Source: Cyanodermella asteris
Lineage: Eukaryota > Ascomycota > Lecanoromycetes > Ostropales > Stictidaceae
Assembly (NCBI GenBank): GCA_900618795.1
Contig: UYJD01000009.1
Coordinates: forward strand, 627,823 to 691,822
Direction of reading: 5' to 3'
DNA: 64,000 bases
Part shown: positions 1 to 64,000 of the stretch, piece by piece
Layout: each line of letters starts with the position of its first letter
Numbering within the stretch: position 1 is the stretch's first letter
Position numbers and translations under genes: made by a program
Notes under the pieces: model-generated
Databases searched by the model: none
Told to the model about the DNA's origin: nothing
The model's input: only the letters and a program-made list of their open reading frames with translations

Positions 1-512
1 CTAGTAATTACAGCCTGTAGCGACCAAAATTGCGTGCGTGGTGGTGCTTACAAGTTGGTGGGTAGTTATGAACATATGCCGCGGATGGGGACTTTCCGGC
101 GGCCATGTACAATGTTGATTATGGGCAATTTTTTGCGGATGCAGAAACATGTAGAGGTAGAATTGTGTACAACGTCACTTTTCAAAAAGGTCTTCAATGG
201 TATGTGAGGTAGGTAGCATCTACGAACATGCGCAGATGGTTAACACATGGATCAGAGCGACTTGTTTCTGTCAACTCACTTTGGTGCCTCACGTGACAGA
301 AGGCACCTTTTGAGTTCCTCCCGATATCCTTCCGTGCGTGCTCTTGGACACGACTACAAACAAAGAAAACTCGTCACGGGCAGTGAGACACTAACTGTAT
401 TGGCTAACTTGCAAAATCCACCAGAGCTCTCGTCGGTGTTTCACTAGTCTCTCAATATCGCTTGTGCTTGCCCAGGCACTTGCACGTCTGTAAACATATC
501 CTCGACCTAGTT
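1..512. other. No gene recognised (window start)
   Basis: I see no supported gene here. One open frame at 247-447 has no family resemblance and no splice partners. The stretch is the 3-prime flank of the SDR gene that ends at 513. Confidence 0.5.
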
Positions 513-1316
513 TCAATGTCCACCAGTCGAACATGTAATGCCACCATCTACCACAATCTCCTGACCCGTCACGTAGCGCGCCTCGTCAGAAACCAGAAAC
601 AGGGCCGCGTGAGCAACATCCCAAGCATCACCCATGCGACCCATCGGAACTTGTGCATCGCGTTTCTGCTTGAAAGCCTCGTAGTCACCGTCCGCATACC
701 TCGCAGCCATCTGAAACGTATACGGCGTTTCCATCAGTCCGGGAACCACGGTATTGAGTCGGACGCCCTTGTCCGCGTACATGACGGCCGTCGAGCGGGT
801 GAACTGCATCAACGCGGCCTTGCTCGCGTTGTATGCCACCTGCGGTTTCCCAACGTAGCGCATCCCCGCGATGCTTCCGACGCTCACGATACTGCCGGAG
901 CCCTGGCTCTCCATGATGGGCAGCACAAAGTGACACGTCAGGTAGACGCTCTTGAGGTTGATGGCCATCTGCGCATCCCACGTTTCCGGGCTCATGGTGG
1001 CGGGAGCCCCCGGCTCGGAGCGTCCGACGTTGTTGACTAGGATGTCGATTCGGCCGTGCTTGTCCATGCACGACTCGACCAACGACTCTACGGACTCGGT
1101 GTCTGTGGCGTCGGTCTGGAAGACGTCGCACACTCCGTTTTCCGCTCGGATCTTGTCTCTCGTGACTTTGGCCGACGCCAGGGTGCGATTGCCGCCGACG
1201 ACTTTGGCTCCCTGTCTTGCTAAGAGGACGGCACAAGCGGCTCCGATGCCCCATCCTTCGCCCTCCGTCTGCCCTAAGCCGGTGATGAGGACGACTTTTC
1301 CTGTCAGATCGAGCAT
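513..1316 (-). CDS. Short-chain dehydrogenase/reductase (SDR)
   Basis: A single exon encodes 267 aa, the normal size for a classical SDR. Visible landmarks are a Rossmann glycine motif near the N terminus (TGLGQTEGEGWGIG, slightly longer than the usual TGxxxGIG), the NNVG strand motif, the catalytic YNASK (YxxxK) with a preceding Ser-rich strand (VSVGSIAG), and the C-terminal VTGQEIVVDGG typical of FabG-like members. It should be a soluble NAD(P)(H)-dependent alcohol/ketone oxidoreductase; the substrate cannot be read from sequence. I start at the ATG at 1316 because the more upstream in-frame start-like codon is TTG. A TATA-like run lies about 70 bp upstream. The gene has no obvious partner; the next gene leftward is outside the window. 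Confidence 0.9.
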   Translation of the reverse strand: MLDLTGKVVLITGLGQTEGEGWGIGAACAVLLARQGAKVVGGNRTLASAKVTRDKIRAENGVCDVFQTDATDTESVESLVESCMDKHGRIDILVNNVGRSEPGAPATMSPETWDAQMAINLKSVYLTCHFVLPIMESQGSGSIVSVGSIAGMRYVGKPQVAYNASKAALMQFTRSTAVMYADKGVRLNTVVPGLMETPYTFQMAARYADGDYEAFKQKRDAQVPMGRMGDAWDVAHAALFLVSDEARYVTGQEIVVDGGITCSTGGH

Positions 1317-2786
1317 TCTGGCTAGTTGTGTTGGCAAGCTGAATGGACAAGTAGAGTCTACGCTGCTGATGCGGTTCTATCCAGATATATATATCTTCGT
1401 CTCCCGGAACTTTCAGCGAGGAACGTGTAAAACCCGAGCATGGTCCTACCAATAACCCCACAAATGCTCCCTGATATGGCCAGGATGAACAGTCTTGTTT
1501 TCATGGCAGCTCATCATACAGTCGCCAGATTGTTGTCTCTCACTTAGACGACGCTCATTACCAATGGTGAGCCTTGGAGACTGTAACCTGTCGAACGACT
1601 TATTCGGCTAGAACCTGCTATCAGACCTATACTTGTAAGTCTGACTCGACCAGGTTCTTAGGCCGCAAGTAGCTGCTCGGCAGCACTATAGCTGTGAGAA
1701 GGCCCGTGATTTGTTGCCGAAAATATTCGACGGCTAGAGGAGACCGGTACTTGCTCATTGACCACGGGCTCGTGATGTACGGCAGTAGTCGAGCCTCATA
1801 GACGCCCAATTCCTTTCGGACCCATGCTAGCGCAGATGTTTCTCACTTCGCCTTTCGGTGACCTGTGCACCACGCTTGTGTCCCCCTTGCGTGGCTCGAA
1901 TCGACATGTCATGACGTCGAGCTTGACGTCCAGCAAGACTTGTCGCGTCGATTGAGTCAAGGCTGCCTGGTCCGGAATTGAGACAAGCCCTTCGAAATTC
2001 CCGGTCCTCTCGGACATCGACCAGGCTCTACGTAGGCGGCAAATTGAAGCAGATTGTCAGTCCGCACGGACCACACGATATGGCGAAGTGCACACTAGGT
2101 AAGAAGGCGTCGGAATGATGTCGATTCAGGAGACAGCGAACGGGAATACGGAACATCGTACGAACAGCTTTCTGAAGTCCCGAAACTTCACGCCTTTTGA
2201 AAGCGCTAATCTGCACACAGTCAGGCATGAAGCTCGCGGAGTCCCGTGAATTTGAATGCACGGATTCGTCCAAGATCTGCCTCGAGGCTCTGACACATCC
2301 AGGACTTGGCCAGTCTGTGGAAGCACGAGTGTCTGAAATCTAGGTATGACATAGCCGCTCGTACCAGATGTCTGGTGGTCTTCGTGATGGGCGAAGACCC
2401 GTGCAGAGACGGACGCAGAGAATCGTTTCACGAAAGAGGGTTTACCTAGGAAACTGAATCTTCGTGTTCAAGATAGCCATGAAAGCTTGCTTGGGTGAAG
2501 CTGCTTGCTCGAGGGCAGTACTATACACGCCCAGTGCGCTGCGAGGTGACGACTGATTCTTCACGTAACGAATTGATATCCTGATTGCAATAGTTATACA
2601 TTCAGCTGTCGAACACTACAAAGGCCTGGTTCGCTAGGGCGGATCCAGCGTGATCGGCAGTTTCAACAAAGCCTGTCAAAAGCGGAAACTCCAGACCCAT
2701 GCGCCAAACGTTTTTTTCAACAACACATTTGCGGGTTGCATTGTCCCAAGACCAGACGCATTTCCCACTTCCCGCTCGGGTCCTTC
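1317..2786. other. Intergenic; possible eroded coding on minus strand
   Basis: No intact gene is seen. On the minus strand between about 1627 and 2431 there are four short overlapping open stretches in different frames that read like protein rather than random sequence, for example a segment with YEARLLPYITSPWS near 1790. They do not join through plausible introns into one product and I do not recognise the family. This could be a decayed gene or chance. Confidence 0.3.
1386..1394 (-). promoter_or_regulatory. TATA-like element of the SDR gene
   Basis: An alternating TA run, symmetric on both strands, sits about 70 bp upstream of the SDR start codon, within the usual distance for a fungal TATA box. 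It is assigned by position and composition only. Confidence 0.35.
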
Positions 2787-4645
2787 TTACTCCCGGGCGC
2801 TTCTCGTGGTCCTTTTGTTGACCTCAGCCTGAACCTTCTCGGAACCAGTAGCAGCGGCATCGACAGCCTTGTCCTTGGCGTCCTTGGCAGCTGCCTTTGT
2901 CTTGTCGGCCGCAGCCTTGGCCTTCTCCTGAACAGCCGGGCTGCTGGCACCAAGACCGATGAGGCTGGTGAGAATGAAAAGGACGGTAACGATACCAACA
3001 ACGATAGCGCCGGCGACGTCGGGCAAGAAACGGGCAGCCTCAATCGGGTCCTTCTGAACGAGCTCGATGAACAGCTTGCCACGCTCCTGGATGTACAGCA
3101 GAGGGTCGTCACCGAAAACGAGGTCAGTGGGCGACTTGGGCTTCTCGGGCTTCTCGAGCTCCTCTGGTTTGGCGGCATCGAGCTCAGCGTCCTGGATGGG
3201 CTTCTTGATATCGATGGTCTTCTCGCGGATAGTCTTGGCCTCCTCGATGCTGTGTCCGATGTAGACGTTATCGAAGAGAATGTCGTTTTGCATGGTCCAG
3301 ATTTCAAAGCCAATCTGCAATCTTGTTAGCATTTATGAATCAAGGTTGTCACTCGGGTTTGACTCACAGCTCCCATGGGCTCGAAGTTGGCCGGGGTCTT
3401 ATCTTCGAAGTAGTTTGGGTTCTTGATCTGGCGTGGCTTCCAGACGCCCTTGTACTCGGGGTTGTCAATGTAAGGAGCGGTCCACTTGCCCTTGTAGGCA
3501 GGGTTCTTGGTCATGGGCTTCTCCCACTTGCCGCAGCCAGAGGCCTCCTCGCACTTGGGGTTGTTGACCATGGGCGCGACCCAGTCACCGTCCTCGTCGT
3601 CGTCCCAGTCCTCGGGCTTGGCAGCCTCGGGGTCGGGAATCAGGGTAGGCTCGTTGTCCAACCAGTCTTCGGGCTTCTGGGCGTCCTCGTTGACAATCTC
3701 GAACGGTGCATCCTCATCCCAGTCCTCGGGCTTGGTCGCCTCGGGGTCAGGAATGCGGGCGGTGTCGACCCAGGTCTCGGGCTTCTTGTCATCAGGGTCC
3801 TCGATCTCCTTGGGCGGGTTGACAGAGGGAGAGAAGTTCTCAAGAAGAGTGCCGTTCTTGGCATCGTTGCCGTCGATCAGGATCTGGAAGCTCTGGTCGG
3901 GCTTGACGATCAGGGTGTAAGTGTGGGAGAGCTTGCCGGTTCTGATCAGGGGGGCGGCGTCCAGGTGCTTCTCCTCGTACTCCTTGGTCTTGGGGTTCTT
4001 GTGACGGAAGATAAAGTGAACCTTGTTGGTCATGCCGCACTTGTCGGGGCCGAACATGATGATGTAGGGAGAAGTGTTGGCGAACTCCTCCTGATGGAGG
4101 GCCTTGTTGTCTTGGAGCAGCTTCATGTACGCGCCACCACACTGAAGGTCGTTCTGAAGCTGGACTTCATACTGAACGACGAGTGTTTTGCCCTTGTTGC
4201 CAATCTTCTTAGGGAACTTGGCAGAAATGGCGTGGTGAGCGGCGGCATTTTTGACCACCAGACCCTTATCGCCCTTGATTGCGAGGTACTCGTGCGGCTC
4301 CTCAACGGACCATTCGCCGACATAGGCCCAGTCTTCCTCGCTCTGAGGATCTTCCTTCTTGGCCTTGGAGATCTTCCATCGAGATTCCCAGTCATCTGTG
4401 AATTGTTCAAAGAACGGGGCCTTTGGGAGGCTAAGCGGCTATAGAAGAGTCAGCAGCAGCTTCAATTGCGACTCGATCGCGAAGTATATACTTACAGAGA
4501 AGGTAGGCTTCTCGCCGAGGGACGAAGTGACGGACTCGACGGCCGAAGAGACTGACGAAGCGACGGAGCTTGCAGAGTCGGCAGCGTCAGCACGGGCTCC
4601 TGCAACGAGCAGGGCCGCAACGATGGCGGCGGCGTTGTAACGCAT
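2787..4645 (-). CDS. clxA: Calnexin (ER lectin chaperone)
   Basis: Three exons (4496-4645, 3368-4438, 2787-3314) join in frame to 582 aa, the usual length for fungal calnexin. The protein starts with a signal peptide ([19 protein letters not shown]). The lumenal globular domain follows ([48 protein letters not shown]). The Pro-rich arm has repeated PDPEAxKPEDWD units and then GxWxxPxIDNPxYKG units. One membrane segment ([20 protein letters not shown]) and a short cytosolic tail rich in Lys, Ala and Glu close the protein. Calnexin binds monoglucosylated glycoproteins in the ER membrane and assists folding. The Cys pair in the arm (CEEASGCG) and the lumenal Cys positions match the family. The introns have GTAAGT/GTGAGT donors. 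The assignment is secure; the symbol follows Aspergillus usage. Confidence 0.97.
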
Positions 4646-5511
4646 TGTTAAGTAATGCTCGAGTCGTGCCTCTCGAATTGGCAAGCAGAAGTGAGCGCAG
4701 GCGGAGAGAAGAGGGAGTGTGGGTGGAGGAGAGGTGGTGGTAGAGATGGAAGAGGAGAGTGCGTGATGTGAGAAGGTGTCTGGCAGTCGGGAGGAGCTTG
4801 CAGTCGGATTTAATATTATGTGGGGAAGGGAAGCTTCTCGCGCTGCTACTTTGTGAGATGCCAGCTGGCCTTTCCGCGCACGCCTTGAGCCCTGCCGGCG
4901 ACGAGAACCACGTCTACGATTAGAGCAAGGACCGACGGCCTCTCGGCACGCCGTTGTGACCCATGTTTGACACGAATTAGCCCAACGTGTCCATCATCGT
5001 GAGCTTCGCTTAGCTTACGCACTACTGCGCAGCAATGTGGCCTTTCATGTTGGCGGATCTCATCTTCCCGCCGCGCCGCCAAGGTCCCGCCGGCAGCCAA
5101 CCACTCGACACTCACGCTGAAGATGACAATGTTGGTCGAGCATCCACGGATACATTCAACGTATGGTCATCAGATCGATGGTATACCCAACTCGGGTTTT
5201 ATTTGGATGGGATTTTATTCTCTGCTCGTCCGGTTCGTCCTGAAAGAGGAGCCAGAAGCTGCGTCGGCCCGTCCATCACCATGCATTAGCTTCACATTGT
5301 CTCGGTACCTCTCATCGTCTTCAAGGACAGTACCAGTAGCTGGGTTCATAGCAGCAAGACGTGCAGTAATGCCATTGCCGTCCTCCAACACACGAAATCG
5401 GCCTACGCTGACGATCAAATCTCACGAGAGCAGGTCTATATCTTTCAAATTTCGCTTTATACAAAGAAAATGCCAATGATGCTGACACAGCTTTTCCATG
5501 CTAATATACAC
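4646..5511. other. Calnexin upstream region and ATP3 downstream flank
   Basis: Both neighbouring genes run on the minus strand, so this holds the calnexin promoter (right of 4646) and the 3-prime flank of ATP3. A purine-rich tract at about 4705-4770 (pyrimidine-rich on the transcribed sense) lies just upstream of the calnexin start, a common feature of active fungal promoters. No further gene is supported. Confidence 0.45.
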
Positions 5512-6758
5512 TCATGCGTCTTCGGATGCTGTGGCACCAGTGATAATCTCCACCAGCTCGCCAGTAATCACGGCCTGGCGAGTACGGTTGAAGAGGATGG
5601 TGAACTTCTGGATCATCTCACCAGCGTTCTTGGAGGCGTTCTGTATACCTGGTCAGCCGTCTATCCCATACATATACGAATTGATTTGTACTCACGTCCA
5701 TGGCGTTGCGGCGAGCGGATTGCTCGCAGGCGTGGCCTTCGGCAAGAGCCCAGAACAAGGCGTTGGCCAGAGAGTATTCGCGGAGGTTTCCCAGCACCGA
5801 GTCGTCGATCTCGAAGGCCGAGAAGTTTGGCGAGTTCAGGATAGCCTCCTCCGAGTAGGCCTCAATCGGTGTGGCCTCGTAACTCTGAGCATTGATGAAC
5901 TTGTTGTAGATGATCTGTATGCTCGCGTAATCGGTCGGGAGGAGGGCGATCTGGTCGGCAATTGATTGAGCATCGGCGAACGTGGGAACGTCCTTGCCGA
6001 TACCTGCGAAGCTCATGACAATGTTCTTGGGCGCAGCACGGGACAGCTGTGCCTTCGACTTCTCGCCGATGATAACGAGGTCGGCACTGGGTTTCTCCTC
6101 GAGGATGCGGCGAGTCTTCTTGGACAGACCGGAGTGGATACCACCGCAGAGACCCTTGTCGGAGCTGCAAACGACCAACAGCGTCTTCTTATCACCCTCC
6201 TCAGGCTTGGTCTCGGCGTTCTCGAAGACCGTGTTGGATGTCTGGCCGTAGTTTCGCGACTCAACCATGGCGCGCTGCGCTCGGGTGAGCTTGGTCGAGG
6301 CGACAATCTTCATGGTCTTGGTGATCTTCTCGATGTTGCGAATCGACTTGAGACGCTGCTCGATCTCGCGAAGAGTCGCATAGCCGGCAGCGTTGGCGGC
6401 GACGGGCCTGTGAAAGTATCAGCAAAGCGTCTTCGTGGTGCTGCGTGCGTTCGCAAAGCAGTGACGGCAGGCAGATCTGGCAGTCACCAGCCGACCACCA
6501 TTCTCCTACAGAACGAGGTCCATCTCTTCCAGTCGGCCGAATCAGAACTCCGAAGAGCTTCCATTCGACGCCAGTTCCAATATCGCCCCGACGTTCAACT
6601 TGTTTGCACGCTTTGTCAACAATGTCCTCCTCTTTGTTCTTGCCCAATCTCTGCCTGCCCACGACCCATTCGCAATCATTGGAAAGACAGGAGGAGACTT
6701 ACCGGGCAGCCGCAGCTGCGGAGGCCCTCAGTACCGGTCTAGCAGCTTTTGACAGCAT
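5512..6758 (-). CDS. ATP3: ATP synthase F1 subunit gamma, mitochondrial
   Basis: Three exons (6703-6758, 5696-6407, 5512-5640) join in frame to 298 aa. The N terminus is Ala/Arg-rich ([19 protein letters not shown]) and should be the mitochondrial presequence. The mature part begins with the helix [20 protein letters not shown] followed by [12 protein letters not shown], then contains [12 protein letters not shown]. The C-terminal helix, [13 protein letters not shown] followed by [17 protein letters not shown], is diagnostic. The gamma subunit forms the rotating central stalk inside the alpha3beta3 head and couples proton flow to ATP synthesis. The last intron begins right after the RRNAMD motif and its body stays open in frame, which could mislead automatic prediction; the joined version restores the conserved C terminus. 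The gene is divergent from TOP1 with a 388-bp shared upstream region. Confidence 0.97.
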
Positions 6759-7146
6759 CTTGCACACTGTCTGGAGTGGAGTTTGAGCTTTGGAAGAAGT
6801 CAAGATGGCCGTCGTGTAGTTCCTAACGAGCTCTGCGGTTGTTCGGAAAACCGCTAAGCCGGATTCGGCGCGATGCCAAGGCCCATACAATGGACTTAGG
6901 CAAATTCGGCGTTCCCGCCCTCTGTGGTCTGTTCCTCTTCTCTTCACCCTCACATCGCCTGACTCTCTTCTGTCTCATTCTCTCACTTTCACTATTGCCA
7001 CGCATCGCTCCGCCGTACTCCTGAGGCGTTTTGCGCGCCCATGTCTTGATTTCGCGCGCCCACGTGCTGAGATCTCTCATTCACTCAATCACCAACCTCA
7101 CCAACCACTGCTCTCTAGCACGCGTCTACTGCCCCGACTCGCAAGG
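6759..7146. promoter_or_regulatory. Shared divergent promoter region of ATP3 and TOP1
   Basis: This 388-bp spacer lies between two divergently transcribed genes and must hold both promoters. The TOP1-proximal half is pyrimidine-rich (about 6935-7000 and 7080-7130) and contains two copies of a GCGCGCCCA-type block around 7033 and 7052. No canonical TATA box is seen. Bidirectional use is inferred from layout. Confidence 0.5.
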
Positions 7147-10029
7147 ATGAGTGACTCCGAGGACGACAGACCCCTCAGAAAGAGCGTCACAAACGGCAAT
7201 AGCACGAGTGAGTCCGCTTTCTCCCGATGTCGGAGCTACTTAGTCTATTGTGCTGGCAAGCTGCTTTTGTCCCGGTATCATGAGGTCGGGCATGGCAAGC
7301 CATTGTCACAAAGAACTGGGTTCAAAGCTTCTTCGTGTTCCCTCTGACCGAGACTGACCCACTACCAGCAATCAAATCCAAAGACAAAATCTCGAAGAGC
7401 GTTGATGACGCTATGGACCAGACAGACGGGGCCACTAATGGTGCCCCTCTTGGCATCTCGATTCGAAATGGTCCTGTTGACGAGATGGACGTTGATAAGG
7501 CCAATGGTGCTGTTACAGGCAAGAGGAAATCGCGTGGAAGCCTCACAAACGGGAAGACCTACAAGGAAGCGAGCGAATCTGACGATGAACCTTTGGTAAG
7601 TTGGTCTTTTGGTTTCTCAATATGCTTCTCCTGACACTGTCCAGAATAAGAAGCGTCGGAAATCTGCGAAACCGGCCGCGGTTTATTCAGACTCCGATGA
7701 TGACGCACCTCTGGTTGTGAAGAAGGGCTTGAAGCCGGTCAAGAAAGAGCCACCAAGCGCCATGGAAACATCAGTTTTGCCGGACGATGACTCGGATGTG
7801 CCTCTCGGCAAGAAGAAGAGACTTGCAGAGGTCAAGGCCAAGATTGAAAGGAAAACTGAGAAGGAGTCGAGGGCGCTGGAGAAAGCCGACAAGGCGAAGA
7901 AGAAACCTTCCACTGGCGGAGCAAAGACGCCTGCAAAGAAAGTAAAGAAGGAAGATTCGGACGACGATATTCCACTGAGCAAGACGAAGAAGGCCAAGCC
8001 CGCCGCCACGCCTGTCAAGAAGGGCAAGCAGGCCAAAAAGGAAGAATCGCCTGACCAGGAAGATGAGGAAGATCAGGACGACGAGGACGCCTGGTGGAAG
8101 GACCCTACGGGTGGTGATGGTACCATCAAATGGAAGACACTTCAGCATGCTGGCGTCGTCTTTCCACCTCCCTACGAGCGCCTTCCCAAGAACGTCAAGC
8201 TCTTGTACGATGGCAAGCCTGTTGACTTGGCCGAGGAAGCTGAAGAAGTTGCCGGATTCTACGGTGCCATGCTGGACTCGACTGTGAATGTTGGCAATCC
8301 CACGTTCAACAAGAATTTTTTTTCCGACTTTCGCGAGTATCTGAAGAAGACAGGCGGTGCCAAGGACAAGGACGGCAACAAGGTAGATATCAAGGAATTC
8401 GAAAAGTGCGACTTTTCCAAGATCTTTGAGCACTTCTCGGGCGAACGCGCGAAGAAAAAGAACGCCACCAAGGATGAGAAGAAGGCTGCAAAAGCCGCCA
8501 AAGATGAGGCAGAGGCGCCCTATATCTACTGTACATGGGATGGCAAGCAGCAGAAGGTCGGCAATTTCCGTGTTGAGCCGCCAGGATTGTTCCGTGGACG
8601 CGGCGAGCACCCAAAGACCGGCAAGGTCAAGAAACGTGTTCAACCCGAGCAGATCACAATCAACATTGGCAAGGAAGCTGTCGTTCCAGCACCCCCGGAA
8701 GGTCACAAATGGAAAGAGGTCAAACATGACCAGGAGGGCACCTGGCTGGCGATGTGGAAAGAGAATATCAACGACGCCCACAAGTACGTCATGCTTGCTG
8801 CCAATTCCGACGTCAAGGGCAAAGCCGACCATAAAAAATTCGAGAAGGCTCGCGAGCTGAAGAAACACATTGCCAGGATTCGCAAAGACTACACGAGAGA
8901 ATTGAAGGCTGAGAAGACTGCCGATCGCCAGCGAGCCACCGCCATGTATCTCATTGACAAGTTTGCCCTTCGTGCCGGAAACGAAAAGGGCGACGATGAG
9001 GCCGACACTGTTGGTTGCTGCTCTCTCAAATACGAGCATGTCGAGCTTAAGCCTCCCAATACCGTCATCTTCGATTTCCTGGGCAAAGACAGCATCCGCT
9101 TCCACAATGAGGTCGTCGTTGATCAGCAGGTCTTCAAGAATTTGAAGATTTTCAAGAAGGCTCCCAAAGCCGAGGGCGATGATATCTTTGACCGATTGAC
9201 GACCTCGAGCTTGAACAAGCATCTCAATAACTGCATGCCGGGCTTGACTGCAAAGGTCTTCCGTACCTTCAATGCGTCGAATACTTTCTCGGAGTTGCTG
9301 TCTAAGCTACAGCCCGGCGGAACTGTCCAGGAGAAGATCAAGCAGTACAATGATGCCAATCGCGAGGTCGCCATCATCTGTAATCACAAGCGCACTGTCG
9401 GTGCCGCCCACGAAGCGTCCATGGAGAAGATGAGTGAGCGCATCAAGGGCCTTCATTACCAGAAGTGGAGGCTCAAGCAACAAATGCTGGATCTCGACCC
9501 CAAGCTCAAGAAGAAGAAGGGCGCCGATTACTTCTCCCTCGAATCCGAAGGCCTCGACGAGGACTGGGTTAAGGAACATCAAACATTCCTTATCGAGCAA
9601 GAGAAGATCAAGATCGAAAAGAAGTTCGCCAAAGAAAACGAGAAGCTCGCCGAGAATAACGAGAAGGAGATGAAGCCTAAGGAGCTCGACGAACGTCTCA
9701 AAGTACTCAAAGAGATGGAGAAGCAGTTTGCCCGGGAGAACAAGACCAAGAAGATCGAAGCCGAGGGCAAGGCGCCAACGGTCGAGAAGCTAGAGACGAA
9801 CTTGGAGAAGATCGAGACGCGCATCGACAACATGAAGCTGCAGGCCGCAGACAAGGAAGAGAACAAGGAGGTTGCGCTCGGCACGTCCAAGATCAACTAC
9901 ATCGACCCCCGTCTCACGCAGGCTTTCTGCGCCAAGTTCAATTTGCCAATTGAGAAGCTCTTCAGCAAGACGTTACGCGAGAAGTTCGAGTGGGCGATCA
10001 AATCTGCCGACGCCAATTGGCGATTCTAA
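7147..10029 (+). CDS. TOP1: DNA topoisomerase I (type IB)
   Basis: Three exons (7147-7207, 7369-7595, 7645-10029) join in frame to 890 aa. The first about 190 residues are charged and low-complexity, with KKxK-type nuclear localisation stretches and acidic SDDD clusters, as in eukaryotic TOP1. The core follows (DAWWKDPTGG, FPPPYERLPKNVKLLYDGKPV). Catalytic-pocket motifs are KFALRAGNEK (Arg), KVFRTFNASNTF, ICNHKRTVG, and a linker helix region rich in Lys and Glu. The C-terminal SKINYIDPR holds the active-site Tyr at about residue 848. The enzyme makes transient single-strand breaks through a 3-prime phosphotyrosine and relaxes supercoils ahead of polymerases. It is head-to-head with ATP3. Confidence 0.97.
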
Positions 10030-11148
10030 GTCAGCATCTCAGCCGACCGCTTCACAATCAAAGATGGGACCTGTCAGTCCTACTGCTGTCATGTAGCTGA
10101 TTCCCTGGGTAGGAGGACATTTTTTCGAGACACGGAATCACATTTAGCGAGGCAGGCGTTGGGGGCCTTTTGTATTGCTTTTTTTCCCATGTTTTTGCTC
10201 TCACCTGGATCTTCAACTGGATGTGACCAACAGACAACAGGACCGCGAAGACCGAGACATGTCGCTCGCGCCAAAGCTAATGAAGACCTTTTTTTGCTGG
10301 GCAGAGAGAGTCGATCATCCCTTGTCGGATGTGAACTGGTCCATTAGACAGACAGCCAGCCAGCTTAGAGGTGCTGTTATGGCTGGAGCATAAAAAACCA
10401 AAATCATGATCTACCCGGAAACATTTTTGCCACCTCGTAATTCAAGTATGTGCGCTTGCGGGTTTATTGTGGGAGTGGTTAGTCACTGTTCTTGATCCAT
10501 TTGTTTTTAAAAATAAAATAAAAAATTTCGCGTAAAAATGTCAATTGCCTCGGAACCAGGCTGGCGGGTTCGCGATATCCGGAGCCTGCGATTTTGATCA
10601 AAAATTGGATGGATATCTTACTATCTCACGGTACACGAGAGCACAGGTTGATAGAGTGTGACGAAACAATTTGTATTTTGTCTCTTTCTCGAGCAATCAT
10701 CTCGGGGCAATCGCACCTTCTCGGATGCATCTGTCCTCGCTTCGGCCCTTCATCCCGTGATGCTCATTATTACTACCACCCCTTACGTAGATTCGTGTCC
10801 ATAGCAATTCAATAAACGTTCTCGGTCGTGCAAAAACTTCGCGTCGGCCAAGCAGTCCAACTTCCATGCTCAGCGTGGACTCCATTCCACCAAGGAACGC
10901 ATTCACAGTCTCAAAAGCTCCATCTGTCTTGGCATGCGCCCTATCTGCTCGTCATGTACACATTCGAGCATGCGTTGGCCTGACAAGGCCGAAAGATGCC
11001 AAAAAGTCGTTTCCGCGGTTCTGAGGTGCCTGTTGCTTCAATCGTACTCCCGCCCACTCGTCGTCCCTGCCATTAAAATACATTCTGTCGTGTAGCGCAA
11101 CCGTGCAGTTGAGCCATCACCCCACTGCTCCTCATCCGAGCCGGACTC
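10030..11148. other. Intergenic, convergent flanks; A/T-rich patch
   Basis: TOP1 and the DUF2406 gene converge on this 1.1-kb stretch. It holds their 3-prime flanks, an A-rich patch at about 10505-10530 and several T runs. No gene is supported. Confidence 0.45.
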
Positions 11149-12870
11149 CTATCCGTGCTTACTGAATCGGCGCGCTAGCCAGCTCTTACGCTTTTCACCT
11201 GACGGCCTCGCGGGTGCAGCCGAGTTGTTGTGCTGAGGTACCGGTGGGCCAGCATTCGGCTGCTGCATTGGTTTCTGTAGCACTTTACCAGCGGTTCTGC
11301 CATGAGCTGGCGGCGGCGGCGGAGCCATGTCATACTGCCGCTGCCCGTATGCGTCGTCCATGCCTGTGTGACCTGGTCCAAAACCGTTGGCGTGGACGTC
11401 ATGCGGCGGTGGCTGCGGCTTGAATTGCTGCTGGTGCTGGGGCAGATCGCCGTACGACGAGTTATGTAGACTGGCTTCGGTAGAATTAGTGCCGTGATCC
11501 GTCGCGTATGACCCTGATGTCGACGTTGTGGTGTTATCCTGCGCCGAGTGTACTAGAGCTGGGTGCGTCCATTGTGCTTGAGGAGGGGCAATCGGGGTCA
11601 CTGGGCTCGGACCTGTGTTGCCATGTGTACCGTTCGCGCCGTAAATCAGGGGGTCTGACTGATTTCTAGGCGGGTATCGACGCTGCTGTACATGTCCGTG
11701 ATAGGCCCCGTTAGGATAACCACGATCACCCTGTGGGTAGCTTCGGTCATTCTCGCCGTACATGCTGTCAGGCCTACTATTAGGTTGGCGTTCGAAGTAG
11801 CCATTGCCACCTCCAGGAGTGCGAGGGGGCGCGCCATGTCCTGCAAATCATCGAGTCAGCACGTGTGTTCAGTGAGTTGAAGGAAAAAGAGCTTTGCTGA
11901 AAGCGGGAGGCATTCCAAGAATAGCAGGAGCGAATGGCACAAGGCCGTGTCGATGACGAGGGTCAGGCTAGATCGGCGCCAAGGCTGAGCTAGTATGGTG
12001 GATCCCCCGCAAGATTGGTGAGTGCACTGCCACCTCTTCCTGAATTGCGTGGCCTGCCCGGAAAATGCCCAAAGGTACGAGGCCCATGGCGTTGGCCCTT
12101 CTCCGTTCGTGCCGAGTCCAAAAAGTCGCAACGCTGGTGGCGCAGACGGGGCTGCATGTGCTGCGCGGACGCGTGCGTGGATGAAAGGTTTTTCTTACCT
12201 TGGTGGTAGCTTGCGCGGCGGCTCTGCATATCTGCATCGTATGCTGTCAGTCGCTTGCCTCTAGCATGCTGGGGGTCGTGCCTATTGTGATCAAGTCCAA
12301 ACGGCGCTGCCTCAGGCTGACCAAGGTCAAAATGTACAGAGTATGAACGCGCTTGATGCGAAAGTAGAGACCGAGGCCTACCTGGCTGGTTAGAATAGCG
12401 ACGATTGTAGCCACTATCGATGGCAGCTTCAAAGGAACGGATGGTATCAAGTGGTCTTTCCATGCGCGGTCTTGTTGGGTTGGAGCGATCTGGGTCGTCT
12501 GCAAAGTGTCAGTCCTGGCTGGAGCAGACAAATATATCCAGACTCACTGATGACATTTCCGAACGAGTCGCGATGTTGCATGGATCGTAGAGGTGCCATG
12601 GTGCTCTGTTCCTGTGCCCTCACAGCTGCACGTACATCAGTATGGAGATCCAAGTCTGCCAGTATCCTGCTCCTTACAGGGCTGGAGTTCGCTCATGGCG
12701 ACCATGGGATCGGCTTTGCCGGTGATTCTGTGGGACATCTTGTCTTTGGAGCTCTCGGTGAGGTCGATCTTGGGACTCTTCGGGCCACTTCCACTGCTCT
12801 TGCGACTGCCAAAACTGAGCATAGACTGCGTTCGGGGCCGTTGCGGCCGGGAGATGTCGGTGGATGCCAT
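11149..12870 (-). CDS. DUF2406 family protein
   Basis: Four exons (12678-12870, 12548-12625, 12199-12498, 11149-11840) join in frame to 420 aa. The conserved N-terminal third identifies the family: RTQSMLSFGSRKSSGSG, PKIDLTESSKDK, KADPMVAMSELQP, then MAPLRSMQHRDSFGN, DPDRSNPTRPRMERPLDTIRSFEAAID. The remainder is disordered, rich in Gly, Pro, Gln, Asn and Tyr, and ends in a basic KSWLARRFSKHG tail. DUF2406 is a fungal family (yeast YMR295C is one member) of unclear role with phosphoprotein character; the basic C terminus could bind membranes or acidic partners, which is inference. A GTAGGC-type donor inside exon 3 (near 12381) is ignored because using it would break frame while reading through stays open. 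Confidence 0.85.
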
Positions 12871-14428
12871 TTCGGTAGAGGTGGCGGGGAGCTGATGAAT
12901 TGGGCGAACGAGGGTGGATGAAAGAAACGGGATGACAATCAGGGTCCGTGTTGTCTTTGTGCTGAGAGTAACGAACGACTGCAAGCAAGCCTGCAAAGAA
13001 ATCGACGCGGGATATGATGGGACGGGCGAGAGAAGAGCGCTGCGGCGAGTGCTGTGAGAAGCAGTGGGATGGTTGGGAATACGGCGATTCTGAGATGCGG
13101 CAGTGCTACTAGCAACTAATCTGCGTGCTGTGCTTACTGCAGGTGCATGTGCCAATCGCTGCCGCCCGGGGGGTTGGCGACGACCGCTAAGCCGCTTTGG
13201 GCGTGCGACCGCGCTATCGATAGCGATAAAGCTGAGCTTCAAACTTCTTGCATCCACCTACTATCCACCACCACCATCTCCATCTCCACACTCCGCTCGA
13301 GCCAGGCACTGCTCTGGAGATGCACCCTTTCATGACCGAGTTTGCTGTGCTTGCTTGTCAGCAAACAATGTCAACACATGTGGTCTCTGTAGACTGACCA
13401 CCCTCTTCTCAGGCCCTCCAACACCCTCCATCAACAACCCTGTCTGCCTAGGCCATTCAGAAAAAGAAGCCACCGGGGCCACGTCCGGGGGGAGCAGCAG
13501 CTGGAGCTCTGACCACTTGGCGGATCGTGAAAGTGTGACCAGCTCGACTGGATCAGCAGCCTTTGTGTCGCCGACATCATCGTGCCGGGCCGCGCAATGC
13601 TGAACACCAGGAGTCTTACATCGAACGCCGGCCGGCTCAAAGAACTCATTTTCGCATCTGCTCGCACCGCACAGAGGTTATCGTGCTCCACCTTGCTTGA
13701 GGGTCCTCCCTGGTTGGGCCGGCTTTCAGTCGTAATGCTCGTTGCTCGCACTGCTCGACCCGTGCGCAGCCACTAGAAGGTGGATCAATTCTCCCGAAAC
13801 AGTGGCGCCAACACAAACTCTCACCTTGGCGGGCCCCTTTGTGGCCGATCCTGCTGCCTTTGACTTTCGGGCTCGAGAGAGAGCCGCTGTACCACCTGAG
13901 GCACGCGGGCATAGGTCGTGGGAGAGTGCGGATGAGAACATCTTTGGGTATCCGCTTCCTCCAAGTTGATTATCGGGTTCTGAAGGCATTCCGCAAAGAC
14001 GATCAACCTCGACTTGTCTGAGAGCTTACAATCGTTTCCTTTGAGGTGGATATGCAAGTCGCAGCGCAGGTACAAGTTGCAGGACCAATGCAACTACTCT
14101 CCCTCACCCGCCTTGCACAACAAAAGAATAATTGCATTTGTGCTCAAGGCCGGTTGAGAAGTTTCAAAGCTGTCTGCCAGATTGCGTGTCTGCACTGACT
14201 ACCAAAATACGCTAGACCGAATGTGGCGAAAAGCTCAAACCACCTCGCGAACTCAGCACGTGCATTTAGGGACTCTCACACATTCTCGTCTCAATTCGAA
14301 TGTTGATTCACGCATATAATTCATTGACTCTCTCGAAAGAGGTCTCATCTAGCCAGATCGTTTCCACATGCACAGTCTTACGTGTTCTCACTACATGATC
14401 TGCGTCATTTCTGTCTAAACACATCACA
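12871..14428. other. Intergenic between divergent DUF2406 and rhomboid genes
   Basis: The DUF2406 gene (minus) and the rhomboid gene (plus) diverge from this 1.56-kb region. It contains a CCACCACCACCATCTCCATCTCC-like pyrimidine-rich stretch near 13260-13300. Both strands carry open frames up to about 160 codons, but they overlap each other, lack family resemblance and have no consistent splice pattern. I support no gene. Confidence 0.4.
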
Positions 14429-15247
14429 ATGACCTCCATTGTCGTCGCTCATCTCATTCCCGCCGCCTACATCTCAGGCCAAGCCATCTACCACCAAGCC
14501 AACCTCCAACAGCCGGGCCATTCTCGAGCCGCCAAACTTTCCGCCCACAAGAACTTGGTCGAACTGTACAAGAACTATTCCTGCTCCGCCCAGAACCTGC
14601 GCGACGGCCGAACATACACACTTGTTTCTAACGCCCTACTGCACGGTGATCCAGTCCATCTCCTCTTCAATGGTTTGGGATTGTGGTCTTTCGGCCGCAT
14701 GTGGGCGAGCGTTGCGGGGAGCTTTTGGTTCCTGCCCGTGTTTTGGGGCGGTGTGCTGGCGGGGAATGCCACGTCGTTGGTACTCGAGGGGAGAGGAGAT
14801 GCGCGGTCGTCGAGGAGGGGTGGGATGGAGAAGAATCATATTGGGATGAGTGGTGGTGTGATGAGTCTTGGTGCTGCATTTGCGGCTGTGTTCCCTCGGT
14901 ACGTTCCGTTTGATCCGGTCTCCCTAGTGAATCGGATGCATATCGACAGATGGTCTCAAGGACTGACCAACACATTCAAATCGCAGATACATGGTTGATT
15001 TCTGGGGCGTCATACCCATGCCAATGTGGTTTCTCGTCGGGGGTTTCGCTGGATGGTCAGTCTACGCCGACACAAACGGTTTCCAGAGCGGCGTGGATCA
15101 CATGGGTCATTTGGGCGGGGCTGTAAGTACATCAAACAAGCACGTTTGCTGGTGGGTGAGCTGCTAATCGTTTCTTCCCTGCAGGGCTTCGGAATCGCTG
15201 CTGGATTGCTATCGAGAGGCCGAATCAGGCGAAGGTTTCGTCTTTGA
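14429..15247 (+). CDS. Rhomboid-family intramembrane serine protease
   Basis: Three exons (14429-14898, 14987-15122, 15185-15247) join in frame to 222 aa. Rhomboid signatures are present in order: VHLLFNGLGLWSFG (the HxxxN region), the catalytic Ser motif HIGMSGGVMSLGAAF (GxSG), and the catalytic His motif VDHMGHLGGAGFGIAAG split by the last intron exactly after GGA. Several hydrophobic segments surround them. It should cleave single-pass membrane proteins within the bilayer. At 222 aa it is a minimal-core rhomboid with no long N-terminal presequence, so a Golgi/ER membrane location is more likely than the mitochondrial Pcp1 type; this is inference. The intact Ser-His dyad argues for an active protease rather than a derlin/iRhom relative. 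Confidence 0.9.
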
Positions 15248-15907
15248 CCCGGCACTGAAGCAGTCATGAGTGGGCAAGTGCCGGGCAATCAGCTCATGTT
15301 CGAACGCTTTCTTCATTGTTTGTCGCCGTGATCGATACTACCTCAGCCGCTCGAAAGTCGTTGAATATGGTCCTGTTGAGATATACGCCGCGATGCACTC
15401 GTTTTGCGTCCCAGTGGACTCTGCATGGCAGACTTTTAGCGCTGCCTTCAGAAATCCAGATCATATGTCCGACCGAGAAGCGAGCTTATCGGCAAGGGCG
15501 AAAGAGACACCGAGATCTGGCTGTCGAAGCCACATGGAGTTTCGTGGCTGTGCACTTCTTCCAACAGAGTGCCTAAAAAGGACCGGCAACGGCACAACAA
15601 ACCCGCTGTCAGAGCTTTGCACGAGCACGATCGAGGGCGATTCGTGGCGCTATTGGCATGGAACGACGTCCGTGGATTCAGGCATCGCTTTCGAGAAGCG
15701 TTCAAACATTCGCACATTCCCTGAATGTTTCGTGCTTCCCTTCGCGGCGGCTCATGTGCTCGAATTTAATATGTGCACCCTCAGTCGCCCGCAGCAAATT
15801 TCCATCCAAGTAGAAAAGAAATGCACCAATTGACCCGTTTTAAATTCCTCCTGCGCATGAGCAGGCCTGCTGATTGATCTTCCGCACATTCCCATCCAAT
15901 CTGACCC
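15248..15907. other. Intergenic, convergent flanks
   Basis: This holds the 3-prime flanks of the rhomboid gene and VMA21. A plus-strand open frame at 15270-15833 has no family resemblance. No gene is supported. Confidence 0.4.
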
Positions 15908-16523
15908 TTACTGCACCTTCTTCCCACCACCAGCGTTCGCTCCCGGCCCCGCCCGCGCCCTCGCCTTCGCAGCCTCCGCCTGATCGTCCTTGTCCTCATT
16001 GTACGCTACAACAATGTGCCCGATGAGAACGACGTTGGCGAGCAGCGCGGCGGTGATCCCGGCGTACGTGCTGTTCCCGCCGTAGATGGTGTTGACGGTC
16101 AGGAAGTAGCTGCCGATGGGGAGGAAGGCCATCAGGAAGGTCGCGGTCAGGAGCTTGTAGATGACGGAGCTAGACGGGGTGAGTGAGTGACTGAGTGAGT
16201 GACTGAGTGAGTGACTGATTGACTGACTGACTGAATGGAGGCGGGAGTAAGAGACAACATGGCTTCGAATATTCAGAATGAAAACAGTGTGCACCGAAAC
16301 AACAATGGTGCCGAAAGTATTACGGCACATCTTTCTTTCGTTTTTTCTTCTTCTTCTCGACCCCCCTGAGAGAGAAAAAAAAAGCTGAATGGAAATGGGG
16401 AGAAACTTACGCCGGCACGGCGGGTGCGATGTTCGAGGTCCCCAGGTCGCCGCCGACTTTCAGGCCTTGCGCCGGGGCCAAGTCTTCATCTTCGGCCTTG
16501 TAGGCTCTTCGTTGTGTCGCCAT
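15908..16523 (-). CDS. VMA21: Vacuolar ATPase assembly integral membrane protein VMA21
   Basis: Two exons (16411-16523, 15908-16169) join in frame to 124 aa. The short cytosolic N terminus (MATQRRAYKAEDEDLAPAQG) is followed by two membrane segments (VIYKLLTATFLMAFLPIGSYF and GITAALLANVVLIGHIVVAY), separated by a short lumenal loop with an NST sequon. The protein ends in GGKKVQ, i.e. a KKxx di-lysine ER-retrieval signal at the extreme C terminus, the hallmark of Vma21. It escorts assembled V0 sectors of the V-ATPase out of the ER. The single intron contains a GAGT/GACT microsatellite; read on the minus strand the intron stays open into exon 2, so an intron-retained product beginning elsewhere is possible but unneeded. 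Confidence 0.93.
16181..16234. repeat. GAGT/GACT tetranucleotide repeat in the VMA21 intron
   Basis: The run mixes GAGT and GACT units over about 54 bp and lies near the 3-prime end of the VMA21 intron, a few bases from the acceptor. It should be length-polymorphic. Confidence 0.85.
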
Positions 16524-17131
16524 TGTTGTTTTCGCGAAAACTTGATGCGGCTACTAGTAGGTACCTATTCGAGTGAGCTCAAATTCGGGAGCTGGAAACT
16601 TTCCGAGAATGGGGTGTTGATGAATTGAGGAGCTTGGGCCAGACCGGGTGTTGATTACTAAGGCGAATGGGACGACGGGTTTTGGCTCTCTCGTTGGTCA
16701 GGTCTTGCATGGTATACTTATTCACGAGCTGCGCCTGTTGGAGAGGCTGCTATTGACTTTGTAAATGGGTGATCGCTTTCGCAGACTGTTAACCTTCTGA
16801 CCTTTACTGGACTTGCAAACCTGGATATGACAGGACGTTCTTGCGCGCAGTATCCTGCATTCGCCTCCTAGCGTGCTATGAGCATTTGTAAAAGGCGCTG
16901 GTACGTCAAGTTATGGTGGGAATGCTTGCGAATTTGCTGAGGTCAATGAGATGAGCAGTCCTGATGATTCAGAATGCCGATCGTGACAGCCATAAGTACG
17001 GGATACGTAATACCGTGATCCTGCTGCCGTGATGAAGGCCTAGGTTTTGCACGACAAGTGCCTCTCGGATGTAATGCATTACGGCAGATTTCTGCTGATG
17101 ACCCAGACCTCCCAACACAATGTTTCACAAT
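16524..17131. other. VMA21 upstream region and phosphoesterase downstream flank
   Basis: Both flanking genes run on the minus strand. The right part is the 3-prime flank of the metallophosphoesterase and the left part is the VMA21 promoter. A TACTAGTAGGTACCTA-type motif lies at about 16552-16567. No gene is supported. Confidence 0.4.
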
Positions 17132-18105
17132 TTACCCTCTGCCTCGAATACCCGTGCCTTTGCCTTTTAATCCCAGTTCCACTAACCAGGGAAGATGTTG
17201 TGATTCATCGTCGTTGCCTTCGATCGCTGCGTTGACGAACAATGTTTCAACAGTCCGCTGCGGCTGTTTCCCTGTCGTGCAGCATCTGTGCTCTTTGTAT
17301 CCTGCTAGCTTCGTCGCCTTCTCTTTAGAATCGTCGTCGGAATCGAACTTCTGACGCTCTATGCCAGCCAGGATCTCGATAACTGCCGACTTCTCATTGT
17401 CGATGTCGGTGAAGTGAGAAGGCTTCTCGCTGATCTTCTGGCGCCAGGTCACTTTCTTTGCGCCCCAGCCACTGTGTATATGGCCGAAGCAATGCATCTG
17501 TGGCCGAGTTCGTGCCACCGCTGCAAAGAGATCTGCATCGCCGACCCTCCCGCCATCCACGCGATCGAAAATTCCTCTGGGCGGTCCATGTGTGATGACA
17601 ATGTCGGTATCGTCTTGGATTGACCATTTGTGTCCGTCGCGTGGATCATATTGGAAGCCCCATTCGTTAACAGAAGGCGTGTAAGGACTCGCATAGACGT
17701 TAAGCGATGCGCCATTAGCCAACTCAAAGTGGTGGTTGCCTTCATCCAAGAAGACTATGCCTGCTGCCTTGGCCTCGTCACTGTCAAACAGCGCTCTTGC
17801 ATCGCCGAAATCGCCGTATTCCCGCTTGATCACACTAGTGTCGACCTGGTCCTTCACGCCTGCGAGCTTTGCTCGAAGACCTTTTCATCTAGTGTGAAGT
17901 CATGATTCCCTGCAATGACAAGCTTGAGAGGTGCTGAAATGGCCGTCAGCTGTTTGATAGCCTGTCTGAATTCGTCTAGCTTCGATTCTTCGGTCAGGTC
18001 ACCGCAATGAATCACGACATCCAGAGGTTGTTCAGGTAGGCTGCGTACATCATCTCCGTGGGTATCCGAGATGATGAGGAAGCGGGTCGCAATCTTGTCG
18101 GCCAT
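17132..18105 (-). CDS. Metallophosphoesterase (calcineurin-like), frame broken once
   Basis: The two halves carry a complete set of calcineurin-like phosphoesterase motifs: ISDTHGD (start), HCGDLTE, GNHDFTLDE, then HGPPRG and CFGHIHSGWG. This is the fungal cytosolic family related to MPPED1/2 (about 320 aa). The ATG at 18105 gives MADKIATRFLIISDTHGD. The reading frame changes at about 17868-17870, in a TTT run between the EKVFEQ and LAGVKDQV segments; one more T on the plus strand (one more A in the coding sense) would keep all motifs in one frame (324 aa). No intron fits. This could be a homopolymer assembly error or a recent inactivating mutation. All metal-ligand residues are present, so recent or artefactual is favoured. 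It is divergent from the TDP2-like gene. Confidence 0.8.
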
Positions 18106-18543
18106 GTTTCGGGATGGTAGTGAGGGTGTATTTAGTGAGTCAGAGCGCAGAGACAAGCTGGGAGAGATGTGTAGGTGAAAGAAAGCACTGTTAAGTGCTC
18201 TGCTTCGGACTGGTCTAACTCGAAATCGAGCCCAGCATAGTTCGTACGTTTGGACAACCACGGCTCCAGGTTAAGATAGACCAAATGAATGAAAGAGATT
18301 TGACACCCGATATGCGCGCCAAGGCGCATCGTTTTTGGCGGGCCAGGGCGGGTGATCGAAAGTCGTTGCGCAAGTCCTAGAACATTTAGTTACGCTGCTA
18401 CCTCCGTATCTACCTCGTTCACCACTACTATAGGTATTCGTAGAAGTTGAGCTTAGCGTACTTTATGAGGTACCACCAGGGATTGATTTCCAAGTAGTTA
18501 ACGCAGGATGTTGAGAGGTGTTTTCGACTGTACGTGCGCCACG
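18106..18543. promoter_or_regulatory. Divergent upstream region with a GCGCGCCAAGGCGC block
   Basis: This lies between the divergent metallophosphoesterase and TDP2-like genes. It includes a near-palindromic GCGCGCCAAGGCGC element at about 18314-18327, preceded by a TTTGACACCCGAT motif. A closely similar arrangement recurs at about 21033-21062, see findings. Confidence 0.45.
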
Positions 18544-19551
18544 ATGTTCGATTACCCACCTTGGGCCGCGGAACGCACTGAATCGGATCGCACCACAAAC
18601 ATACTTGCCATTCACTATAGCTCACATGTTTGGCTAATGACTATCCCGTCCACTCTCAGCCTTCAACAGCGGCAAGAGGATATGGAAACACTTACCTCCA
18701 GCGCCTTCAGACATCTCTCGACGCGTCCCTGTCGCTCTTGACCTGGAACATCGATGCTTTCTCTTCTCGGCCAATAGCAAGATCTCGGCTCATTCTGGAT
18801 CAGATACTGGAGCGACCGAAGCGTCCTGACATAATTTTCTTCCAGGAGATCATCCCGAAAGTTCGAGACGACATTTTGAATGATGCAAGGGTCCATAGTG
18901 CATTCCTGGCCACCAATGCCGACGAGTATGCGTTGGAAGAAGCCGTGCCCCAATACACGACAATGACGCTTTTATCCATTTCCCGCTTCAGCCACGAGAC
19001 GGCTAAAAAGGGAAAGCAACAGGCTGTCGAGACTGGGGAACACATTCAGAGTCGGCAGACCGAGATCCCAACGTGTGGTCCGATCTCACGTATCACGGTT
19101 CCCAGTGAATATGCCCGTGACGCGCTCTGCGTGGAGTTCGTCCGAACTTCGACACCGACTTCGGTCTTCAGACTTTTCAATGTTCATCTCGATTCACTCT
19201 GGAGAACATTTTCCAACCGCGCTCAGCAGATTGAGATTCTGGCAGACATCCTCCGTGAGCGCGGCTGTAGCGGTGGAATGATTTCAGGCGACTTCAATGC
19301 AATCAGCCGCCGACGATGAACTTGTGGGAAAGAATGGATTGACCGACGCATGGCTCGCATTCAACGGTGAAAAAGAGGTCCAAGGTGCGACCTGGGGCAA
19401 TTCGAAGTCAAACTCGCAACGAGGAAGGTTGGACAAAGTCGCGATGCTTGGACTAAAGGTCGAGGAGATGGAGATTCTCACCCCTGTTCTTTTGGATAGA
19501 TCGATTCCTTGCAGTGATCATTGCGGTATAGTTTGCAGCTTTAGCTGTTGA
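18544..19551 (+). CDS. TDP2-like endonuclease/exonuclease/phosphatase, frame interrupted
   Basis: Four motifs of the EEP fold are in order: LLTWNIDAF, IIFFQEI, GDFNAI, and SDHCGIVCSF at the C terminus, with FNVHLDSL between. TWN, QE, GDFN and SDH together point to the tyrosyl-DNA phosphodiesterase 2 branch, which hydrolyses 5-prime phosphotyrosyl adducts left by topoisomerase II. The frame changes just after GDFNAIS, within 19304-19311 (a GCCGCC run); removal of one C would continue into ADDELVGKNGLTDAW without loss. The N terminus is also unclear: the catalytic frame has no ATG before the TWN motif, while the ATG at 18544 begins MFDYPPWAAERTESD in another frame. That needs either a 32-nt intron at 18628-18659, shorter than usual, or a second indel. 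It may be a pseudogene or a badly sequenced functional gene. Confidence 0.7.
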
Positions 19552-20024
19552 GTGTTAACGGTATGAGTCGTACTCTAGCATGGGCTGCCATCCACAACGT
19601 TAGTCAAAAGGTGGCCGGTGATGAACACGAACCTTAATGTTAAACGCAAGGCGGGCTGACTTAGGTCTTGACGGACACACTTGGTCATCTACCTCCCCGA
19701 GTTGAACCCTCAACACTACTGAGCGTACCTATACCACTACTTCTCCTAGTAGCTAGAGGCATACCTTTACTACTATCGCCTCAAATACCTATAGCGGTAC
19801 CTGGAGCAGTAGTGATCGAGAGAGAGGTAGCAAAGTACCTGCACAACGACTTCTGTCGTCCCGCCTTCGACGCGCGATCGCAGAGTATGCGCGAAGCACA
19901 GCTCGGGGCTGAACACAACTTTGCGGATCCGACTTGCATACATACCTGAGACAATCCACATGCTTTCCCTTCGATTCCATCCTGAATTGTTGCAATTTAT
20001 TCCACATCCACCTTCACATAGATC
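19552..20024. other. Spacer rich in TACC/TAGT motifs
   Basis: At about 19690-19830 the sequence repeats short TACCTA, ACTACT and AGTAGT words in both orientations. This could form small hairpins. No gene is supported; a minus-strand open frame at 19773-20273 overlaps the hydrolase remnant and has no family resemblance. Confidence 0.4.
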
Positions 20025-20812
20025 ATGCCGACCCAGCCTGTTGTCCTTGTTGTGCAAGGCGCCTACCAGACTCTCGAGTTCCACCACCAATTCCAAGACT
20101 AAATCCGAAAGCGCGGGTTTAAAGTCGTTCATCCAGTTCTGCCTCCATGCCCAAACCCAGAAGATGCGAAATTCTCGAAGAGAACTGTCAGCGACGATGC
20201 GGCGGCCGTTGCTACCAGGGTCCAGATTCTTTTGGCCCAAGATCGCGACATTGTCGTCGTTGTGCATAGTCATGGAGGACTAGTTGCTTCTGAAACGATC
20301 CAGGAGCCGATGTCCCGCAAGGCTCGCGAGGCTGCAGGCCTGAAGGGAGGAGTATCCACAATGATTTGGTTATCTGCCTTCGCGCTCGAGAAACGCATAT
20401 CATGTGTCAGCGCTCCTGGAAAGTCTGAGGGCGACATTTTCCACGTAAGTTGATCTCGAAAGCGCCTTTCGTATGCAGCTCACGCGTACCAGCCCAATGG
20501 AACGAACACTTTCATCGACGCGGAGACGCGTCTTTTAAATGACGTTGACCATGCCATTAAGACGGAGTGGATGTCCAAAGTCATCCATCATTTGTCTAGA
20601 GTAAGTGACTATGTCATCACGAACTGTGCGTGAAGTTCATTCTGACGGCGTATGTTATCCTTGATCGGGACCAATAAACAGCGGTGGAAGAACGGCAGAT
20701 AATACGCAAGATGATTGGTGTCCAGGAGGAGCATCTCGACGCAGGACACGAGGCTGTGATCAGCCGTCCTGTCGATCTGAGTCAGAAGCTGTCAGCACTG
20801 AACTCTGCATAG
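20025..20812 (+). pseudogene. Alpha/beta hydrolase pseudogene
   Basis: The stretch reads as a fungal AB-hydrolase of about 240 aa: MPTQPVVLVVQGAYQT at the start, RGFKVVHPVLPP, the nucleophile elbow VVVHSHGGLVA (GxSxG-like HSHGG), GGVSTMIWLSAFALEK, NGTNTFIDAETRLLNDVD, and a terminal DAGHEAVISRP that carries the catalytic His. It is interrupted by in-frame TAA codons, one after the FHHQFQD segment (about 20101) and one before TAVEERQI (about 20679). The candidate intron after GDIFH (donor at 20445) does not join in frame to the next conserved block. The active-site motifs remain recognisable, so the decay is fairly recent. Nonsense changes make an assembly error less likely here than in the two genes to the left. 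Confidence 0.75.
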
Positions 20813-21510
20813 TTGCTCTCGTAATGAGTGTTCTTTTGCGCGCGAGTCTCGATAAATTTATGGATTGCCAAAGTCTTGATCTCATGGCCCGATCTAATGC
20901 GAGCGAGGTCAATTGTCTTCCAGAGCTTTCGACGAACGAAGCGAGAGAGCTTCAAGAGAGATGTAGAAGGCAAAGTCGCGTGATTGTAGGGTCGGGATAG
21001 GGTACTCCGTAAATTGAATGGAAGAAGTCTGACACGCGATGTTCGCGCCAAGGCGCGTCGCTTTTCGGCGTGCCGCGGAAAGCGTGAGTTCACTTTCTTT
21101 GTAGCGCCGCCACCCTTGAAAGGCCAATGATCCCAAATCCATAATTCAACTCCTGCATTTAAGTTGTCAAGTGAGCTTCTTGAGCTGCTCGAATTCCCGG
21201 ACGGTTCATGCGTAATCTAGCATCGTGAAGCATCTGGTTCTCTGTGGTTGCGATCGTTTACCTGGCGTGGGGATAGAAATATTGACGGCCGTTACGAAGC
21301 ACTTCACCATCATCAGTCCGGCTTTCTCCTGCACCGACTTGCGTTCGTGTGCCTATATCACGGTCGCACGTTGCTCTTTCAATCATTCTCCTAATCATTG
21401 CCACTCGCTCGGTTCTGGCCTGTCTCTATGCCCATTGCGGCATTGACTGTTCCATCCAGCCGCAACACCAACGAATCTACGAACCCATGCTCTAGAGACC
21501 ACACTACAAA
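20813..21510. other. FUN30 upstream region; second GCGCGCCAAGGCGC-type block
   Basis: This holds the FUN30 promoter. At about 21033-21062 it carries a TCTGACACGCGATG motif followed by TTCGCGCCAAGGCGC, resembling the block upstream of the metallophosphoesterase at 18300-18330. A weak resemblance continues for some tens of bases further right-to-left. No intact gene is supported. Confidence 0.4.
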
Positions 21511-24500
21511 ATGGATTCCGTATCTGAAACGCCTATCAAGAGGAGGAAGACGGAGAATGGCTATGTTGCAACACGGAGCCAAGATGAAAGCTTTCAGACA
21601 CAAGAAACACTCCTCATTGACCAGGATCAGGTGAATGGGCTGAAGCACAGCTATGACACCGTCCTAACTCTTCCAGTTGCATGTGTCGGGCCCAAGACAC
21701 CGCCCCGTGCGCTTTCGGACGATGAGGAATTCGCAACGATTCCTTTCTCCGTCAAGGAGACGCCAATTCAGCGCCCTTCCTCCCCGGTACAGGCGTCGTA
21801 CATCACACAGCCGACGCAGATAGTGTCTCGCCAGTCTCGTTCTAGTAGCCCCGTCGAGCGCAGAGAGGCTGCCAATGGCAACACATTACAACCAACGCAA
21901 GGATCGGTAGTGCAGGTCGCTGCTTCCTCGCCCGCTCACGTCGCTCCACAAGCACCAAGACGTCCTTTAGCGAATGCCATGGCACCGGCGGGGACGATGT
22001 TTCGGCCTCCAGTACAGGCTCATCGTCCGGGCCCTATGCCTCCAAAGAAACTGCAAGAGGTGGTCGATATTTCAAGCGATGACGAGGTCAAATACGCAGG
22101 TGGCAGCTCCGGTGACGAAGGTTACAGCCGCGACCTCAGGCCGACACTCGTGAAGTCAGGAAGCACCTCGTCATCGGGAATAAAAAGCACGCAGAGTAGT
22201 TTTGGCGGGGTCCTTGATAGGTTCAAGCATACCAATGGCCAGAAGACTTCGGCTGCCAATCAATACTCGCGTGAAGCAATCATGAGCAGGGCGGATCCAA
22301 TGGCCATGGCATACGGCAGCTCGACCAGATCTGACCGGCCGCCCCCCAAGCTGAAGAAGCAGAGTGGCCCGGCGAAGGCGAAGCCTGTTGAGGACATGAC
22401 AGTGCATGACGTTGTCGACTTCAGAACAAGACAAAAGGTGGAAGAAATAAGAATGATTTTGCCAAACAAATCGGTCAAGGAGTGCTTTGATGCCCTCATG
22501 CTCAAGAAGGAGAACAAAGATGACGCCGTTGACTATCTGATGACCGAGGGAACGAAACTTTTAAATTCCCGACAAGATTCCGAGGATGAACTATCGAGCC
22601 AAGCTATTCCTCGAACGCAGACGGCAAAGCTGCAGACCAAAGACAAGAGGAGCATCATGGAACGACAAAAGCAGCGCCTAGCTGAAAATGCTCGTCGAGT
22701 GTCACAGGTCATTAAGCCCAGCCAACCCTCGGTGGACCTAACTCAGGAGGAAGACCCAAGTTCAGTTGCTGCAAAGCCACGCAGACGCCTTGTCAAGCGC
22801 AGCGACCGAGCTCGTGTCAGCTCACCAACTACTTCACCCGCAAAGGAATCGACGTCTGCTGTTCAGACCAAATCAGCAACTCCGATCAGTCTCTTGGACT
22901 CCGACTCTGAAATCGATCAAGAACCCGAGGCCGATCCCATGCGTGAGGGTGGGTTGTTGAAGCTGTTCAACGAGTGCACCGTCGACGATCTCGTCGATAT
23001 GGCTTCGACAAAGAAGGCAGACGTTGAGTTCCTCCTCTCCAAGCGCCCATTTAGAACGATGGATGAGGTCCGAAACGTGGTCAAAGAAGGCACGGCAAAG
23101 CCAGGGGCAAAGCGAAGATCAAAAGCACAACCTGTCGGACAGAGAATCGTCGATATCTGCGAGGAAATGTGGACCGGATATAGTGCTGTTGATCAACTTG
23201 TCCACAACTGTGAGGAGCTGGGCAAACCCCTCGTTCAGGAGATGCAGAAATGGGGCGTCAATGTCTTTGGCAATGCCAACGATGGCGAACTCGAGCTTGT
23301 CAAATTTGACGACACAGATGCGGAGAGATCTGCGAAAGATTCCGGGATTGGAACCCCCAGCAGCGTTTCCATCTCTGACGACGAGTCCGGTATCAAAGGG
23401 ATGGCTAAGCGCAAGAACAGAGGCAAGTTTTTCGATCAGCCGTACAGTCTCGCAGATGGAGTTGTCCTCAAGGATTACCAGGTCGTTGGCATCAATTGGT
23501 TGGCGCTGCTGTACAGGAAAGGGATGAGCTGCATATTGGCAGATGACATGGGTCTTGGGAAGACCTGTCAAGTTATATCGTTCATTGCGCATCTTCGCGA
23601 GACCGGCGTTCAAGGCACGCATGCCATTGTCGTTCCTGCATCTGTTCTGGAAAACTGGCTGCGGGAGTTTGAGCACTTCTGCCCCGACATCAATGTCATG
23701 GCCTACCACGGAGCCAAGGACGAACGGCCATATCTCCAGGAAGAGATCGAGCGGATCAGACCGGACGTGGTGGTGACGACGTACTCTATCGCCAAGAAAG
23801 TGGAGGATCGCAAGTGGCTCACGCACAAGCTTAAGCCGACTTGCTGTATCTACGATGAGGGCCACATGCTGAAGAACCCGAACTCTGAGCAATACAAAGA
23901 GTTGATGAAGATCAACGGCAAATTCAGGCTACTTCTCACGGGAACGCCACTACAAAACAACCTGTCTGAGCTGATTGCCCTTCTCGGTTTTCTGATGCCA
24001 AACCTTTTCAAGGAGCACAACGAGGAACTGCAGGCTATATTCAAGCAAAAGGCAACCACCAATGATGAGCAGCATCAAGCTCTACTTTCTGCTGAGCGAA
24101 TTGCTCGCGCAAGATCCATGATGACTCCATTCATTCTTCGCCGCAAGAAGCATCAGGTCCTGAAAGACATACCAGAAAAGCACCGGCGTGTTGATCTCTG
24201 CGATATGACCGACTCTCAGGATAAGAAATACAAAGAGATCGTCAGCAATTATCGCAACATGCTTGAACGCCGCAAAGCTGGCGAAAGGATAACCGCAAAA
24301 GAGACCACGAACATTATGATGAGCCTTCGCAAAGCAGCTATTCATTCTTTGCTGTTCCGTCGACTTTTCACTGACGAACTTCTGCGCAAGATGTCTAAAG
24401 CATGCCGAAGAGAAGAAGAGTTCAGCGCCTCGGACGTGAACCTTATCTATGAAGACCTCGAATTCGCTTCTGACATGGAACTGCATCGTTGGTGCCTCAA

Positions 24501-25101
24501 GTATCCCAGTGTTCAAAAGTTTGCGCTGAAGAATAACGAGTGGATGGACAGTGGCAAAGTTCAAGCGCTAGTCAAGCTACTCGAAAGTTACCGGGCGAAC
24601 GGCGACCGCGTGCTCATATTCTCCCAGTTTGTGATGGTTCTCGACATCCTCGAAGAGGTTCTCGAAACCATCAGCATGAAGTTCGCCCGCCTCGACGGCG
24701 ACGTCAACATCAACGAGCGGCAAGAGATGATCGATACGTTCTACCGCGATCAGGAACTGACGGTTTTTATGTTGAGTACGAAGGCTGGCGGAGCGGGAAT
24801 CAACCTGGCGTGTGCCAACAAAGTCATCATTTTCGATGGTAGTTTCAATCCGCAAGACGACGTGCAGGCGGAGAACAGAGCCCACCGTGTTGGGCAGACG
24901 AGAGAGGTTGAGGTCGTGAGGCTGGTCACCAAGGGCACCGTCGAGGAGCAGATCCACGCTCTGGGTCAAACCAAGTTGGCCCTGGACCAGCGGGTGGCTG
25001 GGGATGGTGAGGGCGATGAAAAGAAGGCGGAGAAGGCTGGCGAGAAGAAGGTTGAGCAGATGCTGGAAGCTAGCTTGGAGGGTAATGCGGCCAAGGCTTA
25101 G
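21511..25101 (+). CDS. FUN30: SNF2-family chromatin remodeller, Fun30/Fft3 (SMARCAD1) type
   Basis: One exon encodes 1196 aa. The N-terminal third is disordered with an early basic NLS (PIKRRK). A CUE-like helical unit lies at about residues 309-347 (VEEIRMILPNKSVKECFDAL, ending DAVDYLMTEG), as in Fun30/SMARCAD1. The ATPase begins near residue 645 (LKDYQVVGINWLALL), Walker A is ILADDMGLGKTCQ (about 675), the DExx box is YDEGH (about 781), and LLTGTPLQNNLSEL follows. The second RecA lobe has VLIFSQFVMVLDILEEVL, STKAGGAGINLACANKVI and ENRAHRVGQTREVEVVRL. The family remodels nucleosomes, promotes long-range DNA-end resection, and in fission yeast (Fft3) keeps heterochromatin boundaries and inheritance. 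The DEGH rather than DEAH box is usual for this subfamily. Confidence 0.95.
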   Translation: MDSVSETPIKRRKTENGYVATRSQDESFQTQETLLIDQDQVNGLKHSYDTVLTLPVACVGPKTPPRALSDDEEFATIPFSVKETPIQRPSSPVQASYITQPTQIVSRQSRSSSPVERREAANGNTLQPTQGSVVQVAASSPAHVAPQAPRRPLANAMAPAGTMFRPPVQAHRPGPMPPKKLQEVVDISSDDEVKYAGGSSGDEGYSRDLRPTLVKSGSTSSSGIKSTQSSFGGVLDRFKHTNGQKTSAANQYSREAIMSRADPMAMAYGSSTRSDRPPPKLKKQSGPAKAKPVEDMTVHDVVDFRTRQKVEEIRMILPNKSVKECFDALMLKKENKDDAVDYLMTEGTKLLNSRQDSEDELSSQAIPRTQTAKLQTKDKRSIMERQKQRLAENARRVSQVIKPSQPSVDLTQEEDPSSVAAKPRRRLVKRSDRARVSSPTTSPAKESTSAVQTKSATPISLLDSDSEIDQEPEADPMREGGLLKLFNECTVDDLVDMASTKKADVEFLLSKRPFRTMDEVRNVVKEGTAKPGAKRRSKAQPVGQRIVDICEEMWTGYSAVDQLVHNCEELGKPLVQEMQKWGVNVFGNANDGELELVKFDDTDAERSAKDSGIGTPSSVSISDDESGIKGMAKRKNRGKFFDQPYSLADGVVLKDYQVVGINWLALLYRKGMSCILADDMGLGKTCQVISFIAHLRETGVQGTHAIVVPASVLENWLREFEHFCPDINVMAYHGAKDERPYLQEEIERIRPDVVVTTYSIAKKVEDRKWLTHKLKPTCCIYDEGHMLKNPNSEQYKELMKINGKFRLLLTGTPLQNNLSELIALLGFLMPNLFKEHNEELQAIFKQKATTNDEQHQALLSAERIARARSMMTPFILRRKKHQVLKDIPEKHRRVDLCDMTDSQDKKYKEIVSNYRNMLERRKAGERITAKETTNIMMSLRKAAIHSLLFRRLFTDELLRKMSKACRREEEFSASDVNLIYEDLEFASDMELHRWCLKYPSVQKFALKNNEWMDSGKVQALVKLLESYRANGDRVLIFSQFVMVLDILEEVLETISMKFARLDGDVNINERQEMIDTFYRDQELTVFMLSTKAGGAGINLACANKVIIFDGSFNPQDDVQAENRAHRVGQTREVEVVRLVTKGTVEEQIHALGQTKLALDQRVAGDGEGDEKKAEKAGEKKVEQMLEASLEGNAAKA

Positions 25102-25496
25102 CGCTTGCCCTGGTATATCCTTGGATGGCCAGGGATGAGGTGAGATCGCAACGTTGTGATTTGTCGGTCGGGATCTCGTATTCACGATCTAGACTCAAGC
25201 ATCTGCAATTTCGGCATGGTGGTAGAGCGAGCGCTGCATTTGTCGTTTAAGAATTAGCGAGAAAATAGGGGTTGAAGACATGATGATAGACGGATAAATA
25301 GACACTTAACGACGAATTGCTCCATAGACTCAACAACTTGGGCGATGGTACAACGGGGTTGCTATTGTTACATTGTTTATCATTTATAAAATAGCTTTAC
25401 GCTAGCCAGCAGTCAGTGTACCAGTTGTTCACCAGCGACTCGACCGTCATCTGCATTGCCCTGCAATGCTCCCTGATTTCGCTGACTTTGGGTTGC
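25102..25496. other. Convergent 3-prime flanks
   Basis: This is the short spacer between the FUN30 stop and the stop of the minus-strand mitochondrial protein gene. It is A/T-richer than the genes, as expected of 3-prime ends. Nothing else is seen. Confidence 0.5.
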
Positions 25497-28400
25497 TCAA
25501 CGATGCTGCCCGATCTCGTAAATTTCGGGAACCTCCCTCGCAATATCCTCCGCCGATAGACCCCTCTCCAGAAGCGTATCCATGGCCCATTCGAGGACAG
25601 GTCGATCAAGCGGCTTCAGAGGCAGACCCTGTTTGATTCTCAGACCCTCTACCAACCGTTGACGCAGTTCTCCTTTGTTGTCAACGTATCTGAACGCAAG
25701 TTCTCCCATTCGATTTGCGTCGGAATCGATCATTTTCTCTCGCGCCACGTCTTCCAGAGCAGCCTGGTCAAGTACTAGTCGGTCCGCATCCACTGTTTTC
25801 GTGTCGTTCAGCACGTTCGAGACTATGGGCTCGATCACTGATCGCACGCTTTCGACCGATGGATCCACACAGGTATCATCTTCTTGATCGGAGAATCCTG
25901 TCAGAGGCAGATCGCTATTGGGTGTGAAGTCTTCGCTGGTCCTCAATGCAGGATGCAAGGGACGGCACCACCGATCGTACAGTGCCTTTGCAACGACCGG
26001 ACCTTGGGCCCAGGCAACTGCTTGAAGCAGAATATTGAAGTCGTCCGCTGCAATGTCGATTTGACCAGAAGTCAGCTTAATCACTCCCGGCCGAGCAGCC
26101 GCGTGTAGGTGCCCCCCGACGCTGTCGATGATGCAGCTCAACTGATTCAAGCGGTGGCGCAAACGGTAGTTCGGCCGTACGTGAGGCGCGGATGGCCGTG
26201 AGAAGTGTGCTTTCAGGATTTTAGTCAATAGCTTGCATCCATCGGACAGATCACGTTGGCTCGCTGCTGTAGCTGGTGCCGTCTCGACCTGCAAGATCGC
26301 ACGAGCCAGTTCAAACACGTTTGTGTTAGAGACTTCCATTCCTCGTTCTCGCATGACTGAAAGTATATTTTCGGCTTGAGCAAATTTTCGCAGACTGATC
26401 TGGCCTTGCAGCGAAGCTTGAAGAATACGCTCATCGACTATACCCGAATGGCGGACTCGTTTGACCGTTTTCCGTACGAGGGAGGCGTCATCGAGGGCGA
26501 CACCGAGCATGATCAGTGCAGGCTGTACAGTAGTAGAATTGAAGTACTTCCCTGATATAAGCGGAGTACTGTCGGGATCGTTCGAAAATACCATCCATCT
26601 TCCAAAATCAAGCATGCCCCGTTTGACCACTTGTTCAAGGAAGATACCGAGAGTCGTTGAGGGTAGTTTGAGTCCATATTCGTCAGGGAGGTCATCTGTG
26701 AGATCAGAAGTGTGAAATCGTTTCTCACGGAGGTACGCGGGATTCTCGTGGTCGCTGGCACTCGGCTCTAGAAAGCGAATTTGTCTCGGGTCTATCCTCT
26801 CCTGCGGCCGTGCCACCTCGAGGAATCTGTCCATTGCACTGCGCTTTCGATCGTCGAGCCAATTCTGTAACCTGTGGAATGACCTGAGAGCGCCACCGAG
26901 ATCTCCCAATGAGAGAAACATTTCGATTGCTCGGTGATGTAGTATCTCTACCAGACAACCGGCTTCTCGTTGGGCGGATCGCATTCTATCAGAGCGACTC
27001 TCGTCTTCCTTCGAGGTCCTAGCCTCTGTTTCAATGCTTGTCATTGCCAATGTGTCAACGTACGCTGGGCGCCGCTCCGACTGCAACCCAGCTGCGCCCA
27101 GAAGTCGACCGCTTACTACGTTCCAGAAGGTTGTGTTTGCATAGCTGCTTGAAGGCGACAACAATCGTGTCAAGTTGTGCAAGCGATCGACTGCAACGTC
27201 TGGCCCTCCGAGCGGGGGAGCAGTTGTCATGCAGTCGAGTATGGTCATGACGACTTCGCGACTGATGGTTCGGCTCGGCAAGGTAACGATAGGGGGCTCT
27301 TTGCTGTATGCCTCTCCCGCAACACGATCGAAACGAGCTCTGAGCTTCTTGCCGTTGGCCCTACGCAATCCGTCATCGGCAGTCTCAAGTAGATCTGGCC
27401 AGGCGATTGTTGTCCATTCACCCTCTCGGTGCCTCGCCGAAAGGTCCTCAAGGATCGCGACTGCTGCGCGCACATGGTTTCCGTGTATACACGACCAGAG
27501 AATCAGCTCCAGCCAGGCTTCAAGCCTGACGGGTTGGGCCATATCCTCGAAATCCCAGAGCTTGGGCCCATCGGTCTTCTCGTCAGAAGCTTTCATCAGG
27601 TCGTAGAACTCGATGACCTTGCTCTCCTGAGATTTCCAAGCGGCATCTGCCATGACATTCAAGAAGCGTGCCCTCATCATGTGAAGAAAGGGAGACTTTC
27701 GCTCAGTCTCTTTTGCGACCTGCGAATCGAAGTTATAAATGAGAGGATCGATGGTGCCCTCGTGATGCATTGTTGCGAGGATCCTGTGCACATGAGACAT
27801 CATGTACTCTGCATAGTCGGAGTTGTGAGTAGTCGATTCAAGGACGACATGGCCGAGACTTCTCCACAAATCATTCAATGCCACTTCCTGCGCCCTTGTA
27901 GACTCGTAGGCAAAATCCAATGACTCGGAAGGGTCAGCATGGTTCCGGCTAGCGCCACTTGATGGATGATTGCTGTCTTGGGCAGCAAGATGATCCTCTC
28001 CATCGTTGCCCTGGCTGGCAGTCGCTGTCTTGAGATTTCTATCAGGCGGGAAAACCACGTGGCCATCAAGACGTCCAATGGTCGCGAAAGATGCCGAGTC
28101 AACGGTGTTCCATGGAGAGCTCTCGAACACCGAGAATGAGAGTTCGCCCTCCGATCTAAGCTTGAGTTTGGATAACGCCTGCCCAAGATAAACGTAGGCT
28201 GACCAGCGATATTGTCCCAAGGCAATATGGGTTAAGGCGCCCCTGGGAAAGTGATGATCGATCTCATGCAGCGCGGCTGGCAAGCTTGCAGGATTGCGCA
28301 CCCCTCCGAACTTGGATAGGTTCTCTAACCATGTTCCCGAGCGTAGACCCAAAGGAAGATAAGGGTCTAAAGCGCATATCGGGTCGAGAGGTGTTGATGG

Positions 28401-28649
28401 TTGATTTTGTTCTGGTGTGGCTGCTGTAGATGGGGGCTGATGGTCAACTAGGCCATCTGACGGAGAGGCGTACTCGCCGGCTGCTATAGCATAAGGTCGT
28501 GTGTTCTGCTTTCGATGCAGTTGTCGTGCATGATTGGCATATGTGGCCAACCGAGCTGTCCGGTGCAAGACGGAGGCTCTGCGTAAAGTCAAGGAAGCAA
28601 AACCGGACGATATGCCACTGCTTGCTGAGCGCAGCAGGGGGGCATTCAT
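25497..28649 (-). CDS. Large mitochondrial protein, helical PPR-like
   Basis: One exon encodes 1050 aa. The N terminus is rich in Arg, Ser and Ala with no acidic residue for over 40 positions (MNAPLLRSASSGISSGFASL, then RRASVLHRTARLATYANHAR), a strong mitochondrial presequence. The body is mostly helical with degenerate repeat-like segments such as ADDFNILLQAVAWAQGPV and FAQAENILSVMRERGMEVSN, which look like pentatricopeptide-type helices. There is no enzyme motif. Fungal proteins of this layout include the complex I assembly factor CIA84 and translational activators; CIA84 is my first guess but I cannot confirm it. The gene is divergent from the PARP-type zinc-finger gene (352 bp between starts) and convergent with FUN30. 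Confidence 0.8.
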   Translation of the reverse strand: MNAPLLRSASSGISSGFASLTLRRASVLHRTARLATYANHARQLHRKQNTRPYAIAAGEYASPSDGLVDHQPPSTAATPEQNQPSTPLDPICALDPYLPLGLRSGTWLENLSKFGGVRNPASLPAALHEIDHHFPRGALTHIALGQYRWSAYVYLGQALSKLKLRSEGELSFSVFESSPWNTVDSASFATIGRLDGHVVFPPDRNLKTATASQGNDGEDHLAAQDSNHPSSGASRNHADPSESLDFAYESTRAQEVALNDLWRSLGHVVLESTTHNSDYAEYMMSHVHRILATMHHEGTIDPLIYNFDSQVAKETERKSPFLHMMRARFLNVMADAAWKSQESKVIEFYDLMKASDEKTDGPKLWDFEDMAQPVRLEAWLELILWSCIHGNHVRAAVAILEDLSARHREGEWTTIAWPDLLETADDGLRRANGKKLRARFDRVAGEAYSKEPPIVTLPSRTISREVVMTILDCMTTAPPLGGPDVAVDRLHNLTRLLSPSSSYANTTFWNVVSGRLLGAAGLQSERRPAYVDTLAMTSIETEARTSKEDESRSDRMRSAQREAGCLVEILHHRAIEMFLSLGDLGGALRSFHRLQNWLDDRKRSAMDRFLEVARPQERIDPRQIRFLEPSASDHENPAYLREKRFHTSDLTDDLPDEYGLKLPSTTLGIFLEQVVKRGMLDFGRWMVFSNDPDSTPLISGKYFNSTTVQPALIMLGVALDDASLVRKTVKRVRHSGIVDERILQASLQGQISLRKFAQAENILSVMRERGMEVSNTNVFELARAILQVETAPATAASQRDLSDGCKLLTKILKAHFSRPSAPHVRPNYRLRHRLNQLSCIIDSVGGHLHAAARPGVIKLTSGQIDIAADDFNILLQAVAWAQGPVVAKALYDRWCRPLHPALRTSEDFTPNSDLPLTGFSDQEDDTCVDPSVESVRSVIEPIVSNVLNDTKTVDADRLVLDQAALEDVAREKMIDSDANRMGELAFRYVDNKGELRQRLVEGLRIKQGLPLKPLDRPVLEWAMDTLLERGLSAEDIAREVPEIYEIGQHR

Positions 28650-29001
28650 ATGTCTTCGCTAGACTAGAGTGAAGGTGTTTCAACCAGGCCGAGTGTAGCC
28701 ACCAGCTTGGAGTTCTGCTCCTGGACAAAAAGTCCATGATGCGACGAGCCGAGATTGGACTTGTGATAAGTCGACACCCGCGACGCGCACGGGTGCATTT
28801 AGGCTGCCGCTAAGCACACACCTCTTGCCCGGATGATGTCAAAGCTGAAGGCGAGCTTCACGTTGTGCTGCTTCTGCCTGAGAGGCTCAGTAACGCATGC
28901 TCAATTTCCCGACTTCTACAGCCATTAATCTATAGAGAAGCTCCAGAGGACACAGCTGCGTCTCTCTTGCGACGACGTCTAGTTTGCACAGCAACGTAAA
29001 C
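28650..29001. promoter_or_regulatory. Divergent promoter region
   Basis: This 352-bp spacer serves two divergent starts, the mitochondrial PPR-like gene (minus) and the PARP-type zinc-finger gene (plus). No TATA box or named motif is evident. Confidence 0.45.
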
Positions 29002-30315
29002 ATGCCGTACCGCCTGGGTAAGTCGTTCTGCGAGCTTCGTTTGTGTTTCGTCGCACGTCGATACTGCCTACCAGACATTGGACAATCCAGATTTCAACAC
29101 CTTTCCTCTTGTTTATAGCATAATATATGGATTTTGTTGCTGACTCATTTCAGAAAAGGCCAAAACTGCCCGTGCTGGCTGCAGCCTGAAGGATTGCAAG
29201 GCCGCCGAGGCCAAGATTGCCCAGGATTCCATGAAGTTTGGCACACTTGTCGACACTGGAGACCAGCAGTTCTACAACTGGAGGCACTGGGGATGTGTCA
29301 CACCAAAAGTGCTCCAAAACTTGAAGAATTCAATGGAGGATGACGGCGAGCTGAACTACGATTGGCTTGATGGCTACGAAGACATGGATGATGAAGACAG
29401 AGCTCGCGTGAGGCAGGCACTTGCGGATGGCCATGTTGCGGAAGAAGATGCCATTGGCTCGAACCATCCTGAATTTTCTGATCGAAAGAAAGCCGTCGGC
29501 AAATATGACAAGCTGATAGTAAAGCTGACCAAGGACATTGAGAAGGCTGAGGCCAAGGGCGATGACGCTGCAGAGGCCAAAGCAAAGAAATCACTTCGAG
29601 TCGCACAGGCCGAACGCGATCAGTTGAAGGAGTGGATCGAAGATAGACTAAAAATCACAACGGTAAGGTCTTCCATAAGAAATGGACTTTACGCACACTG
29701 ACGATTGTCAAGGACACGTATGGTGTGGGCAGATGGATCTCTAAAGCCGAACTCAAGAGAAGGGAAGCTGAAGAGCAAGAGAAAGCGACCGCCAATGGCG
29801 ACACGCCCAGTCCCGCAAAGAAGAAGCAGCCCAGAGGCAAGAAAGCCGCAGCGAACGAGACGGATGACGATGAGAAATCTCCGGCTGCCAAGAAGCAAAC
29901 GAAGAAGCGTGCCCGATCAAAGAAAGCGGCCGACGATTCTGAGGAAGGGGAAGGCGAATCAGCCCCGGCTCCGAAACGCCGCAGAGCATCCAAGGCCAAG
30001 AACGAAGATGATGAGGAACAGCACGATCAACCTGCGCCTTCCTCGAAACGCCGCAAGAGCGCCAAGGTCAAAGCCGAGGAAGAGGAGATGGCAGACGCCG
30101 ACCCGGCGCCAGTCAAGAAGAGCCGCAGGGCCTCGAAGGTCAAGCAAGAGCCTGTCGATGACGAGGAGGTAGAGGATGAAGAGACCGAGGTCAAGCCTGT
30201 GCCACAAAAAGGCAAGACATCGAAGGTGAAGGTGGAGGTGAAAGATGAGGACGCAGCTGAAGAAGACGAAGTCCCTGCCAAACCCAAGCGCGGGACCAGA
30301 AAGAGAAAGACCTGA
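29002..30315 (+). CDS. PARP-type zinc finger nuclear protein
   Basis: Three exons (29002-29017, 29154-29662, 29713-30315) join in frame to 375 aa; the first is only 16 nt. The N terminus is a PARP-type zinc finger: MPYRLEKAKTARAGCSLKDC, a basic spacer, then QFYNWRHWGCVTP (C-x2..3-C ... H-x2-C), with the following WLDGYEDM typical of fungal members. A helical stretch (about 110-175) follows. The C-terminal 200 residues are Lys/Glu-rich with three spaced RRxSKVK-like units (KRRRASKAK, KRRKSAKVK, SRRASKVK), each followed by acidic residues, and a final KPKRGTRKRKT. PARP zinc fingers recognise DNA nicks and ends. There is no ADP-ribosyltransferase or other catalytic domain, so it is a DNA-break binder rather than a PARP; similar stand-alone proteins are common in ascomycetes. 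Confidence 0.88.
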
Positions 30316-31750
30316 AGAGTTGGAATTCGGACTCGTTCTCAAAGTGTATGTCAAGGAAGGTGGAAACTTTGCTGATTTGCTGGCGAACACGGTAGTATCC
30401 TTTTTATATCGCTGCTGTCTCTTGATGGGATGTAGAAAAGGCAGAACTTGATACCCTGTACTGCTTGTGCTTTTCTTGCGCCTTAGTGCCCACCGCAAAG
30501 CATGCGATGTTGCTGATGATTGGATGGTCTATTTTCAAGTCCAATGTCAGGTGCCGGCGAGCTGCTGGTGTTTCTTCATTGGGCACGAAAATTGAAACCA
30601 GAATTTCTCGCGATACGCAACTTATTGTTCTCAATGACCGTCTTCTTTTGAAGGACTTGGACGAATCATTTGGTCGATAAATTAGTCATGTGGGAGCCTA
30701 TATGTGTCTAGGAGACTTTCCCTCCACGCCTCACAAGACAAAAACCGAGAAGGCATCTGACCAGCCAAATGCCTAGCTCAAGATTTGGTTGAGAGCCAAC
30801 GACTGCGCAGACAGATACCTAGCCATCGATCTGGAGAACAAGTTGGCTGAATACCCAGTCATGGACCCATAGACTCCAACAAGCACCGAGGCAAGCACCT
30901 GATATTCGAAATCGGTCAACAAGCAGCTAGCCGGTGATCTGAACGTCGAGCTACATACACAGAGGTCGGCAATCGGTTTCTTCTCTGAACTCCTCTCTTG
31001 ATTTGATCATGGCCAGTGTTTGCTGGGATATCGAGGCAGGTCACGTGTGGTGGTGAGCAAAAGCGCCCACGTGTCCGTAGAGGTAGTTTCCACTGGACCA
31101 AGCAAGAAGCAAACACCCTCGCCAAGCAGCATATGAGAAAGATATTGGGCCTGATGGCGGGCACAAAATTCCATCACAGCCCAAACGCATCACCCGGCTG
31201 CCTTGCGTTCATGCTCATCTGTGGACTGGAGGCATTCAGTCAGCAAAACATCATGTGGGTGGCTGGTTGCTGCTGCTGAGCAAGGACAGCCTCAATGCCT
31301 TCCTAATCTGGCGCTGAATAGAAGCAACTTATTCCCATGACACATCACTCGGGCCGAAGCTGAATACCGGAGCGCGTCGGGCTTTATTTCTTGCTCGTTC
31401 TGTTCTCACTCTTCCTCCGTCTTTCCCCCCAGCCGCGCCATCCTCCAACCCCGGCCCTGATCTTGACTTGACTCACCGACCTTTTTTCCACCCAGCTACG
31501 TCCCTTTGCCGATTACGGATGCTTCATTGCCGGTAGCTGTCTCGCATCATCATCTGTTGAGTCGGTCTTGCAAACATCCGACGTCGGTCCCGTCAGTACT
31601 GCAAACAAGTCTTCCCAAAAAGCAAGCTTACCAAGCTTTGTTGCCAATATCTTCTTCAGCTTTCTGCCTTGACTTTAACAGCACACTGTGCTTCGAGATA
31701 AGACGGCGATCGCAGTCTCTGCATGCGCCTCGTACTTACAACGATTTGCA
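30316..31750. other. Intergenic, helicase upstream region
   Basis: A 1.4-kb spacer between two plus-strand genes. It has a pyrimidine-rich stretch at about 31400-31500 near the helicase start. Short open frames exist but none resembles a family. Nothing else is seen. Confidence 0.4.
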
Positions 31751-34700
31751 ATGGCAGCAGTTACAGCTATTCGAGTGCCTGTTAGGCCTCCAAACTTCCG
31801 TGCTGGCGGCTTCCCAGGGCCCGTTTCATATCCAGCAAGTCGCGAAACCATGTGCCCTGACGCAGTCGCGGGTCACTGTCGCCCTCGTGGCATCTGTTCC
31901 AAAGGTACACATGACTTGAAGCTGGTTGCTGAGGTTGAGGAAGAAGCTGCTGCTCGCCCGATAACAGCCAGCCAGCGCATCAATTGCCTTCAGCCATCAT
32001 TCCGCCGCTGTGGTATGGACCCCAAGGACCAGACTTATCATCTCGACGGCCCTGGTACAGAGTCGACTGAAGGCCCTCGTCACGACAATGATTTCGTTTC
32101 CATCGAACAAATTCACCTCTTACCTACCACCGACGAGATCTTGTCGCCCCGGCTCCCATACATTCCCACCAAAGACGAAGCGATCGGACAAACACAGTCA
32201 ACCCCCCAGGAGCGATTTCGCAAGTACTGCGCCACTCAGTTTCGCCATCTCCGCTTTGAATGCACCGAGCCCGTCATCGATGCAGTGTACCTCTCCTTTC
32301 AACGATTGGTAGTCGGACGCCACCGACCATACCCGGCAGACTATCATTTCCGCCAAACTACTGAGAAAGGCGTCGGTTTCAATCTCTTCCAGGGACTAAA
32401 ATATGAGGATCTGTCGTTTCACCAGTATGACGGAATTCAGGCTCGCTTCAGTTTTTGCTGTCCTGCGGCTCTTCGCAAGGACGCAATGCGCCAGTCCAAT
32501 GTTTTGCAGAGCGGAATGCTTTGCTGCTTGATCGCGGTGAACTCGAGGACGGATGAGCTTTACACAGTCTTCCTTGAAACCGTCTCTCGCCACTCAACCT
32601 GGGGGATGCGCCACAAGACAGCTGATGACTCTAGAGCTGCTGTGATTGCCAAGCTGGCGAACCCAGAGGACACCGCAAAGGCGAGGGAGCTTGTCTGGCT
32701 GCTCAAGTTGGCGCCCGACCACATGAGATTTGCACTGGTCGACATGACAGGCGTGTTGGTAACCGGTTTTATGCATCATCTGAAGCGGTTGCGAGCCTTG
32801 AGCGTTGACAGTGGAGATTCATTGCCCTTCACGGAGTATCTCATGACACAATGCCTTGACATTGCGCCACCGAAATATTCTCAAGCTGACGGGTTCAAAT
32901 GGAACCTTGATGGTCTAAGGTGCGCCGAGGAAGACAAGGAGCCCCTCATTGTAGACACAGCTTGCAGAGAAGAGGTCTTGAATCAGCTACAAACCCGCAC
33001 GACACTCGACGTTGGCCAGGCTGATGCGCTGTTCCACAACCTTACACACGAGTTTGCGTTCACACAAGGTCCCCCAGGCACCGGCAAGTCCTTCCTTGGC
33101 ATCGCCACCGTGAAGGTCTTCGTCGACTCTATACCGCGAGAGAAGCGTGGCCCTGTCCTTGTAGTCGCTCAAACCAACCATGCTCTCGACGAGATTCTGG
33201 AGGGCTTGCAGGTGAAAGGCGTCGAGGCCATCGCGCGAGCTGGCACCCGCAGCAAGTCAACGAAGCTCCAGCCGACGCTTTTGAACAACCTCCGCATGAC
33301 CAAAACCGAGAGCTGTCAAGAGACCACGTGGCGGAAGGATTCTGAACGCAGATGTCAAAACCTCGAGACAGATGGCATCGCTTTCTGCGAGGTTATGGGG
33401 GAGATGGACCGCATCCTCACCGAATTCAGGGACTTGCGAGTCAACGAACATGAGTCAGACGGGAATGGCAGCGAGACCCCACGGGTCAACCTTCGAATCT
33501 CCGACGACAGCTCAGACTTTGAGGCACGTCCCGATCGGAATCATCCTCGTGCTGAAAGTAAGCGACGCAAGAATGAGACGAAGCGGTGGGCCAATGCCTT
33601 GGACCTTGAGCAGCAATGCGACATGCTTGTCGAGATCCATCGACGCCATCAACTTGCGCGTGAAGGCATGGCCGCGGCCCGTCGTCTCAAGAACAAAAAC
33701 ATTATGGAGTCGAAAGACATTCTCGGCATGACGACGTCTGCGTGCGCCCGTGAGATCAAGCTGCTCAAGCAGGTCGAGCCTCGCATTCTAATCATTGAGG
33801 AAGCGTCAGAGGTTCTGGAGGCTCACACCATTTGTGCTCTCTTGCCTTCAATCCAGCATTGCATCAACATCGGTGATCCTCTCCAGCTGCGTCCCCTCGT
33901 ACAGAATCGCGTCTTGGAGCTCGAGCGCAGCGTCAATCTCCGACTCAACGAGCCTCTGTTCGAACGGATCATCAAGGCCGGCATTCCATATGCCAAGTTG
34001 TCGGTACAGAGGCGTGCCCACCCTGATCTGTCCTCCCTCATCCGAGCCACAGACTACCCATTCGTCACCGATCACGAAAGCACTGAAGAGCGACCTCACG
34101 TGCGTGGAATGGCATCCCGGCTTCAGTGGTGGGATCACAACCAGCCCGAGCTGCTTGTTGCGCCCACAGAGGGCTTGATCACGCAATCGTGGTCAAACCC
34201 GTACGAAGCGGCCATGGCCGTGTATTTCGCGACCAAGTTCCTGAAGAGCCACAACTATGGTCCGGGCGATGTTGCTATCATCACTCCCTACAACGGTCAG
34301 CTCGCAGAGATCACCAAGATGCTCGCCAAGAGGCAGATCATGGTCAACATCTCAAAGGAGGATAAGGAGAACCTGATTTCTGGCGGCTACATGAGCCGGG
34401 AAGATCTTGGGCCACTCACGAGCAGATCCGATCTGGAGGTGAACATCTCCGACCTTTTGCGCGTCGCCACGCTCGACAACTTCCAGGGCGAAGAGGCAAA
34501 GATTGACATTCTCTCGACGGTGCGCAGCAACACCTTTGGCAAGATTGGCTTCCTCGGTATCAGTAACCGCATCAACGTCGCCGTCAGTCGTGCCCAAGAG
34601 GGCTTCTATGTCATTGGCAACGCCGGGCTTTTGCGCCAGAGCTCGGATCATTGGGCAAAGGTCATTGGGCGTTTTGAGGAGAAGGGTGAAGTGGCCAACG

Positions 34701-34819
34701 GCTGGCGTGTTACATGCCGATATCATCCTGATCAGAGCATCATGGTCAGTCACCTCGCTACTGCTGTAAGGGCTGTCGACTGGATTTCGTTTGGCTGCAG
34801 CATTTGCGAGTCGTGGTAG
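31751..34819 (+). CDS. SF1 helicase, Hrr1/ZNFX1 type
   Basis: One exon encodes 1022 aa from the ATG at 31751; the frame is open further upstream but begins there with GTG. Near the N terminus there is a Cys/His cluster (CPDAVAGHCRPRGICSKGTH) like a CCCH finger with slightly unusual spacing. The middle domain precedes an SF1 (UPF1-like) core: Walker A FTQGPPGTGKS (about residue 437), ARILIIEEASEVLEAH-type Walker B written here as ILIIEEASEV, GDPLQLRP (motif III), DVAIITPYNGQL, VATLDNFQGEEAKIDILS and GFLGISNRINVAVSRAQ (motifs V-VI). This is the family of fission-yeast Hrr1, a helicase of the RNA-directed RNA polymerase complex, and animal ZNFX1. The NFX1-type zinc-finger array of longer homologues is absent; the protein ends shortly after the core, close to the length of Hrr1. 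Confidence 0.9.
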   Translation: MAAVTAIRVPVRPPNFRAGGFPGPVSYPASRETMCPDAVAGHCRPRGICSKGTHDLKLVAEVEEEAAARPITASQRINCLQPSFRRCGMDPKDQTYHLDGPGTESTEGPRHDNDFVSIEQIHLLPTTDEILSPRLPYIPTKDEAIGQTQSTPQERFRKYCATQFRHLRFECTEPVIDAVYLSFQRLVVGRHRPYPADYHFRQTTEKGVGFNLFQGLKYEDLSFHQYDGIQARFSFCCPAALRKDAMRQSNVLQSGMLCCLIAVNSRTDELYTVFLETVSRHSTWGMRHKTADDSRAAVIAKLANPEDTAKARELVWLLKLAPDHMRFALVDMTGVLVTGFMHHLKRLRALSVDSGDSLPFTEYLMTQCLDIAPPKYSQADGFKWNLDGLRCAEEDKEPLIVDTACREEVLNQLQTRTTLDVGQADALFHNLTHEFAFTQGPPGTGKSFLGIATVKVFVDSIPREKRGPVLVVAQTNHALDEILEGLQVKGVEAIARAGTRSKSTKLQPTLLNNLRMTKTESCQETTWRKDSERRCQNLETDGIAFCEVMGEMDRILTEFRDLRVNEHESDGNGSETPRVNLRISDDSSDFEARPDRNHPRAESKRRKNETKRWANALDLEQQCDMLVEIHRRHQLAREGMAAARRLKNKNIMESKDILGMTTSACAREIKLLKQVEPRILIIEEASEVLEAHTICALLPSIQHCINIGDPLQLRPLVQNRVLELERSVNLRLNEPLFERIIKAGIPYAKLSVQRRAHPDLSSLIRATDYPFVTDHESTEERPHVRGMASRLQWWDHNQPELLVAPTEGLITQSWSNPYEAAMAVYFATKFLKSHNYGPGDVAIITPYNGQLAEITKMLAKRQIMVNISKEDKENLISGGYMSREDLGPLTSRSDLEVNISDLLRVATLDNFQGEEAKIDILSTVRSNTFGKIGFLGISNRINVAVSRAQEGFYVIGNAGLLRQSSDHWAKVIGRFEEKGEVANGWRVTCRYHPDQSIMVSHLATAVRAVDWISFGCSICESW

Positions 34820-35861
34820 TCGGTGTGTGGAGACTTGCGCAGGCGGCATCAATTGTTCTGTTAGGGCGTTGAACTGTCTCGACCTTGATATGAGAGAAGA
34901 AATATGGAATAGATAAATGTCCCTGAGAGACTTTGTACAACAGTTTTCAAATATTCAACTCCGTATCTTGTTTGTCATTTTACACTGCCTTGTCTCCATG
35001 CTAAGCGTAATGTAGATAACCGGGCCCTGTAGGGTCTTGGTTTGGCTCAACACCTAGAGACTTAATTCAGCATCCAGCCGACCACCTCATCGTACACAGC
35101 CAAGCAGGGAGCTAAATACTCGATCAAGTGCCCAATTGACTGCCTTGGCGACTCCCTGGACAGGTACCCTCTTGGATCAAACTAGAATTGCTGATTGACC
35201 ATTTGGAGGCCGATTCCTCTTCGTCGAAAGATATCGTGGCCCTATCAGGGTCTTCTGACCAGACCTCATGCCTTGCTGTGAAGCGCAATTCTGGCAAAAA
35301 TACCAGTCAGACGACATTGTGACACAGATGCAGTGCTCAGAGTCTGAATCGCTGACAAGCTGAGCATCGCCGAAACAAACATGACCTCGCCTACAATCCC
35401 ATAGCCATCCACACCCGACCCTCAAGCAGCCTCGAGCGTCTCAACGACACATCCACTGCAGCAAGAAGAATTATTCCACAAACTCCCAAGCAAGGTTGTC
35501 GTGTGTCGTCGCGTGTTTCGTTCATGTGCAACCGCCAATCAGCAGGCGGCGCTTCCACCATTTCGTCATGGTCCCGAACCCGATGGACCCCACGTTGCCA
35601 CGCCAACAACAGCCGACCCAAACACATCGCCGTCCACGTTCGGCGTGGGCTCTTGAGCAGCTGAGCAAGCACTCTGCCCGCACTCCTCCTCATAATCGAC
35701 CTAGTTCAAACTTCAAATTACGGCCAACCTTTGTGGAATCTTTTCCTGATCGTCGGTTTGCCGCTCTGAGACGGAACTCCAGTTGTCGTCGACAACCACC
35801 TTCGTTCGCTAGTTTCCAGCGTCCTGTGCCTAGGGTATCGCAGTACCGTGTCGCCGGCAGG
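34820..35861. other. Intergenic, F-BAR gene upstream region
   Basis: About 1.0 kb between two plus-strand genes. Open frames on both strands at 35391-35942 overlap and have no family resemblance; part is likely the 5-prime leader of the F-BAR gene. Nothing else is seen. Confidence 0.4.
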
Positions 35862-38834
35862 ATGCCTGGCACTCAGGCGGAGGTGCCGACGGTGCCCATG
35901 TCCTGTACGTTCCAAAAGATCGAACATTACAATCGAAACTGACGCTAACTGACACCGCAGTTGCGAATAACTTCTGGGGCAAAGATGACGCCGGCGTCCA
36001 ACCGCTTCTCGAACGCATGCAATGCTCCAAGACCACCTCGGAAGAACTAAAGTCGTTCTACAAGACGCGCGCCGAGATCGAAGACGACTACGCCCGCAAA
36101 CTCCTCTCCCTCTGCCGCAAGCCGCTCGGCCAGAATGAAGCCGGCACGCTCAAGGCGTCGCTCGACACGATGCGCGGCGAGGTCGATTCGATGGCCAAGG
36201 CGCACAAGAGCGTGGCCGAGCAGATGAAGACGGAGCTCGAAGAACCCATGGCCGCGTTCGCGGGTATGATGAAGGAGAGACGAAAGATCGTGCAGGGCGG
36301 GATCGAGAAGCTGTTAAAGGTCAAGGTGCAGCAGACGCACATGCTGAACAAGTCCCGAGACCGCTACGAGCAGGATTGTCTGAGAATAAAGGGTTACCTG
36401 GCGCAGGGACACATGGTCATGGGTCAGGAGGAGCGCAAGAATAAGGCCAAGTTGGAGAAGACGCAGATTCAGATGTCGGCGAGCGAGGGCGAGTATAAGG
36501 CTGCTGTTGCGGCGCTCGAGGAGACGACCGGTCGATGGAATCGGGACTGGAAGGCTGCTTGCGACAAGTTCCAGGATCTTGAGGAGGAAAGGCTGGATTT
36601 CACCAAAAGCAGTTTGTGGACTTTTGCCAACATTGCGAGCACGGTCTGCGTGACGGATGATGCCAGCTGCGAGAAAGTCAGACTGAGTCTCGAGAACTGC
36701 GAGGTTGAGAAAGACATTTCCTCTTTCATTGAGACCAGAGGTACCGGCCAGGAGATCCCCGAGCCACCGCGCTTCATCAACTTCTGCAGAGACGATGTGA
36801 GCGAGACGGCCTCGAACTACTCGGAAGATGACAGCTACTCGGTCGCTCAATTCCCACGAACCATCAATCCCGCCTATCGCACCTCCTCACCTCAGCCTTC
36901 GGCATTCGAGTCTCACAATGACCCCGACTCGGACCTTGCACGACAGATGGGTCTGAGCGGTGGCCAAGATAATCGTGGAAGTCGTGAAAACACTCCCAAG
37001 GCTAGCCAACAACCACCACAGCAGGCGCACGACTTGAGGCGACATGCTCAGATGCAGTCTTCCATGCAGAACCCGCCCGACCTTAAGCCGGTGCCGTACA
37101 ACGAGAATCCTCACGAGGGTATGACGATGTACTGCCGGACAGACAATGCTCCCTCGGATCGCAGCTCCAACCCAAGCCCGATCAGACCTGGAAGCAGTGA
37201 CCGCAGCGACGTCTCAGCTCCTACTTCAATGTCCAGCGTCGAACCTACCATGCCTACAAAGGATCCAGAGCCGAGCCCAGCGAAGAATGTGCAGAAGAAG
37301 CGTAGTGGGTTCTTCAGCAACAGTCCCTTCCGCCGACGCTCCAAGCACGAAAAGTCCCGACCACCGTCCGTGGCAGCTGTCGCCAACAACGCAGGTTATG
37401 GCAGCCAGAGCGCCTCCCCTACCAAGTCTGGCGCTGGCATCTCGGCTCGAGACTTTGCTCCTCCAGCTGATGATCTCGAGCCGGTTGATCCTCGCGCAAA
37501 CTTCCAGCTCAATGTGGGCAACAATGTCTTTGACGTTGCTTCGCCGGATTCTCGACGAAAGCCGGGTAATATGAGCCTGGCAAACACGCGACTCGACAAC
37601 GAAGACCCTATAGCTGCTGCTCTGGCCGAGCTGAAGGGAGTGACGGGTCGTGACAAGTCTTCGGCCGTGAGAACATCTGCTGATCGCTACCACGGTATCG
37701 CCACCCCCCAGCCCGGCCAGAACATGCCGAACAACCGTGACATGGGCAAGACGCCTCCTCCCGGCTACGACACGTCGAACGATGGCATGAACACCGGCAA
37801 CCGTGGTCCAAGCCCGGCAGTGAGACGCCTGGACGCTCCTCAACCAGCACACACCGCCGCCAGCATGACCGCCACCACGCGGAAATACGTCGGTCAGAAC
37901 GCAGACATGTACGGAGGTGCCGCGAACGCTCGTCCGGGCAGCGGTGCCGCAAACCACAGCATGGCCGGCGCCCCAAGGAGCGCATCTCCCCTTCCCATGC
38001 GCAGTGTAAGCCCGCGTCCCGGCCTACCTCAGCAGCAACAGTATCAGCAAGACAATCAGAGACACCACCAGCGCCAGGGCAGCGGGGTGAGCGTGGGCGA
38101 CCAACGCCGCAACTCCGGTATGAGCCAGGGGCACAGCGAACCACTCCGCCGCTCAGGTTCTCCCAATCCATACGGGCAGAATGCATGGGCGGCCAGCGGC
38201 TCGTCGTTAACCAACAGTTCACCAACGAAGCCGTACGGTCAGCAAACCGGCTACGGTCAGCCGAACAACGGTGGCGGATACTCTCGCAGCCGCCAGGCGT
38301 CGCCGAACGAGCAGCGCATGCGAGGAGCCAGCCCACAGCCACCGTTCGCAAGGAACGAAGCTCAACGACCGGGCTCCGCCGGCATGGCCATGCAACTTAG
38401 CCAAGGTCCGCCTCGTGACGCACGGGGAACCGGCGCGCTGGGTCGTCCGGTGACTTACTACGGCGGAGCCGGTAACGGGTATGCGCCTCAGCAGAGCCAG
38501 AACAACCGGGAGAGGAGCAAGAGTCTTGCGGGACCGGGCCAATTCACACGAAACGGAACTCCGATCCTGTATATGGGTAAGTCGAACAGAACACCACTCT
38601 TCCCCGTTCTTTTGAAGCTTTTTTTTTTTTTTTTGGGTTGTTTGGAACTAACTTTCTCGATTAGCTCGCGCAATGTACTCGTACACTGCTGCCATTGCCG
38701 AGGAGCTCTCGTTCGCAAAGGGAGATACCCTCGGCGTGACCAGACTTCAAGACGATGGTTGGTGGGAAGCCGAGGTGGTCGGGCGGAACGGCCGGATGGG
38801 ACTGGTGCCCAGCAATTACCTTCAGAAGATCTAA
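35862..38834 (+). CDS. F-BAR and SH3 domain protein (Cdc15/Imp2-like)
   Basis: Three exons (35862-35904, 35961-38576, 38665-38834) join in frame to 942 aa. The first about 260 residues form an F-BAR domain: FANNFWGKDDAGVQPLLERM, SEELKSFYKTRAEIEDDYARKL-type start written here as ELKSFYKTRAEIEDDYARKL, and long coiled helices. A long disordered middle is rich in Ser, Pro, Gln and Asn with many RxxS/SP phosphorylation-type sites. The last exon encodes an SH3 domain (ARAMYSYTAAIAEELSFAKG, DDGWWEAEVVG, GLVPSNYLQKI). Such proteins curve membranes and scaffold the cytokinetic ring and septum. An open extension of exon 2 through the last intron would give a false C terminus without the SH3; the intron also contains a 16-T run. 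Confidence 0.93.
38619..38634 (+). repeat. Poly-T run in the last intron of the F-BAR gene
   Basis: Sixteen consecutive T bases lie about 30 nt upstream of the 3-prime splice site and could serve as the polypyrimidine tract. Homopolymer length may be inexact in the assembly. Confidence 0.8.
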
Positions 38835-40242
38835 AGAGGACAGGACAGGGTTTTGAACATCGTGCCGGTTGAATGAAGCTGTATGATAAACGGGGCTGGA
38901 TACATGCAAGTTTGACGGAGAATTGCGTACATGGTAAGAAATGGATCGACATGACTGTGAGGATGTGTGCGAGAAGATGAAATGAAAGCTACGAGCGAGA
39001 TTGAAAGCATAGCTTTGTTTGTCTGTCTGTCTGTCTGTCTGTCTGGACGAAAATCTGTTCCAGCCTGGCGTTTGGAGTTTGGAGTTTGGTGTGTGGTGAT
39101 TGAGAACATGCCACGATTGACAGCTTAAATACCTAGTCTCAAAAACACTGTCCACAAGATCCTTGCTAGCTATCCTGATACCCTTTCGTAATGGTCTCGT
39201 TAACTCACCGTAGCCCCACGAAACACGACTCGAAATTATGGGATACTTTCTGTATAAAAACCAAAAAAATAAAAATTGAGTGTCGGGCATTGATAGAACT
39301 CGTCTGATTCCCTTAACAACTTGAAAAAAGGTTCTCAGCCTTGCGAGTCCCGATAATATACTGACTGCCAAGCCCGCAAAGTCTTGAACTTTCAGTTGGT
39401 GTGACAGCCTTCAGGCTGCAGATTTCATGCGGCTTTAAGCTACAGATTAGGGTGGTGACGATGAAGATTTGGTGTGCAGCATCTGACAGCATCTTTTCGA
39501 CTGAGACGTCACGCCGTCATTCGGTAAGCCAGCCAGAAGACTGCAGCCATTCACTGCATCCTGCAGACGACGCAATGCATTGAGTGCATCCCAGCCCTGT
39601 CGGCATATGCACAACCAGCTGCCCGCTGTTGCCCGGGGGAAGCAAAGGGAGGCCAGAAGTGTTTCGTCAACAAAGAGCGCCCCGCACAGCCCAACACGGG
39701 AGCTCCGGGCCGGTCGGCGGCTCAACCCAATGCCCAACGTTAAGCTTGCTGACGAGCCAATTACGCGCGTGCCTCGCAAATCGCTCAATGACGCGCGGCC
39801 GTCCACGGCTCGCATGCATGCTCTAAAGCATATACCTTGGTAGCTAACGGTGCAGTTGTGTAGAGCCAGTGGCAAGGTTTGTAATACGTGAAGCTATCTA
39901 AGTCCTCGCCCATGTCCTGGAGACATTGCGACCGAGCCCAGCCCTCGCGTGCACATTATGCATTACCTGTGAACAAGCGATCAATCCAGACCCGGGCGAT
40001 ATCCCGGGCTGAAGACGCAGATCACTCAACGACCAGCAAAAAAAGCAATCCCGAACGCGCTCGCTGATGTCATGTCGTAAAAAGGCGTAACCGATGCAGC
40101 CCGCTGTAGTTGTCCGTCCCAGATTCGCCTTGTTTGTAAATTTCCTGCTCCATTCAAATGCTTCGCTGATCCCATATCATGACCTTGTTACAGGCTAGAC
40201 GCGGTTCCATTGACTCTCCAGCCATCCTGCTCACCGTCCCTC
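38835..40242. other. Convergent flanks of the F-BAR and GPI-protein genes
   Basis: A 1.4-kb spacer between convergent genes. It holds a TGTC tetranucleotide repeat (39018-39045) and no supported gene. Overlapping frames at 39447-39875 and 39580-39843 have no family resemblance. Confidence 0.4.
39018..39045. repeat. (TGTC)n microsatellite
   Basis: About seven perfect TGTC/GTCT units lie shortly downstream of the F-BAR stop codon. Confidence 0.9.
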
Positions 40243-40905
40243 TTACAGGAAAGAGGCAATGGCACCAACCATCATCATGACGAACATGGGCGGGGCGTAT
40301 TCACTAGAAAGTGCAGCGCCAGCTTTGGAGACAGACGAAGGGGCACCAGAGCCGCCGCTGCCGGTGCTGGAGGCGGTTGGGGCCGACGAGGCGCTGCTGC
40401 TGGCGGCAGAGACGGCGTTGGCGGCGTTGGTGGCATCGGCGTCGGTTGCATTACCGCAGATGTACGTCTTCTTGCATTGCTCCTGGGAGCCGAGGTCGTT
40501 GGCGTTTCGTGACAAACAGTCGCCGAGAAGAGCGTTGCACTCAAAGGTAATCATGGAAGTTTGGTAGTATTTCAAGGCTGGCTGCGAGTTGTTGTTGGCG
40601 CAATTGCAAGTCCAAGCCAGTGTCGTCTGCTCGCAAGTGTTGTTGGGAGCGTTGCCGCTGCACAGAGTGCCGCAAAGAGCACGCTGGGCCTGGCACCAAG
40701 CGACTGTGACAATTTGTTAGCAAGTGAGCACACGGCATACAGTCAATGGGCAATGGGCAAACCCACGTTTGTCGGCAGAGCTGGGGTTGGTGGTGGATGC
40801 AGCGAGGCCCTGGATTGCTGCTGCGGAGAAGTTGCCAGTAGGTTCCTGGGCGAGGGCCAAGGTGGCGGACAGGGCGGTGCTGAGGAGGTTCTTGATGGAG
40901 ACCAT
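40243..40905 (-). CDS. Secreted Cys-rich GPI-anchored protein (DUF7707-type)
   Basis: Two exons (40767-40905, 40243-40703) join in frame to 199 aa. A signal peptide (MVSIKNLLSTALSATLALAQ) precedes a domain with ten Cys in pairs and short spacings (WCQAQRALCGTLC, NNTCEQTTLAWTCNCANN, FECNALLGDCLS, QEQCKKTYICGN). A Ser/Ala/Thr-rich stalk follows, and the protein ends in a hydrophobic tail (EYAPPMFVMMMVGAIASFL) preceded by a small-residue segment, a GPI-attachment signal. The pattern fits a widespread fungal cell-surface family sometimes named DUF7707 or CFEM-like; the exact function is unknown. It should be attached to the plasma membrane or cell wall. Confidence 0.85.
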
Positions 40906-43164
40906 GTTGACGGTTGGCGAGTGAGGTTCGGATGGACCAAGCGAAGGTTGTGCTGAAGAAGAGCTGCTTGTGGAAGTGATGCTTTCGAGAGAAGCAACTT
41001 TGGTTTGAGGGTGCAACAGCGTACGACTTGGGGTGAGATTGAGCAGTGCTAGCGCAAGGTGAGGAAAAAGGACGCAAGGAAAGGCGCGGCGGCGAACGGT
41101 GATATAGCGCAAGCGACTTCTCGCGAGAGGCAGGAGCGAAGGAAGCCAGAGCGAGCAGGCCCGAGCGCCGTTGCTGCTCGACGCTTCCCGGCAACCGCGA
41201 GCCCGCCACACGAAAAGCTTCACGGCTCTTCCTGCTCGGACTTGTACTTGTTCTCCTTCACACTGCCATCAGCTCTTCGCCTACGTGTTTTCCGACCTTT
41301 TGTGGCGACTCTCGCCCAATTGAACCGCTTCCTTGAGTGTCTGTGAGCAGTGCACCTTCTTGTCCTCACCCATTCTCGGCGCCGACAGGAGCTGCTCGCA
41401 ACAACGCCGTCTCGACTGTCCGATTTTGCACAGCATCAGCATGTAGCACAGGCCGGATTGCGGCCCAGGCGTGCTCCAAGATATCGCTGCCCTGAAGGGA
41501 AATTACATGTGGTGTACGGAAGTACGCTACACGAGTGTGATATTGGCCTGAAATTACGGCTGCATTTAAGCTTGTCGGCTACTGGATCTTGCGCTGATAT
41601 CATATTCCTTCGAAACAGCTCTAACAGCTCATGCCACATCCGTCACTTTACTTCCGTAACCCATGATCTCGCAAGTGACGGGCAGATATGACGGCCATGG
41701 CTCACGGCTTTGACACGAACGTCGCTCGAGTCGCACAGAACGGCAGCATCTTGCCACACCACACGGCGCAGATCGCAAGCCAATGCTCGTGTGAGCTGGG
41801 ACGAGAAGCTTGGAACGGGCCGGCTGCAATCGCTAGCTCGACGCTTATTTGCTGGTCGTTGTCAAGGTCCTCTTGCCCCTCTAAAAATATTCCGCATATG
41901 GAGATACCCAGGGAAAACACCAAATCGTTCAAGGTCTCGATTGCTGCCTTCTCGGCGGGAACGGCTGGTGCATTACGTCTCCCTTCTGCGACCATCAACA
42001 ATCGATGACAACACCTGCTGGATGTTCAGGTGGTTGTCCCTCATTTCTCTATCGAGGCTACGTGGCTTTCAGGATCGCTGCGCAGCTCGCCGGCTTCCTT
42101 GCTTACCATACGTTTCTCATGCCGACCGCAACCGGATCAACTCGACTTGCTAAACTCGCATGTTCACGTCAAGATTTGGCTTCTACCTTCTGCTGTATCT
42201 ACTCCATTGGAGGGGTTCGAAACGTTAATTCTTGAAAGACCCACTGTAGATTGGAATAGCACTTGTTCAACCAGTTTCCCACCAATTCCAATGTTAGAAA
42301 AGATGCGGATTCGAACTTGTAGGTCGTACTTATCCACAAAATACTAGAAGTAGTGACTGAGGATGTGGGAAGACATTCCATCAAACCCTAACGTGTGTCT
42401 ACGAAGGAATTAACGCTTCGAAGCCCTGCAATGGAGTATTGTAGCTTCTATCACAGCGGAGCCTGAGGTATCCACACCATTGCTCCGCATCGTAAAAGAC
42501 GTTCGCCACTTTCGCCGAGCCTCTGTTCGCCGCATAACAGTTGCGCGAGTTACTATCCGCGGAAGAAGCAAACGGCTCAACCAGTGCTTGCTGTTGCGCG
42601 ACCGCATAAGACCCCATTATACACTTGTGCGCATCGCTGCTTCAAAAGTTTACGTCTTTGGATTCTTTCAATCGATAAAAAAATATTGTGGCGCATTCTC
42701 GCTGTGAGCTTTATTCGATCGGCTGCTTAGCCCAACACATCCGCTGGTTTTCCAGTAGAAAATTTATTGTTGGCATTCCGTTCTTCATTCAGGTGCAATA
42801 GTCAGAAAACTTCATGTCAAGTATTACAAGTCAGTATTATCTCATTTCACAGCAGGAGCGAGGTTGCTGTGTTTTTAAAATTTAAAATCGTCAGATCTTT
42901 GGTGCGTCTGCGTCGGTATCAACTGCGAGGTTGACCGTCAACACTTCCAGTCGATTTGTTGGCCGGAGCTTCGGTAGTCGTCACTGTATTCGCTCGAGGC
43001 GAAAGCACTTCGGCCTCTGGTGTTGAAAGATGATGACTTGCCCTCTTCAACAAGGCCATCCGACCATTATCTGTTGAGAAACGGAGAGGACATGAAGAGA
43101 CTTGAACGGACCAGGTCAGTCTGGAATCCATCTCATCAATTCTTAATTGCTAGGCGTGGATGCC
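40906..43164. other. Gene-poor stretch
   Basis: A 2.26-kb interval without a recognised gene. The left end is the promoter of the GPI-protein gene. Several open frames of 60-150 codons overlap on both strands (for example 41702-42001 minus and 41710-42153 plus) without family resemblance or splice pattern. The part around 42700-42900 is A/T-richer. Confidence 0.4.
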
Positions 43165-44877
43165 TCACACATTGATGTTGTCCACGAAAGGCAACCCGAT
43201 TTTCTCCTTGATCCAGCCGAAAGCTTCCACTGACTTCTCATCCGCCATCCTCGCTGCGACCAGCTGCAAGCCGACCGGCGCTCCAGCCTGCTTTTGTGCA
43301 TCATAACAACCATGTGCCCACGTCTCGTGATCATTCCGGCACTTATACCCATTGTCTCGGACGTCCCTGCTCGCATCAACCCTTGTCACCGGGAACGCCA
43401 GTGCGGGATAGTCGACGAGATTCCAAACACTTGCATATCCCCAATATCTGGAATGGCTGTGGAGGGGAGCCGGACCGGGGGCGATCGGGCACAATACGAC
43501 GTCGACTTCGGACTTGTTCCACTTCTGGAAGTAAGCGTGGCGGTAGACGTCGCGCTCGCAGGTCAGAGACCAGACACCTGGGAGGTCAAGCTTGGTGATC
43601 TCAGGAGCTTCGCGATTTATGTAGGAGGCTAGTGGCTCCCAGGGTTCGTCGGAGATGTGGAGAATCTCTTCAAATTTGCTTCCGGCATCTGGCGAAGCGA
43701 GCTTGGTCTGTTGAACGTTAGCCAGACAAGCGACGAAAGGAATCGCCTTACTTACAAATAGAGCGTGGCCTTCGGCATAGTCTTGCTCAAAATCCACGAC
43801 TTCGACCGTCGGAAGGAGACGTAGTCGACCAACCACTTCCTTCAATGCTCGCTCGACCGGCGGCAATGGCCTGACGACCCCGTCATCCCAGATCACACCA
43901 ATGCGTAGCTTAGAGGTCAACAGCTTTTCGGACAACCACTTTGACTCGTCCCTCCACTCGACCTGATGCACACTTGGATCTCTTTCCCATGGCTTCGCAC
44001 CAATCGCGGCCTTCATGAATACTTTGATCCCTTCGAATGTGGGAGACAGAGGCCCGCTGACCGGATAGACCCCTTCTGACCCAATTGACGGCACCATCAT
44101 TCCCATCAAAGGTATGCGGTTCACACTCGGCCTCAACCCATACAGACCGCAATTCCCCGCTGGCACTCTGATCGAGCCACCAAAGTCACTCCCTATTCCT
44201 ACAGGACTTCCTTTCAGCGCGACCAAGGCACCCTCACCACCAGATGAGCCACCTGGCGTCAAGTCAGAATTATGTGGATTCGTCGTTACTCCGTAAAGAT
44301 TGCTGCGTGTCTCTGTCATGCACAATCCCTGAGGCTGCGTCGTTCTCGCAAAGGCGACGCCTCCCTGTCGTTCGAGCAGATCCACGACCGCAGCGTCAAA
44401 GCCGCATTTCCGCCCGACCCATCCCACGAACGAGGCAGTCAGGTCCCGGTCCTTGATCGCGTGGTGCTCTTTAACACTGAACGGCAAGCCATGAAGCGGT
44501 CCAATCGGTTCTTTATGCTCGGCAAGATACTGATCGAGGTACTGTGCTCGGCTCAACGCTCTCTCCGGCAGGAACTCGACGAGACAGTTGGTCAGTCTGT
44601 GTGCGATTCGCGCTCTTTGCATAAAGGCGCTGAGAACATCGACGCTAGAAACCCGCCCGGATGCCAGCGATGAGAGCAGACTATCGAGCGGGCATTCCGT
44701 TATCGCGAGAATTGCTGGCGAGAGAAGCCGGCGCGGGATGGAGATCAGGCTGGTCGAGGGCGGGACCGTGATTTCCGGTAGGCCAGATTCGGCGTATCCA
44801 ATTGTTTCTTCTCGTCTTAGGCGGTCTTGCTCGACGGTTTGCTGCCAGGGCGCGGGCTGCTTCCCGTTGACGGCCAT
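43165..44877 (-). CDS. Amidase-signature enzyme (acetamidase-like)
   Basis: One exon encodes 570 aa. The amidase signature is complete: the catalytic Lys in GLPFSVKEHH (about residue 136), the Gly/Ser-rich block LTPGGSSGGEGALVAL with the cis-Ser, and the nucleophile block GSDFGGSIRVPAGNCGLYGL. The length and the C-terminal part (WGYASVWNLVDYPALAFPV, GAPVGLQLVAAR) match fungal acetamidases of the AmdS type, which hydrolyse amides to acid and ammonia. I start at the ATG at 44877; eight upstream in-frame codons begin with TTG. There is no signal peptide, so it is likely cytosolic. The substrate is not predictable. Confidence 0.93.
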   Translation of the reverse strand: MAVNGKQPAPWQQTVEQDRLRREETIGYAESGLPEITVPPSTSLISIPRRLLSPAILAITECPLDSLLSSLASGRVSSVDVLSAFMQRARIAHRLTNCLVEFLPERALSRAQYLDQYLAEHKEPIGPLHGLPFSVKEHHAIKDRDLTASFVGWVGRKCGFDAAVVDLLERQGGVAFARTTQPQGLCMTETRSNLYGVTTNPHNSDLTPGGSSGGEGALVALKGSPVGIGSDFGGSIRVPAGNCGLYGLRPSVNRIPLMGMMVPSIGSEGVYPVSGPLSPTFEGIKVFMKAAIGAKPWERDPSVHQVEWRDESKWLSEKLLTSKLRIGVIWDDGVVRPLPPVERALKEVVGRLRLLPTVEVVDFEQDYAEGHALFVSKAIPFVACLANVQQTKLASPDAGSKFEEILHISDEPWEPLASYINREAPEITKLDLPGVWSLTCERDVYRHAYFQKWNKSEVDVVLCPIAPGPAPLHSHSRYWGYASVWNLVDYPALAFPVTRVDASRDVRDNGYKCRNDHETWAHGCYDAQKQAGAPVGLQLVAARMADEKSVEAFGWIKEKIGLPFVDNINV

Positions 44878-46319
44878 GATGTCATCAATTTCGAAGCTCA
44901 ACAGGATTCAAAATGATCGCGGTGCTGGTGGTGAGGAAATGCACAAGATAAGAACGAAATGCAAGCACGATAAGCAGTCTCAATAAGCTGTGTACATATA
45001 AAGGTACATTCCGAGCTAGGTACCTCCGGCAGCTCAAATCTGCTGATATGAGGCCACCTAGCGTCAACCTCAGAATGGGCGTTGCCGGTACGATGAAAGA
45101 TCAGCTTGTGGAGGGGCCGCGGGTCACGGGGTGCCAGCGGGAGAGCTACAAGATGGTCGACCGTCAGTGGACGTGGTGATCGTCCATCTGAAGACCCTAA
45201 TGAAATTCGGATGGCTAAAGAATAGAGATGCAGCGACCGGGTACTTCATGACGGCTAAGATCAATGAAGAGACGATGAAGCTAGAAGCTTTGACGCTCAA
45301 CCCGCCGCTGTAAGCCATCAATCTGCGTTCCTGCCAAGATGCTTTCAACGCACCTTGGGCGGAGAACTTTTGAAGAATCATCGGGTTGGCGCGTGAAGGA
45401 CTGGCGGGCAGGCGGGCACAAAGGGTCGATAAGCTTCGTTCCCTGGTTGCATCGGCCGGCCGATCAGCCCACCCGCCAAGCTGTTGACATCTTTCTCACA
45501 CGCCGAACACGCCGACCATGCTTCCTCATCCACTCATTCAATGCCGCCGTCGTCACAATCGCTGAACGCAGTCCTTGAGATCGCCTTCTTGCAGCTGGTC
45601 AGCTTCGATGCCACAGAGTGGCGCTCCCGCTTGAGCTGGCCCAGTGGACATGTTGATCGTCTACCAATCACCTCTCATGCACTTCAGACTCTTGTCGATA
45701 AACTCACTTCGGCTCGTGAGTTGGAACTTGCGCTGCCAGAAACCTGGAGGTGATTGGCTTCGTCGTGTATATCGCCCGTCCTACGGACTAGCTTCCCGCT
45801 AGTACAGTGGTGGGTTCCATCAATTTGTCGCAGATGTGCACTCCTGGCGGAAGAGCCCATGGCCTTCCCGGTCGATCTTCTCTTCTTACTGAATCGAATG
45901 CGCTCCTCGAGTCCCCTGTGTACGAGAGCAAGACGGCAAGAGCAGCCCTGCATGCATTTACCTAAGCCTGTTTGGCATTTACAAGAACGTCAGCTTGTGA
46001 CATGCTTTGAAGTCGGGGGCTCGACCTGCTTGGCTTCTTCGACTAGCGCTCGGCATTTGGAGTGATTGACGATCTTGTTGGTGTCGTATAAGCGTTGCAG
46101 CCCCTGCGTTTTGTGCTGCGACCTTGTGCTCTGATGCGTGTATACGATTCAAGTTCGGTGCCCTTCACCATCACTTCTCGAGGAGCTTCGGCTTTACGTC
46201 CCATCCAGAAGACTCCAGCTGCCATACTGGAAGCTGTTCCACAGCATGAGGCAGCGCTCGGTGCTCTCGTGATTGCCTCGATCGATGACTTGAGCATCAG
46301 TGGGAATACGTCGCAATAG
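44878..46319. other. Intergenic between divergent amidase and receptor-like genes
   Basis: A 1.44-kb region between divergent genes. It contains an interrupted inverted CTAGGTACC/ACCTAG-like motif near 45018-45063. Small open frames at 45131-45381 and 45484-45953 read on both strands but match nothing I know. Confidence 0.4.
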
Positions 46320-47588
46320 ATGGCGAACGACACCCCTCCTCAAGATGCCGTTGCAGACGGCAGGGGCACTGAACTGCTCATTGTCAATGGCATCTTCATG
46401 AGCCTTGCCTTCCTCTCGGTACTCGGCCGCTTCTGGTCGAGGAAGATCAAAGGCCTGGCATGGGGCGCCGACGACTGGACTATTCTCGGCGCATTGGTGA
46501 GATTAGAACTTTCAGAGGGAGACACATATCCTGACGCTATTGGTGGTAGGTCCTTACAATTGCCGGCTTCGTCATGACCACGCTCGGGACCTACATCGGG
46601 ATAGGTCAGCACTATAGCAATGTTCCGCCAGAGAACATCGCCGCGGTCTACAAGAATCTCTACATTTACGACATCATCTACGTCCTCACGCCACCTCTCG
46701 TCAAAATCTCTCTGCTGCTGCTGTACCGGCGGATATTTATTCAGAGGACTTTCCACATCATCATCTGGGTCACTCTGGGCGTCTGCGTGGCGTGGATGCT
46801 GGCAAGCTTCTTTGTCGCCGTCTTCAACTGCACACCGATTGCCGGCTACTGGGACAAGACGCTCGACGCAACATGTGTAGACTTCAGACTGTTCAGCATT
46901 GGATACGCGGTGGTCAATGTGGTTACTGATGTATGGATCTGGATTCTGCCGGTGCCGAACATATGGCGCCTTCAGCTGGCCTTGAGCCAGAAGCTGGTCT
47001 TGACCGGCGTCTTCGCCCTCGGCTTGTTGTAAGTTTGGATCTACCATATCAAGCATGCACACCGCTGACCATTCTTCCAGCGTATGGGCCTGTACTCTGG
47101 TGCGCCTCTTCACGTCCATCGTCGCACTTTCAGACCCCGACTTTACCTGTAAGACTCGCCCGTTCGAACCGCTGCGCATATACTGACAATACATTTTAGA
47201 CGTCCTAGGCCTTGCCTATATCTGGTCCATCGTCGAACCCTCCGTCGGCATCCTCTGTGCCTGCATTCCAACCCTCAAGGTCCTCCTAGTAAGGATTCTT
47301 TCCTTCTTCAACCGACACTCTTCCGGGCAGAAAACCAGCACCAACCGCGCCCCACCCAGCTCCACGTATAGGCCGTCCAAGCGACGCTCAAAATGGGGAA
47401 AGGTCAAGAACGACCCGGATCACAATCTGGAAGAGTCATTGCGGACTCTCGATCCGAGAATCGGTGATACAATCGTGCTGGCCGAGAGGAGTGATAGCGT
47501 GCCGTCGCAGCTGCAGGGCCCCGATTCGATTCGTGTGAAGCAAGAGGTGGATGTTACCAGTGAGCCTCGAGTCAACTGGCATGGATGA
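46320..47588 (+). CDS. Rhodopsin-domain integral membrane protein (PTH11-related)
   Basis: Four exons (46320-46496, 46550-47028, 47081-47148, 47200-47588) join in frame to 370 aa. The family block is clear: RFWSRKIKGLAWGADDWTI, LGTYIGIGQHYSNV, YDIIYVLTPPLVKISLLLL followed by YRRIF, a CTPIAGYWD loop, and DVWIWILPVPNIWRL. Hydropathy shows seven membrane segments, and a cytosolic tail of about 100 residues is basic, then acidic. Members of this fungal rhodopsin-like domain family (PF20684 type) include PTH11-class receptors and proteins encoded in metabolic clusters. There is no CFEM domain. Ligand and role are unknown. Confidence 0.9.
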
Positions 47589-48070
47589 CCTAATGAGTAA
47601 TGAAGAGTCGTCACAGGTGGGGAAGTGTCGTTGTTTAAGTCCTGGAAATTTGACTTGCACCACTACTTTTATGGCTATCTCGATCAACACTATCATAGAT
47701 ACCTACAGAAGCTCAGACTCGGGTACTTCTCGGGCTACCCCTGGGGATCGGTGCTCAAGTCATTAACGAAGGACTTTTAGAGGTTTTCTCGTCCGCACAA
47801 ATGCCACGGGCATTGCGCTCTACGCAAGAACTCTTCTCCAGCCAATCTGTGCATGGCCGATGCGCAAGTCAAAAGTCCACGTTACAGGATCATTCAGGCA
47901 ATTATGAGACCGATGGACCAGCATCATGAACTATCAACTACGATTCTCAACACCCTCGCCTCACCGCAATGCACATACATCCAATTGCGCTCAAGCGCCG
48001 CCATCAACCCCGAGGAATCCACCAAGATGGCCTCCCCAACAATCAATCCAATCAATCCAAACCGTCAAAA
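47589..48070. other. Convergent flanks
   Basis: 3-prime flanks of the receptor-like gene and the isochorismatase-like gene. No gene is supported. Confidence 0.45.
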
Positions 48071-49090
48071 TCAACCCTCTCCACCTCCCAGAACCTTCTC
48101 CAACACCTCCGCCGTCCCCACAACCCGACAAAACTCCCCATCCAAACTCCTCAAATGCACCTCGTGCACCGTCTCCGCCCCAAACCGCCCCTTCCCAAAC
48201 GTCGCCGTCGCGTCCCCGACGACCAAAAACCCCATGATCCCCCGCCCCGGGCCCTGACCCGTCCACCCCGCCCTCATCCCCCAGTACCTTCAGATTCGCC
48301 GCCATGCGCACCGTCGTACTCACGCAGTGATCCGTCGTCAGGCCCGCGACCCACCAACTGCCGGATCCCGTGGTTTTCCGCAGGTACGCCTCGAGGTGCG
48401 TTCCGACGAAGCTCGAGTTGGAGGATTCGACAAACGTCGGTTCNNNNNNNNNNNNNNNNNNNNNNNNNNNNNNNNNNNNNNNNNNNNNNNNNNNNNNNNN
48501 NNNNNNNNNNNNNNNNNNNNNNNNNNNNNNNNNNNNNNNNNNNNNNNNNNNNNNNNNNNNNNNNNNNNNNNNNNNNNNNNNNNNNNNNNNNNNNNNNNNN
48601 NNNNNNNNNNNNNNNNNNNNNNNNNNNNNNNNNNNNNNNNNNNNNNNNNNNNNNNNNNNNNNNNNNNNNNNNNNNNNNNNNNNNNNNNNNNNNNNNNNNN
48701 NNNNNNNNNNNNNNNNNNNNNNNNNNNNNNNNNNNNNNNNNNNNNNNNNNNNNNNNNNNNNNNNNNNNNNNNNNNNNNNNNNNNNGTTGTGGGTCGGTGC
48801 CGCGGAGGGGGAGGGTGAGGGTGAGGGTCGGGGTTTGAGGGGTCGGGGAAAGGTGGCGGAGGGGGTGGGAGTTGGGAGGAGTGGTGGGCGGAGTGGTGGT
48901 GGACGTGGAGGATGTGGGGTTTGGAGGGCGGGTCGGCGGTGGAGGAAAAGGCTCGGAAGGAGGTTAGGAGGGCGAAGACGTTGGATTCGAAGTTGGGGTT
49001 GCTGCGTGGTGTGCCCCAGTGGGTGGGGTGGTCGAAGCCGCGTTGGATGTCGATGAGGAGGGCGGTCGGGGTTGTGCTTGCGGGCTTCAT
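48071..49090 (-). CDS. Isochorismatase-like cysteine hydrolase, with assembly gap
   Basis: The N-terminal part ([20 protein letters not shown], holding the catalytic Asp) and the C-terminal part ([37 protein letters not shown] with the catalytic Cys, [35 protein letters not shown]) identify an isochorismatase-fold hydrolase. The central part is lost in the N run 48444-48785. Between MAANLK and GIMGFLVV the frame changes near 48240-48282. Two readings fit: a 34-nt intron with GTACTG/TCAG borders, short for a fungus, or one extra G in a G-rich run. The segment left of the gap is Pro/His-rich and G/C-extreme, so base accuracy may be poor. The family is certain; activity cannot be judged. The start could also be an ATG at 49123. 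Confidence 0.75.
48444..48785. other. Assembly gap (342 N)
   Basis: A run of 342 undetermined bases lies inside the isochorismatase-like gene. The flanks are very G/C-rich and low-complexity (C-rich on plus left, G-rich on plus right), a likely reason for the gap. Confidence 1.
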
Positions 49091-49659
49091 CTTGGCTGGG
49101 TGGAGGGTAGTCTTCGCGCACATAGAACTGAAGACTGGGTTGATGCTTCACTTCTAGAAAACGACGGCTCGAGAATGAGTCAATTCAATCTGCTTACAAA
49201 TCCATTGGCCCTTTGGTGGACGCATGTGAAATTCACAATGCAGAACAGCAATGGCATCAATTCTGCTGGTTGTAAGCCACGTAACTCAGAATCTGGCAAA
49301 AATGTAAGATTCGAGGAAGGTAGGTTTAGAACTGGGCTTGAGGAATGCTTTGATTATCATCAATTCAACGCTGCGCCGAATACAAAACTTCCAATGTCAC
49401 TTTTCCTGCGCCTTTGAATCTGTTCAATTCAAGTTTACCTTCGACTGGTGTCATCCATAACTCCATACCTGCATCAAGGATTCGATAAAAAGCGTCCGTC
49501 AAGAATTTGGTGGTACAATGCCCCAGAGCTCCTGCTCCGATAGTCCTGCTGGTAGCTTAGCCACAGGGCTGCTCAGTCAGGTGCATATCTTATTCAATCT
49601 GCACGGGCTGGTTTCGTGGACAAAGTCCTACAACCTCATCTTTCACACTCTTCAACACC
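49091..49659. other. Isochorismatase upstream region and TVP18 downstream flank
   Basis: Both neighbours run on the minus strand. The stretch 49150-49500 is A/T-richer. No gene is supported. Confidence 0.4.
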
Positions 49660-50411
49660 TCAAACAATCATCTGAGCCACACCGTGGCCACCCAGCGTCT
49701 TCGACCCGGCAAAATCCTGCCCTTTGACCCCCGCCGCCAAGTAGAACAGCGACGCAAGTAACATGAACACGGCAGTCGCAATCAGACTGGTCGCATGACC
49801 CGCCAACAGCGACAGCCACTGCGCGATGCTGAGCACCAGATAGAAACCCGCACGCATGTAATTCGTCGTGAAGCGGCGCATGAAGATGTCGAACTTTTCC
49901 GATGTTGGGCAGATCCGCAGAAGCAGGGGGATCTCGATAAATATGATTAGGACGGCGGAGACAAGCGCGATGATGGCGAAGATGATGATGATGGGGTTGA
50001 AGATGTTGAAGAAGTTGGATATGCCGGTGGCTAGGGCGAGGATTATACAGATTACTCCAGTCCTATTTCAGGATTAGCAATGTTATACGGAGGCTTCGAC
50101 GGTCGGTTCGTGATCAACGTGGCTGTTGTTAAACGAAATGTCGCTTCTTAGAATAGATTCCTGCTCTTGCCAAGGGGTAAGCTTGCTCCCAGGGTCTCGA
50201 TGGGAGCAGACACATTTCTGCTCTTTGATGGAGAGTGATCATAACGATTCGAGCTACCACTAGGTAGGTGGAAGAGGTGCAGCATGGGCAACGGGGGTAA
50301 GTGGTACGAACCATTGTCCATATATACCTGGTTCGGTTAGCACTGCTGTTTACCGGGCTGAGGAGCCAACTCACTGAAGTTGCGCGACTTGAGCTCTTCC
50401 ATGATTGTCAT
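49660..50411 (-). CDS. TVP18: Golgi apparatus membrane protein TVP18
   Basis: Three exons (50375-50411, 50312-50327, 49660-50062) join in frame to 151 aa; the middle exon is only 16 nt. The product reads MTIMEELKSRNFSIYGQW, then four membrane segments, with the diagnostic blocks FIEIPLLLRICPTSEKFD, MRRFTTNYMRAGFYLVLS, and KGQDFAGSKTLGGHGVAQMI at the end. Tvp18 is a small tetraspan protein of late Golgi vesicles of uncertain mechanism. The start may instead be the ATG at 50402, three codons later. Gene finders could easily miss the 16-nt exon, which supplies the conserved SIYGQ. Confidence 0.93.
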
Positions 50412-50926
50412 CCTGGCGATAGTGTGCCTGAATAGGCAGGCAGTCCTTCAATTGAGTAGGATATGCGCCGGGGCAGACAAAGTGTCCCTTTCGAAGCTTG
50501 GTCGCTGTGTGAGGAAGCTCAGCGGTGATAGCCGGAAATGCGGTTCAGGTGCCGTGAGCGAGCGACTGGTGGTGGCGTAGATCGGTCGGACGAAGCTGTT
50601 TGAGGGATCCAAGAATATAAAATCTAGTCGGCGCAAGGGCGATGGGTGGTGTAGAATGAAGCAAGTGCTGCTGCCTTTCGGCAATGTTGGCTGATTGTCC
50701 TGAGCGTCAATGCCACGAAAGCTTGGCGCTTCTTCGGTCCGCTTGACAGCCAGCTCGCGTCGTCGTGCGGAGTTTCTCCCGCGCAAAGCAAGTACCTCTC
50801 CGCAAAACCAAGGCAGGACCGTGATCTACAATCGAATCACCTCCAGCTTAGAGTGCTCAGCCGAAGCGCGTCGACCAAGCACAATACAACACCACTCCAG
50901 CCCGATCAGTTCCAGATTCGCGCAAC
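50412..50926. promoter_or_regulatory. Divergent promoter region of TVP18 and SMD2
   Basis: A 515-bp spacer between divergent starts holds both promoters. No TATA box is evident. Overlapping frames at 50448-50786 and 50710-51123 look like leader and antisense shadows. Confidence 0.4.
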
Positions 50927-51280
50927 ATGTCCACCGCCAAGATCGAGGATCTCCTCAACAAGCCGCGCGCCGAGCTCACCGAATGGGAAATCGCACAGGT
51001 CGAAGAGCACGAGAACACCGTCGGACCTCTCTCGATATTACAGACCGCCGTACGATCGCATACACAAGTCCTGATCTCATGCCGAAACAACAAGAAGCTA
51101 CTGGCACGCGTCAAGGCATTTGACAGGCATTGCAATATGGTTCTAGAAAACGTGAAGGAGATGTGGACAGAGACACCCAGAAACGCTCAAGGAAAGCCGG
51201 GAAGACCAGTCAACAAGGACAGATTTATTAGCAAGATGTTTCTACGTGGAGATTCCGTCATCTTGGTCTTGTTGAGTTGA
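50927..51280 (+). CDS. SMD2: Small nuclear ribonucleoprotein Sm D2
   Basis: One exon encodes 117 aa, the same size as other Sm D2 proteins. The sequence is highly conserved: [40 protein letters not shown] followed by [20 protein letters not shown] (Sm1 motif), [12 protein letters not shown], and [20 protein letters not shown] (Sm2 motif). It forms part of the heptameric Sm ring on U1, U2, U4 and U5 snRNAs in the spliceosome. It ends quickly after the Sm2 strand, without the few extra residues of the human protein. The absence of introns is mildly unusual for a conserved gene in this intron-bearing neighbourhood. Confidence 0.96.
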
Positions 51281-51933
51281 ACGTTGACTTGTTGGACATA
51301 CAACGAAGGACGGTTCTCTTTCAATGCCCAAATCGCAAGTTGCGCATCAGCATCCGGAATCCTGCTTAGGCATGGAGTTCGGCCAAACTCATTGCAAGCT
51401 GTTGGGTATCAGGAGTGGGCGCCAGAAGGCGACATGCGATCGTGCCGGGAAGCCTGGAAAGGCGCACAGCGTAGCCCTGGAGCTCTTGCGAGCAAATGAT
51501 ACAATGGCTGCTAAACACGCGTGGCCGAGAAAATGTGGCACAAAATTGAGTGAGTGGAAGGATAGTCTGGGGTTACATACATCCCACGGCCAAACATGCT
51601 GCGGGAATGAGGAATTGCTTGCCTACTTCAAGCTGATTTCCAGAGCAAGCCAAATCGAACTATTTGCACTTTCTGCGGTGTCGCAGATCTCGAAACAATT
51701 CCTCATGACTGACCACGCTATCGAATGGTGTCCTCGCTCGTCGACTCCAAGACTTCAATTGTTGATCTTTTGCCTTACCGGTTGTTGCTCCCAAGAACAA
51801 AGAACGGTCTTCCACGTTTCGTACACGTCTCGCGTCTCTCGTACAAATGCATGCAATACTCCTGCCATGCGGATCTTTGGTATTGAGACACCCCACGCCA
51901 TTCAAGGCCCTCCATCCACAATCATTCCGATGC
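51281..51933. other. Convergent flanks of SMD2 and NTF2
   Basis: A 653-bp spacer. A plus-strand open frame at 51324-51959 is antisense to the NTF2 end and unlike any family. No gene is supported. Confidence 0.4.
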
Positions 51934-52589
51934 TCATGCAGCTGGGTAGACCAGCTTGAAAACGTCGTTGAAGACGAAGTAGGTGCCGTTCTCCGGCATG
52001 AGCTGGAAACTCTGGACGTAGGACATTGCCCGCTCTTCGCCCTCAATCTGCAAAGCGCCTGTGACGAGGACGAGAATGCCACCAGCCTGGTTGGATGGCT
52101 GCGCATCGATGGTGTCCACTCTATGTTTGATAGCGGCGAACGGAAGGTCCTGGTAAAGATGGCGATTAGTTTCCATCGAGGAGGTGGAAGGCTCGGATAC
52201 TTTGACATACTACAAGCTTCTGAACGATCGCGGGCCCGCCTTGTGTGGCAGCCGATTCGAATGTGAGCATGGACTGGTCGCGCTGGAGGCTGGTCAGATA
52301 TGGTACTGTCGTAGGGAATCGTTGCCACGCACGTAAAGCGCCACCAGGTTTTGACGATTAGTGTCGAACTGCTCGTAATAGTACTGCACGAATTGCTCTG
52401 TGACCGTTTAGTCGCCCGTCTCTTGACCAACACTTCACCATCGGAAAGGACTGACTCGCGACATCGTCGAAACCTGTGCGCACTGAGTTAGCATATTGCG
52501 ATCTGCTGGATGCCTGCACCTGCACCCGAGGGGCATTTGTTGACTTTGGCGGGCTGGCTCAAGGGCAGGGAAGTAGACGTACTCGCCAT
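51934..52589 (-). CDS. NTF2: Nuclear transport factor 2
   Basis: Five exons (52583-52589, 52456-52473, 52333-52397, 52214-52282, 51934-52149) join in frame to 124 aa, the standard NTF2 length. The first two exons are 7 and 18 nt. The product reads MASFDDVAKQFVQYYYEQFD, TNRQNLVALYRDQSMLTFES, AATQGGPAIVQKL, KHRVDTIDAQPSNQAGGILV, LVTGALQIEGEERAMSYVQS, FVFNDVFKLVYPAA. NTF2 is a homodimer that imports RanGDP through the nuclear pore, binding FxFG nucleoporins. Every junction restores the conserved sequence. The start ATG with just seven coding bases before the first intron is the point most likely to be misannotated. Confidence 0.95.
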
Positions 52590-54003
52590 CTCTGTTTATA
52601 CAGGCTCTTCTTGGAGCTGTCCGGTGATGCTTATATTGGCTAGCTCTGCTGCTCGGGAAGCTTCTGTCGAATCGCTGGAATATGCAGGGTAGCGGGATGC
52701 GACTCGACGATGTCTGTGGCGGCGGCGCGCATTTGGAGGGGATCTTTCGGCGCTTGCGGAGCCGCCGCTGCATGCGAGGCACGGACCATCAAATGTCAAT
52801 AAGTCTTTCTGCTCGACTTTTCCTTGTCCGCAACAACACATGCCCCGAAAATGTCGGACGTTGTGCATGACTGACCAACAGATGCGCATGCTTCAGGTAA
52901 GCCGAATAGCACATTTCCTATCCTGTATTCCACGTCAACAAGATGACCTTTTATTCTATCTCAGATTGGTAAATCATGAAGTAACAATCAAAGTTCAAGC
53001 TCAACAGTCTGATTGACAACTCCCTGCTCCTGACTTTTCCATGTCAAGCCATAGACAAAGCTGACATGTTACTAGCATCATCTGCAAATATCCATACACT
53101 GCTGCGACAACAGTTGAGCAATGTTCACCTTCTAAATAGCAAGCGTCACTGCCCGCGACATCTGGGAGGATGTGGAGAAATCACTGCCCAGGGTACTCTC
53201 ATGCCTCGGGACAGTATTGGTTGATGAGTAAGGTATTCGGGGGCCCATAAGTGAGCACTTTGGCCATGATTCCAGGTCATAAGTGAACGTGAGGATTAGC
53301 CAAAATTCATCCTCGAGTATGACTTGGCCAGTACTGCCTCGTGACGGATATCGGAATAGGGACGTGTCCTCTACTCGAGTGATGCCGTGGACATCGACGA
53401 AGACAGACCTTTATGCATTTGCTTGGATCCTCGCTATCATTGGTCAATAGCCCCGCTCCCACGATGCGTCGCCGGTGATCAAGGGTTTGTCAAACTAACA
53501 ACACCCCATGGGATAAGTCCTGATGGAGACACTTCTCGCCTTTATACCCAAGATGCCCGTTGATTCTATCGATTGTACACTCAAGATCACTATCATGAGT
53601 AGCTAAGTGTATAGCTTTATAATTGTCCATTCATGTACCCGCAGAAGTATTCGCGGAGGTCGCATTTAAAAGAAGCAGGAAAGTATGTGCGCAACAGTTT
53701 CTGCCAGCCTTCCTGGCTCCTCGTCGCCTCAGGATTGATGCGTGAGTTGGCAAAGAAGTTTTCAAGAAGCATTCAACTCATAAAAGATGTACATGAATCT
53801 GTTTGAACGTCCTACGAGTTCTGTTTTGATAGTTCGAAGCATGACCATACTCAAAGTTCTGTAATGCTCGAAAATCAGCCTTGCAGACACTCCTGTCGGA
53901 GACTGTGATGCTGACTCCAACTGTAAGTCGAAGGCCTTATGTGAGCAACTTGAAACCAGGCTTTGCATCGAGCTTGCGTCTAGTCTTGAATCTGCAATTG
54001 GCG
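52590..54003. other. Gene-poor stretch
   Basis: About 1.4 kb upstream of NTF2 without long open frames on either strand between 52890 and 53760. Nothing is recognised. Confidence 0.45.
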
Positions 54004-54468
54004 CTACGCCATCACCGAATTCTCATCCTGGATGAAACTCCGCCAGGTCATTCCGTCTACCTTGCGAACGCTCTCGTGGTCATCAGTAGGTAGAACACGC
54101 AATCGCGCTCCATCGATGTCGTAAGAGCCTGAGATCGACGAGCGGACAACAGCCATCGCTACGGTCGGATGTAAGCTGCTTGAACTGCTAGCGGCCCAGA
54201 AAGAGCTCTGACGTTCTGACCCACAAGCATCTCGAGCGTACAGAAGAGTCCAGGTCACAGTGAGCGAGCCGCGTCGTCGCAGTTGCAACGGCCAGAAACT
54301 GGTGGCAGGATTCGAGTCCTGAAGGGCGAACTCGGTGGACGCGGTAGCTGTTGCTGAGCGTGCCCACGGGGCAGCCGGGATCTCGGGAGCCCAGAGGGAG
54401 ATCCAGGGGTTGAGCACGCCGGGGCCGTCAGCAAAGCCAGACCGTGTCAGGGAGGAAGTGCTAAGCAT
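54004..54468 (-). CDS. Hypothetical protein
   Basis: An open frame of 154 codons from the ATG at 54468 reads plausibly as protein: NPWISLWAPEIPAAPWARSA, a central Arg-flanked strand RRRGSLTVTWTLLYARDA, and GSYDIDGARLRVLPTDDHES near the end. I recognise no family. The frame is open further upstream to 54549 without an ATG. It could be an exon of a longer gene or chance; there is no signal peptide or membrane segment. Confidence 0.3.
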   Translation of the reverse strand: MLSTSSLTRSGFADGPGVLNPWISLWAPEIPAAPWARSATATASTEFALQDSNPATSFWPLQLRRRGSLTVTWTLLYARDACGSERQSSFWAASSSSSLHPTVAMAVVRSSISGSYDIDGARLRVLPTDDHESVRKVDGMTWRSFIQDENSVMA

Positions 54469-55551
54469 TTTGGCAATTTCCCACCCGCGGTTGCAAAACG
54501 CTGACGGGCGCCATCTCGAACTGCACCGCCGCCCAGCTGTGCCGCGCAAAGACAGAACGAGCTCGCAAGCAAACGGGAAACATTGTCATCTCGCGACGAG
54601 AATAGCTATGCGAGACTCTACCCGAGCAAGGAACACACTTTGTATCGAACGGCTAGCGAACGTATGCAGCACAAAGACTCATGACAGACATGCTTGCGAC
54701 AGCAGAATGTTGACAACGACAATTGGCGAACGTCCCCACGATGTTCGACCTGATTTCGAGTTCAAACAAATGCGACAATTGCTACAGTTCCTCAGGCGAA
54801 CACTCCAGCAAGTGTGAAGAACAGTCAGGGGGTGTTTTGTGCCCATGCGAAGGTGAAACAAGGCGATCTGCACGTTGACTGTTTCTGTTTCTGACTTTCA
54901 GCGCAACGACACCCCCTGTCGGTGCTGACTCCCGAAAGCAACGATACCTTACCAACCTCGCCTTTCTCCAATCTCCATCACTCCTTACCACGCGTCGCAG
55001 CTCTCCATTCGCTCAATGTCACCCTCTTTCATCGCCCACTCCGCTGACAGGTCACAGCGTACCATGTCTGCTGCGGCGTCGTACGACCAGCATACGCCGG
55101 AATGCAGCTCATCGCCCATGCTTGCTCTCCTCACCATGGCGAAAGTGGGAAGACGCCTCAGTCCGAGAGGCCAGTGCGCCGCGGAGTGAGTTACAAGCCT
55201 GACGCGGCCTGGCCACGAAGATGAGTTGCAGCCGGCCTGGGACATCCCATCTGTGTTGCATGCTGCTAAACCTGTACGATCCGCTTCAGCCATGACGGTG
55301 TTGACGAGATCGCCAAGGTCTATCAGGCTTTGCGTCTAGTTCCTATATAAGTGCTCTACGCCTGCTGTTGTTACACGTTTGCTCTTCAGACTTGTCTCCT
55401 TTGCCTTACCTAGCTTTTGAAGTTGATTGATTGATTGATTTTCGCTCTTTCAAGTGTCAGGTACACTCATTTACACAGTTTCAAAAAACTTTCTGTTTTC
55501 GAATTTCCAGTCTTTCCAATTCTTCATTCAATCACATCTACACTATTCACA
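54469..55551. other. Upstream region of the repeat-protein gene
   Basis: A 1.1-kb region without a supported gene. It ends in a TATA-like element (55344-55350), a pyrimidine-rich stretch and a (TTGA)4-like run at about 55421-55440, then the start codon of the secreted repeat protein. Confidence 0.4.
55344..55350 (+). promoter_or_regulatory. TATA box candidate
   Basis: TATATAA lies about 200 bp upstream of the start codon of the secreted repeat protein, followed by a CT-rich stretch, as in strongly expressed fungal promoters. It is assigned by motif and position only. Confidence 0.5.
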
Positions 55552-56895
55552 ATGCAGTCCAAGATCACTTTCGGTCTCCTCGCCGCTGCAGGCTTCGCTG
55601 CCGCCACCGAGGCACCTTCGTACGGAAACGCCGGCAACCAGGTGTCCAGCGCCCCGGGTGCCACTCACTCAATCCCCGGCTACGGCGGAGAGCACGGCCA
55701 CTCCGGCGCCCCAGTCGAGACTCACTCAGTTCCCGGCTACGGCGGAGAGCACGGCCACTTCAGCGCTCCCGGCGCAACACACTCGATCCCCGGTTGGGGT
55801 GGCGAGCACGGCCACTCTAGCGCTCCAGTCGCCACGGGCGTCGTTGCTTCCATCCCCGGCTACGGGGGTGCGGGCAACGGCCCATCCAGCGCTCCCGGTG
55901 TTTCTTTCACGACTCCCGCGTTCTCCACCTACACTGGGATTGTTGGCGTGAACGGCACCGTTCCTGCTGTCACACCTTACGGCGGTAGCCAGACTACCCC
56001 TGCCAGCTCAGAGATCACCCCCATCGGTGGTGGATCTGGACCGGGATCACCGGGCTACGGATCCGGTAGCGGTTCCGGTGTCAGCTCGGACGTCGGCTCT
56101 GTCACTACTCCTGCTTCATCCACTGCTTCTGGATCTCCATCGTACGGCTCCGGCGACGAGGGTTCCGGTGATGAGGGCTCCGGTGACGAAGGCTCCGGTG
56201 ATGAAGGATCCGGAGACGAGGGCTCTGGCGATGAGGGCTCTGGCGACGAGGGCTCTGGCGACGAGGGCTCTGGAGACGAGGGCTCAGACGACGAAGGTTC
56301 CGGCGATGAGGGTTCCGGCGACGAAGGCTCTGGCGATGAAGGTTCAGGCTCGGTGACCACCCCGGCCGCTAGCGAGTCCACTGGCACACCCAGCTACGGC
56401 TCCGGCGACGAGGGCTCAGGCGACGAAGGCTCAGGCTCAGGCTCAGTCACCACCCCCGCCGCCAGCGAGGGCACCGGCGCTCCCAGCTACGGCAACGCCT
56501 CCGGCAGCCCCCAATCCCCCTCCAAGTCCATGCACTGGGGCGGCTACGGCGGCCAGGGCGGAATGGCACACAAGTCGGGTCACGCCCACAAGTCCGGCCA
56601 CGCTCACAAATCAGGTCACGCCCACGCCACCGGCCACCACGCCCACAAGTCCGGCTCGCACGAGAAGCCCACCGGCGAGCGCCACCACACCGGCTCCGAG
56701 GCCACTGCCACCCCGGTCGTGCCCGGCTACGGCGGCGGCGTCTCTTCCGGCCCCGCCGGTCTTCCCTCCACCACTGCGATGGTGTTTAGCACTTTCTTGA
56801 CTTCCGTCCGCTCGGCCCCGGGTTACGGTGGTGCCGAGTCCGAGACTGCTCCTGCTGCGCAGACTACGCCTGCTGGCGAGGGCCCGTCTTACTAG
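55552..56895 (+). CDS. Secreted repeat protein (EHGH, SGDEG and HAHKSG repeats)
   Basis: One exon encodes 447 aa. A signal peptide (MQSKITFGLLAAAGFAAA) is followed by three or four 21-23-aa units of the type APGATHSIPGYGGEHGHS. A Thr/Ser/Pro/Gly region comes next, then a tract of 13 SGDEG-type pentapeptides (56146-56340), one reading SDDEG, and a second tract of two. A His/Lys-rich block (GHAHKSGHAHKSGHAHKSG, about 56566-56655) and a Ser/Thr-rich end complete it. No Cys and no GPI tail are present, and no Lys-Arg processing sites separate the units. The acidic and His tracts could bind metal ions or interact electrostatically in the wall; that is inference. It is a wall or secreted protein of unknown role. 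Codons vary between repeats, so the tract is maintained at protein level or is old. Confidence 0.85.
   Translation: MQSKITFGLLAAAGFAAATEAPSYGNAGNQVSSAPGATHSIPGYGGEHGHSGAPVETHSVPGYGGEHGHFSAPGATHSIPGWGGEHGHSSAPVATGVVASIPGYGGAGNGPSSAPGVSFTTPAFSTYTGIVGVNGTVPAVTPYGGSQTTPASSEITPIGGGSGPGSPGYGSGSGSGVSSDVGSVTTPASSTASGSPSYGSGDEGSGDEGSGDEGSGDEGSGDEGSGDEGSGDEGSGDEGSGDEGSDDEGSGDEGSGDEGSGDEGSGSVTTPAASESTGTPSYGSGDEGSGDEGSGSGSVTTPAASEGTGAPSYGNASGSPQSPSKSMHWGGYGGQGGMAHKSGHAHKSGHAHKSGHAHATGHHAHKSGSHEKPTGERHHTGSEATATPVVPGYGGGVSSGPAGLPSTTAMVFSTFLTSVRSAPGYGGAESETAPAAQTTPAGEGPSY
56146..56340 (+). repeat. 15-bp minisatellite coding SGDEG units (13 copies)
   Basis: Thirteen in-frame 15-bp units of the form GGN TCN GGN GAY GAR run head to tail, one with GAC in place of the second Gly codon. 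Synonymous third positions differ between units. A two-unit echo is at 56398-56427. Confidence 0.95.
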
Positions 56896-57279
56896 ATAGG
56901 ACACAAAAAGGGCGGAATCCAATGCCCAGACATGACACGGACTTTTTGGCACGTAGATATGGTTTTTTGGGGAAAAGGACCAGATTACTTCTCTTACGAA
57001 ACAACAACAACAACAACAAGACTGGATTTGGAGCTTGGTTGTCTTTCGACTTTTATTGCTAGGTAGCAAGCAAAGAATTAATGAGCCGCTGAGCTATGCT
57101 CGCGCAATCGAAAAAACATCCTTCTGGCTCATTCATGCATGGTGATCAAAATTGGCATGAGTTCCTGTGCTCATGTTATCGCTTCAGTCAAATATGAATA
57201 GTTGATCGGGTGCGGCAGGGCCTTCGTGATGCCGTACAGCTTCATCATCCATGACGCCATCAATATATGCTTGTCCTAG
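56896..57279. other. Convergent flanks with a CAA repeat
   Basis: 3-prime flank of the repeat-protein gene, with an (ACA)n tract at 57001-57019. No gene is supported. Confidence 0.45.
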
Positions 57280-58846
57280 GTACCTACTCGTACGTCTCGC
57301 TCGAAGGCCGCTTTCCAGCTATTTCCGGGACCGTAACGCCATACAGCACCAGTATCTCATCGCCGACTCGCGCACTCTCGGGACCTAAGCCGATTTTCCC
57401 GCCCTTCGTGGCAAAGAGCTTACGCTGGACGTTTGTAGCCGCACACGATACCAAAAGAGGCCAAACACTCATGAGGTTGTATGCACGTCCTTCAAACAAT
57501 TTCGGTATCGATCCCGGATGGTTCCAAAATCTTTCATGGCCTCGTCGCTAGAATGGACCTCTCGTCCTGCGCTGGCATACCAGTCACGAGTGTCTTGTAA
57601 CATATCCTCACCGCTTCCGATTTGTGTAGTGCCAGGGGTTTTTCAGCTAGGTGGAGGCATTCGTCCAGCCCATCGATAATCTGCTCGGCTCTCGAAGCGA
57701 CGCTTCCGGAGGGTACATCTATAATTCGTACGGTGGAGTCCATATCGACCATTTCGCGGATCGTGTTTAAGGCAAAGCCATGCAACTCGAGTCTGTCGTC
57801 GTCATCCTGTCCGGCAACTCGGGGTTTTGAATGTGTGTCGTTTGCCCATGCCAGCAGTGGAGCCGCACACGGTATCCCCAATCGTAATCGGGCTCAGGTA
57901 AACGAAGGTCCATCACTCAGGAGGGAAGCCCACTGAGTCGATTCCTACCTTGGACGACTCCGAGCATGCACAAGCCGTGGTGATCGTGCCTCATGACCGC
58001 CTTCGCGCCGCGATTCAACACATGTTACGGAGGAGCAGCAAGGTCCAACGGCACATCGGCGCGGAGATCGCCAAGGTTGTGAAGAAAACAAATTTCATCA
58101 CGGATATCGCTCGTCTGCCTGTGCTGGCTAAAGTAGAGGAGATCGAAGTTTCGAAGCTTTCCGGCATTGTGCAAGTTGATGATCTGTTGTGTCTACATTT
58201 GACCTGATATATCGGAATTCCCGGACGTCGAGGCCCCGATAGAGAATAGAAAATTTCGGTTGGTGAGCTCGGCCACCAGGTCTGAGAGGCTGTTTAACGA
58301 CCATTCCAATATGCCGAGGAGAATCACGAAACGCCTCGCCAATACAGCTTCCTGTAAGATCCACAATCGGAAGTACCATGGGTTGGCAATGAGATCCACG
58401 AGGCTGGACGATAATCCAGATTCACGCGCGGGAATATTCATGTCCTTCATCATGTCGAAGAACCAGGTAGCCTGTCGGCATTCGACACTGCTCACTTTCG
58501 CAAACAAATCGTCCATCTGCTCGGCTTTAAGATCATATACGCTTGCAGTACTGCTAGGCTGATGCAGCCAAGCCATGATGGAGTCAGCTCGTCTGAAATA
58601 GTCTCCCAGTAGCCCTATCTGTCTGGCTTTCTCCTCGTTGTCCGTCTGCCGGATGAAGATGGCGTCGGGCCATATCTTGCCCCTGAAGCCACGAACCTGC
58701 AGGCTACAGACGATTTCATGTACAGGCGAGGTCAGGATGAGAGACTGGCCATTGTACGTGAATCGGTGAAGACAGTTATCCTTACCCCAGCAGTGCGATA
58801 GCGCGACATATTTGTGTGCGCCCGAGAAGAGACGGTTCACCTGAGC
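57280..58846 (-). pseudogene. HET-domain gene, degenerate
   Basis: The right part encodes a recognisable HET domain on the minus strand (KYVALSHCWGKDN, then IWPDAIFIRQTDNEEKARQI, SIMAWLHQ, LIANPWYFRLWILQEAVLAR). The left end (57284-57499) encodes the usual C-terminal piece (KGGKIGLGPESARVGDEILV). The parts lie in different frames with roughly three to four interruptions, and no clear start codon precedes the domain, so it looks broken. The family motif is drifted, with FIRQ where CINQ is usual. HET proteins act in heterokaryon incompatibility. The remaining similarity suggests fairly recent loss, or a gene with more introns than I can place. Confidence 0.7.
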
Positions 58847-58916
58847 CCAGATTCGAAGTCACTCAACACAAAGTCACGTGATCATGACGACTGTATACGT
58901 CGGTGTCGTATTCGGT

Positions 58917-60872
58917 CTATGTCCTGACCTCAACACCCTGCATCCCTCCTTCCGCTCGCCATGCCTCAACATGAGCCGTAAAGTCCTCGACACCACGGCC
59001 CCATATGCCAGATCGTGCAACTTGCATCTGAGCCTCTGGCGGAACTCGATCGAGATCGCCTTCCATATTGAAGTAGTTCGGAGTGCAACCCATTGCGGCA
59101 GCCATCGGCGGAGACCGCATCAAAATTTGCATACCCCAATTCTGCGTGGCCTCAGTCGTGGCTGATACCTCAAATGGCTTCCCACCCGACCTCTTCTGAG
59201 CCTCTTGCAGGATGTACGCAGCATGCTTGGCGAGCACGTCGGTGTTGAAGAGATTGTTTGGACTGAGGGTCGCCTGCCATGGACCGGATAGGAAGAGGTT
59301 TGGGAAGTTATGGTCGAGCACGCCATGAAGAGTCGTCGGACCGTTGGCGGCCCAGGCTTCGGTCATTGAGATACCGCCCCGACCTATGATTTTGAGATTG
59401 GCTTTTTCCGCAGGTGATCCGCCAAAGGGAGCACGGAAGCCAGTAGCGAAAATAACGGCGTCCACAGGATATTCTTGGCCATCGGCCACGATGCCAGTTT
59501 TAGTGAGGCGTTCCAATCCCTTGGCGTTGGTGTCTAGAAGTGTGACGTTGTCACGATTGAAAATCGGTAGATATTCGTCAGAATAACAAGGCCGTTTGCA
59601 CCAGGTTGGATACCACGGTTGAAGCTTCTCGGCTATCTTTGGATCTTTCACTTCTTTCACAACGCGACTGCGGATGCGCTCGAGCCGTGGTAGGTCGAGC
59701 TTACTCAGCTTTTCCATATACGCTGGCAGATCTTCTATCGTTCTCGGTCCGTCGGGGTTGCCTGCCACAGCCACCATGCCTCTCGCGCGGGTCCAGCCGT
59801 CATCGACGAGGTTTACTTCTGGTGGCTGGGCTGTGCTGACGGCGTGCTGGTGGAAGTTTCGAAGCCTCTCGCGCTGCCATCCTTGCGACGTGGCCACAGA
59901 CTTGTGAAACCATTCTTCATCGGTATTGCGATTATCGCGTGTGTCCACAGCAGCTGGAGTACGCTGGACGACGTACAGATGCTTTGCCCAGCGAGCGAGG
60001 TGTGGTGCAACTTGGACGCCGGAAGCGCCAGTGCCCACCAACGCGATACGCTTGTCTTCGAGGCTGGACATGATCGGTTCGGCTTGAGAGCCACCGGTGT
60101 ATTCATAGTCCCATCGAGAGGAATGGAAGATCTTGCCACCATAATCCAGGATGCCGGGCAACCCGGGAAGTTTCAACCAGTGAAGAGCACCGTTGACGGT
60201 TGCCACGAACGTCGACCGCACGTTCAAAGTCTGTGGCTGGCCACCATACCTGTGCTGCACAAGTGCAACGTTCCATTCTTTCGTCGATTCGTTCCATTCG
60301 AGTTTCTCTGCTCTGGTTTGAAACACTCCGCAATCGGATATCTTCCACTTCTGAGCAATGTGCTCAGCATAACCACGAATTTCTGCACCACTGGAAAAAC
60401 GTTGAGATGGGATGAAGCCAGTCTCCTCCAAAAGCGGTAAGTAGGAATAACTCTCGATGTCACAGTTAATGCCAGGATACCGGTTCCAATACCAAGCTCC
60501 ACCAAAGCCCCCGGCAGTGTCAACAAGTCTGATGTCCTTCGGATCTATTCCGGCTTCAACCATGCGGACCGCATACAAGATGCCGCCGAGTCCGGCACCG
60601 AGTATGAGCACTTTGCAACTGCTGTTGGGAAACATTTGTTGGATATCCTTTACAGACTTTCCAGCCCACGGATCAGATTGGAAATGCTGAAATTGGTCGG
60701 TCAGAGAAACATCAATGAATTGCTTGTCACCTTCATCACGAAGGCGCCTGGCACGTTCGGCACCATATCGCTTCTGGACTTGTAGCACATCCACGCCGGG
60801 CACACCTTCATCGGCATAGGCTTCGCCGGAAGACATCAGACTAGCAGCAGCAAGGCCGGTTGCCTCCGCCAT
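58917..60872 (-). CDS. FAD-dependent Baeyer-Villiger monooxygenase
   Basis: One exon encodes 651 aa. Motifs in order: first Rossmann GAGLGG (residues 91-97, VLILGAGLGGILYAVRM), GGFGGAWYWNRYPGINCDIE, the Baeyer-Villiger fingerprint GGKIFHSSRWDYEYT (FxGxxxHxxxW[P/D] type), and the second Rossmann RIALVGTGASGVQVAP. They are followed by VIFATGF. This class uses FAD, NADPH and O2 to convert ketones to esters or lactones (cyclohexanone/phenylacetone monooxygenase type). The N-terminal about 80 residues before the first Rossmann fold are typical of the longer fungal members. It sits between the HET remnant and a receptor-like gene, in a neighbourhood that resembles a metabolic cluster. Substrate unknown. 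Confidence 0.95.
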   Translation of the reverse strand: MAEATGLAAASLMSSGEAYADEGVPGVDVLQVQKRYGAERARRLRDEGDKQFIDVSLTDQFQHFQSDPWAGKSVKDIQQMFPNSSCKVLILGAGLGGILYAVRMVEAGIDPKDIRLVDTAGGFGGAWYWNRYPGINCDIESYSYLPLLEETGFIPSQRFSSGAEIRGYAEHIAQKWKISDCGVFQTRAEKLEWNESTKEWNVALVQHRYGGQPQTLNVRSTFVATVNGALHWLKLPGLPGILDYGGKIFHSSRWDYEYTGGSQAEPIMSSLEDKRIALVGTGASGVQVAPHLARWAKHLYVVQRTPAAVDTRDNRNTDEEWFHKSVATSQGWQRERLRNFHQHAVSTAQPPEVNLVDDGWTRARGMVAVAGNPDGPRTIEDLPAYMEKLSKLDLPRLERIRSRVVKEVKDPKIAEKLQPWYPTWCKRPCYSDEYLPIFNRDNVTLLDTNAKGLERLTKTGIVADGQEYPVDAVIFATGFRAPFGGSPAEKANLKIIGRGGISMTEAWAANGPTTLHGVLDHNFPNLFLSGPWQATLSPNNLFNTDVLAKHAAYILQEAQKRSGGKPFEVSATTEATQNWGMQILMRSPPMAAAMGCTPNYFNMEGDLDRVPPEAQMQVARSGIWGRGVEDFTAHVEAWRAEGGMQGVEVRT

Positions 60873-61594
60873 TATAACAAGGAATGATGTAGCTGGAAAA
60901 ATATGTTTGCGTGAAAGGCGAAGTCGAGGGAAGCCCGTCGGGAATTGTTTCTATATGCTGAATTGCAAGGCCGATTTCATATCGGTACGATTGCAGGGAC
61001 TTTAGCAGTTGGGTATGAAGGGGATGCAGGTTGTATAGCTGAGAACGCCTTTCAGCTGCGGCCGATTCCCTGACCTGCTGCCGCTTTAGTGTCCCATTAG
61101 TCTGAGGGCGATGTGGAGTAGTGATGACCATGATGGCCATGTGCATGCACGATGCACGCTAGTAGCTGCGCCAGAGTCCTGCATTGTGGCACTCAAGCGC
61201 CGTTGATGCATGCACATGGCCATCATGGTCATCACTACTCCACATCGCCCTGCCGCCAAGTTCCGACGAGGCCAGCACTATCCGTGATCCTTCGAATCGG
61301 AGACGGAAGCCCGAATGGGCATTCGAGCGCAAGCTTGAAGCTACGTCTTGCCTGCCGTGCCATCCGGTCGGGCATTGTCCATTTCGTTGTCCGAGCCAGA
61401 TCATGGCTGAGGCGAAGTCTCGCAGGTTTCGTGGTCTCACATCTCGGCGCAGCCTCCCCGCGTTTAAGGACTTCAGCGCGCCTTTCAACGATGGTTCGCC
61501 AGACCACAACTGACTACTATCTACCTCATCCCTTACATCAGCTACTGTGGCATTTTCGCATACAGTACTCCACCACCCGGCTCCACTTCTCCAC
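60873..61594. other. Spacer with a perfect inverted repeat
   Basis: Upstream of the monooxygenase (minus) and downstream of the receptor-like gene (minus). It contains the inverted repeat at 61105-61251. Open frames on both strands at 61152-61728 overlap each other and resemble no family. Confidence 0.5.
61105..61251. repeat. Perfect 45-bp inverted repeat with 57-bp spacer
   Basis: The left arm 61105-61149 (begins AGGGCGATGTGGAGTAGTG, ends ATGTGCATGCA) is exactly the reverse complement of the right arm 61207-61251. The spacer is 61150-61206. Bases immediately outside and inside the arms do not pair. The arms are not A/T-rich. Confidence 0.97.
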
Positions 61595-62815
61595 TCACAC
61601 CTGGCTAAACGAGGACACGGGCTTATCAGTTGTTGAGTCCCTTCGCTCTCGATGGACAGTATACTCGTACTGGACGTGAATCGCGCCAGGATTTGAGCTA
61701 TGCCCCTGCTTGAGGGACGCCAACTCAAGCTGATGCTCCCCTACCTCTGCCGTAGTAGTTCCTGCGGACTTCAGATGCATGAAAGTTCGGCTCCCTGATG
61801 GTCGGTCAGAGGTTTTGCGGCCTGTGCTTTTCTTCCTGAAAATGGCTGGAATCAATGGGACACATGCAGCAACGATGATCAAATCGTTCTCGATGCTGTT
61901 CCACAGGCCGATCGACATTGTGTGATTGTAAAGAGCCTCTAGGTCTGGATTACCGAGGAGGGTCCCGTTCTGTGATACTTTCACGACGCCTGTGGCGAAG
62001 GCGCTAGGTGAGAGTCAGCCGGTGCCGCGAAAGTTATGATTACGTAATCAACTTACGTCAAGCCAATTCCCATCAGTGCAATGGTGGAAACCTTTTTCCA
62101 AGCCCGCATCTTCAGCTTTGCAATCACAAATGCAGGATAGATCGCGAAAAGGAGATCGACTGCTGTTGAGCAAGCTGTTTTACAGTTCAGATTTTGCACT
62201 TTTGCATCCGGGAAACGAGAAACTCACCACTTGCTGCGAGTGAATAATCGATCTGCACGTTTCGAGCCCAACAAACAACATCTGGGTGGCTATAGGGATC
62301 CCATTGACCAGCGACCGGATTGCATTGCACAAAGCAAATGATGAATCCGGCAATACATATGATAAAAAGCCCGATGGTGACCCCGAGGAATGTCGATCGA
62401 ACCCATGGTCGTGGGCGGAAAATTCGGATGAGCAGGAAGGCGACAGCGACCTTGGGGAGAGTGACGCTCAGGAACGACCAAGAATCTGTGAAGAGTGCCC
62501 AGAAGGTCGCATGAGGCACTGTGTCAACAACGTTATCTGGGGTGACCTGTCGAACCCATGAAAGTGCGATTGCAAAGGTCACCATTCGCACCAAGTCAAG
62601 AGCCTGTCTTCATCAGTCATCGAATGTGGCATCAACATGGAGTATCTCACCCAGGAGATCGAAATTATGATATCCTCCCAACCGAAAGGCATCTCGATAA
62701 ACCATATTCTCGATACTGTACGCAGAGCGAAGGCTACCGCGGCTAGGGCGAAGAACGTCCATGATGCCGCAGAGGCACGGTAGGTAAACGAGATGAGATC
62801 GGTCTGGGTAGACAT
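61595..62815 (-). CDS. Rhodopsin-domain integral membrane protein (PTH11-related)
   Basis: Four exons (62651-62815, 62228-62603, 62057-62162, 61595-62003) join in frame to 351 aa. Features: seven hydrophobic segments, FGWEDIIISISWALDLVRMV, TLPKVAVAFLLIRIFRPRPW, a CNPVAGQWDP loop, and IDYSLAASAVDLLFAIYPAF continuing AKLKMRAWKKVSTIALMGIG. The tail is hydrophilic. It is in the same broad fungal rhodopsin-like family as the gene at 46320 but divergent from it. In place of the usual DDW it has WED. Such genes often lie in metabolic clusters. Ligand unknown. Confidence 0.9.
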
Positions 62816-63785
62816 TACTTGTGAAGATGGAAGACTTTGGCGAGGAACAATGCACAGTGCTCAGGAGTAGCTTGCTTCCCCTGAGTCCTTTAAAAAGGTA
62901 TTTCTTTTCCCCTCGGAATTCAAAGCCAGACCATCCGTTTGGACCGCCTGTGACGAAACGTTTCTCCTGAAGCGGAGACCAGATCGTGGTTCTTACCAGG
63001 ACCATCCATCTTAAAGCGGCACTTGCTGGCCGGAGACTCGTCTTGGACTGCTAGGAATGCGACGTGTGGCAAGGAACAAGGAAGCGAGCGGATGCCGCCT
63101 ATCTAGCCAAGCGGCCCACGAGACCTAGCGCCAAAAACAATGGCAGATACGCCGTACTTCGGCAGAAAGTTGGGTGGTAATGTGCCTGTCCACAGTGTCA
63201 GCATGCATATCTGTTATCTTCAGCTGCGGCGTCGTCACAATGTGGGTGACATTGTGGACCAAAACTGTCTTTAGCCTTACAGTCTATACTATTATCTAAT
63301 CCTGAGTGCTTTGGTGGAGACCTATCGAGGACTTCGAGATCCCTGTCAATCCTCGGAGGCTCAGAGCCACCCGACTGGCCCAACCACTTCACCGACGCCG
63401 GGATAGTGATCTATCAGGTACGATGTGGGCCGGAAGGGGGCGACCCTGAAACACCCTCGCGCGCTATCGTCCAGGCGTCAAACACACCAAGGTTGTTATG
63501 CATGCTTTTGGTTAGCATTGCGATCTTGTTGCAGACTGGCAGACTGTGTGTTCACCAACCTCCCTGGGATCGAAGGAGGGGTGCAAAAGCTACGGCATTC
63601 CGGACAACAGTCTGCTAAGCGCTTCAATCTACTGATAGAATATTTATACCGGACCTACACCTCGTAAAAAGCGACTCAATCATACCTATATTTGACTGAT
63701 CTTTCCTTGGATGCTGCAGCTCAACAGCGTCTGAAAGCGACTCCATTCTTCCCTACAGTTCGTGTCTTACCAAATATCACTCACT
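62816..63785. promoter_or_regulatory. Divergent promoter region
   Basis: A 970-bp spacer between the receptor-like gene (minus) and the AMP-binding gene (plus). A TATA-like TATTTATA is at 63641-63648, about 140 bp upstream of the latter start. No gene is supported inside. Confidence 0.4.
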
Positions 63786-64000
63786 ATGGCCATGAACGGA
63801 CAGAAACATCTCAGCGACTTGCTTGATGATGCTGTTCGTTCTGGAAGGAGTTGCTTCTTTTACAGATCGGGACTCTCGGAGCCATCTGTCTTGACTTATG
63901 AGGAGCTTCGTCGAAATGCTCTGTCCAGAGCTGCATCACTCTCCCGAAAGTCCGGACTGAACGACGCCAAAATTGTCCTCATTCACTTCCGGGAGCATGA
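63786..64000 (+). CDS. AMP-binding (adenylation domain) enzyme, 5-prime part
   Basis: The first 71 codons of a gene cut by the window edge. It reads MAMNGQKHLSDLLDDAVRSG, SCFFYRSGLSEPSVLTYEEL, and KIVLIHFREH. This is the opening of an ANL-superfamily adenylation domain as found at the start of fungal NRPS or NRPS-like enzymes (TYEEL followed by a VLLHF-type strand). Whether carrier, condensation or reductase domains follow cannot be seen. I choose the first of two ATGs (63786 and 63792). Confidence 0.65.
   Translation, partial: MAMNGQKHLSDLLDDAVRSGRSCFFYRSGLSEPSVLTYEELRRNALSRAASLSRKSGLNDAKIVLIHFREH

Follow-up and report, generated by a model that had tools for sequence, protein, structure and literature searches.

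How did a perfect 45-bp inverted repeat come to lie between two genes of this fungus, and does it do anything there? The window, by which we mean the whole 64,000-nucleotide stretch of DNA that was analyzed, corresponds to C3:627823-691822 of a genome whose 25 contigs total 28.5 Mb. The repeat sits in a 722-bp gap (60873-61594) that separates two minus-strand genes, and its parts and neighbors are as follows, in window coordinates.

58917..60872, minus strand: Baeyer-Villiger monooxygenase-like ORF, 651 aa, with its ATG at 60872; Pfam and structure matches
61105..61149, plus strand: left arm of the perfect inverted repeat, 45 bp
61150..61206, no strand: spacer between the arms, 57 bp
61207..61251, plus strand: right arm, the exact reverse complement of the left arm
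61595..62594, minus strand: 3' part of a fungal-rhodopsin-domain gene, with a Pfam match in the ORF at 62187-62594

An initial annotation had placed the repeat upstream of a Baeyer-Villiger monooxygenase, and this assignment held: the repeat lies 233-379 bp upstream of the ATG of the 651-aa ORF, the Pfam matches of that ORF include Pyr_redox_2 and FMO-like, and among solved structures its closest relative is 5mq6 (under the deposited name pyridine nucleotide-disulfide oxidoreductase-like protein), which we take to be PockeMO, followed by phenylacetone and steroid monooxygenases. On the other side of the repeat, the likely last ORF of the rhodopsin-domain gene ends at 61595, at a distance of 344 bp; the ORFs in 61595..62594 appear, by eye from the ORF list, to be exons of one gene. 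Five ORFs of at least 80 aa overlap the repeat, and the two that were scanned against Pfam (61159-61728, minus strand, and 61152-61679, plus strand) gave no match; a coding role for these ORFs was rejected on this basis. The window also carries a HET domain identified by Pfam, and its genes appear by eye to be interrupted by introns. Taken with the rhodopsin domain and the RNAi domains described below, these traits point to a filamentous ascomycete. At its far end, a 958-aa ORF (window 63762-64000 plus L007:584-3460) contains AMP-binding, PP-binding, and thioesterase domains in an NRPS-like A-T-TE order; this ORF, the monooxygenase gene, and the rhodopsin-domain gene perhaps form a small metabolite gene cluster.

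The inverted repeat itself is real. After reverse complementation the arms are identical at 45 of 45 positions, which bears out both the exact arms and the 57-bp gap that had been described, and the total foldback measures 147 nt. With the composition of the window, the chance expectation for 45-bp perfect inverted repeats with a spacer of at most 400 bp is 1.2e-17 in 28.54 Mb. An inverted-repeat survey covered 207,460 readable bases, made up of the window and 17 loci from the same genome (about 0.9 kb entered the count twice, mostly because L007 shares sequence with the end of the window). The repeat had the top score, 45, followed by an imperfect pair at 42200-42438 with a score of 23 and a perfect pair in locus L009 with a score of 18; among perfect repeats with a spacer of at most 400 bp, the runner-up is 18 bp long. 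Five control sequences of similar size, which were regenerated from first-order Markov transition frequencies and are not exact shuffles, gave best scores of 12, 12, 14, 16, and 13, against the 45 observed.

Each arm contains the nested palindromes ATGGCCAT and TGCATGCA, as had been noted. ATGGCCAT is found seven times in the window, against 1.03 expected, and none of 100 shuffles reached seven; two of the seven occurrences are those in the arms, and one falls at the likely start codon of the AMP-binding ORF. TGCATGCA shows no clear enrichment, with four occurrences against 1.77 expected and 7 of 100 shuffles reaching four. It is a self-complementary 8-mer that forms the inner edge of both arms (the left-arm copy occupies 61142-61149), while the outer edges of the arms are not palindromic; 8-bp palindromes account for 0.37% of window positions. 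The spacer folds no better than shuffles, as DNA or as RNA and on both strands (z between -0.15 and 0.71), and hairpin priming by a structure inside the spacer was rejected for this reason. The age of the repeat is weakly constrained. A recent origin had been read from the identity of the arms; the absence of differences at 45 positions still allows an arm-to-arm divergence of up to 6.4% (95%), so a recent origin is only loosely supported, and gene conversion between the arms would weaken it further.

A small foldback element was among the origins first put forward. The repeat does resemble MITEs and foldback elements in its build, a short middle flanked by inverted terminal arms; a 147-bp shape with 45-bp terminal inverted repeats, set in an intergenic site, would fit a miniature transposable element of this type, and the genome does contain MITE-like elements. 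The searches, however, returned a single locus. A 196-bp query matched its own locus alone on both strands of its own genome, in a similarity search that passes over simple repeats and highly frequent words, so that its copy counts are lower bounds. The proposed check for dispersed copies gave the same answer, as a 29-mer and a 25-mer from the arm, allowed up to three mismatches, were found in the 28.5-Mb genome only at the two arms. The sequences directly adjoining the arms contain no equal pair of 2-10 bp that could be a target-site duplication. Within the 40-bp flanks, GCCGC is the only shared word of at least five bases; it sits directly against the right arm but about 20 bp away from the left one, and its recurrence may be due to chance. 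The exact arm 25-mer was absent from bacterial/archaeal and viral contig collections, and the 196-bp stretch had zero plasmid matches. A bacterial, viral, or plasmid origin was rejected on these searches.

The same window offers a contrast, in the form of a multi-copy element that looks different.

42202-42436: MITE-like element, 235 bp, with TA at 42200-42201 and 42437-42438 and imperfect inverted ends of about 30 bp

The arms of this element match at 28 of 31 bases. Three further near-full-length copies, with identities of 86, 87, and 90%, are found on contigs 9, 11, and 15, making four in all; they cover positions 8-249, 9-252, and 11-249 of the 259-base query and end where the flanking TA pair has its outer edges or no more than 3 bp away from there. 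We read the pair at 42200-42438 as a TA-flanked MITE. Since the same kind of search retrieved this element in four copies, it serves as a positive control for the single-locus result obtained with the 45-bp repeat. The latter differs from MITEs and foldback elements in its perfect arms, in the lack of a second copy among the matches found, and in the absence of an abutting target-site duplication; its single locus and missing duplication make it unlike a mobile element. A mobile or foldback origin was therefore rejected as largely refuted, and we regard a MITE-like source for the repeat as exceedingly unlikely.

We conclude that the 45-bp inverted repeat is probably the scar of one short-range template switch in DNA replication. 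Of the four origins that the initial annotation had offered, this one fits best, because no second copy was found, the arms are perfect, no target-site duplication abuts them, and their composition is mixed; the foldback or mobile element is the one that went unsupported. The locus holds a perfect reverse-complement copy (45/45) of a source 57 bp away and has the appearance of one local event without dispersed copies, the two arms being the only matches. In such an event, the nascent strand would leave its template during replication, read a nearby stretch of some 37-45 nt in the opposite direction, and switch back, leaving the 45-bp inverted repeat in the 722-bp intergenic gap. A nascent end lying in the 8-bp self-complementary TGCATGCA could have paired again with the TGCATGCA of the opposite arm, a role proposed post hoc; the switch itself and its direction, meaning which arm served as the source, are likewise inferred.

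Published cases give this explanation a frame. Short-range template-switch mutations, as set out under the four-point model in the accounts of PMC7954356 and PMC8794818, have in common with the repeat a perfect inverted repeat of tens of base pairs and a source close by, with dispersed copies not found. According to the great ape account, most template-switch patterns leave single inverted repeats, and templated inserts have a median length of 12 nt and reach at most 128 nt (PMC7954356); the 45 nt seen here are inside the reported range. They also greatly exceed the median event reported, which counts against a template switch. By the account of PMC8604942, the same process is documented in yeast for shorter arms: in quasipalindrome-to-palindrome conversion the arms are likewise perfect, and the 57-bp spacer of our repeat is under the study limit of 70 bp, but the arms in its yeast examples measure 8-16 bp and lie in coding genes, whereas those described here measure 45 bp and are intergenic. 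Hairpins, including microRNA precursors, are described as carrying mutation patterns that fit a template-switch origin (PMC8794818). Also counting against a template switch, perfect arms are equally expected if selection or gene conversion keeps them alike, and the argument from TGCATGCA is weakened because the palindromic inner edge came to attention only afterwards, and in two repeats.

A further perfect repeat was found on the same contig.

L009:9087-9123 (C3:720087-720123): perfect inverted repeat, 18+1+18 bp (37 bp), 31 kb from the 45-bp repeat

The inner edge of this palindrome is self-complementary over 6 bp (6-mer palindromes account for 1.5% of window positions), and a search of its own genome found no other copies. 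It spans the point, at 9111, where a 174-aa ORF ends: the left arm encodes the final residues, the stop codon lies just past the center, close to where the right arm begins, and what remains of that arm is beyond the stop. Because the left arm is coding, it is likely the source and the right arm likely the copy. The 174-aa ORF resembles, by eye, a membrane protein. With two perfect repeats seen in 207 kb, scars of this kind may not be rare in the genome; since 164 kb of the 207,460-base survey consists of the window and its neighborhood on one contig, no genome-wide rate can be derived from them.

The foldback could in principle be put to use as RNA. We consider it unlikely that this is a young hairpin-RNA locus, in which the 147-nt foldback would be transcribed and diced to small RNAs acting on a target or silencing a neighbor, although the genome contains RNAi genes, with Dicer-, Argonaute-, and RdRP-type domain matches over the cutoff: a Piwi domain at three genomic places, RdRP matches at four, and two open frames with two RNase III matches each (plus one single match). 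The minus strand of 61090-61265 has a predicted RNA fold of -114.6 kcal/mol, with a z score of -13.5 against shuffles, and forms a stable foldback with no large internal loops in the duplex; every perfect inverted repeat folds this stably, however, so the stability is not independent support for a hairpin RNA. Small-RNA processing of the hairpin would be possible. Fungal milRNA/hairpin RNA loci, in the account of PMC9757828, resemble it in a long stem that might be diced and in the RNAi domains of the genome, and the top-tier fungal hairpin loci are given there as nearly all lineage specific. Against such a locus, no long trans target was found with the arm 29-mer and 25-mer in the whole genome (at most three mismatches), and Rfam gave no match anywhere in the window at the gathering score; a known RNA family was rejected on the latter result. 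A stem this stable within a translated leader should block scanning, so the hairpin probably lies outside the 5' leader of the monooxygenase. Very doubtful, too, is the proposal that a hairpin-RNA gene has just arisen beside the monooxygenase gene through a single template-switch step, that is, a newborn small-RNA locus whose arms have not yet diverged; were it true, the second palindrome, at a distance of 31 kb, would point to frequent births of this kind in the fungus. Elsewhere in the window, ARAGORN called a tRNA-Arg at 56023-56099, inside a Gly/Ser-rich repetitive ORF; because Rfam places no tRNA in the window at the gathering score, this is probably a false call.

The position of the repeat ahead of the monooxygenase ATG and the short palindromes within its arms would also suit a cis-regulatory repeat, acting on the monooxygenase or its neighbor through protein binding or a promoter cruciform, with arms held identical by selection or gene conversion. 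However, 45 identical base pairs are more than a binding site requires, and the arm words occur nowhere else in the genome at up to three mismatches, so the arm is not a shared long site; we hold a regulatory origin to be very unlikely. An assembly or library artifact can be given equally little credence. Inverted chimeras are familiar from certain amplification methods, and a 342-base run of N is present in the window at 48444-48785, but the 147-bp span with its unique flanks should fit ordinary read lengths, and a chimera would need to dominate the consensus. The N run itself, a gap or a masked stretch, falls inside an ORF that we take, by eye, to resemble an isochorismatase-type hydrolase.

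The preferred explanation thus remains a template switch, and the 45-bp repeat is probably ordinary, another instance of an already known mutation class, with probably no specific function beyond its capacity to fold into a hairpin or cruciform. Should a template switch have left it, the repeat would be one clear, long example from a filamentous fungus of a class of mutation that has been studied in great apes, in rRNA and microRNA genes, in E. coli, and in yeast. Template-switch scars have been proposed, in the account of PMC8794818, as raw material for new hairpin RNAs. Should small RNAs arise from these arms, the locus would represent a hairpin-RNA case at an early stage; otherwise, it would be ordinary mutational debris.
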